Shown here in pieces: positions 1 to 64,000 of a DNA stretch of 64,000 bases; the first letter of the stretch is position 1, and every line of letters begins with the position of its first letter. The notes under the pieces are model-generated. The model worked only from the letters and a program-made list of their open reading frames with translations. It did not search any database and was not told where the DNA came from. The DNA is from Pomacea canaliculata. Lineage: Eukaryota; Mollusca; Gastropoda; Architaenioglossa; Ampullariidae. A program made the position numbers and the translations under genes. The stretch spans positions 12,279,731-12,343,730 of the forward strand of contig NC_037602.1 in assembly GCF_003073045.1 (NCBI RefSeq), given 5' to 3'.

Positions 1-3000
1 GACACCAGATCTCTTATGAGTTTGCCAGCTTTAACGTCAGCATCCTGCATAACAGCCCTCTCCCTCTCCAGCCATGCTTGCATCTGAGACATGATTGCTC
101 ATATCACTCTCAGCCTAATCAAGCAAATCTTTTCATCCCTTATTAGAAGTTAACCACTACATGACATGACCACTGCAGGACTTAGCAGACCACAATAAAA
201 TGTACCTCTTGACCTGATCACAATTTTGTCTGATAGTACTTAACATATCTTTGGAAAGGAAACAATTTTTAATCCCACAGAAAAAGATAAGAAATAAAAT
301 ACCATAGTCTGTTACCAACATCAAAATTGAACTCATAAAAAGAATAAATAGGAGTTTACATAAAGTTCCAGAAGGACTAGAGGCACACATATGAGCATGC
401 ACGCACACACAATCTAGTCACACAGCTGTAGGCTACTACAGGCACTGACTGACCTCAGGGACCAAAGGGTAACCCATGTCATGCTGTTGCAGCATATGAT
501 GTAAGGAGCTAAAGGTGAAACTGGTGAGGCGCAGGGACAGTTCTAGGTGGCTATTCTCTCGCAGGTGGCTGACAGCTGTAAGCAAATGCTGCAGTGGCCT
601 TGTCACAGACCCTCCCTGTTGCTCCTCCTCGTCTCCATCCTCATCATCTGCCCATCAAAGGATTCAACAGGAAAAACACATCTTATATTGTCCCACATTC
701 CAGGAATACATTTTAATGTCTGGTCTAAACTCTTTGTAAGCTACATCTCTCTATGCAAAGATATGCCTACACACACATACAGGAAGACACACTAACAGAA
801 AAACAGTGAAATGAATACCTGACAATAAAATAGTAGAGACAAAAAACAGGACTGTACTAGAATAATTTTAACAAAATCTCAGAACATAGTAGCAAAATCT
901 TTAAACATTAGCTGATAACAGTGGGTTAAAATATATTGACAGCCCTGCCTAACCTTCAATAAAACTAACTGTGGTTGCCAAAGATGTGGAAACAAGTGGC
1001 AAAACTACAGCAGAACTCATCACTAAGGCATCATCTTCATATAATGTGTCCAGTTTGTAAGCCTGCAGTGGTGTCCTGGGCTTCAGCTTAGCCTCTTCTA
1101 TCTGCTCAATAATTTACAAATTATAAATGAGAAAGCTGGGACAATTAAGCAAATAATAAAAGCACCTTCTAATATTCAAATATTCAAAATTAGCTATTAA
1201 AATTACAAGAAAATATGGCATCATATGACAATAGTTAAGTCAGGTTGCAAGCTATGAGTTATTTAAGAGTTAACAGGTTTCTCACTTGGAAATAAAATTG
1301 CAAGTAAAAAATCTATCTGGCATTTTGGCTACAGGTAGAAAATGTAATTTCTACTTTGTCTATTTTTACGTATTACAAGAATTACCTTATCCATATCTGG
1401 GGTCTCAAAGGCTTCACACTGGGCACTTGTACGTTGCCAAAACTCTGCTGCTCGACTGAGCTCTAAGCATGAAGGTAGCAATTCTGTACAAACAATCAAA
1501 CACAACTGATGTTCACTGTAACCTTTCTGAATACTTCATAAAGCTGAGATATTGCAGCATAGAGAACAATTTCTCAGCCACACAATCATACTGTACAATA
1601 TAATGCAAAATCTTCTAGCTGCAATGGTATGTATAATGTAATGCAATGATATTGCACCATTAATGTAATGTACCATGTAATGCAATAATAATGTACCATT
1701 AATCTAATGGTAATGCATTATGTAATGCAATGATAATTTGCCATTAATGTAATGTATATTTAACTTGAAAACAGCTGATGTCACTGCCCATGTACACACC
1801 TTCACTGCACATGACTACTGCTCTTGTTGCTAGCTGCTGTGTCAGGTGAGAAAAATAGCGATATTTATTCGTAAAATTTGTTTCCTCGTCTTCTTTATTT
1901 TCTCTTCTTTGAATCTGTAGTAAATTCATCCCAACCTGATACAGCGCATGTCCTACAGTAGGTGATGGATCTGCTCGAAGCAGTTCTCTGGAGACATCAT
2001 ACAATGTAACACATTTTAGGGGAAAATGATAAACAACAAAGGGAATACATGTATGATTTAAGCACAGGTCATTATGATAAACTAAGAGATATAATTATAC
2101 ATTATGGGCCAGCAGGAATAATAATAATACTAATAAAGAAGATTATTGTAGTGCATTTCTCCACGATACAGCACATTCTAAGATTTTTATACAAATAAAA
2201 ACAAATCACATAAATACAGATTCAAAATGCTCATGACACACTTTCAAACAGACCAAACCAAATTGCCCTCTGGGATAAATAAAGTGTTCTCTTATCTTAA
2301 CAAACATATCAGCCAATACATAGAGACATATCAACAGACACAAATGGAAATACAAGGCATAAAAAGAGAATCAGGCATATGCCACAAAAACACCTGAATT
2401 AAAATGATAACAGTAAGGTTTGGCAGCTATGTCTAGGTGGAGTCGACAGCTGAATGCTGAATGATTTAAAAGGCAGTATCTCAGCAACTGCACAGCAGGT
2501 AAAGTACATGCAACTCGAGATGCCCAGTCCTTATATTAATGCTTGTCCATACAGTGACAGCATATATAGTACATGCAACTCAAGATGATAATTCTTATGC
2601 TTACAAATGCATCCATATAATCATGTGACATCTAACCTACCTGCATAAGCATTCAGTAGCCTTGATGTTCCCATCACATGCTTCTCGGACAGCCATCTCC
2701 ATAAGAAAATCTTCTCGCCTGATAACGAGCAGATCTGCTAAGCTGTCAACAAATTTAAAAAAGTATTCTTTATTTGAACCACACAATATACCACAAAGCA
2801 GAATTTAGAAATTTATATCTAAATGTGTAAATTATTAAAGTATCCACACCAAACAATTAGAATAGCCAATCTAATTATGGAAGTACCTGCACCCACACTA
2901 AGTTATTGAGAACCCACACCAATTTAGTGTCAGCAAATGCTTTCCAGCTGTGCTGCTATTTTCATTGAAGTCCACAAAGAAGAGAGAAAACTGGCTTTCA

Positions 3001-6000
3001 GATGTTTGGTTTTTAATGCTGCAGAAACTTCCAAAACAGCTTAGGTAAGCTAACCAATCTGTGAGAATCTTACCGGTAGATATTTGTGAAGTCAAAGTTG
3101 TCCTGAAATCATTTTGAAAGAAGAGTCACATTTGAGAAAAAGAAATAATCACGGCACATTAAAATGGATATTAAGTGACATGTTTAACTATGCTTCAGAG
3201 AATTCTTGTATGGCATACCAAATCTCTATAAATGAATATTTGGAACTTTAGAATGATAAGTTTTCTGGGTTTTTTTTAGATACATTGACTTTTTCAATTG
3301 TTTCAATATTTTAACTACAGTTGATAACACTGATCTAAGCCTTATGCTTGAAATCTGAAATGGCAAAGACAAAGATGCAGAAGAAAGGAACAATCTACAG
3401 CCCACTGCTATTTGCATTTAATCAGGGTGTTGAGTGGATTTATCAAACACAAAAATTTGTAAGAGCTGAATTGAATTTGTCATAATTTTATAATATCAAC
3501 TGTGACTTTCACTCCCACGAATATGTACACTTAAAGACACACAAAGGCATATACAAAATATTTTAGTGGTAGTTTCTGGGTGTTCTGGTTAGAGTTATCA
3601 CACATTCTTTGAAAAAGACAGAAATAATGAATAGATTGTGGAAAAGAAGTGACTTGCCTGAAGCAGCTTTCCTTCCTTCAGGTAACTCTGAATAGACTTG
3701 ACAAATATCTGACCACGATGTATATCACTGCTGTAGTCCACCACTGACATATAGATATTGTACTCCCTCTGCAACATCAATGTATACTTGTACATTAAAA
3801 TTTACAAGTTATACTTTCAGATGACTGAACTGAAAAAAGTGGGTTTATGTCAAGCAGACAACAAATGTCATCTCACAGCAGTCTTCAAGAAAATAAAGAA
3901 AGAGGAAACTAAGATAGCATAGTAGTTTCACACTTTATGAAGCTGATAAAGCTTATAGTTTCTTGTTTTTCTTTATCAGCAATAAAATTTACCTGAAGAC
4001 AATAACAATTACATGATCATTACCTGGAGAGAAGATAATGCAGTAAATATCGACAGCTGACACTGAAGTTCATCAAGTTCTACTCGATCTGAAATACATT
4101 AAGTAAATTTAAGATTCTGATTGAAAACCAACTAGACTGGACTGCAGCAAAAATGATCAATAATCAAACACATAGATCAAAACATCAGGAGAATATCCAG
4201 ATGATTACAAAGCAGAAATTGCAGTAAAATGTTGAAGCACATGACTGATACTGATGTAGATTCTATCCCAGGGATGATGTAAAAATGAAGAAACTGTGAT
4301 GGTGTTAGTCAAAGAGAATTAACAACAATGAAAAAGTTGATATTAGCAGAGGAATAAATAAAAGCCACAGGTAAGTAAACAGTCAAACACAATGCTGAAC
4401 ATGTCAGAAAAAAGTGCAGATGAGTACAATAGGCATTACAAACACAACAAATCCAAGATGAAAAGGAAAATGCAGAAAGCTGTCTCCCATAAGCCTGTTT
4501 GGCGAAAAGACATCAACTTCTAAAATCTTGGTCTAAATTTTAGTCTATTAAAAGCACCCTAGAGAGACTGCATGTAGCGAAATTTCAGAAACTGCTATTA
4601 TTTTAAAGTGTTAAATGGTTTACATGGACTGGACAAAAAGATATTTCAATTTTTCTTTTAAATATTGGGTAAAGCTCAGTGCAAGATACTTCTTCCCTAA
4701 ATCTGGGTGAATACCCCTCTTCCTCAAAAGCTTTACCTAATCATCAGAAAAAATATTGCACCCCACTAGTTTTTTTTAAATAAGAAGTGGATGAAAACCA
4801 AGAAAAATGCGTAGATACCCTTGGTCTGTGTTATCAGATGCTTCAGAGTGAGAACAGCTGCCTCTGTCAACAGAACCTGCTGTTTCTGTTCTGTCTAAAA
4901 GCATGGACATTAAAGATAGGAGAATAAGAAGCATGATCTTTTTATTTCTCATGCACTTAAGCTTCATTTCTTATATAATTACCCACTCTCAAGTGAAATT
5001 TTCTCACTGTCTAGTATGTGGCTTGTTTGAATTTTTAATGATCATGTAAAACTAAACATGAGTAACTTTACAAGCCCTTTATACAGGGATTTATACAAGA
5101 GATGTAGTCTGGAATATTGTCCGTAATTAAAAAATTATTATAAAAAAAGATAGTGCCATTATACAGTGATTGGGATGTAGTTTGGAATATCATCTATAAT
5201 TAAACAGATGAAAATGTGAAGATTTGGTACCTTTTTTAGCCCATGCATACCCAATTGTGGGGAAATGTTAATAATTCATGTGAGATGATTCATAATTCCA
5301 GAAATGTAAATGATGGTTTCTTATCAGCCAAACACATAGCTTTGAAGTGAAATAAACAGAAAATAACTTGCCTCTTTTAATGCAGTTGGTGGAGGCTGGT
5401 CCAAATAGACTTCTGCCAGACATACTACTTGCATTCCACATCTTTTGGCCATCTCTGGACTGAGGCATCTCAGGTGCTTAATGTATTCAGATAACTGGTG
5501 AAGAGGTATCAGGAAACTGATCAGTAATATGATACCACATGCACATGGAATGTGAACACAAATAGAATAGAATCATAAAAATATTTTGAAGTATTACGAG
5601 CTGGTGTAAACAGACCTGTGCACACTTACAAATTCCTCATTCCCACTCAAAATGCATACTTTCTGGTACCGTAGTATTGCAGACATTGTCTGAGGTACCA
5701 AGTGTTCTTTAAAATATTAAAGAACCTTGCATCCCTCTTATCATAGCATTATGAAACGTTATTAAAAAGTATTGGTATTATGTCCACACTATTGTTTCAA
5801 TTCAGCAAGTACAGCCTGGCCAATTTTGCCCTTTCTTTATCTGACATAACATGCTTCATCCAAAGACATAGTCTTTTCCTTGTGATTACTGTGAAGATGT
5901 AGGGTCAAAAAGTGACTTTTTTAAAGGCTGCTTCTCTCTTAATTTGTCACAATATCTGAGACCTAAACATCTCATTATCAAGAAAGAAATCTTGGGTTAT

Positions 6001-9000
6001 ATCAGTTTTATTAAAGAAAAAGTGTTTAAATTTAAGATTTTCTTTGGTGTGAAACTTTTGAAACTCAAATATTATTACTCAATCTTAACTTCCATTCTTT
6101 TACAAGCCAATATTTAGAAGTTCACCTACAGTACCATGGCACTTTTTTATCATTTGGTTATTTGACCAAACAAAAATGTATTATCAAAAGAACAAGATGT
6201 TTGTACGATAATGAAAACTATTTGTCTTAACGAAATGAAAAGTCTTGAAAAGTTACAACTCTCTTCCGGTCTACACTGTGTTGAACCCATCTCCCACCCT
6301 TCTCAACAGCAAAACAATTGACTGGCTGGAGTGAATAGAAAACATTTCCATTCATTTAAGTCAAAACAGCAAGATTATAACATGAGATGAAGTTGACATT
6401 GAGTATAGTGACAATATGCAGCATAAAACAGGAGTCAGTAATAGTTTCCTGTCTCTTACTGTAGCCCTGCTTTCTAGAGAATCTCTCCTGCCCTCACCAA
6501 AACCACCTTTTGTCCATTCGTTCCCTATTGTCCATTCATCAGTGTAATCATGTTATCTTGCTTTCCTAGGCACACTCCTGGTTAATCAGTATAATTTCAA
6601 AGTATTTACAGTCTCAGCCTAATGACACTTTTTTTGTACTTTTAGGATGGTGAGGTTACAATGGTTGGATTTGTCTTTCTGTAAACTGGCAAGTTCTTTT
6701 CTGTTTATTTAGTTCCTTAAGCCTTTTCATTTTAATCTTTTCTTGTAGTCAGAAGATCGATGGTTTCTGAAGCATGACTAACTCAGTAGTCAGCTGTCTG
6801 TAGCAGTAGACAAGATTATAAGTAGTGTGGAATTATTTTATGCCAAGGGGTGGGAGAAGGAGAAGGACTGGAGTGATGCAGAGAAGGGGAAATCCTCCTT
6901 AGTGTAGGATACAACACAAGTGAACTTCTAACGCCTGTTAAAAAAAATAAACACACGCTAAGCTCATCATACACAAGTTTAAGTAAATGGGTAAAACCAA
7001 AAACCAAACACATTCCATTTTAAATATATATGGATTACTTTCCTTTTATGTTTCTTTCATTTTTATATTTATCATGCAGACAAGCGCAATGTATGATGAT
7101 TTAAATTGTATACAAGCAACTGCACAAGAGCTTACCCTTTCTGTGGAGATGAGGACATGTGCATAATGGAAATAAATGTCTGCTTCTGCATCTGCGCTGC
7201 AGATGTTGTATTCCTTAAGTATCTTAAGAGCATCTTGTAGTGACTTCTCTCTATCCTTTTGCACAATCAATCTGGCAAGTTTCTAAACAGGTTTAAAAAA
7301 TAAAAAACTGGTGATGGCATTAAGAATGAACATCATTTACCATATCTGTAATCCTAATACAAAATATTTAATTCTTACTAGGAACAAAAAGTAAGGTTAA
7401 GCTAAGGTCTAATAACGGCAGCAAGTCATAATTTGCAGTCAATTTACATCTAAAACCAGTGTTAAAGTTCCACCTGTTTTTCAAACATGACCATTATGGA
7501 TTACCAGTCTGTCAGTTTACAAAGTAATGCAGGACAGAGAACTTGACAAGTGGATGTTTAACAGAATAAAGGAAAATCTGCATGACTAGTAATTTGGAAC
7601 ACAGCACTTGCTGCTACAAGTTGTGAGGAAAGTACTAATGTGGAAATTTGAAAAAGTTTTGGGTCTAAACATAGTCTATACAAAAATCCATGTTCTTATG
7701 AATTTTATGCGGGAATAAGGTCCAAGTAACAAATAAAACTCTAAATCAAATCCATTTCAAACATGAATCTTGTGGTTTTTCTAACATTCAGCTCTAAGCA
7801 TTCAACATTATTAAACATTTTTTTAAAGAGGAAATTCTTTTAAAATGTTTGTTGCTATGTTAGGTTCACACAAAAATAACCTGTGCTTGGGCCTGGCAAG
7901 GATGATTGGAGGTTTTGATACCATAGCACTGCATCAGTTGTCGGACTGTAATAATCTTCTTCTGTTCCCGCAAATCACTTACACTTCAGCGAAAAGAAAA
8001 ATAAAAAGATTAGTTTCTCCTACAATTTTTTTTTATGACTGACATTACACTGATATCAGTAAGAAGCATTTATCATCTATGCGAACAGATTCAAAACACG
8101 TGGAAAGTGTCTTGGAAAATAGAGGTCACAAGACCCACAAAACATGCATGTATCAACCTCTACACACCAGTGGGACAGAACTAATCAGAATAATAACCTT
8201 TACGTGATCTGACAGCAATATCTTTCTTTCTGTTGCTGGGTTTTTTTTTTAAAGTGCCAAACACGAACAGCTATTTGTACTGAGTTCTATACTGAGTACT
8301 GTTCTCAATGAGCTCTTGTGCAGCACTTCAGCGTCTATGATGAGGTCCTCTATGATATTGAATTTTTAAGTAACATGCCACAACCATTTGTGTAAGACTC
8401 TGTCAAATGCCTAATTAAAATCAGTGAAGTTATTACTGCTTATCTGTAGGTGCTTTTCTATCAGGATGGGACAGTTGATTAAGATTTTTAAGCTGCACCC
8501 CAGCATGGTCTAAAGCTAGGATGTTTTTCTGCTAGTCAGTCAGGTCGTTACTTCTAACCCTAAAGTTTCAAAACAGAGTATAGTAGCAACAACAAAGATG
8601 AAAGCAGGTTGCTTACAAAGGATGCTGAACTTTTAAGCCATCCTCCACAAGTTGCTCGACCTCTGTACTCCAAGGCAATGGGCCTCCTTCATTACATTTA
8701 GTATAGCACAGCACTTTTCCTGCACACAGACAACAACTTTCTCTGGCTTTTTCACCTGCCTTTTGCTTTTTTGAACATCTTTACTTTCAGGGATACTTCA
8801 TGCATAGATAGCAACAGAGGGTGATATTAACTAATTTCATCCTGTGTTTTTTTTGTTTTTTTTTTAATGACTGGCTAAGGCTTGATTCAAGATAATTAGC
8901 ACAGACATATATATGTGTACATTGTGATGGCTTTAGCTGGTGAGAGAACTAGAAGAAATGTGAATTAGGAATATCTTTATCTTGTATTGAGCTTTTCCCA

Positions 9001-12000
9001 GTATTTTACAAAAAAAAGCTCCACACTAGACATTTAAATCAACATAAATATCCTGTCATACAAATAAAATAAGCATCTATATTTAAACCCCAAATTCATC
9101 TGTAAGATATGATAAAGCAATCAGTAAGTTTTTTAAAATCACTTTAATCGTCAATCCTTATTTATTCTTTTTTAATGATTTACATAATTTTTACATAACA
9201 TTGTTAACCATAGATAAACAATTGTATGTTAAAGAGATGCATGTCTGAAATCATTGCACCAAATATACTGCATAATGAAACCTCACTTGTTTTATCTATC
9301 TTTCTATGTCCTCTTTCAGATATATAACTGTTATAAAAGTAACAAACCTTAGGGTCAAGAATAAATGATATTATAGCTAGAACCTTCTCCTCCCAGGCTG
9401 AATGGCCAGTGTAGGACTTCAGGTGGCCTACTCTCTTCAGCAGATCCTGTTGGTCATAAACAAAGTTAACTTTAGGCATTCATATCAGTTCCCAAAAGAA
9501 AAACAGCACAACTGTCAGTAACAATGGGAACTTAAAAGCTGTATTCCTTTTAACTGAAAAATAAATATATCTTAAAAACGGAATGACAAACATTTAAAAG
9601 AAAATACTTTTATTGCAAATATATGATAGTACTGATTAGCTTTTATTACATATTTCAAGAAGGCATAGTGAAAAAAAAAAAAAATTCAATCCCAGGTACT
9701 AAAAATAAAAACAAAACTCATTACTAGTAGAAGTTCCACCCTCGTCTGACAACTTAAATGAAAACTTCTGATTTACAACATGTATGCTTTGAGGGAAAAA
9801 AAAAGTGCTACATGGGCTTTTAGGCTAAAAATTGATTATATGTGGCAGACTTCTCATGCAACCTACCTTTACATAACTGGCAAAGATGTGGTCTTGGTTC
9901 AGATGATTAGCTTGAATGTAAGGAGTAATATATCTCTCAAGTGTTGGCACAATCAACTCAACCATCACAACACGGTCAAGCATACGGAATGCCAGCGTTT
10001 CCTTTGTTTCCTGTAGAGTCATTAGCAACAAAATCTTGACCTTTTTTTTTAAAGAAATTATTACTCTAGTCCAGCGGTTCTCAACCTTTTACTTGTGACG
10101 CCCCCCTGATGAACAAAGGTACGTCCGCACGCCCCCTTAGCCAGCAATGTAAGCTAATTTCACTAATACCGGTATAAGAAACTTTTCAAAAAATGACCAC
10201 CTTTGCGCCCCCCTTGTAAGCACGGCGCGACCCACAGGTTGAGACCCGCTGCTCTAGCCTCTTCTCTTAAGTACATATAGATTGCATCAGTATTCCATAA
10301 GCAGCCAAAGACTCACCTGTTTATCGGCTGAACTATCCAACCAATACTTCTCCAGTCTCTACCACAATTATTTGATGATAATAAAAAAGACAGTAATGAT
10401 GATTATACCATTCCTGACAAACATGACTGAACTGAATGCACTCCTGAAACAATATCAACTTAGCTAAAAGAGAAAGCAATAATGGACAGCAGCCCAATCT
10501 TACCTGCTGGAACTGTTGTAAAGGCATCCTGAGATTGTACTGTTGAAGGTCATACAAATTTTGTAACAGCTGAAGCACATTCCTCAGTGGCCCCAGCAGT
10601 CGACATGCATCAATTTTCGTCTAGAATGACATTTTATTATCCACACATTTTCAAGAGTAAATGCAGTTTAAAATGCCTACATGCACCCACCCACAAACTT
10701 CCATCTTTGTACATGTGTCTGCAAGGCAACTTACACTTATCAACCTCGTCCACTTGGCTACCCCTCTCCTTCTCTCCAGCCCCTGTAATCTAGTAATTCA
10801 AAGTTAACAGTTCTCTTAATGCTGAGAAATGGTTTTGTATTAAAAGATGCCAAAAGATCTTCATTCTTTTTCTCTTGTTTGATCATGCATCAGCAACAAC
10901 AGCATGGCTTTATTTATCCACCAGGGGCCATAGTTATTTAGCAAGAGTAAGTTGTTTCAGGGTAAAATGGGGAAATCAAGAAAATGCGTCTTGTTTCCAT
11001 AGTTGCAATGCAACACTCAGAGCCTGTGGACATTACTTTATGTTTCATTATCCCAATGCAAAATTTGCTACTGATGTATAACTATGGCTCCAGGGTTAAA
11101 ACATCTGCAATGTCTGGACACCACTTTATAACTTTGGAAACAAGACGCTTCTCACTGACTTCCCTGTGTTGCCCCAAGGCAATGACTTAGCCTCAATTAA
11201 TAACTACGGCACCAGGGGAATGAGAGAACTATACATAACTATGCAAGTTTATATTCCAAATACCCCATATAAATTATGAGTAAACTGCTAGTGCGTGCAC
11301 TGATCCTTGGAAGAACAACCTTTGTGGCATTCTCTGCAGCACTGTGAGTAGATTCTGAGAAATCTACTTCCATGATTTCCATCATCTGCTTGTAAACAGC
11401 ACCCAGAAAACTGAGCGCATTCCTTGGCCAGCCATCCTGACAACAAACCTCTCTTATCTCAGTCATAGTTCCTAGAGGGATAACCCTCCAAATATTAAAA
11501 AAATAAATCAATAAACAACCTAAACTGAGACAGTTCCTATCACTTGTTAAGTTAAAACATTTTGCCATAAGTCTGCAATTTAAAAATGAAATTCATTTTG
11601 AATTTGAAATGGATTTTAATATATGATTCCAGGAAATCACAATCTTTCAAGTACCTTTAAAATGTTAGGCCTGTAGAGCTCTATTTCCTGCAGTTTTTTT
11701 CATAGACACAAAACAATCAATTTCAAGAAGCTATTCAGATGTATGGTCATAAACTAGATGAATTAAAAATGCCCAAAATTCAGTATCAGTACTTTCTCCA
11801 GCATCTCCATGTTTGTGGCTCTCTGAATGCTCCATTGCCCAACTTGACCCTAAGACAAATCAGTTAAAAACAAAACAAAACAGTAAAACAATGAAAAAGC
11901 AACAAAAGTAAATGACCCACCCTCCAACCAAAAGAAACCCTAAATGAAGACAAACAAATATCCACATTAAGGAGACATGTCGACTAATCTAAAGCGGCCA

Positions 12001-15000
12001 AATATCTTGTTTTATTTGCTATCTTAACTGAGCCTCAAAGCTACGCCTCTACTCTGAAGTCAAGCATATCAAATGGAGTAGTCTTAAACAGAGCGACATT
12101 TTAGTTTCACTTTCTGACACGAACCAGACTGTGCGGCAGGAATCTGGCAACGTATGGGATAAGATCTTCCAGCACCCAGCCCAGTACACAACTGCCTCCT
12201 AGCCTCTCTGGTACTGCAAATAACAGCTGGTCCAAAGTGTGGCTGGTTATCTGACTTGCCCACTCCACCTGCAAATGAGAGGTCTTATTAGTTCTTTTTT
12301 ATTTTCTTCAATGCACCATAATATATTATTATAAACTTTTCTAATTACTGCACAATACTTTATTTTCTTTAAGGACACAATGTGCTTTTGTGCATTTTAT
12401 TTGGAATTAAATGAATAAACCAAACGTCTAATAACTAGAGTGTATACATATAGACACACACATACAAATAGGGTGATGTCCCTAGCAAGAGCTTTGACTC
12501 CTCTTTATATTTTTGTTGCAGCTACAGCTACATTATGTTGTTGTCCATTGTTGGATTGTTCAGATCTGCACCAGGGCTTATAGCCATAAATCAAATGCTA
12601 AAATAAAAAAATGTATTTGCAATGGTTCTTTTCCTTGGATTATGGAATCTGTACCTGCTGTTCTTTGCTGGTTATACCAAAAAATGGTGGCTAGCCAGGA
12701 CTTGAAGCGGACAGGACTATGAAGTCATGTACTTTAGACATCAGACCTCTGGTTGTGAATGCTTGAGAGAATTATTTAGTGCCTGCACCAGTCTTTTTTT
12801 GTACTGCTGATGATGCCCTAAACACCCTTCACAATTTGCTTCTCTTCTGTCAGTCTGGTTCTCTCTGAGTATGTCACTTTCTGTGTTGTGTACATGTGTA
12901 TACATTGTGTATATGTTTATTCATATATGAAGGTGTACTTGAGGCCTTCCATAAAATGGTACATGCTTGTGTGCTTTTGTGTGTGGTGTGTATGCGCGCA
13001 CATGTGTATGTGTATGTATGTGTATATGGTGCTTGAATATGTATGTAAAGTTTGAGTCTGGCTTTAGTGTTAAGAAAGGTGCATATTATTGTTGTTGTTG
13101 TTGTTGTAATATTCCCTGTATATCCTCAAAGAGAATGCTTTTAGAAAAATTACAACTGTCAGAAAGTAGCTATGCTACTGTGAAACCTCTTAAACAAATT
13201 AACACAATCTGATTTATTAAACTCACAGAATGTCTGCGCCATATTAAAACTGCAATATGAGCATTGTGGGCAGTCATGTGGCAGCATGCTTCATGCAGGA
13301 GACTAGACTGCTGAAACCTCATCCATTTCTCTGCACTTTAAACCAAAGCAGAGAACAGCATGAAAAGATGCAAGTAATAGCTCAACAAGCAATCATTTTC
13401 TCTGTAATGCAGAAAACAGTTCTAACCCTCACAAGGGCTACCCTCAATGTCACAATAAGACATTAATAAAGCACTAATTCATTTCTTAATAACAGAAAAC
13501 GTAACAATAATTTTGTAACCAATATGATGATCAAATCATGTACAGTCACAATCTAATCTTACATCTAATGATTGCAAAGAGGCTTTACTAATATTTTGAT
13601 TTTCATTTTAGAAAATGTTTAAATTATTTGATCTGTAAAATTATATATATCATATATCAAAATAAATGTCATATATATATATAACATATAAATTATGTGT
13701 TGAATTCATTTTCAAACCTCTTTGCATTATTATTATTATTATTTAAATATCACAGGCTTACATCATTAACACTTCAGCTCTATTACAGCAGCCAACACCA
13801 TAGATCCACTTTCAACTGTGGTTGTGGCAGCCACTGATACACAATATTTAGGATTCTTTGTGTTAAAAATGAACATCAAGACTTAACCTGTAACTGTTAA
13901 CACCGAAGGCAAGTTTGAATGTCAGAAGTCGGTTTTGAATGTCCAAAAGCTGTAAAGAGTAAAGAAAAGAGTTCATTATTCCTCAACCATTGGAAATATC
14001 TAAAAAAATTTTTATTGCTTTTAGAACCCAGCAAGAAACTATAAAATAAGTACTTTATTATTTCTCATTCATGGAAGATTCCTTAAATGCTTTCATTTCC
14101 CTAATTCTTCATCACAAAGTTCAAATGCTGTAGCTATGAATTATAGACTAGAGGCAAAGTGGTGACTTCTATGAACAAACAGGTACACACCTCTTGAATC
14201 AACAGGTGACCTAGAAATCTTCATTTTTTATGCAATTAGAGATTATATGTATTACTGTATTGGGGTTGTTACCTTTGTTTGTAAAGCAAGCTGTTTGTCC
14301 ACTTTGTCAGTCTTCACGATCTCCAGCTGAGAAAGCAAAGAAAAAGGAGTTCAAGATTTATCTCATGCCTTGATTTATGATGGAGCTTTGCTAAAACTAT
14401 GAACAGGATCCAGATTCTTCATGATGATATCTGATATTTCTTGATCCATTTGGTTCACATTTTTGGTGTTTTTTTAAGTCTCATTAAGAATACCATTTGG
14501 ATCAAATAAACAGAACCAGTTTTATCAGCTACTATTCCAGGTATGAGAAATAGCCACAAAAAAATCGGTTACTGATTTTCTAAAAATGGGCTCAAGTAAA
14601 CCTACACCCTACACAAATGGATGATACTGATTAAGGCAAAAAAAAAAAAAAAAAGATTGCCAAAGAAAGGGTGAGAAATTGTAGAAGAAATTGTAACATT
14701 ATTATAGATCTAATACCTGATAGTTCATGGATGTTGCTAGAGAGAACATAACTACACTGTTATATTAAGATCATCTTATGGAGAAGTTTAGACATTTTCC
14801 TTTTTTTTTTTTACTTTTATTTTTAGTTCTACTGATCACTGCAAACTCCATTTTCCCTTCTTGTCATGGAAAGACATTTATATTAAACCTGCTTCTATTG
14901 GATGCCTTAATCCACCACAACATCACATTGTCATACTAACTGCTTATTAACTTGTAAATATCATTTTGCATTTTAGTTTTGGCAGGAACTTTTTGCTTAT

Positions 15001-18000
15001 GGTTATTTTTATGGTTTGCGGAGAAAATTGGCCACTGCCTCATTTTCAAGCCTAATTATTTACCATCTTAAACTTTTTGCAAGAACAGTAAATATGCGTC
15101 AGGTTAATGATAGGATGTATCTAATGCAGGAAGTTTTACATTTTATGACCAAGATGAACTTAATTGACTAAGTCAACAGGTTCAGGACAAGCAAAAACCA
15201 TAGACTGCTCCACTTCCTGTATGAATACAATTTGTCTGTAGATTCAGCTCTATGAGCTTAAGTTAAGCCCTAATAACCCACTTGTCAACTGCAAGATGAA
15301 AACCTTTGTTTTGATACATTACCTTGGCCTGGCATACTGTCAGCAGTCTCCATGTATCTTGAAAGGAGGGAAGTGCTGCTCGCATGCAGTTCTCCACCAC
15401 AAGAAGACACTCCTGGAACATGAAAGACAACAAAGTACATTTTTTTTAATGGCAAATGTTTCTCCTTGTTTAGGTTAAAGCAGCAACAAAATATATAGCA
15501 ACAAAAGATATTGTTTTTCTTTTAAGGATTTATTTTCAGTTAATTAATAAAAACACACTTCTTCATTATTCACAAATGTAAATAAAGCCATTTTTCCCTT
15601 TTGCAAACATATGTTCATCCAATAAAACTCTGACTCACCCTAATGTTATCTAGGCAGTCCCAGAGCTGTAAGGTCATGGATGACACACTTTTGTTATTGA
15701 AGTTCACAGCGCTCCATGGAGACAGTTGGTCAAGCAAATGGTTCATGAAAGCCACATGTACTAGCTGCAATGTGTACAATATTATGTCCTCCTTTCTACA
15801 TTCTTTGTGTACATAATGTTTTACTCAAGGTAAAACCAGTAAAGTGAGCAATACACTCAGTGTGTTATTTAGACAAGATTCAGAATCAAGCCCAATATAC
15901 ACCATTCAGCCCCTGCTTTCCTACGTATTGATAAATAAAAATGTGAAGACAAAACAACACAAAGCAAAGGGTCATGTACTCACAAAAGGAAGGATAATCT
16001 ATACAAATAAATGTAGAGGAGTAAGACCTCTTTCTTGTGCAGAATCAGACAAAGAATAAAAAATGTAGTACCTCTCTGTCTAAGTGGAAGAGCTGTGCAA
16101 ACTGCAGGGCCTCTTCAAACTTCTTCTTCTGTAAGATTCGATGAAGACGAGTTTCTGGGCTGGTTTCACTAAGGCGTCGAAAGCGAATGGTGGAGATTTT
16201 GCTGGGATTCCTGACACAGACAGCACAACAATGTACTGTAATATATAATGTAAAAGGAATGTAGCGATTTAATGACTCCAGACAATATTATGCACTTCTT
16301 TATATACACTTTGTGATTAAAGTAAAACTGTAAAAGTAAACAATAGTTTCCTCCACAAATTCCTGGCTGGGCAGAGGAAGTATTCATCACAGGCATAAGC
16401 AAGCCTTTAACAATGGACTGTTTGTTCCAAAGTAGACAGAAGTAGACAGTACTAACCACAGGCTATGGAGTGCTCTACAATCAGGAAACTAAGATCAGAT
16501 AAAAAATAATTTTTTAATGTCCCTTAGTTCTATTCAAATAGGTTTTTATATTTTTTTAAAAATGCTGTGCGCAAAATATTCAAGCCTTACTAAGACTAGT
16601 AGAGTTAATGTAGCCTTAGAGAACTCACCTTGGTTCTGGAGAACCCTCAGCCAAAAGCAGAGATTCCTGAAAAATGAATAAGTATGTGAAATGTTTCTTT
16701 TCTCTATGCATATCTAAATAATTGGAAATACTGTTTTATTTATTTATTCATCTTCACAAAGACCTACCTCTGTTAGACCACATCGGGGCATGCAGACAGG
16801 ATGCCCTGTCTGAAGGGAGTAAATGCACTCTCCCTCAGGTAGGGTTAGAATCTTGAGACATGCGTTATCTCCCAGATCTTCACGATTCTTTTCACAGAGG
16901 ACCAGTCGCATTCCTCTAAGGCTACACAGAATAATTGTGTCAGTTAAGTCATAATTTTACTTTCCAATTTGTTTGCGTGAGTCTTGTGATAAACTGCAAT
17001 TTTTAACATGAGCACTCATGTGCATTTAGTAATTTAGTAAAGACTATAAGCATTAAATTTTTTATAACTGAATTGATTTCATTTTAAAGGCTAGTAGTAA
17101 AAGTATTCCTCATTTTCTTAATATCTCTAAAAATAGTCATGCAACAATTTAACATAAAGATTCAAAAATTGGTCGAAAAAGAGTCAAGTAAAAGATAAAA
17201 AGTTAAAAAAAAAAAAGATAAGTTCCGATTTCAGACTCACCTGTTACCAGTGTTGTTTGGTGTCTCTAGCAGTACAAAGTTTTCGATATGTTTTGTCTCA
17301 CTTGCAGCCACAACAATCAATAGCAAGACAAGCTCTGGTACACACCAAATACTTATCTGGCTCTGGAGACAGATATGAAGAAAATCTTTCCTTTCTTTCT
17401 AAAAATATTCCTTATCTTCACAACACAGTGCATTGTCAAAAGCTAATGCTAAACCAATTTAGCCGAAAGTGTATTGCATCACAAAATATTTCTTAAGCTA
17501 TAATACATGGCCTTTCTAAATCACTTAAACCTAAATGAAATAATCTAACTGAAACTTTATATTGTCTTTTTAACAGTTGATGGACATTACACAATTTGAC
17601 AGTTTGACAGCTCTATGACACTTTAGAAATCTGTAAAAATGTGCTGAGGTAAATGCAAAGATTCAAAGAAGGGAATTTAGTAATGGTCTCTGATTAGTCT
17701 AGCATAATTATCTTACTATTCCTATTGTCCTTTTCTGAGTGGTCTATCCAAAAAAGAAAAAAAAAAAAAAAAGAAAAAGTGACCATAAGCAAGTTAATGT
17801 ACAAACATGTATGGGGCATTGTCTATGTATCAATGCCAACAAGCTATGTAAATGTCTCTTAAAACTATTATCTTCCCCAGAAAAACTGCCCAAGATCATC
17901 TTTAATCATTAAACGCCTTACATTCTAAAAGAAGAAGCAAACTCACATTTTCATCTAAAGTCAGAAGTAGTTTGTTGTTGGAGACTGCATGAGCATGCAC

Positions 18001-21000
18001 TATCCCCGCATCTGCAAAATATGTTATTAATCTTGGTCTTGTGCCGATATTTTCATGCAAGCACAATATATTCAGGCTTTTAGAACACTGATTCTGGGCT
18101 ATTTGTTGCTTAGTTCTGGGCAATGTTGCATTAATGAAGAGTGACCAAAAGTTATGTGACAACTATAGCTAAAAGCCAGGTCCAGCATGTTAACCTTCAT
18201 GTAAAAATCAAAGAAAAAATAATACAAAACCAAGGCTTTCTGAATAACTTAGAACTGCTTTTAATTTTTCTGGATATTCACTTTAAGATCCTTTTCTCAG
18301 CTACAGACAATGGAAAGAACATAAATGAAGTTAAATATAAACTGCATGTAAGAAAATTTGTCCTGTCTTCACACTTTTTGATTGCAAGAAATTCCGAACT
18401 TAATTTCTCCTTTCTGCAGCCACTTGCCCCCACATGCACGTACACAATAACACCACACCATGCATACATGTGCATATGCGCAAGCACATACCCCCACACA
18501 CACAGTTCATCTGTCCAAGTGCATATGCACAAGCACACATACCCCCACACACACACACAGTTCATCTGTCCATTATGCTGGAATGTAGCATATTTGAAGT
18601 AGTGTTAGACCATTTTATTCCAAATACCTTTATCCAGGATGCTTCCAATACTGTCCACCAACTCTAAAGAATTTTCATGCCACTCCCACACAGCCAACAC
18701 GCAGTCTCCACAGCCCTAAGATCAAACCCAACATTACAATTTTGAGTGTTCAGTAACAGAAATTTTTAATACATATATTTATTTTAACCTTTTCCTGAAA
18801 ACCAAGAGTACTACCACTGACACAAATCACTTATGTGTGTTTTCCAACCCCCACCCCAACTTTTGTGTGTCCAATAGTTTAAGGTTATTTTTGATATGTA
18901 CATATACTAAAAAAATGGACCCTGATATAAGTAGGTTCTGTAGCTCCTCACTCCCAATAATATCATGCGACAAACTTAACCTTGCTTGTATATATATATA
19001 CTCAGCAATACTTAAATGCAATGAGGATTTGAGAATGAATGTAAACCTTTCAGAAACATTTTGTATGAGGTTGTCTTTCATCCAGCATACACTTACACTA
19101 GAGCTATTACTTGAAATGTTTATTACCTAGACTATTTTCAGTACAAGAGAAAACATAAAAAAGAAAAACAATTAAAAAAATTACCATCCTATCCTCAAGG
19201 GCAGTTTGATCAGAGAGCGTAGATATAGAAAGGCTGCACTCTGGTAGCATCACGTTTTGAAGGGACGCAAATTTTCTTAACAAGGACAAAGAAGGAGTGT
19301 AGCCTCTCTATGTCTACGCTCTCTGGTTTGACTCCTTTCATTCTACATAGGAGCTTTAGGTAACAAGTTTCAAACTGCTTCAAACTAGCAGCCATCAAGT
19401 TTCAAAAGGTTTAGAAATTAAAAGGAAATGCAGCTTACAACAGTTATGATATTCCCATGGCCAAGTGACACAATATCACACGCTTGCCTGGTGTGCATCT
19501 GATGTGTCTCAACTGTTGCAAACTGCAACTGCTGTTGTATGATGCTAGCAATATTGTCTGTTTCTGCATGTAAAGGGAATATAGAAATGTTATCCACAAA
19601 TTTAATATGGGAAGTGGTGCTAGACTAAGCTTTTTTCCTGTCAACAAAAGAAATAAGACTGAATTCCTTAGAGAATTTCCATTGCTTCTTGATTGGTATG
19701 CATTAGCAAACATCAGAATTATAAGTCCAACTCTTCTAGAAATGCTATGTGAAATGTCCGAAGCCAATACTACACAAGCAGCACCACTTTTCACCACTCT
19801 CACATTCTCTGGTGCAAACATCCTATTCTATCAGACAGTGAACATATCTACCTTCCTACTGTATCATCTCATAAATCATTAATATTAAACAGGTTATTCT
19901 AAAAGTCAGGTAAAATTTGCATACCTTGTGTGAGAGATTTTGTATCCAGATCTTTGACAACAAATAGGAGACCACTTGAAGACAGCAATATCAAGTCACA
20001 CAAGCCTATAAGACCAAGACTTCTGTTATACAACCGAGCTTATCAAATGTACTTTTAAACCCCGTCCCAAAAAATTTTCTTACCATTCTTTATACAATTC
20101 TTACAATTTTCTTTTTTATCCATTAGCCAACATAATCTAAGCACCAAGTTATTTGATCATTGCACATGAGCTATCATATTTATGATTCCTGATAACATTC
20201 CATCTCACTATTGATCAAATACTGTTACAAGATTCATCTGATGAAGATAATCAAAACATTTATAATTATGCTCACCATTGTCACATCTATGAAAACAGAT
20301 GTTTTGGAATGCTCTTCTGCTTGTGATCCTTTCACATGGCAGTAACCTCTGTTGATAATATGAGTGAATTTTAACAGATTCTCAGCTCACACAACTATTT
20401 TAAACAGCACAACTAGATCAGCATACCCACGTATACATATCTTTCCTCATTACCTGTTATGGATTGCAGGGTCTTCCTTATTATTCTTCACTACATTCTT
20501 GTAAAAAAAAAATGTTGTTTGCCTTCTTCCATGTGAGATCTAAGAAAATGCTACATTTAAAAAACAAAAGATTTCACAACGATCAGATTTAACTAAAAGA
20601 TGACCTGTTTTTGAGGAAACGTGGTGTTTACAAAATAATATGGAAAAATAATGCTTAAGGTATAAAAGCATTTAACTTACATGGGAGAAAACAGATTGAA
20701 GGGTCTCTGCGATGAAGATATACAGTTTCCCAGTTGAATCCACCGTAACCAGCAATGAGCCATCTGGACTCCAGGCTGCATCTTCTAGAGTACTCTCTGA
20801 GGTCAAACAGAAGACTTGCCATAGCTTTGCACTATTCCATATTGAACTGTGAGAAGTATTTGTTTATTTTTTGCAGATTGGTTGAACAGATTTAATTATT
20901 AACAAAAAAGGCTGTGCATTAGGCTGTTTCAAAATTTCTCCACTTCTTTCTAGGTGTGGCCATATAGGGGAAAATATGACTAATCTAAACAATTTCAACC

Positions 21001-22809
21001 TATACAATGCATGCGATTTGATTTACCCATACAAGAAATACAGATGCCGCTATGTGCTTGTGCATATATTTATAATAAACATGAGAAAAGATGTAGCAGC
21101 ATGAAGAAAGAGATGCACATTCTTGTGAGTAAAACTGTTTAAACCATTCTACACTGATAAACAATGTACCTTATTTTACACGCAATCTACATTTACATTT
21201 TACATTCCTCAATTTTTACAAATGAAAAAGATCAAATATGAGATTATTCTAGCTTTAGGACAAAGATATACTGAACTAACATACACTCCCAGTTCTCCAC
21301 TGACTGTAGCCTTCAAGCTCTAACTGTATATTAGTACATTATAAACATTAGCATCCACTTGTACATTAATGTAGTCTAGCCCATCTTTGGGAATTAGTAC
21401 ATTATCTCGTAATAACTAAATTCCTCATTAAACAATTTCAAATTGTCTTTAAAGATAGGAAAAAAGAAAAATAACAATACTTATCAAAATATGTATAGAT
21501 ATTTTCAAAATCTCTTCATATCAGATAATTGCCTTCAAGAAAGCATAAATGGAACTGATGAGATGAATAGGACTTATACCAAATGCAATCGTGATCTGAA
21601 GCTGTGAATCCTGGAAGACACTAAGATGTTGGTTGACTCCAACACATGCAAGCTCCCCTACTGCTGCAGTGACCAGAGAGGTAACTTCACTTGCAGTCTG
21701 ATGACAAACGTTTAATATTCAAGCATTAAAATGTATTTTTCTTTTACTTTATAATCACCATTATATTCCAAATCTTCCTAGATAATTCAACCGCAGCTTA
21801 AAAACAACTCTACCACTGCCAAAACCAAATCAATCTTGCCAAGGCCAGATCGACCACTGCCAAAAGATGTGGATCATTGCTTAGAGACACCTTAACAAAA
21901 TTAATAGAAAAGAGAGTAGTTTATTTCAGCAATCTTGGAGTTTTTTTCCTGTTATGTTTTAATATTGATTTGTCTTATCAGATTATTGCAACTTCCTGTA
22001 AATGGGTACAATGAATGGATCTAAAGTCTCTCTTTGATAGTCTCCAACAAATGTTTGATAAAATCTCTCATATTTCTCCTAACATGACTAATACATGTTA
22101 ATTATTATAATATTCCTATCTTGGTGAGAGGAGATAGGGTGAAAAGTGAGACAATGTGTGAGAAAGAAATATAAATCAACTGTGACAAAATTATGACACA
22201 TAGATTTGTTTTAGGACAATATGTTACACTGATTATATTTGATATCATTCATGCTGGTTTGGTAAATTGGGGGCTGAGCTACCTGTAATCACATACCAAT
22301 ACAAAAAAAAAAATAACAAGCATGCTTGGATACATTGCTCTTTGACTTGGCAGTGGTTGACATAAAACAAAAGTCATCAGAGATTGATCGAGCTGCTTCC
22401 AAGTAGTGGTCGGGTCCTTTTTTGGCCGTAAAAACAATCTGAGCTGTATGAAGGGTGTAACCTGGTAGTGGGAATTTTATGACCACACCGGAACTACATA
22501 TAGTAAAAAATTATATTAAATAATAAAATAGGACACCGATCACAATAGTCTAAGCCTAAACCTATAAGCTATTGTGGTGAAAATAAGTATATATTAAGTG
22601 CGACGTTGTATGAATCAGTCAGTAAATATTTATTTTAATGTCATCAGAAACACAAAAGCTTGAACTGGAGGATCACCAACCTGACTTTTGGGTGAAATGG
22701 TAGCTAGCGTATCCACTTGGTAAAGTGCTGTTCCATTTTCAATTCTAGGTCCAAAGTTTGTGGTCTCGTCTCCCATAAATTCTGTTTGCACACAGTCCCA
22801 GCTATCCAT
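1..22809 (-). CDS. KNTC1: Kinetochore-associated protein 1 (Rod), N-terminal part, cut by window edge
   Basis: KNTC1/Rod is the large subunit of the RZZ complex, which recruits dynein and Mad1-Mad2 to unattached kinetochores. I place 37 coding exons (about 1294 codons; the human protein is about 2200). From the start: 22681-22809, 21580-21697, 20681-20796, 20454-20539, 20276-20346, 19925-20005, 19439-19557, 18628-18715, 17947-18011, 17241-17362, 16768-16921, 16629-16666, 16072-16210, 15639-15764, 15323-15412, 14273-14326, 13888-13949, then 12119-12268, 11793-11849, 11320-11436, 10504-10620, 9867-10010, 9348-9446, 8617-8719, 7881-7977, 7136-7282, 5372-5494, 4819-4894, 4024-4088, 3658-3768, 3074-3102, 2641-2742, 1800-1987, 1386-1483, 970-1101, 454-639, 1-83. 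Diagnostic segments are NGTALYQVD near the start, RMLDRVVMVELIVPTLERYI and PWSTEVEQLV. The first exons encode the beta-propeller, later ones the helical solenoid. Intron phases agree except around one unplaced exon (12.3-13.9 kb) and a one-base frameshift at 8680-8682. Exons 5372-5494 and 3658-3768 use GC donors. Confidence 0.93.
1624..1758. repeat. Short minisatellite, ~40-45-bp unit
   Basis: Three imperfect copies built from GTAATGCAATGATA, CCATTAATGTAATG and variants, in a KNTC1 intron. Confidence 0.75.
2506..2595. repeat. Imperfect tandem duplication, ~58-bp
   Basis: AGTACATGCAACTCGAGATG recurs as AGTACATGCAACTCAAGATG 58 bases later, in a KNTC1 intron. Confidence 0.6.
5105..5215. repeat. 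Imperfect tandem duplication
   Basis: GATGTAGTCTGGAATATTGTC followed by GTAATTAAA recurs about 75 bases later as GATGTAGTTTGGAATATCATC and TATAATTAAA, in a KNTC1 intron. Confidence 0.6.
8250..8560 (-). mobile_element. LINE reverse transcriptase fragment
   Basis: In the KNTC1 intron between exons 8617-8719 and 7881-7977. The minus strand encodes the reverse transcriptase block DFN*AFDRVLHKWLWHV followed by KFNIIEDLII and LHKSSLRTVL, matching the DFxxAFDxVxHxxLW motif of non-LTR retrotransposons, with two stops in frame. The parent family cannot be told from this fragment. Confidence 0.75.
10072..10251. mobile_element. Non-autonomous hAT-type MITE with 8-bp target duplication
   Basis: 180 bases in a KNTC1 intron. 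Left end CAGCGGTTCTCAACCT and right end AGGTTGAGACCCGCTG are terminal inverted repeats of the CAG(T/C)GGTTCTCAACC type known from hAT elements. Flanking direct repeat CTCTAGTC/CTCTAGCC (10064-10071, 10252-10259) is 8 bp with one mismatch. The interior is GC-rich (GCGCCCCCC) compared with its surroundings, and has no coding capacity. Confidence 0.92.
10919..11219. repeat. Palindromic (foldback) repeat, copy 1
   Basis: In a KNTC1 intron. The left arm begins CCAGGGGCCATAGTTATT; the right arm ends with its approximate reverse complement, AATAACTACGGCACCAGG. Inner blocks also mirror each other (GCGTCTTGTTTCCATAGTT in the left arm, AACTTTGGAAACAAGACGC in the right arm). Sequence homologous to 46272-46585. 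Confidence 0.75.
12960..13107. repeat. TG-rich and (TTG)n simple repeats
   Basis: A GTGTGTGTATG-rich stretch at about 12965-13035, then a perfect (TTG)6 run at 13088-13107, within KNTC1 intronic sequence. Confidence 0.85.
18470..18571. repeat. CA-rich tandem duplication, ~50-bp unit
   Basis: Two adjacent copies of TGCATATGCxCAAGCACA, then ACCCCCACACACA and AGTTCATCTGTCC. The second copy has two extra CA dinucleotides. Lies in a KNTC1 intron; a plus-strand open frame across it is a by-product. Confidence 0.85.
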
Positions 22810-23308
22810 TTCTGAAAATTTAATGACAGGTAAATAAATGGATATTATCGACTATATCTTCCTTCTTTCTACGTCCAACAACACTTTGAATCAAGCGCCA
22901 TTCATAACAAGGCAGCAGGGGACATAACTGACTACAACTCACATTTTTAAATACATTTACTTTTTACTACATTTAATACTCGAAGTGCCTAGGATAACTC
23001 ATTTTTTCGTGCATACTTAAATATTACAAAATAGTGTTTTAAAGTACTCGGGAGTCTAAAATTACTGCACCTTCTCCTACTTCCGCCATATTTTTTCCAG
23101 TAGTAGTCACATTTTTTCTCTGTTATTACAACAAAGTGGGATTATCCGTACTAGGAGGTTTTAATTAATTTCTTTTTTTCACAATCTTAATATTGATATC
23201 GACTACAAACAACATTTTCTTACTTCAAAGAAGCGTAATGCGGCTTTACTTTGTCGAATAATTTCGTATTGCGCACGTTGTAGGTTTCAGTCTTCAATAT
23301 CGTGCAAA
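22810..23308. promoter_or_regulatory. Bidirectional promoter interval KNTC1/RIOK2
   Basis: The 499 bases between the two divergent start codons must hold both promoters and 5' leaders. No clear TATA box is visible. A 3' splice site pattern (TTTTCAG) lies two bases upstream of the KNTC1 ATG, so a non-coding first KNTC1 exon further upstream is possible. Transcription starts cannot be placed from sequence alone. Confidence 0.6.
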
Positions 23309-28379
<5,071 letters not shown>

Positions 28380-28482
28380 AGCAGATTATTGTACTGACAT
28401 GAACTGTGATCACAAACTGCAATTTGGAATAGGATGAATTCTATGTTTTTGAATGAAAAGGCAGTTTTTGAAATGTATCACA

Positions 28483-28488
28483 AATAAA
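28483..28488 (+). promoter_or_regulatory. RIOK2 polyadenylation signal
   Basis: AATAAA about 105 bases after the RIOK2 stop codon, the first canonical signal downstream, implying a short 3' UTR. Confidence 0.7.
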
Positions 28489-30075
28489 AATTGTTAAAAA
28501 TTTATCTTGATTTTTGACCTTGCATGTTGGCTGGGGCTTTGGATGCAGAATCCTATTTGGATATAGGGATACAGTCATTTAAAAAAAATAAGGTTACTAT
28601 AGAAATATGTTGTAGACTGATGCTAAGAAGAATGGAGAATATGTACACCTCAATGAGAGCTTGCCCTCTTGTTCAGTTTAATAACAACCTGTGATTTTCA
28701 GTAGCTTTAATCTGGTGTAGAACAAATGCAATAATGCAAACAGTGGGGAAAAATTCTTGGGTAACAATTAGAAAGCACACAATTGATAACACTGTTGCAA
28801 TTTCAAGATCAACCAAGACCAGTATGATGATTTAATTTATAATCACAAATTATAATAAAAAACAGTTCCATCAATTTCCAATACCTCTATTACCAGGAAT
28901 GTAAGCATTTTCATAGACTCCACAAATAAATTCTTATAAATGGCACAATAATTCCTTCTTATAAACCTGATTGTCATACTCTATGAGCATCTGTTTATAC
29001 TTTACCGTTCAATTAATAAAATTGATGCCTGCATGGAGCAAACATATTTGCAAAGGTTTTCATGAAGGGATGGCTTGTGGAGGGTGAGATGAACCACCTC
29101 CAAAATGTGGCGAACAATTTCACCTCAAAAACTAGCTATCCATAACCTATATCCTATTAATTCTTAACTGCTACTCAGTCTTTTTAAAGGCCAAACTTCC
29201 ACTGTCTGGCATAAAAGAATGGAATTGATCTGGCAGAGGACAGTGTGCTACTACTGGTCTGGTCAGATGAATGCAATAATGAAAAACAATTTTTAGGGTA
29301 GCCAGCACAAAGTGTGCTCCTCACCAGCCTCCCTTGGGTCAAACCTTTTCTGCCATAGGGTAGAAAATGATGGCAAATCACTCCAACATCCATCTCCAAA
29401 GCATATGAATCTGACTCCTAAGATTGATGATATTTCCAACAGTGCTACTGAAATATGTTTTAAGAGCACCTACACTTTGGTAAGGCTAGGCATGCAACAT
29501 GGACAAGTAATCGCAGAGCTGAAAGATCACACTCTTCCCCAAGCTTTCCTCTACATCTCTACCCACATGTAAAGGGTTCTTTTTTTAATGGATTTTATAA
29601 CCCAGTAAACATGCACAGATTGCTCAACGAGATGTATGCATACACCTATTATACTGCTTCTAAATTGAAGACATACTTTATGAATGAATATGTCAAAAGA
29701 AAGTCCTACCCTCCCATCCCCTAAAGAAGTGAACAAATAATGCAACAATCTGTGATAAAACAACAAAGTCACAACAGTTTAAATCTATTTACCATAAAAT
29801 CCAGAATATTAATCTGTACTGAGTCGCAGGGTATAAGTATGTTTTTTTTAATTTTAGCTTATCATTTGACATATTTACAGACAGAAATGTAAAAATATTG
29901 TCTAGGTTATCTAACTTCCAGCAAAAAAAAAAAAACTTTTTTGGTCTAATCTTCAATATTTGTCTGTGCATAAAAATTTATTTCACATCATTCACAATTG
30001 TCAAATGTATACACATCTCTAGTGTAGAATGTTTTATATGCTATCCAAGTTATTTTTCACAAGTGACGACTGTTA
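28489..30075. other. Intergenic, RIOK2 and C18orf32 converge
   Basis: The two flanking genes end toward each other here. Apart from the two polyadenylation signals at its edges I see no conserved coding segment, terminal inverted repeats or tRNA-like sequence. Short open frames occur (for example around 29312-29572) but lack splice context or family resemblance. Confidence 0.5.
29977..29982 (-). promoter_or_regulatory. C18orf32 polyadenylation signal
   Basis: On the minus strand this reads AATAAA, about 95 bases beyond the C18orf32 stop codon, a typical distance for a short 3' UTR. Confidence 0.6.
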
Positions 30076-31089
<1,014 letters not shown>

Positions 31090-34000
31090 ATGAGTAGAGG
31101 CAGTTTGCGTCCCTTTACGAGAGGAAGAGAGATCCTGTCTCACGCTATTGCCGATTACAAAGGACAAGTTCAGAATGTCAAAGCAGCCCGAGTGTACATC
31201 TTTGGAGATGATGATATTGTCGAAGACGATGAAAATGACCAAACAGAGTTTGAAATGCCTGAAATACGTTCTAGACGTGGACAGCAAGGCATTGGTAGTG
31301 GTGGCCGGCTCGAGGAAGAAAAGTTTTATTTTGAAAAAGAAATAGTAGATGGTGAAACTTTACAGAGTGTTTCACTGAAGTATGCTTGTCCGGTAAGTAA
31401 AAATACTCACGCTTTGTATGTTGAAACGCTTAAAGAATTTAAAGTTATAGTCGTCGAGTTTATGTGTATTTGTGTTACCACATGGGGATTTAAAAACCCT
31501 CTTTCATTATCTGGGAGCATACAAACAATTAAAGAGTTTGTGTCTGCAGTTTTTATCCTTTCTCCACCCAAACCAATTGATCATATTCATGAGAGGATTG
31601 ACAACCTATCAGGAGACACCTAGGCACTTTGTCCCTCTTGTCCACAGTATCTTTTTCACTAAAAACATTGTGCTCATTCTGTGGAAAGTGAGCTATGAAC
31701 ATCAACATTTTAAGGAAGGAATATTGAAAATACATCAAGTACAAGCGTTTCGCTATTTTTATGAACATGTATAATAATAAAAAAAGATGGTATGAAAATG
31801 TGTGTTGGTTGTCTTTCGTGTCACAAGAAGACGAGGATTTGTGTGACTCATTTGTGGCTTCTGAACGGATTCTGCAGTCCCAATAGGTAAGCACAGAGTC
31901 TGGTAAAGATGAGGCACTGTTGTCAGGATGACTGCTTAATATACTCTGTGATGCTGTTCCTGTGCACCAACAAATCTCTGCCACTGGCTGGCCTCAGTTT
32001 GTGGGGGCTGCATGGGTCAGTGTATACCGTTAGGTTCTGTGACTGGCTGCAGGTTCCAGTTCTTAAAGTTTGATGTTGCACTACTGGAGATTATTTTATA
32101 AAGTGTCAGTGTAGCGCTTGTGTGGATGACCTTGCTTCTGCATGCCATCCTCTTGCTCACCGTAGAGCAGTTGGCATGGGATGCACTTACCTTCCATCCT
32201 GATGACATTACCCCTCCAATAGAGTTTGGCTTTGAGCAGTATGGCATTGATACTGGTACAATCCCTTTTATAGAAATTTTAACTTGGTGGCTGTAGAACA
32301 GTTTTTTATGTAGTTTTAGTATGGTAGGGTATAACACTACATGAATTAGTCCATGTAGATAGTTGTCAAGTGCATCTGCACGGTAATAATGATATCCCCA
32401 CCATATTTTGCAAGTATGTTGTGCAAACATGTAAACAAATGAACTGTTCTCAAACTGATGCATTAGACAAAAAGTACATCATTGCCAAATTTCTCTGCTG
32501 TGAAAAACCAGTTTCCTCTGCACCTACAGGTCTGACTGAGGTTCAATTACAAAATACGATGTAAATCACGAATCTACAAAATTTTTCTAAAATTCAGAAG
32601 AGGACTTTGGGAAATATTTTGACAACAGTGACTCAAATATACTCACGAAAATATGCATTACATAAAAATAGACTATTCTGCAGCCACATAGTTTAAATTT
32701 CTATAAAGAGTGATGGCCCATGCTTCTTCGGTCAAAGATTTTGAAGGAATATGGTAACATTTAGTGGTTTTATCATTAAACAAACAAAAAAACAGCATAA
32801 TACCATCTTTTAAAAATGTTTGTTGATATGATCCCTGAATTACTAAGTTTATCTTTATTGAATATTGTTTTTACTGATTTTTAAGGACCAGTCTATTATG
32901 TTTGGTGCATTATGCAGGCTGATAAGCTGTCCTACTTTTAGATCATAACCGTTCACATTATCTCTATCAGCAGCTATATGTATGTCAGAAATTGCACATT
33001 TTGGAGGAAAGATGGTTAATAGGTATGAGGAAGTAGCAATGTGTATTTTGTAAATATTTAGATTGCTATAAAAGTGAACTGGAAATGAACTAAGCTGCAA
33101 ATTTTAGTTGATTTAAATGTAGATTGTAATAAACCACCAAAAACAGGAGTTTAGAAGTGCTCATATGGTAGCTTAAAATGGATGTCAAAACATTTCATAA
33201 ACCTTATTTGAGCCTCTGGTTCCAAAGATGTCAGATGTGTTAATTTTATGACATTTTGTATGCCATCTATTGATCCCTTATCAAAGCTGCCCACACCTGT
33301 GCTTCCATGTAGCATTTGGTAGAGAACATTTCACACAAGCTGTTTATTGATCTGGGTTCATTTTGCCATCTTTGCATGATTGAATATTGCTTATATTACT
33401 GTTTGGGAGGACACACCTCTTGATCAATGATAAAGATTACTGATCACTAGTACATGTATCATACTACACTGCACATGCCTAACAATTACACTACATTTGT
33501 CAATGCCTATTTAGACAGTGGCATCATTTTCTTGACAGCATCTGTGCACAATAATCTTGTGACCAAAAGACCAATGCAAGCGCACATTTTTCTTTGGAAA
33601 TGTCTATTTCACCAGAAGACCCATTGGTACTGCACTTCATCTGTATATATTAAATTATTTCTCAAGAACCATTATATATTACAGTACTCCAGAAATGAAA
33701 TGCAATAATCTATCACATATCTTCAGCATTGCATCAGATCATTTGTTGTGTTGTTCTTTTTTTAGTTCTTGAATGAGTTTCTCCCTATTAAAAAATGTTT
33801 GAGCCTTTTTGTGGTTAGACAAATAACACAGCTTTATTGATTTTATGTTCAGGTATCAGAGCTGAAAAGAATCAATAACCTCATCAATGATCGAGACTTT
33901 TTTGCCTTACGACACCTCAAGATTCCCATGCGGCGCCATGGCTACCTGTCTTCCATTGTTGCACAAGAAGAACAGAACAAAAAGAGGCCAGCAGAAACAC

Positions 34001-34416
34001 ATGATAGCCAGAATGGAGCAGTTCCACTCTCTGAGTCTGAAGCAGAGATGAATGCTGTTAGTTCTGACGTGGACTTCAGTGATCCAGAAATGCAGAAACT
34101 TGTCATTCGAACTGTTAGCATACGAGAAAACTTTTCTCAACAAGGACAAGAGGCCCAACATTTTTTGGACAAAATGGACAAAGATCTGTCAAATTATCGT
34201 CAGTCAGCAGAGACCAACCGGAACTCACTAGATGAAGTGATATCTGTCTTAACACATACAAGCATTTATCCTCTGCAAAAACGAAAAAGAACAGATGGTG
34301 CTGACTGTGGAGTAACTTGGGGGAGAATTTTGATAGTAGCTGTTATTGTGGCTGTTATTTTTCCTATAATAATTTTATATTTCAAGTTCTTTCATAACAA
34401 AGACAAAGGATCCTGA
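31090..34416 (+). CDS. LYSMD3: LysM domain single-pass membrane protein (LYSMD3/4 type)
   Basis: Two exons, 31090-31392 and 33853-34416, give 288 residues (human LYSMD3 about 306). Residues 1-75 are polar with an acidic stretch. A LysM domain spans about residues 79-126, split by the intron: FYFEKEIVDGETLQSVSLKY in exon 1 and ELKRINNLINDRDFFALR in exon 2, with the family's NNL and FFALR motifs followed by KIP. A long polar linker follows, then a membrane segment at about residues 260-279 (ILIVAVIVAVIFPIIILYF) and a short basic tail, so it is probably a type II membrane protein of the Golgi or cell surface. LYSMD3 has been proposed as a chitin-sensing receptor in human epithelium; whether that applies here is unknown. 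LYSMD3 rather than LYSMD4 is favoured by its POLR3G neighbour. The ATG at 31090 is the first in frame. Confidence 0.9.
31393..33852 (+). other. Large LYSMD3 intron
   Basis: A 2.46 kb intron with donor CCG|GTAAGT and acceptor TTCAG|GTATCA. It contains two sizeable antisense open frames (31553-31984 and 32017-32463) with no recognisable domains and no matching splice signals. I see no transposon ends here. Confidence 0.7.
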
Positions 34417-34810
34417 GGTCTTTTCATCGTAATGTACATAATGTGTTTGAATAGCACTGCTAACAAATATTGGCAAGCTTAAGATGGTTGTGCTAAAATG
34501 AGTTGTTAGATAGATACAAAATAGGCAGAATACATGTGCGAGTATATCTAGAATGGGACTTGCAACACTGTCAGAAGACCAAGCAAATTCCTAGTACATG
34601 CTTACACTAAAAAGCTGATAAGGAAAAAAATGAAGCTGAATCATAAGGATTTTGAAACATTAGGATCTAATCTCTGTTGAATAGGTTCATACAGTAAACT
34701 TGCAATTGATTTGGAGAAATGGTTTGAGCATCGGGTCTGCACAACACTTTTATTTTAAAGAGCTGTTCAGAGATAGCTGAGTTTTGGCTATTTATAACAA
34801 CACTACATAA

Positions 34811-34877
34811 GGATCCCAATTGAAGGGGGCTGCCCAAAACCGGGTCCGCTGGTGAGGTGTTGTTGCGGCCCTATGGT
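34811..34877 (-). repeat. Dispersed repeat fragment, copy 1
   Basis: The reverse complement aligns with 45549-45622 with roughly 80% identity by eye. Shared blocks are CATAGGGCC, the adjacent CAACAA and TTTTGGGCAGCCCCCTTCA. It resembles the 3' end of a retroelement, but the parent family is not identified. Confidence 0.6.
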
Positions 34878-37736
34878 TATCATGTGACTGTAAATGTTTT
34901 GGGCTTCATTTTAAGCCTATACCATAAGCTGTAATGTGGTCATCAGTATGGTTTGCTATAGGTTATTTATGTTGCCATTTTAGGTCCGTTAATTGCATTT
35001 AGTCATTCACACTCCAGTGAGAACACACTTGCATCACATACCAGCAACCTTTGTTCTGTGCAGATTTTATAGAGCCAGTAGCCGTGGACTAATCATGAAT
35101 ACCATCCATTACCTTTGTTGATTTTATGCTTCTATTTGATTCATTTTCTCAGAATTAGGATTATTTTTTTCCATTTCAAATTAGTTGTCAAGCTTTACTT
35201 CAAGAGGTATTAAAAAAATGAGATTAATAGTTTACATCTCAAGTGTGATAACATTATTTTCCTGGTAGTTGTTGGCATTTGTTGTATATCTAGTCTCCAA
35301 GGTGTTGGATGTCAAGGAATCTCCACCATCATCATTTTGGGAAGAATAATTGTTTCAAGATGATCTGCCATTACATGATTACGCCAGTCATGTACTGTCA
35401 CTGTATGCATTGTTCAACACCATACCAGAACTAGTTTTGACATTGATTTCTTCTAAAAATGATTATAAAATCTTACTGAACTAGATCTGAAGCCTTTTTC
35501 CTTTTTATGCAGGCAAGGGGTTACATTGTCATGAGTTGGGAAAATGTCTGAATTGTTTAACAGTAGCATAATTGTTATATGTCAGTAAATTGTTTGCCAT
35601 GTTCTTGACCACTAAAATGATAATACTTTTAATCTTTTATGGGACCAATTTTACTGCATTTTTCATTTTGGTGGCAAAAACATGGGGTCTATTTGCCTAC
35701 CTGACAGGTTTTGATTTCTCATATCAGTGCTTTATCATATCATTGACAGCTCATTTTGAGGTAACTGCTCACAGCAAAAGTAGGTTAATACACGTCTCTT
35801 CCAATTAGTTCATGCTGGAAAGGGACATATGCATGCATCTTCATGTTTTCCTCAAAACAATCTTGCTGTAGTCTACTGCATTGATGGGGTTTTTTGGAAT
35901 ATAATTTGTGAAAATGAGTACATGTATTATGGTGAAATTGTCTTCTGAAGTGCCATTGTCTTTCACTGCTGGTGCTGATATCAACCAGTTAGTCAATGCT
36001 CGATATTGTAAAAAAGAATGACTAGTCCTTGAAATGGTAGAAAATATTGTGACACATTTTCTGTAGAAAATGTCACTGATGGGTGTGTTAAAACACAGGC
36101 TCAAATCACTTTGGATTTATTTGGTCTACACATCATTTGCACATTAATATATAAATTTACACTTGCGGCCTGCTGGGATTTTTAGGCTGGTAACATTTGC
36201 AGATTGTTTTATGGGACCTTCTTCTTTGTACAGATCGTTAGTTGCCTTTTATGTAAAATACATGAAAACGATTTTTTAAATGCTAAAAATGTGCCTTAAC
36301 CAAAAAAATATAATATCTATAGTTTTGTCATTTAAAAAAGCCTCGCTACAGGAATAGAAAACAAAACAGTTAAAAGAATACAGATCCTGATTTAAGGAAA
36401 AGGCAGGTTGAATGTGAATGATAGCTACGGATGTTCTGAATTGTTTCTTCTCAAAATGGGCACTTTAACTCCTCTACAGCTGACATTTTGTTTCTGACAG
36501 GAATGCCACAGCAGTTAAAACCGATCAGATTGTTGTATCTATGGACAGTTATCTCTTCCAACAGCTTCTCAGATTTTGCAGATGTGTACATGCACAACTC
36601 AGACCGGTGGGAGTAAGCAATACAACTTTATAAATTGTTGTAATTTGTTGAATGCTATAGTGTAGGTTTTTAAATTTGTTTCATAGTCATCTTCTTTATT
36701 ACACAGAAACATATGCATATCATGGGTAGCTGTTGGAGCAGCCTTGGTTTGTTCTCCAACTGCCTAATATAGTCTTTATGTTCATGACTGTGCAAAACAG
36801 GTGAAACTGGAAGTGATAGCTTTGCTTCTGCAGTAGTCATCGAAAGTTGAATTGGTTGTTAACAAAATTGTGTTTTGTCGGTTAGAGAAAGATAGCTACT
36901 CCTTTATAATGCTGTCTGGTAAAAAATGATTTTTAACTTTCTTTATGAAGGATGGAGTTTCAGAAGTGACAAAAATAATTTCAGTTACCTGAATGTGATA
37001 AAATGGCACAAGATCACTTGACATTTGGTTTGATGATTTATCGTAATATACACATGCAGTGGATACTCATATGCAAACAACAAAAAAAGTGAAACATTTT
37101 GAAAGTACATGTGCTGAAGATTGTAGCTAGAGTGAAAACCAACAAATGATGTGATATTTCTCAAGAGGTTTTCTTTGTTGGCTGTTTTTATTTGACATAA
37201 TACTTTCTGTGTACATATGTACAGAAAATGTGGATTGATGTTTGTTGTACTGATAATTAAAGTCTTGTTAAAACTTTCCCAATTCTTCAAACTGACTCCA
37301 GCTTTCAGCTAAAGTGCACAAGACAGGTACATAGTACTATAGCAGCATTTATTACACAGTGAAACAGGATCTAGAGTGCTTAGAAAGCTGCATTTACTTG
37401 TCCCTCACACCATTTAATATTACCTTGTGACTGAGCATCCTGAGAAATTCTTGGCCTTCAACTTTTCCTTCTTTGAGTGAATGATTCATAAAACAATATC
37501 TTCCGACATGTACCTTAAAGTTCATACATGCATCTTGTCTTGATCTTTGCCAGGTAAAATCCTGACACTTTGTCCAGATCTGCTTATACCACATATTTCA
37601 CTCACTCTTTGTCACATTGTTCAGAAAGCGGTTTTTCAACCATAACATAAAAGTTTGTCAAATTGTGTTCACATGAGAAGACAGATTTCACAATGGACTC
37701 TTTTGAAAATCAAATATTGATCAACATATTAAAAAA

Positions 37737-37990
37737 AGGTAAAGGCCATCCTATGACCTTTTTCAAGTCGTTGGGGAGTGAGGTTTTCACTTTTCTTGTG
37801 GCCAGCTTTACATAGGGCAGTGCCCATCTTCTCAACCTTGCTGTCCTACCTTTCCTAACCTCCTTTGGAGTGCAGTGCCATCCCTGCCAGTTGGGTCAAC
37901 TGGGAGAAGTGAGCTGCACTAAATGGCTATCAAAAAAGCACATTACAGTTCAGATGCCAGCATTCTAACCAGCCAGCTTCAGAGATTTGC
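37737..37990 (-). mobile_element. tRNA-derived SINE, copy 1
   Basis: The reverse complement starts with a tRNA-like head (box A-like GGCTGGTTAGAATGC near 37960-37978) and aligns along its length with the element at 43046-43322. Shared blocks include CAACTGGGAGAAG/CAACTGGGGGAAG (minus-strand sense reversed), GCCAGCTTTACAT and the tail AAAGGTAAA next to CATCC. It lies in the LYSMD3-POLR3G interval. Confidence 0.75.
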
Positions 37991-38260
37991 TGTCACAATG
38001 AAGTTTTTAAGTACAATCTTGATAGAAGATGAATTCTTTCAAACTCCTTGAGATAAATAGCCATTTCTCAGTATCCTGGTAAGTGTGAAAGAAGCCAATA
38101 TTATCTTCCAGAAACCAACACAGGAGCCGGGATAAACATCAGCATAGTACAAAATGGGCAAAATGTAGAATTCTTGTGATCTAACATCTCAGGCACCTCC
38201 TGTTTGACATGAACCAAACTCCCTGGCAAGTCCAACATAAATGGATCCACCTAGATTGAA

Positions 38261-41185
38261 TCAGTACACTCCTTCATCATCTTCGTCTTCATCTTCACCG
38301 CCATATCCCTCACCATTGTCGAAGTAGGTCATGTTATAATCTGTTTCCTGGGAAAAACAGCAAAAAATCTCAAATGTATGTCCACAAGATGACTGACTGT
38401 AAAGAGCTGAGTATAGTTTTAAAATGTTGAAATAATACATGCCTGGTACCCAAGTTCATGTCTGGCATCTATTCATGTCTGAGTGGATGGTATCACATAT
38501 GAAATGGTTTGTACTCAGATATTACATCTCACACATTATTATTAGTGCTTGCAATTAATGTTATATGACACACCTATATCAAGCTATAATTTCTTCTCTT
38601 CACACAGCAACGTTACACATCAGTTTTGTTTCCCTTCTATCAACAAAAGAAAATATATAAAAATAGAAAGATGTACTTACTTCTTCAAGCTCCTCCTCAT
38701 CATACTCTTCCTCTGCTTCTTCCTCCTCTTCATCTTCATCCTGCTTTTCTTCTTCTCCTTTAGTGTCTACTTGTTCCTTCTCTGCAGTCTCTTCAACAGG
38801 TGCTTTCTCTAAAGTCTGAACCAAAAATACACAAATTTTAACTCCAAACTGAAACCTACTTTGGTTTTCAATAGAAAGATATAACTTTAAGCACAAGTTC
38901 ATACTACTCACTTAAAAGCTGGATGGGGCAAGGTTGTTAGAAAGGTCACCCAGTTAAAAGTAGAAAAAAGACATGGCAACACAATGGGTCAAAAGTGTTA
39001 CTCAAGATTTCTTAAAATTCTGTTCCCCTGCCTATTTCAAGGACTAATAATAATAATAATTAAAAAAAAATTCTGAGCATGCTCTCACCTCAAGAACTTT
39101 TTGCACAATTTCTTTGACATTCCTATCCTTTCTTGCTATAGGGGTAGCGGCTTTCAGTGTTTTGTGTTTTCTCACCCTTTTCTCTCTGAGCTCAGCAGGA
39201 AAACGCTGCCAGTCTGGTGGAAAATGTGTTTGACACAATAAGGGACACTAAAATCATCAAATAAATGTTAAAGATGTTAACATTTCTATACAGAACAACT
39301 GTTCTAAAATCATGATCAGATAGACATATATTGCAATATGTCATTGTAAATGCCTAAAATCGCACGTGTGCATGGATAAGGTGTAAACATTTGGAGAGCC
39401 TAACAAAAGTCTGGAATGTTTTTCAATAATGATTAACTGGTTTGAGGAGACTGCTGTCTTTTCACCTGTTATTCTATAATTGGACTTTGCTTTAATGCAT
39501 GTTTTATGGTCTACCTGTCACTAGACATCTGCATGTGATGTAACTCCTTACACCTGAGTTGCTTTATTTTCTTGACTTTGAGACATCCATATTGATGCAT
39601 ATCAAAATGCTTCAATGCCTTTTGACCTTTGTTGATATGTGGATTTGTGTGTGTGTGTGGCATTGGGTTGGTTCACAATGCTTTGTAAATCCTATTGAAA
39701 CTGTGGGCTGCACTGTCTAGTGACAGCGTTTGCCATGGAGAGGGTTTCTTGGCTGGTTTTGATGTGTGGAGACTACAAATTATAATTTATATGAGAAAAC
39801 GTCTATGCTTTTGCCTTGGACTAATTGTCCAGTCCTCCCTAGCTGCCTTCATCTCTTTCCTGATGTCACAGTTTGTTTGGAAAAAAATAGTCAGTTAAAA
39901 TTACGTAAATTTGTATTGTCACCACCTAATGACTTCTTTGCTTTTATTCATAGATCTGGACCATAAGTAAGCAATATTGAACTGTAATGTGCACAAGGCA
40001 TTGAACGGACAAATCTAGGCATCCATTGTCCTTATACTAAATATGACTAGCATATCTTATTCTCTGATTTTATAAGGCTTTTCGGTACTTTTCTGTGATG
40101 TGCACTGAGCTCACTACCCAGTAAAATACTTTATACATACTCTTTAACAGTAATAACCATTGGAAGAAAATCAAAAGATGACTATTACTGTAATACTTGA
40201 AAACTATTTTTCTGAGAATGCACATGCAGTGACCTTAACGGAACGTGAAACAAAGTAACTTTCAATAACTTATACAATATGCAGTAATCTCTACTTTGTC
40301 ACCACGAGATTTATTAATACCATATTTCTAGGGATATGTTTTGATACTTTAAATTCATTAGTTAAGTTAATCTGTTTAACAGTCAACTACTGAAAATACT
40401 GCATAAACACACTTACTTGGTGTCCAGTTGCCCTGAACATCTTGCTGACCAAGTTGATACTTATCCGAATAACGCTCAATATCTTGTTTCTTTTCCACCA
40501 AGGTGAGGTAAAATGGTGAACGGCGAATTGTTGTTCGAAAGTCCTGCTTTAAAGCTAGCAAATAATCATAATCTTCCCCTTTCTGGAGAGGTACTGGTTT
40601 GTATAGCAGCAGCTGTAAATAAACACAGGAAAGATTCTCATTTTGTCAGCATTTCAACATATCTGATTTCAAGTGAAGCATAAAACATAATCATGGTGTC
40701 GTGCTTTGTAAACAGCATTTTTCTCATTTCAAGAAATAAATGGGTACCAAAAATAAGCGATCAATAGCTTTTAACATGATCATTGAAAATGGGATGGATG
40801 CCTAGTGCCGGTGCTAGTGGCACCAGATTTTTTGCATCATGGCCTTTAATTTTACAATATAAGCAGTATAGAAGACTGATAAGTAAGTAAAGTTAAATAG
40901 TAATGATAACTGGGGATATCATTTATCCTATGTAGACAAGAATTTACCCTAGTTATGTCTTAGCAAAATTACAAATGATTATATCAGTATCACAACGACA
41001 CTATAGCAATGAGTCTCATAAAAGCCCACGTACATATAACAGCACGAGGTATTCATTTTAATCTTTACCGGATAAAGGGGCGGTGGCTGCTGAATTGCAG
41101 CCGGCAAAGTTTCACCCCTACCAAATCCTAGGGTATCAACAGAGAAGGACAGTCCCCTCCCTCGTCCTCTCCCACGTGCCGCCAT
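38261..41185 (-). CDS. POLR3G: DNA-directed RNA polymerase III subunit RPC7
   Basis: RPC7 (yeast Rpc31) is part of the RPC3-RPC6-RPC7 subcomplex that lets Pol III initiate on tRNA and 5S genes. Five exons: 41069-41185, 40417-40612, 39089-39213, 38681-38815, 38261-38347, giving 219 residues (human POLR3G 223), with all splice phases agreeing. The N-terminus MAARGRGRGRG is the typical Gly-Arg start, followed by GFGRGETLP, PPPLYP and YKPVPLQKGEDYDYLLALKQ, then QDIERYSDKYQ and NWQRFPAELREKR, all family landmarks. The fourth exon encodes a highly acidic, glutamate-rich stretch, and the last exon gives the conserved TDYNMTYFDNGE plus an acidic tail ending GVY. Vertebrates have two paralogues (POLR3G and POLR3GL); an invertebrate normally has one, so the symbol denotes the family. 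Confidence 0.96.
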
Positions 41186-42003
41186 CTTCGATTCTTCTTT
41201 CGATTCCTCCGTAGAATAACCTTAACCTTTCTGAAGTTTTAAATTGCTTTCAAGTAAAATTTTTTTTCAAACATTTCTTATAAGTAATATTTTGTGAATA
41301 TATAATTAATCTGTCATTCACACACACAGAGCACATATTTTTAGTCTCAAAATCGTCTTGACTACACATTATTTACAAATGGCGACCATTGTAATTGTAA
41401 TTTTTGCTAGTGATTAGCGTGTAACAAAGTACCACTTAAGCTGCAATTGAAATGTAAGAATGTTTGAATGCACTGAACACATTTTCTTTTGATAAAATAT
41501 TTTGCAGTTTTATTTGTTTTTGTTTTTTTTTTTTCTTTAGCAGAAGAACCATGTAGTGTTGAATAATCTTCATAAATACGTCTTTAAATTTCTTATTGTA
41601 CATGCGCATGACTAAGTCTTCTTATATAAGTTTATTACAAGCACACTATACACCATGTTGTATTTTCTGTGAAGCAAAGGAAAAAGTAATCTTTTGCATA
41701 AAAATACCTAATGTTTGATGGTACTTTTGTGGTACTAATAATTTAATTATAGTCCCTCTGCAAGAGACTTTGTATTTTCTTCACCAGCAGTTTAATACCC
41801 ATTTATTGTCTCAGGATTAACACAACCAAAAGTTATAATCTAGGCTAGTTGTATAGCTGCAGGCAGAGCTTAGTATATCAAGTGGTAAAACGTTGCCAAC
41901 ATATAATTTCTTAACCATGGAAGGAATTCCCAAAACATTAAAGTGTGTCATGATCATTTTTTTTTCATGTTAATCTACCAGCAAATATCAGGCAACATAG
42001 CAA
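41186..42003. promoter_or_regulatory. Bidirectional promoter interval POLR3G/FAM221B
   Basis: The 818 bases between divergent start codons. The 40 bases just upstream of the POLR3G ATG are less AT-rich than the rest. No TATA box or tRNA-like element is evident. The FAM221B first coding exon has only six codons, so its leader must lie here. Confidence 0.5.
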
Positions 42004-45000
42004 ATGGACAACCGAAAAAAGGTAAGTGATAATGATTATAACCTGCCACAAAGATTGTGCAGATCTCACTTTGAAAAATGCATGCACTTGGATGAAATTA
42101 TTTTGCCACGACATTGTTCTTTCATACACGTGTAAAGCATCATTATTATGAACAGTCAGAATTAGTTTAATTCCCATTTCAGTAAGCATATGTATTATAT
42201 CTCACTATTGTTTTATCCTCTTATAACCTCCAGCCCCATACCAGGCAGTTCTTTATGCTGGAAATTACAACATCTGTTACTTGTTATACATATACATGTA
42301 TCCACTTCATTACTGCTTTTTTTTTAATTGTATGGAAATAAACAAAAGTTTAGAGGAAGTGTATAAGGAGATGCTGGGGATCATGAACCTGATTCCCCTT
42401 TCTCAATGTATTTGTGTTTATGTTTATGTTGGGGTAGGGGTGATGGGTAGATAAAGAGACATATACCTTGCTGGTGGAAATATCATTGTATGATTAGTAT
42501 TGTTGCTCAAGTGGGTTGATTATTTATCAGGGGAAAGAACCAGCTGCTGGGAAAGGCCATGGCTGTCGAGCTCCAGATTCAACAGCAAGCAGAAATCAGG
42601 CTTCTACCAGCAGCAGAGCTTTGGTACCAGCAGGCAGTCATGCTGTAGCTAGAGGCACACCCTTTGATGGCAAACAACTAGCATTTACAAAGAAGGGAGA
42701 CATGCTAGTCCCAGAAGGTCAGATTTATTGAAGGTTAAAGGCTAACCTGAATCAAACATGAAAGTAATCTCGAAGCAGCTGAAAAGTGAACAGGACATAT
42801 AGTACGTGTCTTTAGTAGTTTCCACAAAAATGCATTGTGAATGTTAAATTATTTTTTTTAAATGCATGTGTGTATTACACAGCTTTTCACTTATGTTAGA
42901 CTTTAACTTTGCTTATATCTGTATTTCAGAACAGGGATTCAGAGCCAAAAGTCAGACTTTTGATCCTGAATAGGTCTTCTTTCTTTGCAGAAATTACAGA
43001 TTAAAAATTCAATAAATATTTTATCTTAATGATCTGCTATAGTTATGATAAGGGTAACCGAATACCTGAGTGGTTAGAGCACTGGCATCCAAACTGAGAT
43101 GCGCTCTTGTTCAATACTCAATTAGCACAGCAAACTTCCCCCAGTTGATCCAGCTGGAGGTAATGGGTACCTGAATGTATAGAGAGTTGGGGAAAGTAAG
43201 GCAGCAAAAGGGAAAGTAGAAGGGAACTGCTCTCATGTAAAGCTGGCACTGAGAAAATGAAGTCTCTACCATCTCACCCCCAATGACCTGAAAAGGTTAG
43301 GGGATGACCATTAGCTTTTTACCTTATAGTTATGTGCATTTGATATGTTATGGTCACTCTTAAGTAAATATAGCATGCATTGTTTGCACTTGGTTGCATT
43401 AAGATCTGACAGCATGTGAAGGGCTTTCATCTTCCTCTCAGTGTTAGCTGTCAGGGTCTCTCTTTCACAGTAATTTATGACAGCTTGTATATGTCAGCAG
43501 TATAAATAAAAGAAACTTATTTCTGTGCTATTCACAGGCTACAGTATGCGAGTAATCAAACCAGCAGAAAAATATGATGTCACATCTTTTGCCCGTGCCA
43601 TGAATCCTGATTTTGCTCCAAGGCTGAAACAATTATTTGACCTTGAAACTGAGGCTGCAGTTGAAGCACAAAAAACAGGTCAGTATAAGATGCATAAGCA
43701 GTTTTGTTCTTTATTGAAAGCACAAACTAATATCTCTACATCCGTGATCAAAAGACTTTGTTAAAGACCTTCTACTGTCAGAAGCATGCACTGTTAAAAA
43801 TAAAGTATTTGACATGTCGCCTGCACTATGATATGCTGAGATAAGGTTGTGCATATTTTACATGTTATTAGAACTGTGCTGTAGAAGGCTGTGTGTATTC
43901 AATGTTACCAACATGATAGTAGCCATGGAAAAGCAGAGAAATTCAAATAACCAATTGTCTAACAATACTTGAAATTCCTGAATCACCACTGATACCAGTG
44001 CAATATTTCTACACTTTAATTTCACACTGTTGATGTTGGTGATATTAGTACATAACATAAGGTGACCAGACGTTTCGGGGGCGAAAGCGGGACACGTGCC
44101 GATGATGGTGTCGTCACCGTCAAAGAACGCCGAAAAAAGTGATTTTTAAAGACAACCGGGACATTTATGGACTTGCCAGAAAGCCAGAAAGCAGGACAAT
44201 GGGCGTCCCACCCGATTAGCAGGCAGGACACGAGGTCAAAAGCGGGACTGTCCCACCTAAAGCAGGATGTCTGGTCACCTTAACATAACAGCACTGCAAG
44301 GGACGAATCTGTTGGCTTTAAAAGATGCATTTAGCCTTTAGTAAAGTCTCTAAATGAAAACAAAATGTCATAGACTGAGGTTGCTGGGTGAGAGGGGAGG
44401 ACACAAAGATTGTTATATGATAGCTAATAACTGAAAGTATGGATACATAAGAGAGTTCAAATTAAACATTGATTATGCCAACTGTTTACAAACTTCTTCC
44501 CCTTTCAGAAGTGCTCATTGTTCTGTTTATAATTAAGCTGTACTAAACAATAACTCAAATTCGAACATCTTATCAGGGATTTACATTGGCTGGAGATGTC
44601 CTGAGTTCAAATATGACTGCCAGCGAGTGAACAAGAAGTCAAGATGCTTTTGTGATCATTCGCTGGAGGAACATGACAAGTTTACAGGTGATGTTCCATC
44701 ATTGTTACTTATTTTTGGTACTTCTTTGAGGACTTTAGAGTTTGAAGTATTTATTGAGCTTTGTTTGTCCTGTATGCAGAAAATTCCAAGTTTTCAAACC
44801 ATTTTATGGCCAGCTCTTTATTTCCCTGCTGTCATCCCCACATTACCATTTAACAGTGGCATAGGAACCAGTGAAGCAAGGGGGGCAGCTGCCCCCTCAA
44901 AAAAAATTTTGAGGTGGCAAGAATATTTTTTTCTCCTCCTGGCCCAATGCTTGAAATGTGATTCTTCACAAATTACAAAAAAGGCAGAGGAGCTAAGAGG

Positions 45001-48000
45001 GAGAGGGAGGAATTACAAATCTTTATTTACAAGGGTAACAGAATAAGCAAAAATATGCTCTTGATCTAAAGAGAAAGAAAAGAAAAACTACTACTTTACT
45101 ACAAAACAAAATCATCAAAGAAAATGTGGTTTTATTTCTTTTTATTTGGCACACTGACATGTGAACCTTGAATGTGATTAATATGATTATATACAGTTTA
45201 TCTTATTTTGAATATTACATAATTTCTTGTGATTGCTATAACCAGATGAGTCCTTCTCCAATGAGTTGTGTTTCTTGTTAAGTGTTGCTTTGTCCTTTAA
45301 CACTGAAAGCAGCATATGTTGCTATGCTATCACCATGTAAGTATATGTGTGTGTGTGCATGGCTGCACTCACGCACCTCCTTGTCTTTTTCTTTTTTTTT
45401 TTTCCTTTAATGTGTGAGCGTGAATGTTATTCATTGTCAGAGTTTGCCCCCACCCTACTCCCAAAGCCGAACATCTTCCTACACCACTGTTTAAAGATTA
45501 AACAGTTCAGTTGTAGTGAACGTTGTTTATTCCTTGTTACTCTTCGAGGAGCATAGGGCCACAACAAGTACGTCGCCAGCAGACATGGTTTTGGGCAGCC
45601 CCCTTCAGTTAGGCCCATGTGGTTCTGACTTCCTTTGCCTCGCTCTCTACTGTTCTTTTCCAAGCGTGCCTTAATCTCTCAACTGTCCTCTTCCCCTGCG
45701 GGTTTCAGTCAAGTGTCTGCCTGGCAATTTCTTACCTTCTTTTTCTAATATTTCATGCATTTAGTTCAACTTACCCCTTTTCCTTATGTGTATTGACTAC
45801 TCTGTACATGTATCACATGGTAACTAAAATCAAGTTGTAATATCGCAGGTTAAAAAAAAAAAATTTCTTTTTAGGCAAAAGTGTTAGAGTGCCTTGTAAA
45901 GTTCAAGGATGCCCTTGCAAAACGTATGCGTGGATTCCAAATCGTCCTGAGGATATTGGAGAGTTCTGGCATCAGCGCCGCAGAGATTTTGATCCATCTA
46001 AGTGGAGAGCAAAATGCAAGTGCAAGCACACACACATCTTTCATGACCCGGTTACCAGAAAGTGCAGAACACAAGGTATATTTGTAATATTCCACAGATC
46101 ATTATTCACTATTGTTTATATTGCTTATTTGAGCTTTGTTGAAGTATAGTTTATCTTTGGCCCTACTAGGAAAAGATGAAAGATTAAAGTGAGATGGATT
46201 ACAAGAACCATGTGCGTACAGTGATGATGGTGATTTTAGAAAGATTAAGTAAATAGGTGGTACAAGGAAAATTTTCTGGGGCCATAGTTATGAAGTGAGG
46301 GTAAGTCGTTGCCCTGGGGAAACATAGGGAACTTAAGGATAAGCATCTTGTTTCTGAAGCTATAAAGTGATGTCCAGAACCCATGTACAGAAGTTGTTTT
46401 ACCTCTGAGGCCATAATCATAAAACAATGACAAAGGTGTCCAAGGGTAAAGAAATGTGAAGTAATGTTTGCAGGGTCTGGACTTCGCCTTCTCACTTTGA
46501 AAACAAAATACTTCTCCTTGAGTTTCTCATTTTGCCCTTGGAGGATGACTTACTCTTGCTTCATAACTACAGCCCTTGGAAGAAAGAGGTGGGAAGTGTC
46601 TCTGTTGGAAGGCAGGTATGAATGCACACTTACATACAAGTTTATAAGCTTAAAGAGAGGTTTTCAATTGATAAAAATTCTGCAAAGTAAAAGGAGCCGC
46701 CCCAGTATGCTTAAGAACAAAGCAGTGTGCATTCATAACCATTCAAAGAAATACAGTTTTCATTCAAGAAAAGGTTCTTTGGATCAGTAATGCAGTAATT
46801 GCCATAGTCAAATATCTTTCAACCTATTCTTTATTTCTATCTTTATTTCTAGCATGATTTTAAAAAAATGCTGCACTTCCCGAAGTCTTATGACAGATTT
46901 CTGTTATCTGGTTTGGCCTGCATGTGGCATTGCTATACCCTGCCATTGTTAACTAATCATCGCTCATCCTGTTTTCCAGGGTGTGGCTGCAGTCATTTCT
47001 CCTCTGACTTCCTCTGTGCCGCTTGCAACAGGCACTATGAAGAACATGAAACGTTTTTTGATACAGAGGATTCTCGTCGCAGCAGGGTTTGCCCGTTGGT
47101 CAGTGCTGATTTCAACGATCATGTAAAGAATGTTTTGAGTGCTTATAGTAAGCACTTACAAAAATGAAGTAAAAGGTGAAGGTCCCATGGCTTAATGGCT
47201 GTAGTGAACTTAAAGTGGTTCAGTGCATCTAAGGCATAGTATATGGCAGGTGGAGTTCAACCCTCTATTTCAATCATTTTTCAATCCATGATGGAACAGA
47301 TTTACCATTTTTGAAATCCATGATTTACTGTATGGTTGGCAAAGGGACTTGTTCAGTCACTCAACAAGTGAGTCTTAGACCTGCAACCTTTGCATCTTGA
47401 GTGCACTAACCACAAAATTCAGGACATAAAATACATTATGAAGTTTATCAATATGGCTCTCTTTCAACATTTATGTGCTAAGTTTCATCATACTTAACAG
47501 AAACACACAAAGCAAGTGACGGTACAGTACCCAGCTATATTATCTTTGAGTGATATGTCTTATTGTTGCATGACTCCCTGCCTACCGCCTTGAACACAGG
47601 GAAACAAACTACATTTCCTCATGTCATGGCCTAATTCCCATAGCTGATATATATTTCTTAAACAAGAAATACCAAGGTTAAGAGCTATGACTACATCGGA
47701 AAATATTAATTATCCACAAAGGGAGTTTTATATCCTTATCAAAATATGTATACTGCTATAGGCAGTAGCCTCCCAAACATTTGTTCTGTCGCAGTGGTCC
47801 ACTCAGAACCTTCTGAGCAGTCTATCTAGCCAGGCACAGTAATGACATCATCACTGTGTGAAGCCAGTAAAAGTTAAAGTACTGCTCCCTATTAAAAATG
47901 TTTAATTTCATGCAAGTAGCCAATTTATACCAGTAACAAACTACCAGCATGCTACACCAATGCTGCTACACTGGTGTAGATTACATAGAGATTAGAAATT

Positions 48001-48379
48001 ATACAGGTGTGCAAGTGGGAGGTGGTGATGACCAAAATTTATTCTAAGCAATGGTTCAACACCAACCTGGAATACTTTAAGATGTTCATCTGAATTTGTT
48101 TGGTTAGTGACAAGATTATTAGTGTTGTTATTGTTTTCAGTTACTATCAGTTGTTTTTGCCCAGGTCAAGATTGGCTACCATTTGCTGAAATGCCTGATC
48201 TACGCAACATTGCACTCACTGGTGAAGAGGCCAATGACTCCAGATACCTAGCGCTTACCCAGGGTGAAGGTTCCATTCCACAGGGGTCAAGGCCATCTGG
48301 CAATGATGCAGTAGTAAACTTTGGAGCCAGTAGCAGTCGTGGTGGTGGAAAGAGTGGATTTCGGCCAGTATATGACTAA
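42004..48379 (+). CDS. FAM221B: FAM221B, cysteine/histidine-rich protein
   Basis: Seven exons: 42004-42021, 42531-42717, 43538-43678, 44577-44687, 45875-46075, 46980-47147, 48165-48379, giving 346 residues. After the six-codon first exon every intron is phase 1. The FAM221 core has the order YIGWRCPEFKYDC, SRCFCDHSLEEHDKF, VPCKVQGCPCKTYAWIPNRP, EFWHQRRRDFDP, WRAKCKCKHTHIFH, GCGCSHFSSDFLCAACN and EEHETFF: repeated Cys-x-Cys and Cys-x-x-Cys/His clusters that suggest zinc binding. HETFFDT is the FAM221B form, separating it from FAM221A. The C-terminus has LPFAEMPDLRN and a Gly/Ser-rich tail. No enzymatic role is known for the family. The donor of exon 6 (TATA|GTAAGC) is inferred from phase; reading through instead would end about four codons later. 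Introns carry a SINE, two TIR elements and a palindromic repeat. Confidence 0.93.
43046..43322 (+). mobile_element. tRNA-derived SINE, copy 2
   Basis: Within FAM221B intron 2. A tRNA-like head is visible: box A-like TGAGTGGTTAGAGCACTGG at about 43067-43085 and a box B-like TGTTCAATACTC about 40 bases later. The body matches 37737-37990 in reverse complement, ending in the shared tail GGATGACCATTAG. Confidence 0.78.
44058..44282. mobile_element. Non-autonomous hAT-type MITE with perfect 8-bp target duplication
   Basis: 225 bases inside FAM221B intron 3, with near-perfect terminal inverted repeats TAAGGTGACCAGAC and GTCTGGTCACCTTA. Flanks are an exact 8-base direct repeat ACATAACA (44050-44057 and 44283-44290), the target duplication size of hAT elements. 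The interior is markedly GC-richer than its surroundings and repeats the motif GCGGGAC. No coding capacity. Confidence 0.92.
44854..45489. mobile_element. TIR element with hAT-like ends
   Basis: About 636 bases in FAM221B intron 4. The left end CAGTGGCATAGGAACC faces a right end whose reverse complement is CAGTGGTGTAGGAAG, and the subterminal sequences are the C- and G-rich blocks (GGGGGGCAGCTGCCCCC left, TTTGCCCCCACC right) typical of a family widespread in invertebrates. A 5-base TTTAA directly abuts both ends; a full 8-base duplication is not visible. No transposase remains. Confidence 0.75.
45549..45622 (+). repeat. Dispersed repeat fragment, copy 2
   Basis: Aligns with the reverse complement of 34811-34877 (shared CATAGGGCC and TTTTGGGCAGCCCCCTTCA). 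It starts about 60 bases after the right end of the 44854-45489 element and may continue as a C/T-rich stretch to about 45760. Confidence 0.6.
46272..46585. repeat. Palindromic (foldback) repeat, copy 2
   Basis: In FAM221B intron 5. The left arm (GGGGCCATAGTTATGAAG at its outer end) is mirrored by a right arm ending CTTCATAACTACAGCCC. Inside both arms lie matching blocks (GGTAAGTCGTTGCCC against GAGGATGACTTACTC; TCTTGTTTCTGAAG against TTTGAAAACAAAA). The same arm sequence occurs at 10919-11219. Confidence 0.7.
47190..47440. repeat. Two inverted tRNA-like segments, possible SINE pair
   Basis: Plus strand near 47214-47262 has a box A-like AAGTGGTTCAGTGCATC and box B-like GGAGTTCAACCCTC. Minus strand near 47370-47430 has TTTGTGGTTAGTGCACTC followed by GGTTGCAGGTC. 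The two heads face each other across about 110 bases. They differ from the SINE at 43046-43322, so the family is uncertain. Confidence 0.4.
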
Positions 48380-48496
48380 AGCTGAAAGTCAGGCGGTTGT
48401 AGATTTCAACCTAAGGCCAAAAAACTCCCCACAAACAATGAGCTAATGTTCATTTTTATTCTGAGCAAAATGTATACAGAAATCTACCTTTGTGAG

Positions 48497-48502
48497 ATTA
48501 AA
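48497..48502 (+). promoter_or_regulatory. Candidate FAM221B polyadenylation signal
   Basis: ATTAAA about 118 bases after the FAM221B stop codon. A canonical AATAAA occurs further on at 49163-49168; either could be used. Confidence 0.4.
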
Positions 48503-51500
48503 GCAGATTTTATTATTTTTGGGTCAGCCATAATAAGAACATTTGCCATAAAAGAGATTTCATGTTAACCATCATAAGCATGATTAGAGTATCAAACTAT
48601 GAAAAACTGGAAAAATACAAGTGTAGACAAGGATCATCCCAGTGCATTAAAAGACATTTTTGTGCAAGGCTTTCGCAAAAGTCTAAGGGAGTACTGCAGA
48701 GAGAAAGCACAAAATTAGATTATATTCTTGCTAAATTGTGATATATTTATTGTAAATGTTTATATAGAATTTGTTGACTTGCTTTTTTTTCTTTCAAACT
48801 GCATTTTCACAACTATTGTGAAGATTAATTTGCCTGTGATCAGTAGAACAAAACATTAATTCATCAGAAAAATGACAGTATGTGGGATAGTGCATTCCAT
48901 ATATTAGCATGTCAGCTACAGGTATGATCAGTTAAGCAAGCTATACACCAAATCAGTGTGTGACTTCAGTTTGGTTCATAAAGAATTCTTCAGCTACTTT
49001 TTTTATCCACTTATGTACACATAAGGATAATGCATATCTGATCACCTTGTTCATTTTATGTTTAAAATCAATTAAATACATTGCTTTTAGATAGTCTGAA
49101 TGCTTTTTTTGTTGATATTTGTTCAATGCTGTTGCCAAATATACACCTTAGCTTCAGAGCAAAATAAAATTTGACAATGTTTGCAGGTGCTGGGGAGTAA
49201 ATTCTCCTGTCTGTTGCAGAATGTTCTCTACTGTTACATCATACTATTTGTATTTTATTTTTATAATTTTAGAACAGTATTCTAACAAAAATTGTTTCTG
49301 TTTTCCAAATATGTATTCAATATTTTTGGTTGAAAAGTTTTTTAAGTATTTAAGATTTCTGTTCTAAGCCAAGAAGAAAGTGTACATTTTGACACAATTG
49401 ACACTCTATAAGTCTGTTAATTTTTATAGGGGAAGGGGTGTGTGTGAAAAAATAAAACTTTACATCACACATGTAGATGCAGGCACACACATACAAAGAC
49501 ACACAGAAAGAAAGAAATCTTTTCCTTTCAAATTTATCTTAAATTTACTGTAAATTGAAAAAATATGACAAGAATTTGGGGTAAAAATGAACAGAAATTT
49601 TTGACACACCATTATATAATAATGCAGTCAAAATAAAGAGTCCCATCTGTTAATAAAAACTACTTTTTAGAACATTTTTTAATTTTAATGTTACCTTCTG
49701 AGCAACCCATTAGTATGTATGTGAAAAAAAAAATCAAAAGTAAAAAACAAAGTTCCTCACCATAGCTTATGCAGCTTACTGGCCCAGGTTAAAAAAAATC
49801 AACAACCAAATAAAAAAAACCAACAGGAGCATGGGAGTGGCAATAAATTGTTTTGAAACTAAAGAATAGTTCAGGACTATGTTTAAGGTGCGAACTAAAT
49901 GAAAGATTTCTACAGAATAAATAGTATGTTTAAGATGCAAATTATTCTAAATGCTTGTAACCAAATAAAATCAAAAGAGAAAAGAAATTCTATTCAAAAA
50001 CAGAATACTGCAACACTTTTAAACATGTTGTGTGCAACTAAACTTAACAGAAATAATATTTCTAAATGATTTTTGAGGCTGTATCAATCTAATATATTCT
50101 TGTTCAGTTTTTAACAACTGGTGTAAGATGAATGTATCCTCTTTGGGCAGTTTTTTCCTTTTAAATGGGAGTAAAATTTTTAATTTCTGGTGAGAATTTC
50201 AAGGTGATAAAGATTTAGTATTTTTAAACAGTATTGAAACAGATATTTAGCAACAGAAAATGAAATATAGAAACAATAAAAACCATGTAAAAAATAGTCA
50301 CAACCGAAAGGAAAAAATACCACTAAAAGATTTCATGCTGGACAAATTGACCATATGTACAGATTAAAAAGAATTAAGTACAGGATAGAAAGAAGGCCAT
50401 AAGAAACTGATGCCATCCTTTTCACAATTTCACAATACACACTCACATTTTTACAGGTGCATACACAAACTCCCACACAATATGCAAACATACAGACATT
50501 TACAATAACAAAAAGAGCAGAAGATCTGACTAAACTTGTTTCAAATATTTCATCATGGTTTCTAGTTCTATTACCTGACTGGCACACACAAACCAAATCA
50601 AAACATGTTCTGCATCATTCTTGGGTCATAGGTGTTTCAGTGCCTGCTGTCACATGCTACAGTCTTCATATTATCTTTAAGGTGTGACAATACTTCTTTT
50701 TCGATCCATGTTTTCATCCTCTCATATGCATAAAATACTAACAAAAATAAGCCAAAATGCTAGCATTAAAAACTGCAGCTAACGATAAGAACCCTTACTT
50801 TGAAACCTATGAACACATCACAAAAATGACATGCAACTATAATTAATGAAATGTTAAAAGGATCGAAGGTTGCTGTGACTACATTTCCCCCCAAATACTA
50901 GCCACTTCTAAGTACGATGAGGATTAAAAACAACAAAAATAATGATCAAACAGAATAAGCTGTACAGTACCCTAAACAGAAACACTGGATGAAAGCACTT
51001 TTACACAGGTCCCAAAAGCTGCAGATCTGAGCAGTATGCATCCAACCTGTGAAGATCTTCCCATGGCAATCAGGTATTATGCACCTAATGCAAAAGCATC
51101 AGACTATGCGACCATCTACAGCAACACCATTGTTGTGAATATAGATCTCTAAAGACAAAGGCTGTTATGAATATCCTTTGCACACCAGCAAGCCTTAGCA
51201 AAGCTTTGTTAGGAGTTGTATCAAGTCACATGACTGCATGCAGCACCGGCACCAGATTTAACAATCCATATTGAAGCTTAGTGCTCTCTCTCCCTGTGAA
51301 AAAAAGCAGCCACATTTCATAGGTCTCTTTCTAGGAAATTTTGTAAAAATCTATTCTTATTCTGTGTATGTAAAATTAAGAACTGAAAATTTTGAATCAT
51401 CACTGTAGATGGAGGGTGTCACAATCTGGAATGTTTCAAAATGCCCAATAACAGCCATGGAACAATTCTTTATGGGTTAATTAAATTAGATTTCCAACCA

Positions 51501-52249
51501 TAGCCTTGACAATTTAAGTGTATTCATGTGCTACACTAACATCATCAAGATTCAACTCTTCCAATGCCCTGGTGAGAATTTGAAGACTAGTAACTTAACA
51601 AAATAGTGTGTCTGCTTAAATTTTGTAAACTGGTATCAGGAAAACTTGGCCCAAACATTTACAAAAATTGCACTCTACAATGTTCACTGCAAGAATACAA
51701 CTTTAAAGTATATTTAAAAGAAGGTCATAAACTTCTGCCCAAGTGCCAATATCTTAAAAAAATGTACATGTACAAGGACAATTAATTTTTGTGTCCATTG
51801 GAGTAGTTAAAAGATAGGACAGTGGCCATGAAACAGCCTATAATACAGGCATAAATAGGTTATATAAATATATATTGTATTTAAGTATTCATCAAAACTA
51901 ATAATATTTGAGTAAAGATGGAACTGATAAACACTAGTAAGCACAAATGTGGTAACCAGCTAGGAAAACAACTTTTTAAATACAAAATAAAACCCATCAA
52001 ATCTCATCATCATCTTAGAATTATTATTAAAGTTAACTGTCAATCCAGAAAGAGTTTTACTGCAAATGCAGTCATAGTATTTAAGAAATAGGTGCATGGT
52101 TCAGTGGACGGATCAACACCTCTCTACCAACAAACCAAAAATATATATCTTCTTATTCAGAAATCTCTCAAGCTGCATCATGATGATCAATCTACATCAG
52201 ATTTAAATTACTACATTTTTCTTTACAGTATTCAGGGCACTTCATAAGA

Positions 52250-52392
52250 ACTTCACTTGAAGTGTTATATTTTCCATAGAAACACCATAAATACAAAGCT
52301 TTCAACAACTTCTGTCCACAAGAACTCCACTCAAAGTGTTATATTTTCTGTAGAAACCCATAAATACAATGCTTTCAACCACTCTTGTCCAT
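52250..52392. repeat. Tandem duplication, ~71-bp unit
   Basis: Two adjacent copies share the ordered blocks AAGTGTTATATTTTC, TAGAAAC, CATAAATACAA, GCTTTCAAC and TGTCCA, with a few substitutions and short gaps. Confidence 0.75.
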
Positions 52393-52889
52393 AGTTTGTG
52401 TGACTGAAATCAAACACTAGCCAGTCCAGCCTCACTAAAGTTCTGACATACAGATATGGCTGGGTGGCAGGATACTGAGAATCCATAGGCAAACATAACC
52501 TCTTTTAATTCTTATCTCAACTTTGGAGTGACTTCCTGCAGCACTAAAGTAAATTCAAAATAAAGGATTCAAATAACACATCAGTTCACATGAAAAAAAA
52601 AACAAAAACATATTGCAGATGTTTTTAACTTTGTTTGGAAACAATGATGGCAATATGTTGCACTCTAATTTTTGACCTTTTTAATGCCTCTTTGCTTGGC
52701 ATATAAAACTTATCAGTTTTAGCAAAAACATTCTTCAGCTCTGGAAAAAGCCTATGCTTAGTCATGTCAAAATTAAAAACCATCAAAAGTTTTATTCTTT
52801 TTCTCTACACCTTTTTTTTAACCATTGCTACTTTTTTTTTCAATGCACACTACCAACACTCTTGTTTGTGTGGTTTTTTTCTTGGCTTG

Positions 52890-53590
52890 ATTACTGTTAA
52901 CTCCTTGTTTGTAGGCTGCCACTCATACCTCATCAATAAACTCCAGAAAGTACAGAACTTCACTGGACATCTGGTGCTTAGAGCTAGGAAACAGGACCAC
53001 GTCACTCCTCTCCTTCATTTTCTGCACTGGCAACTCATCCACTCTCGCATTCAGTACAAACTGTGCTGTGTTTTAATTTCTTTGCAGGCTCCTGCCCTAA
53101 CTATTTCTCTGAAATTCTCTTTCCCTACGTCCAGCCAGACAACTATGCTCTTCATCTGATGACTGTATCCTATTACTGCCACCAGAATAACAACATATGG
53201 TCACAGGCCTTTTAGTTACTGTGCAGCAAAACAATGAAACTCTCTCGCTTTCCATATCTGCCACCTACCTACAATTGAATCCTTCAAAATCTGAACTGAA
53301 ATGCACAGCTTCTTTAAGCATTACTCCAAAAACAATCCACACAATGCTAGTCCTTTTTCATCCCCAATTTTTCCTATTGCTACTTTCCTACTCATCTTCC
53401 TTTTTTGAATCACAATATTTTCAGTTTTTGTTACTTGGTTCCTCTTTGCATTTTCTGTTTTTTATTTGTTGTCAGCACTCTTGTTTTTTCTATCCCTCAT
53501 ATGCTGTCCATGTCTCATTTGTTTTAAGCACTAAGCATTCCTTATGAGTGTATGTGATATACAAATCTTTCATTTATTATTATTTTTCTC
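52890..53590 (+). mobile_element. Degraded LINE 3' end (L2/CR1-type reverse transcriptase C-terminus)
   Basis: In frame 1 the sequence encodes SYLINKLQKVQN, LVLRARKQDHVTPLLH, LHWQLIHSRIQYKL, and after a frame change THMVTGL (from a TYGxRAF-like motif), ETLSLSI and ESFKSELK-like segments. This is the ordered C-terminal tail of L2/CR1-type reverse transcriptases (KLQRVQN...ARLV, HVTPLLxxLHWLPV...IxYK, NSLP). Stops and frameshifts show it is dead. It ends in a TTTATTATTATT tail, as expected for L2-like elements. Confidence 0.8.
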
Positions 53591-54351
53591 CTGTGACAAC
53601 TACAGCACACAACAAATTAATACACTTCGTTTTTGGGTATGTTTCCTTTTTTAACTTCTATCTCTTTATCGTTTCAACCATTGATGTCACTAAACTTTGC
53701 AAATTGAAAAGCAGCCCTGTTTAGCAACATTGTCAACTTGTCACATTGAAGCAGTTTGATTTTTCTGGTTTCCCTCTGGTCAGAATAGCACCAGTATTCA
53801 TATACTACAAGGCCCTAAACACATGGTGGCCAACAGATGAAAGGACAGCAGCAGGAAAGACAGTGACTGAGGTATAAGGTAAAGTCTTGAAAATGACAAC
53901 TGTTTGCTTGGGATAAAACTGATATTTTAGTGTAAATTAAAAGATAATGATATAATTCTCAATAATTATATAGGATTCTCTTCTAAATGATAAGGACTAT
54001 ATGATCATTTAGACAAATATTTAACACTGGGGCAAAAACTCCGTAATATTTTTTATATAAGTTTGATTTTGAGGTTTTGCTTGCCGTGAAACTATCAGCG
54101 AATGAACCTTGTGGATTCAAGCAGATTTCATACAGAACAGGTGACATAAGCAGTTTGCATACAAAAGGGATTTAAGTGGGGAGTGAATGGGTGCAGTGAC
54201 CAAATAAAAGCAGATTCTTTTGCTGCCAAATTTGTCGGCCAGTATGTTAATGATTACAATACACTTGAATGGAAAACACTGCTAGAGAGAAGCTCACTGT
54301 TGAAGATGCAAATACAGATTTTTCTGCTCATAGATCAGTATGGGCTGTACA

Positions 54352-57300
54352 CTACTGTAGGTCACTGCTAAATGGTGGGAAGGCAACACTGAAGCCTGGG
54401 TAACTGCTTTGTTGAAACTGTAGTGTGGCATGCTGTGAAGGACACATAGAATCTAACAAAAGACTTTCCAGCTCAAAGACTGTTGTCAACAGCCCCATGT
54501 TTGAGCTGCTGAATCTCTTCAGTTTGCTTAGGCACTCCATGGCTTCGAATGGTGATATCTCTGGCAATACTCCCATATCATCCACAGACGGCCGCAAAGG
54601 TCCAATGGCTGCAATTTCACTGCTTTCATCAGGCTCACTTTTGATGTTGCGACCAGTTGTCTCTGCCAGAAGTGTTGTCTCCCATTCTTCTCCATCTCCT
54701 TGGTGGCAGGGAAGCTGAGAATCGAACTGAGAATAAATGTCCGCTGACATGGGCATGAATTTAAACGTCTGTCCAATCTCTTCTATTAACTGAGGTAGAT
54801 CTTCAGGAATAAACTCAAGGTTGACTGGACTTTTATCCAGACTGCATGAACTTTTGTTTTCAGGGAAAGCTGCTGCTTGAAAGCAGGTAGTGATGATCTC
54901 AGAATTAATGTTGCGCCAAGCTTCCTGTTTCAATCAAAAGAAATATCTATTTAACAATAACAAAATAGCCAAATATTTTTATGCACATAACTACCAAAGA
55001 TAATCTGTATTTCTCATAAAAAATAGCTACTTAAACTGGTTAAGGTTTGTGCACAAAGTGGAGTAGAGTATTATTGCTCTAGTATCTGGTCAACATACCC
55101 TGAGAATTTTCTACATAAATATATTCTACAATAAATCCTACAATCCTATAACACAAAGCAAGTGAGCAGATACCCCAAAAAAGAAATCTGATTAGTGATG
55201 ACATAATATAAAGCTGCAGCTCGGATATTAATGAAAAAATCTATTCCTGTATATGCAAATGTTTGTGTCTTTTACAGATAAATCCTTGAAGAAATAGTCT
55301 GTAGCACAACTGTAACTGTTACTATAGCTGTAACTGCTTTTAAAGACTAACCCAAAGCAAACATGAAATTTAGTTAAAGATTGCTGTCACATTCACCAAC
55401 TTTACTACTGAAATTAAGTTTTTAAGAAAAATGTGACTTCATTTATTTTCTTAAAAAGCACCTACACCTAAAGCACATTTATTCAATCTTTTGACATTAC
55501 TTAGGACTGCAACAAATGCAGCATGTGCTAATATGGCTTTGTACCCTCAGCAAGTTTACTTTTGTGACAACAATAGAAAAGAGGTCTCCACCTTCTAAAA
55601 CCCACTGGAGAAATGTGAGGTTCAAAGGCTTATATTTCAAGAATAGAGTAAAAAGGGTTTTTATTTTTTGCTCAGCTTGGGTATCTTATAATCTTTTAAT
55701 TAATTATGTGCACTCATTTCAAATATAATTTTCCACTTGGGTTAGCTTTTAACACTTCAGTCAATATTCTTTAGTGACACCACAACCATATGAAAATTAT
55801 GGTGTATTCCGCAATGCTTTTGTGTGAAGGAGTTTTGTCTCAAGTTGTCAAGACATTCAGCCATGTAAAGATAAGAGAAAAATGGATTGCATGGAAGAAG
55901 ATATCTCCAAGCAATTGAACAGATAAGAAGCCTCTCTTCGTACACATTGTTTAAAAGTAAGGCAAGAACTGAAATCCACACACTAATTTTTGTTGTTAAA
56001 TACATATCTAAATTTTAAATCTGAACCTCTCAAGGACAAATAAGCATGACATGGATCCTTCAGAAAGACAGAAGATAGGGACTGGTTTAAACATGTGAGA
56101 CAGACAAAAACAACTCATTATCTGATATGACATTTTCATTTGAAACAAATCTACAAACCCACAGTAAAAGAAACAAACTAAAGTCTAACAAGTACAGCAT
56201 GATTAAAAAAAAAAACCCCAATTTTTAAGTCTTGGTGTCAGAACAGCCTATGACAGAGCTAGGAGCTATAGACCAAAGATGACTCTATATTCTTTTCACT
56301 CCTTTTCCCTCTTACTCTACCCACCAGCCTTAAGTTTGAAATAATTTGATGCTGGGTTACACATCATGAAAAATTATCTTCTCACATGTATCCAGAAAAC
56401 TGCATCAAGCTCTGAAACAGCTTCAAGAGCAGAGAGGCAGTCATCAGTGGAGCAAGTTCTAGCTAGAATGGACTGCAACAAACGCCGACGATAAATGGCT
56501 TTTAAAGTCTGTATAACACCCTGGTTTAAAGGTTGCAGGAGATGGGAAGAGTCATCCAGATAAAACTTGAGACTGATGTTCTTCAGCAAAGTAGAAGCAA
56601 GATGGCTTGGAGTCATGTCCATGAACAGGGCAATCTATTAATCAAAATGAACAATTTTATTACTACAAGAACAGTATCTGCCCAATACTAAAAAAAACCT
56701 GAATATAATGATACCAGATAACATTTCTTGAGAAGAAATGCATTAAAACAGGATCATTGCATATTAATGTAATATCTAAAGACTAAATCCTAGCGAATTG
56801 TCATGAAGTGCTATTACACACAAAACAAATATAGTGAGGAAGTTCATGAAAAATGCATGAGGATCACCTTTCATTATTTTCAGCTTACCCTGTACTTGAT
56901 GGCATCCATGAATGCAAACAGTTAAGACTTATGCAATCACTGTTACGTGATGAAATGAACAATGATGGCAAGGTCAAACTTATGAAACATTTTATGAGGG
57001 CAGACAGATACGTTTTGCCTCCACAGTAGTATTTTTAGTTACATTACAGATTTCTGGATAAAACCAGTTCCACATAGTCCAATCCAGTGTACATTAAAAT
57101 GTAAGGGTGTTGAAATGTTTGGTTCAAAATTCCAAACATAAGCTAGAAATGTTTTACTAATTTTTTAAAAATCTGAACAAGTTGCTCTTGCAAGCTTCCT
57201 CAAAAAAGAAACAAAATAACCTTTAAAAGTTACACCAAATCTTTGACAGCATTTAAAAAAAAGGCGCAATCAAATGGATTGGAATAAGAAATGAAATATT

Positions 57301-60184
57301 TCTTCAACATGATAACGCCAAGCTTCATACAAGTGAAGCAACAAGAGATACAATTCAGCGACTTATTACTGCAGCAGCCTCTGTATAGGACAGACCTGGC
57401 TCCTGGTGAATTCTACTTGTTCCCCAAACTAAAGGGTCAGTACTTAAGCTGTGATGAAGAGATGAAGTCTGCAGTGAGAAAATGGTTTCAAAAACAAAAC
57501 ACCAATTGGTTTTGGACAAATTAAACAAATTAATACAGGATAAGTGGAAGGTGATTATGTAGAAAAAGCTGCTCTAAAAATAATTGACGGATGCTTGTTT
57601 CTTTCATTATTTTATTAAAATATCTTATCCTGTTTATTTTCTATTTAAGTAGAGGTAAAACTTGACAGCCTGGCCTTTTAGTATTGCACACAATTTAATT
57701 TGTTGGAAAAATAATTGGAAAAAGCTCATATAGTCAAGAACTTGTGCCATAATACTAACAGCAGCAGGGTGTGCTTGAAAGAATGAAACTGGATTTTCTT
57801 TCACGATGGTAAAAAATATCTCTTCACAGCCTGCATGTTAATCTAGACATGTATAAACATCCATGCAGGCACTCTCCAAAGGAAGGAAGGTGTACAACTG
57901 TTCGATAATTCTGTTAAAGGGAAGTTTAACTTTAAAAAAAAAAAACAACCACACAAAAACAGTGAATCAACGACTAGTGTTTAAGTCCAGCCCTCAGTGA
58001 CTAATAGGGTAAATACATATGCACAAAACTATTTACATGTCTTTTTTGCTGTCCCATAGCTGTGTCTAGTCCACGCAACCAACTAGCAAATATCTCAGCT
58101 GTCATATTTGCATTAGGTTGATGACACCATCCCACAGGCAAATCTGACATTCTTATGTTGGACAACGAAGCAGGGCTGCCATGCCGCGACACAACCAGGG
58201 GCTTAAGACGCTCCCCAAGAGCATTGCAACACAATAGGATGGTCAGTCTGTTCTCTAGGACATCTGAGTGGTGATGACAGCCCTGTGAATAGTCAGAAAA
58301 TGTTATCAAAAGCAATCATAAATGGTATTTCATTAACTAACCTTTTCTTCTCACTCTACCTGTTTTGTGTGAAAGCACACATACCTGTTCACAAGCAAGC
58401 ATGCACCCACAAGTTTAGAACGAGTGATCCCACATTTTATATGCACAATTCAGATAAGCATCAGACTACCAGAGCTGATACTTTCTAGGCAGTTTACAAA
58501 AAGCTAATCTAATTATTCTGCAATCATGTTTTCAGAACATTAATAACAGCATGAGTGAAGACAGAACACCCATTGAATGTTTCCTTAAATTGTATGTTTA
58601 ATGTTAAAACTTGATTTGATTTTATTTAACCAGTCTTTCTGTGGCACCTGTTTCTTTACTGCGTGGGTTAGGGGGAGATGGCAGGTCAATGAAACTTTAG
58701 CCTATATTGTATCAGATGAATATTCTTGTTATTTCTATTATTTTGTGTGTGTATAATGTTGCATATATGTTGCTTAAATTTTGAATTATTCTATGATTGT
58801 ATGTGTTGTACATGTATGTCTTGTGGAATAAAAATGTTATAAAAAATTGTACATTTCTATTTATTTCCTCCAGTTTAAATGCCCAACAGCTGACCCTTAC
58901 CTTGCATGTTGCTCCTGTAATAAAGCATTTGTCTGGTAAGCACTTGTAATAAAGAGCTGTCTCTGAAATGGTGAAGATGTTCTCTGGCTCATATCCCTGC
59001 TGCAGAAAAGGAAGCATCTTTCTCCACATTGACAGCAGCTTAACATCACTGTCGGACATGTTAGATTGCTCTGGTAAAGGTACCGCAATATCAATAGACC
59101 TTTTCAGGTTTTCTACCCACAATCCTGAAGAATTAAAGTTCAGGATATTCAGTTTGACTGCAAACTCTCTAGACTTCTCAATTATGATGGGCCATGTTAA
59201 AGGTTTCATTTTTCCTTTAACCTTTTCAATCCATTTCAAAATTAGGGTGTGCAGCTCATCATATCCAGATCTCTTTGGTGGACGAGTAAATCTGAAACTT
59301 TTACACGTTGAAGGAACTTCATTTTTCTCAAATGCTTCCAAATACTCCCTCTTTCGCCGCAATATATTATTGACTGAGCCTACAGATATGTGAAATTCAG
59401 CTGCAAGGGAACGCTGGCTTTTACCTGTTGTCTCTGACATATTTATCAATCGCACTTTTTCTCGAAGAGCAAGGTCTGTACGCACTTTCTGTTGACGTGA
59501 CATAGAGCGGGAGGACGGTGTCTGGTAGTCCATCAGCTTTTTTAAGGATGAGTTTCCTTGTTCTGGATTTCTCTGAATCCATTTAATTTTTTCCATCAGC
59601 ATCTGACTGACAACTGGGTGCTGCTCCTGTCCTGCAGAAGCATGAAGTGGGAGATGCTCAGGGTAAAAAGTTCCTGTTAATGATGAGCCAGTATGTTCTG
59701 GGATTCGACCAGCAAAAACCTCAGTCATGATGTCCATTTGATCACCCATAACAAATGGCCCACTTGGTGGTCTTCGTGACATGTGTGACAAAATAGGACT
59801 ATGCTGTTCCTCAGCTGAGTCACTAGCTATTGGAGTTGATTCAAACAGACTAGGCGGTCTTCTCATCACTGATGAATCACCACCTTCTTTTGATACATCA
59901 GCCATTATTCTATCCACTATTCCAGTCGCTAAGTTTCCCATGTCATTAGATGAATCCTTTGGTGATATTTCTTGCATCATCCGATCAACAACACCTGTCA
60001 AATGATCACCCTCTAAAGAAGAGTCTTTGTCAAGGCAGGTAGCATCTTCGTCACATGGTGACAGATCTGATGGATTGTCATCTGCTTTGGGTCGAGTGAT
60101 CAAATTTCCCTCAGCTAAGTTAAACGCCATGTAACCATGTCTCTCCATGTCACTGTCACTTCCATCGGAGTCCTTGCTGTCCAT
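54352..60184 (-). CDS. Domesticated pogo/Tigger transposase-derived protein, catalytically dead
   Basis: Four coding exons, 58901-60184, 58037-58282, 56386-56634 and 54352-54924, all joined in phase 0, give 783 residues. Residues 1-220 are a serine/acid-rich region unlike transposases. Residues 231-285 form a CENP-B-type N-terminal helix-turn-helix (LALREKVRLI, SQRSLAAEFHISVGSVNNIL), and 308-362 a second, HTH_CENPB-like domain (LILKWIEKVKGK, GLWVENLKRS). A DDE_1 fold follows: ENIFTISETALYYKCLPDK, RLTILLCCNALGERLKPLVV, IALFMDMTPSH and SSHLLQPLNQGVIQTLKAIYRR. Tigger proteins have aspartate at each of the three catalytic positions; here they are S407, D516 and N547, so transposition activity is not expected. 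Residues 594-783 are a new acidic C-terminus with IKSEPDE (K688), a SUMO-type motif. Long, open, intron-split frames point to a host gene, probably a nuclear DNA-binding protein. The start at 60184 follows a 3' splice site, and a non-coding exon ending at 60618 has a good donor. Confidence 0.88.
57296..57600 (+). mobile_element. Mariner transposase remnant
   Basis: Inside an intron of the Tigger-derived gene, opposite strand. The first frame reads IFLQHDNAKLHTSEATRDTI, the mariner second-aspartate region (HDNAxxHT), then a stop near 57390; a neighbouring frame continues with RTDLAPGEFYLFPKLKG, DEEMKSAVRKWF and stops, the third-aspartate region (PDLAPxDYHLFPxLK). Frameshift and stops make it a fossil. 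Neither terminal repeat was located. Confidence 0.85.
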
Positions 60185-60979
60185 GTTCCTTTCAAACACA
60201 AGACAGACGAGGTGCATACTTCCAAAACATTCCCATTTAAATAATAACAAATTTGCTGAAACCATTAAGACAAAGATAAAAAAACACTCTGGCAGAATGT
60301 AAATAATTAAGACTTCACTGATATTTTAGTTCCCTTAGGGGGGGATGTGTGTGTGTGCGCGCGCGCACCAAAAAAGAAAGGAGACTGGAGTGATGGATAG
60401 CTCATCGTCAACGGAATTAAATGACAGCGTCAACATTTTTAGAAAAAAAGCACAAAAATATCGCACTCGGATGTACTTTCTCTACAGTTCTTTTAATTTT
60501 TGGAAGTATATTCCCATAATAATTCATCGTGAGCAAAATCAGTACAGAATGTAATGTCAATAATGGGATCGCCTTCGGTCCATTCACTGTTCATCAACCC
60601 TTGTTTTAGCATCTTACCTGAATTCGGTAAGACCTCTGCCAGGCCTCCTAACAATGATTAGGTGCAGTGAATCACGTCTGCCACACAGATTGGTACCATC
60701 AGATACATTGTTAGCGTGCCAGCTCAAGACACACCGAAGAAAAAGAGGACTTGAAGAAGTTGCAGAGGATGGCGCACGGATAATTATTCCGTGTGTATTG
60801 ATTAACTCCCTTAGATTACTCTATCTAGACACAAAAATTATGTTATTAAATTTGCAGCATTTAATGTATTTGTAAAACCATTTAAAGGTGAAATCGAAAT
60901 TGTATATTATGTATTTGAGGTAGTCTAGATAAGTTTTAGTTGAATCCATACATTCAAAACAAAGTGAAAGGTCATCAAA
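60185..60979. promoter_or_regulatory. Leader and bidirectional promoter, Tigger-derived gene/SDHAF4
   Basis: Contains a predicted first intron of the Tigger-derived gene: minus-strand donor TTCAG|GTAAGA at 60618 and acceptor TTGAAAG|GAAC at 60188-60189, four bases before the ATG. The likely promoter lies between about 60640 and 60979. The intron includes an alternating GT/GC tract at 60344-60368. Confidence 0.5.
60344..60368. repeat. Alternating purine-pyrimidine tract
   Basis: ATGTGTGTGTGTGCGCGCGCGCAC-type run following a G tract. Such runs can adopt Z-DNA. It lies in the first intron of the Tigger-derived gene, close to the shared promoter. Confidence 0.8.
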
Positions 60980-61575
60980 ATGGCGTTCATTCTACGACGA
61001 ACTGCTAGTACGTTTATAACGCTTTTACGCAAGAAACTTGATTAATTTATCTTTAACTATTCTGTAATACGACAAAGATTTTTGTATTTTGATATGTGAA
61101 GAATTTTGCGCCACATTTATATCATCTGCATTTATATTTGTTAGTTTCTATGATTGCAGTTGTCTGTAGCAGACAACACAACGCCGTAGAGTGGATGCTT
61201 GCTAGTTTGTTGTTAGAAGTCACTGATGTTGTCGATCTGTGTATGCCTTACGTGCGGTCTAATTTTTCAGTGCCATTTATAAGTTTCACAAGACAACAAC
61301 TGCCTGAAATAGCTTTAAACTTTCGTCACCATTCTGAAGACAGCAAAGCTGGTAATGACAAATCAAAACGAAGAAAGGGAAAAACGCCAACAGGGAAGCT
61401 CGATGACAAGTGGGAGAACGAGGGGGAAGAGAGACAGCCACAGGGAGAGCAGGAACCTTTAGAACGCTTTCCAAACGACACAAACCCAATTACTGGCGAG
61501 ATTGGTGGCCCACGAGGGCCGGAACCCACACGATATGGAGACTGGGAGAGAAAGGGTAGAGTAACGGACTTTTAA
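60980..61575 (+). CDS. SDHAF4: Succinate dehydrogenase assembly factor 4
   Basis: SDHAF4 is a mitochondrial matrix chaperone that binds flavinylated SDHA during complex II assembly and limits its auto-oxidation. Two exons, 60980-61007 and 61271-61575, give 110 residues (human 108). The first nine codons, MAFILRRTA, start a basic, amphipathic presequence that continues in exon 2. The C-terminus carries the family block [35 protein letters not shown] and ends VTDF. Donor A|GTACGT and acceptor TTTTTCAG fit in phase 1; a nearer acceptor in the same phase (61159 region, GATTGCAG) would add about 37 residues unlike the family and is less likely. It is head-to-head with the Tigger-derived gene. Confidence 0.96.
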
Positions 61576-61579
61576 TAAA
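61574..61579 (+). promoter_or_regulatory. SDHAF4 polyadenylation signal overlapping the stop codon
   Basis: AATAAA begins on the second base of the TAA stop. A second AATAAA lies at 61774-61779. Use of the first would leave an extremely short 3' UTR. Confidence 0.5.
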
Positions 61580-64000
61580 AATACTTTAAGTTATAATATC
61601 CTAAACTACACCTCTATATTGTATAGAAACTATGATGTCGACATGTTGTGCGGGACAGAATTAAATGGTTGCATGTGCAGTGAAAAAATCGATGTCAGAT
61701 CTTCCCATCCAGCATATTTTTTTCAGACTTTGACAACAGGTTTTTTAAAGTAAATTTTGTACAATTGCATACAAATAAAGAAAATATGCATCAAATAATT
61801 CATGCAGCTTTTGTGACCATTTGCATGTGCATGAAGTGCAGGGTCTGTTTTGTGAATGTTGAAAGTACTATCAACTATTTTAAAACACGCTGAAACATTT
61901 TTATTGAGAAGACTGTGGACTGGTAATGATTCCTCCAAAAAAATTCGTTAGAAATGCTTGAATGGCAACCTATTGAACTATTTATTGCATGTATACAATT
62001 TGAGCCAAAAATAGAAATGCCATTTTTTTTTTTTCACAGCATGTAAAGACAAAGCATTTTAAACAGAAATGGTCAGTTCTTTTTCTTACTCTTACTCTCA
62101 CTTTTGTCTTAATGATGGCATTAGTTATGAAATATGTTGTGTCTATAATGCGAGAAAACACTAAATTTTAAAGGTCTTTCCTCAATCAATTTCTGTGTAT
62201 ATATTATGTTTGCTTAGCCCGGTAATGAAGTGCGGAGAGGTGGGCTACATAGGGATTCTGTACTATATAAGCATCCAACTGAGATTTTACCAGAGAATGT
62301 GCATGCTACTGGACTTCATTTGACTAGTAGTACAGAATTCAGCTCATCTCTACAACCCCTTCAACTGCCCTTTCCCATCCCAAATAGGTAAGAACTGGTC
62401 ACACACAATCTTTCAAAATCCAGTGACACTGCTTTATATTCCATGCAGATTTCTTTTGAAGCATCCAGTCATACTGTCACTGGTAATAGAGCAATGTATA
62501 TAAAAGCACCATACAATAAACAAGATCCTTGCTACACTGGATGAAGTTGTTACAAGTTTGATAGTGAAACCAATCATGGTAATTAGGTGATAAAGATTTA
62601 TAAAATATCTTTGGATATAATCCTTGTAATTGTTGATTTCTCTACTTTTTACTTCTAATAACTAGTAATTTTGTTTTTACATTAACATTTTCTGTTAAGT
62701 AGCAGATATTCCACCATAACCTTTGCTTTGAAATGGCAGTGTTACTTATTTGTTTAAACATATTTTTAAAAAGGGGGGGGGGGTAAAATACGGTCATGTT
62801 GGTAGAAAACCTTTCATATTATCAGAGTAAGCTAATCATTGTCAGTGAAAGGTCAAGTAAATGGTCCATGTGCATCAGTATGTACATTTATATTGCATAC
62901 AAACCATGTCTGCAATATCTAAATGTCCTGGTTCACCATACCTGAAATAAAGTTGTGAGCCAGTTGCTAAGCCTGGTTGGATTACCAAAATAAAACTTTG
63001 GATCAGTACCAAAGGTGCAGATACACATTTTCATAATTTGATAACAGCAGTTCAACTGTAGTTGAGAGTGTAAAAACAAGTTATAATCCCTCTAAAAATT
63101 CTATGATTGTGGCTTGAAAGTTTGTATAAATACATGTATATTCTATCATTTCTGCCTCATGTATTAGTTGTTGTTCTCATGTTAAATGCAATAAATAACT
63201 GCTCATTACAGATAATTTTAGGAAGTTCTCTGAAAACATATGGTTTTATCAGGATACTCTAAGAAAACACACAATAGACAAAACATTACTGCACGTGTAA
63301 TGCTGAAGAAATCAATATTACACAGGATGATTCTTAGTGAATTGAGCCAAGTTCAACTGCTTGTTATCGGGCATTTTATTATCATTATAAACTGATGTGA
63401 GTACAGATAGATAATAGAGCTGGACAAGTCTTAATTTTCAAATTAACAAGTCCCTTTGTAGCAATTTTCATCAATTGTTTAAAAAATGTTTTCAAAGAGT
63501 TACACTACATTCTTCTTAAAACTATGTAGGGGCAAGTCAATTTTGTTTCTATGAAAGCTTTACTACAATTACACTTACAAATTGGTTCTAGAGAAATAAA
63601 TTGCAGTTTCACAGAAATACTGTAATGAATCCGTAGCTACATTCACCAGTCAAACCAGTCCCGTTTCTAACCCACTACTGATTCCAAAAGACCATGTTTG
63701 CTTAAAGATTCAGTAGCTTCCCACATAAGAAATGTCTGTTGCACATTCAGTCAAAACTAACACCATAATAACAAGAATCTCCATGAGATTCTGCCAGTCA
63801 GCAACACATCCAGAGAAGAAAAGTGAACAGTTATTTCAAGAGCGAAGGGCACAGAACTGCTGAAACACTTCCAGAATATGGATGTCTATATCAGAGGTGA
63901 AAAGCAAGCTCTCAAGTGTGCTGATGTAGCAGAAGACCAACTGGTGATGCTGCAAGAAGATCAAAAAGTAGCAGTATCAACATGTCTCATTTACTGATGA
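61580..64000. other. Downstream of SDHAF4, mostly unexplained
   Basis: Apart from the exon-like segment at 62217-62389 I see no conserved coding sequence. A run of eleven G lies near 62773-62783. A 56-codon open stretch without ATG at the start (about 63826-63997, plus strand) looks weakly coding but matches nothing I know. Confidence 0.4.
62217..62389 (+). other. Candidate internal exon of an unidentified gene
   Basis: About 173 bases bounded by a 3' splice pattern (GTTTGCTTAG) and a strong donor (AATAG|GTAAGAAC), open throughout in one frame. The predicted peptide begins PGNEVRRGGLHRDSVLYKHP and ends in a proline-rich LPFPIPN. Composition is coding-like and less AT-rich than its flanks. 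I do not recognise the family; partner exons were not found, so it may belong to a gene extending beyond the window or be an alternative SDHAF4 3' exon. Confidence 0.4.

Follow-up and report, generated by a model that had tools for sequence, protein, structure and literature searches.

The window, the whole stretch of 64,000 nucleotides of Pomacea canaliculata DNA analysed here, carries on its minus strand (60184 to 54352) a four-exon gene for a protein of 783 amino acids, which is likely to be a domesticated pogo-superfamily transposase retained for DNA binding. Taken from the sequence, this domestication reading appears well supported overall. The transposase origin claimed in the initial annotation was borne out at the level of the pogo superfamily, for a single-copy gene with a broken catalytic triad and a retained DNA-binding half. 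Recycled transposases of the human CENPB/TIGD kind are well known, and the gene described here looks to be a new addition from molluscs. There is good documentation of pogo-derived genes for vertebrates; for Lophotrochozoa, the accessible part of a metazoan survey indicates that hardly anything was known about them (PMC10027918). A literature search covering the titles and abstract starts of part of the matches found no mention of this gene, and its position beside SDHAF4 provides a concrete locus for studying the passage from transposase to host gene outside vertebrates.

Gene structure, conserved domains, and catalytic residues

The joined exons form one open frame ending in a TAG stop codon (Table 1), and all three introns have GT/AG ends and are in phase 0, which confirms the intron-split 783-residue frame proposed earlier. 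Exons 2 and 3 cover successive parts of DDE_1, and the spliced product gives a contiguous match to this domain. At the stop frequency of the window (0.0595), the 428 open codons of the first exon have a probability of 4e-12 per start of arising by chance. The start of the frame is uncertain, as it is still open upstream to position 60325 and contains more in-frame Met codons.

The protein has the domain order of the pogo superfamily (CENP-B_N and/or HTH_Tnp_Tc5, followed by DDE_1). The DDE_1 match in the 783-amino-acid protein was over the Pfam cut-off (E value, 1.8e-33), and the HTH_Tnp_Tc5 match was just under the curated one (21.0 versus 22.2 bits). The single solved-structure match by sequence was the CENP-B DNA-binding domain 1hlv (E value, 2.1e-10; residues 235 to 362). 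Of the features recognized by the initial annotation, the tandem helix-turn-helix domains were thus recovered by Pfam and the 1hlv match, and the DDE_1-like fold was recovered by Pfam. A single-sequence AlphaFold model of residues 225 to 372 was poor (mean pLDDT, 55), with helices about where two three-helix domains would be expected. The 1hlv match might be taken to indicate a centromere-binding analogue of CENP-B, but this is very improbable: the match is not specific to CENP-B, because pogo-derived proteins generally carry that DNA-binding domain, and Pfam gave no CENP-B_dimeris match in the protein at E values up to 1. At the same threshold, no KRAB or zinc finger match was seen.

The catalytic residues S407, D516, and N547 were found where they had been reported, with only the second aspartate retained (Table 1). 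The intact DDD triad of functional pogo/Tigger transposons is therefore broken at S407 and N547. Between D516 and N547 there are 30 residues (D2-D3 spacing, 30).

Table 1. Positions of the gene, its neighbour, and their features in the window
Feature	Position	Strand	Details
Exon 1	58901..60184	-	Residues 1-428; open frame, ATG at 60184, donor TGCAAG|GTAAGG
Exon 2	58037..58282	-	Residues 429-510; DDE_1 first part, 2-74, E 1.4e-12
Exon 3	56386..56634	-	Residues 511-593; DDE_1 second part, 80-160, E 1.2e-10
Exon 4	54352..54924	-	Residues 594-783 and stop TAG
Tandem duplication of ~22 residues, N-terminal addition	59891..60025	-	Residues 54-74 and 77-98; local score 48
CENP-B_N domain	59336..59488	-	Residues 233-283; Pfam E 5.3e-5, passes cut-off
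HTH_Tnp_Tc5-like domain	59087..59263	-	Residues 308-366; Pfam E 3.4e-4; mostly inside 1hlv match
S407, codon TCA	58964..58966	-	Replaces first catalytic Asp
D516, codon GAC	56617..56619	-	Second catalytic Asp, retained
N547, codon AAC	56524..56526	-	Replaces third catalytic Asp
Head-to-head gap, gene to SDHAF4	60185..60979	.	SDHAF4 start 60980 read by eye
SDHAF4 coding frame (DUF1674)	61093..61575	+	PF07896 E 8.5e-22; divergent neighbour

Terminal repeats, copy number, and neutral decay

Functional transposons have terminal inverted repeats (TIRs) and multiple similar copies. The gene showed neither; instead, it has the single copy, the lack of TIRs, and the long open frame of a host gene. In the flanks (52000 to 54351 and 60185 to 62000), the best 28-nucleotide inverted identity was 0.64, a value matched by 143 of 200 shuffles; the same flank test gave 0.96 for the control locus L013. 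The positive controls L013, L014, and L020 have TIRs of 28 to 29 nucleotides with 97 to 100% identity. A TIR-like motif occurred seven times in the window, not beyond chance (8.95 expected), and among 25 of the 31 inverted pairs found, one spans the gene (14 nucleotides, AT-rich; 53572 to 53585 and 60239 to 60252). The absence of TIRs asserted previously therefore stands. A genome search with the gene retrieved its own four exons and at least 30 other scored places, each 25 to 34% identical; as only the best candidates are scored, copy counts are lower bounds. The many near-identical TIR-bearing copies that the initial annotation had set against its own proposal did not occur, no scored match other than its own exons exceeding 34% identity. 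Viral contigs scanned with the whole protein gave two pattern matches and prokaryote contigs scanned with exon 1 gave 38, with no relatives in either set.

These data bear on the possibility that the gene is a recently dead, unselected transposon copy with a frame open by chance. Young copies in the same genome do lose catalytic residues while keeping open frames: L014 has Val at D1 and Asn at D2 (91.5% identical to L013), L015 has Asn at D3 (93.6% identical to L013), and among decayed copies, too, the third site can be Asn or the triad can be lost in other ways. Triad loss, read in the initial annotation as a sign of domestication, is therefore no evidence of it by itself. However, the flanks and the genome search speak against a dead copy, as do the three introns and codon 407 (TCA), which is three bases away from the Asp codons, while 783 codons stay open. 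Under simulated neutral change, the median distance to the first stop was 0.007 substitutions per site and the 95th percentile was 0.031. None of 4000 simulated decays had all three codon 407 changes before that stop, so that neutral decay fits the gene badly. On these grounds, the recent dead copy was rejected as extremely improbable.

Relatives in the same genome

Trees were constructed from 12 and 11 same-genome rows, L025 and L026 being left out of both and L028 also out of the second. A clade with long D2-D3 spacing (L016, L019, L020, L021, and L023) had support values of 100/100 in the first tree and 100/99 in the second, where the gene adjoined it at 59/67. The gene lay on a long branch (1.5 to 1.8) outside this clade in both trees, which held same-genome rows and no named Tigger references. 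Its spacing of 30 is also seen in L013 to L015, L018, and L026. Because of this spacing and the position outside the strongly supported long-spacing clade, the label "Tigger-type" given by the initial annotation is not established. AU tests rejected neither a grouping with L013 to L015 (p = 0.277) nor one with L017 (p = 0.374), either of which may be its nearest kin.

TIR-bearing relatives persist in a genome in which this protein keeps its DNA-binding half and has lost catalytic residues, a combination also suited to a trans-acting repressor that would bind the ends of living pogo transposons without cutting them (genome defence). Against this, the best-matching TIR-bearing family is about 28 to 29% identical to the gene, and a common binding site therefore appears doubtful; we regard such a role as unlikely.

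Two other loci, L017 (C8; 560 amino acids, D1 and D3 degraded) and L028 (C4; 565 amino acids, D2 and D3 degraded), resemble the gene in having intact frames, no clear TIRs, a degraded triad, and similar C-terminal tails. However, both are single-exon, lack the long N-terminal addition, and are 22 to 23% identical to it. Weak inverted pairs around L017 (20 nucleotides, 80%) and L028 (22 nucleotides, 77%) were taken as chance.

N- and C-terminal parts

Both termini had been described as long additions unlike known ones, a claim that was weakened for the C terminus. When the C-terminal tail was aligned with the tails of L017 and L028, the score surpassed every one of the 500 shuffles (z = 7.7 for L017 and 7.3 for L028); without the first 30 residues of the tail, the score was reached by 3 of 500 (L017) and 10 of 500 (L028) shuffles. 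BLASTP with the C-terminal 175 residues alone gave nothing significant (best E value, 0.22), and support for the similarity comes solely from the shuffle test, with start points chosen by eye. The C-terminal part is probably inherited, as judged from these alignments, and because it resembles the L017 and L028 tails, the N-terminal part of 225 residues is the clearer addition. The latter contains a tandem duplication whose score of 48 was reached in none of 1000 shuffles, both segments having been chosen by eye.

Comparison with known pogo-derived genes

In the accessible part of Gao et al. 2020 (PMC7386202), TIGD3, TIGD4, TIGD6, and CENPB are given as pogoR-derived vertebrate genes. Like the gene described here, they combine CENP-B_N, HTH_Tnp_Tc5, and DDE_1 with a degraded triad, but they are about 470 to 600 amino acids long (versus 783), and the snail gene stands apart by its three coding introns and by the repeat-bearing extra 225 residues at its N terminus. 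TIGD2, TIGD5, TIGD7, JRK, JRKL, and CENPBD1, described there as Tigger-derived, are single genes with the same domains, some with partial triad loss, whereas their spacing is given as 34 (TIGD2, JRKL, and TIGD7) or 32 (JRK and CENPBD1). The Passer-derived POGK and POGZ are likewise domesticated pogo transposases with added parts; however, their reported spacing is 35 and they carry KRAB or zinc fingers.

The gene could alternatively be a conserved old metazoan or lophotrochozoan pogo-derived gene, a TIGD-type orthologue with the same mode of action, rather than an independent snail domestication. The Asp-30-Asn arrangement of its last two sites is the DD30N given for TIGD6, from which it differs by Ser at the first site, and the triads of CENPB, TIGD3, TIGD4, and TIGD5 are given as not recognizable (PMC7386202); the long branch and the three introns also suggest age. 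However, according to the same source, as far as available, most of the vertebrate genes were domesticated separately, the earliest of them in lobe-finned fish or amphibians, and the available part of the metazoan survey describes transposon-derived factors without one-to-one homologues in the closest species (PMC10027918). Such an old orthologue is rather improbable.

Head-to-head placement with SDHAF4

The SDHAF4 neighbour named in the initial annotation was verified by its PF07896 match, and the two genes stand head to head (Table 1). Such placement beside a host gene is described for mammalian co-opted transposon genes, including the bidirectional pair TIGD1-EIF4E2, in the consulted part of Kalitsis and Saffery 2009 (PMC2777200). 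TIGD1, also pogo-derived, differs in that its catalytic core is reportedly kept and the event is placed in primates; the TIGD1-EIF4E2 gap is given as a CpG island, whereas the gap described here is CpG-rich but AT-rich.

Under the domestication reading, an ancient pogo-superfamily copy would have come to lie upstream of SDHAF4 in antisense orientation. It would have been stripped of its terminal repeats and of two catalytic aspartates out of three, and at some stage would have gained three introns and the acidic 225-residue N terminus. Selection since insertion would have kept the copy for the tandem helix-turn-helix domain, with the CENP-B_N/Tc5 pair binding a sequence element that was originally a transposon end. 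The catalytically dead DDE fold and the acidic ends may serve as a protein-interaction scaffold, and the protein may regulate chromatin or transcription, with its own transcription starting from the CpG-rich gap shared by the two genes. More tentatively, the domestication might be gastropod specific, and L017 and L028 might bring the pogo-derived genes with a dead triad in this snail to perhaps three. The gene would have been kept through capture of the opposite direction of the SDHAF4 promoter and given a new regulatory function by its new acidic N-terminal domain with the internal duplication. If so, the head-to-head rescue route of mammals would reach molluscs; the locus bears on whether common promoters rescue transposases outside vertebrates too.

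The CpG o/e of the gap is about 0.8, compared with 0.28 for the window, and since its GC content is only 37%, it is no classical CpG island. Upstream CpG enrichment was rejected as evidence by itself, as copies of other pogo families share it (0.72 to 1.17). In the gene body, the CpG o/e is 0.41, versus 0.60 to 0.89 in eight other pogo-derived frames, which is possibly a sign of age. This depletion was also set aside as evidence by itself; it is confounded by the regional background, which averages 0.28 in the window versus 0.73 and 0.45 in the L036 and L037 regions, respectively.

Gene structure and domain content

The window gene encodes 783 residues in four exons, and the joined frame proposed in the initial annotation was confirmed by GT-AG ends and phase-0 positions at all introns. 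The start codon is not certain, because the frame remains open upstream to position 60325. At the stop codon frequency of the window, 428 open codons would arise by chance with a probability of 4e-12 per start.

Exons of the window gene, and two other intact pogo-derived frames (L017 and L028, within regions L036 and L037)
Feature	Position	Strand	Description
Exon 1	60184-58901	minus	open frame
Exon 2	58282-58037	minus	holds part of the DDE_1 profile
Exon 3	56634-56386	minus	holds the consecutive next part of the DDE_1 profile
Exon 4	54924-54352	minus	
L017	L036:3798-5480, C8	minus	pogo-derived frame, 560 aa
L028	L037:4073-5770, C4:291075-292769	minus	pogo-derived frame, 565 aa

Pfam domains were identified at residues 233 to 283 (CENP-B_N), 308 to 366 (HTH_Tnp_Tc5, slightly below the cut-off), and 439 to 608 (DDE_1; E value, 1.8e-33). 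In a sequence search of solved structures (E up to 1), the protein matched no structure other than the human CENP-B DNA-binding domain (1hlv; residues 235 to 362; E value, 2.1e-10); the tandem helix-turn-helix half is retained, as had been suggested. The catalytic positions are Ser407, Asp516, and Asn547, in agreement with the proposed loss of the triad at the first and third sites, and the protein has a DDE fold without two of the three catalytic residues. Judged from its sequence, the gene is a well-supported candidate for a new domesticated transposase of the CENPB/TIGD kind. Its product would bind a fixed DNA site, the dead DDE core and acidic ends could recruit partners, and the protein may act as a chromatin or transcription regulator; a centromere role is a rival reading of the same protein. 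A metazoan survey of transposon-derived factors describes a CENPB-type expansion in molluscs (PMC10027918); the word Pomacea does not occur in its main text, and this snail gene is not named in the titles or abstract openings found by literature search.

Genomic copies and terminal inverted repeats

The Pomacea canaliculata genome (440,159,624 bases in 24 contigs) contains 62 DDE_1 matches; the window occupies C13:12279731-12343730. A search with the full protein, which scores the best candidates only, returned the four exons themselves and 30 other places at 25 to 34% identity; no near-identical copies bearing terminal inverted repeats (TIRs), for which a check had been proposed, were among these 30. 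Three of them, L013 (C9), L014 (C2), and L015 (C4), belong to one pogo family with open frames and a mutual identity of 91.5 to 93.6%, which was probably active recently. L013 and L014, the two members of this family examined for TIRs, have TIRs of 28 to 29 nt with 97 to 100% complementarity, as does L020, a member of another family. The window protein could alternatively be a repressor of living pogo elements.

The lack of TIRs around the window gene also held: the best 28-nt inverted match in its flanks was 64%, a value reached by 143 of 200 shuffles, versus 96% for the L013 positive control. Only one inverted pair, 14 nt long and AT-rich, spans the gene among the 25 shown of 31, and occurrences of a TIR-like motif in the window did not exceed chance.

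L017 has lost the first and third catalytic aspartates, whereas L028 has Asn at the second site and has lost the third. Neither has clear TIRs in its flanks. L017 matches HTH_ABP1_N, the helix-turn-helix model of a fission yeast centromere protein (E value, 6.9e-7). L028 matched only itself and six places in its own genome (26 to 29% identity) and is a candidate for another domesticated gene.

Evidence for selection on the open frame

Catalytic loss by itself is weak evidence of selection, because the young copies L014 (Val at the first site, Asn at the second) and L015 (Asn at the third) have lost sites too; Asn occupies the third site in 3 of 13 aligned relatives (L015, L018, and L026). Neutral change would introduce about 90 to 111 stops for each substitution per site, and half of neutral frames would therefore be broken at a distance of about 0.007. 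The Ser407 codon, TCA, is three bases away from both Asp codons. In simulations of neutral decay that used substitutions only and assumed a parent with Asp at 407, 111 of 4,000 runs lost Asp before any stop appeared, and in none of the 4,000 had all three sites of the codon changed by then. This points to selection on the frame over at least some of the period after the loss of catalysis, a statement about that interval and not about today's state. The CpG observed/expected ratio (o/e) of the gene body is 0.41, versus 0.60 to 0.89 in eight other pogo-derived frames; we give this little weight, because regional backgrounds differ (0.28 in the window, 0.73 around L017, and 0.45 around L028).

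Relationship to pogo groups and terminal extensions

The second and third catalytic positions, Asp516 and Asn547, are separated by 30 residues, as are the corresponding positions in L013 to L015, L018, and L026. This spacing is 31 to 36 in L016, L019, L020, L021, and L023, 31 in L017, and 28 in L025 and L028, both poorly aligned there. According to Gao et al. (PMC7386202), Tigger elements are DD29-36D and pogoR elements DD29-59D/E, and a spacing of 30 is not decisive, because both ranges include it. L016, L019, L020, L021, and L023 form one clade in two trees (support, 100/100 and 100/99), and in both the window gene lies outside it on a long branch. The name Tigger, used in the initial annotation, is therefore not established. 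The same authors describe TIGD6 as DD30N and derived from pogoR, and they list no recognizable triad for CENPB, TIGD3, TIGD4, or TIGD5. The window gene agrees with DD30N in spacing and in the Asn at the third site, but has Ser at the first.

Residues 1 to 225 are acidic (38 acidic versus 19 basic residues), have no Pfam match, and contain a segment of about 22 residues repeated in tandem, with a similarity that was reached by 0 of 1,000 shuffles. The C terminus, previously taken for a novel addition, aligns with the tails of L017 and L028 better than all 500 shuffles, and from these sequences it is probably an inherited tail; without its first 30 residues, the scores were reached by 3 and 10 of 500 shuffles, respectively. 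No above-shuffle alignment was found with the tails of L013, L016, or L020. The single psi-K-x-E motif, at residue 687, is unremarkable.

Upstream region and SDHAF4

The presence of SDHAF4 as a neighbor was verified by a PF07896 match at 61093 to 61575, head-to-head with the window gene across a gap of about 0.8 kb. This gap has a CpG o/e of 0.79, versus 0.28 for the window, and a GC content of 37%; the CpG peak at 60351 to 61150 ranks second among the peaks of the window. Kalitsis and Saffery (PMC2777200) report bidirectional pairs for 23 of 63 co-opted human transposable element genes, always with a CpG island, including TIGD1-EIF4E2, which has the same head-to-head layout. However, because other copies are also enriched (0.72 to 1.17 upstream of the six measured), the enrichment argues for a promoter, which may belong to SDHAF4 only, rather than for domestication. 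The upstream kilobase has a CpG o/e of 1.0 at L028 and 0.36 at L017.

Intron 2 contains, on the plus strand (57257 to 57524), frameshifted pieces (HDNAKLHTS... and DLAPGEFYLFPKLK...) that by eye resemble the remains of a mariner transposase and have no Pfam match. Other CpG o/e peaks in the window, at 22951 to 23750 (1.28), 30551 to 31350 (0.94), and 40951 to 41750 (0.79), are possibly promoters of neighboring genes.
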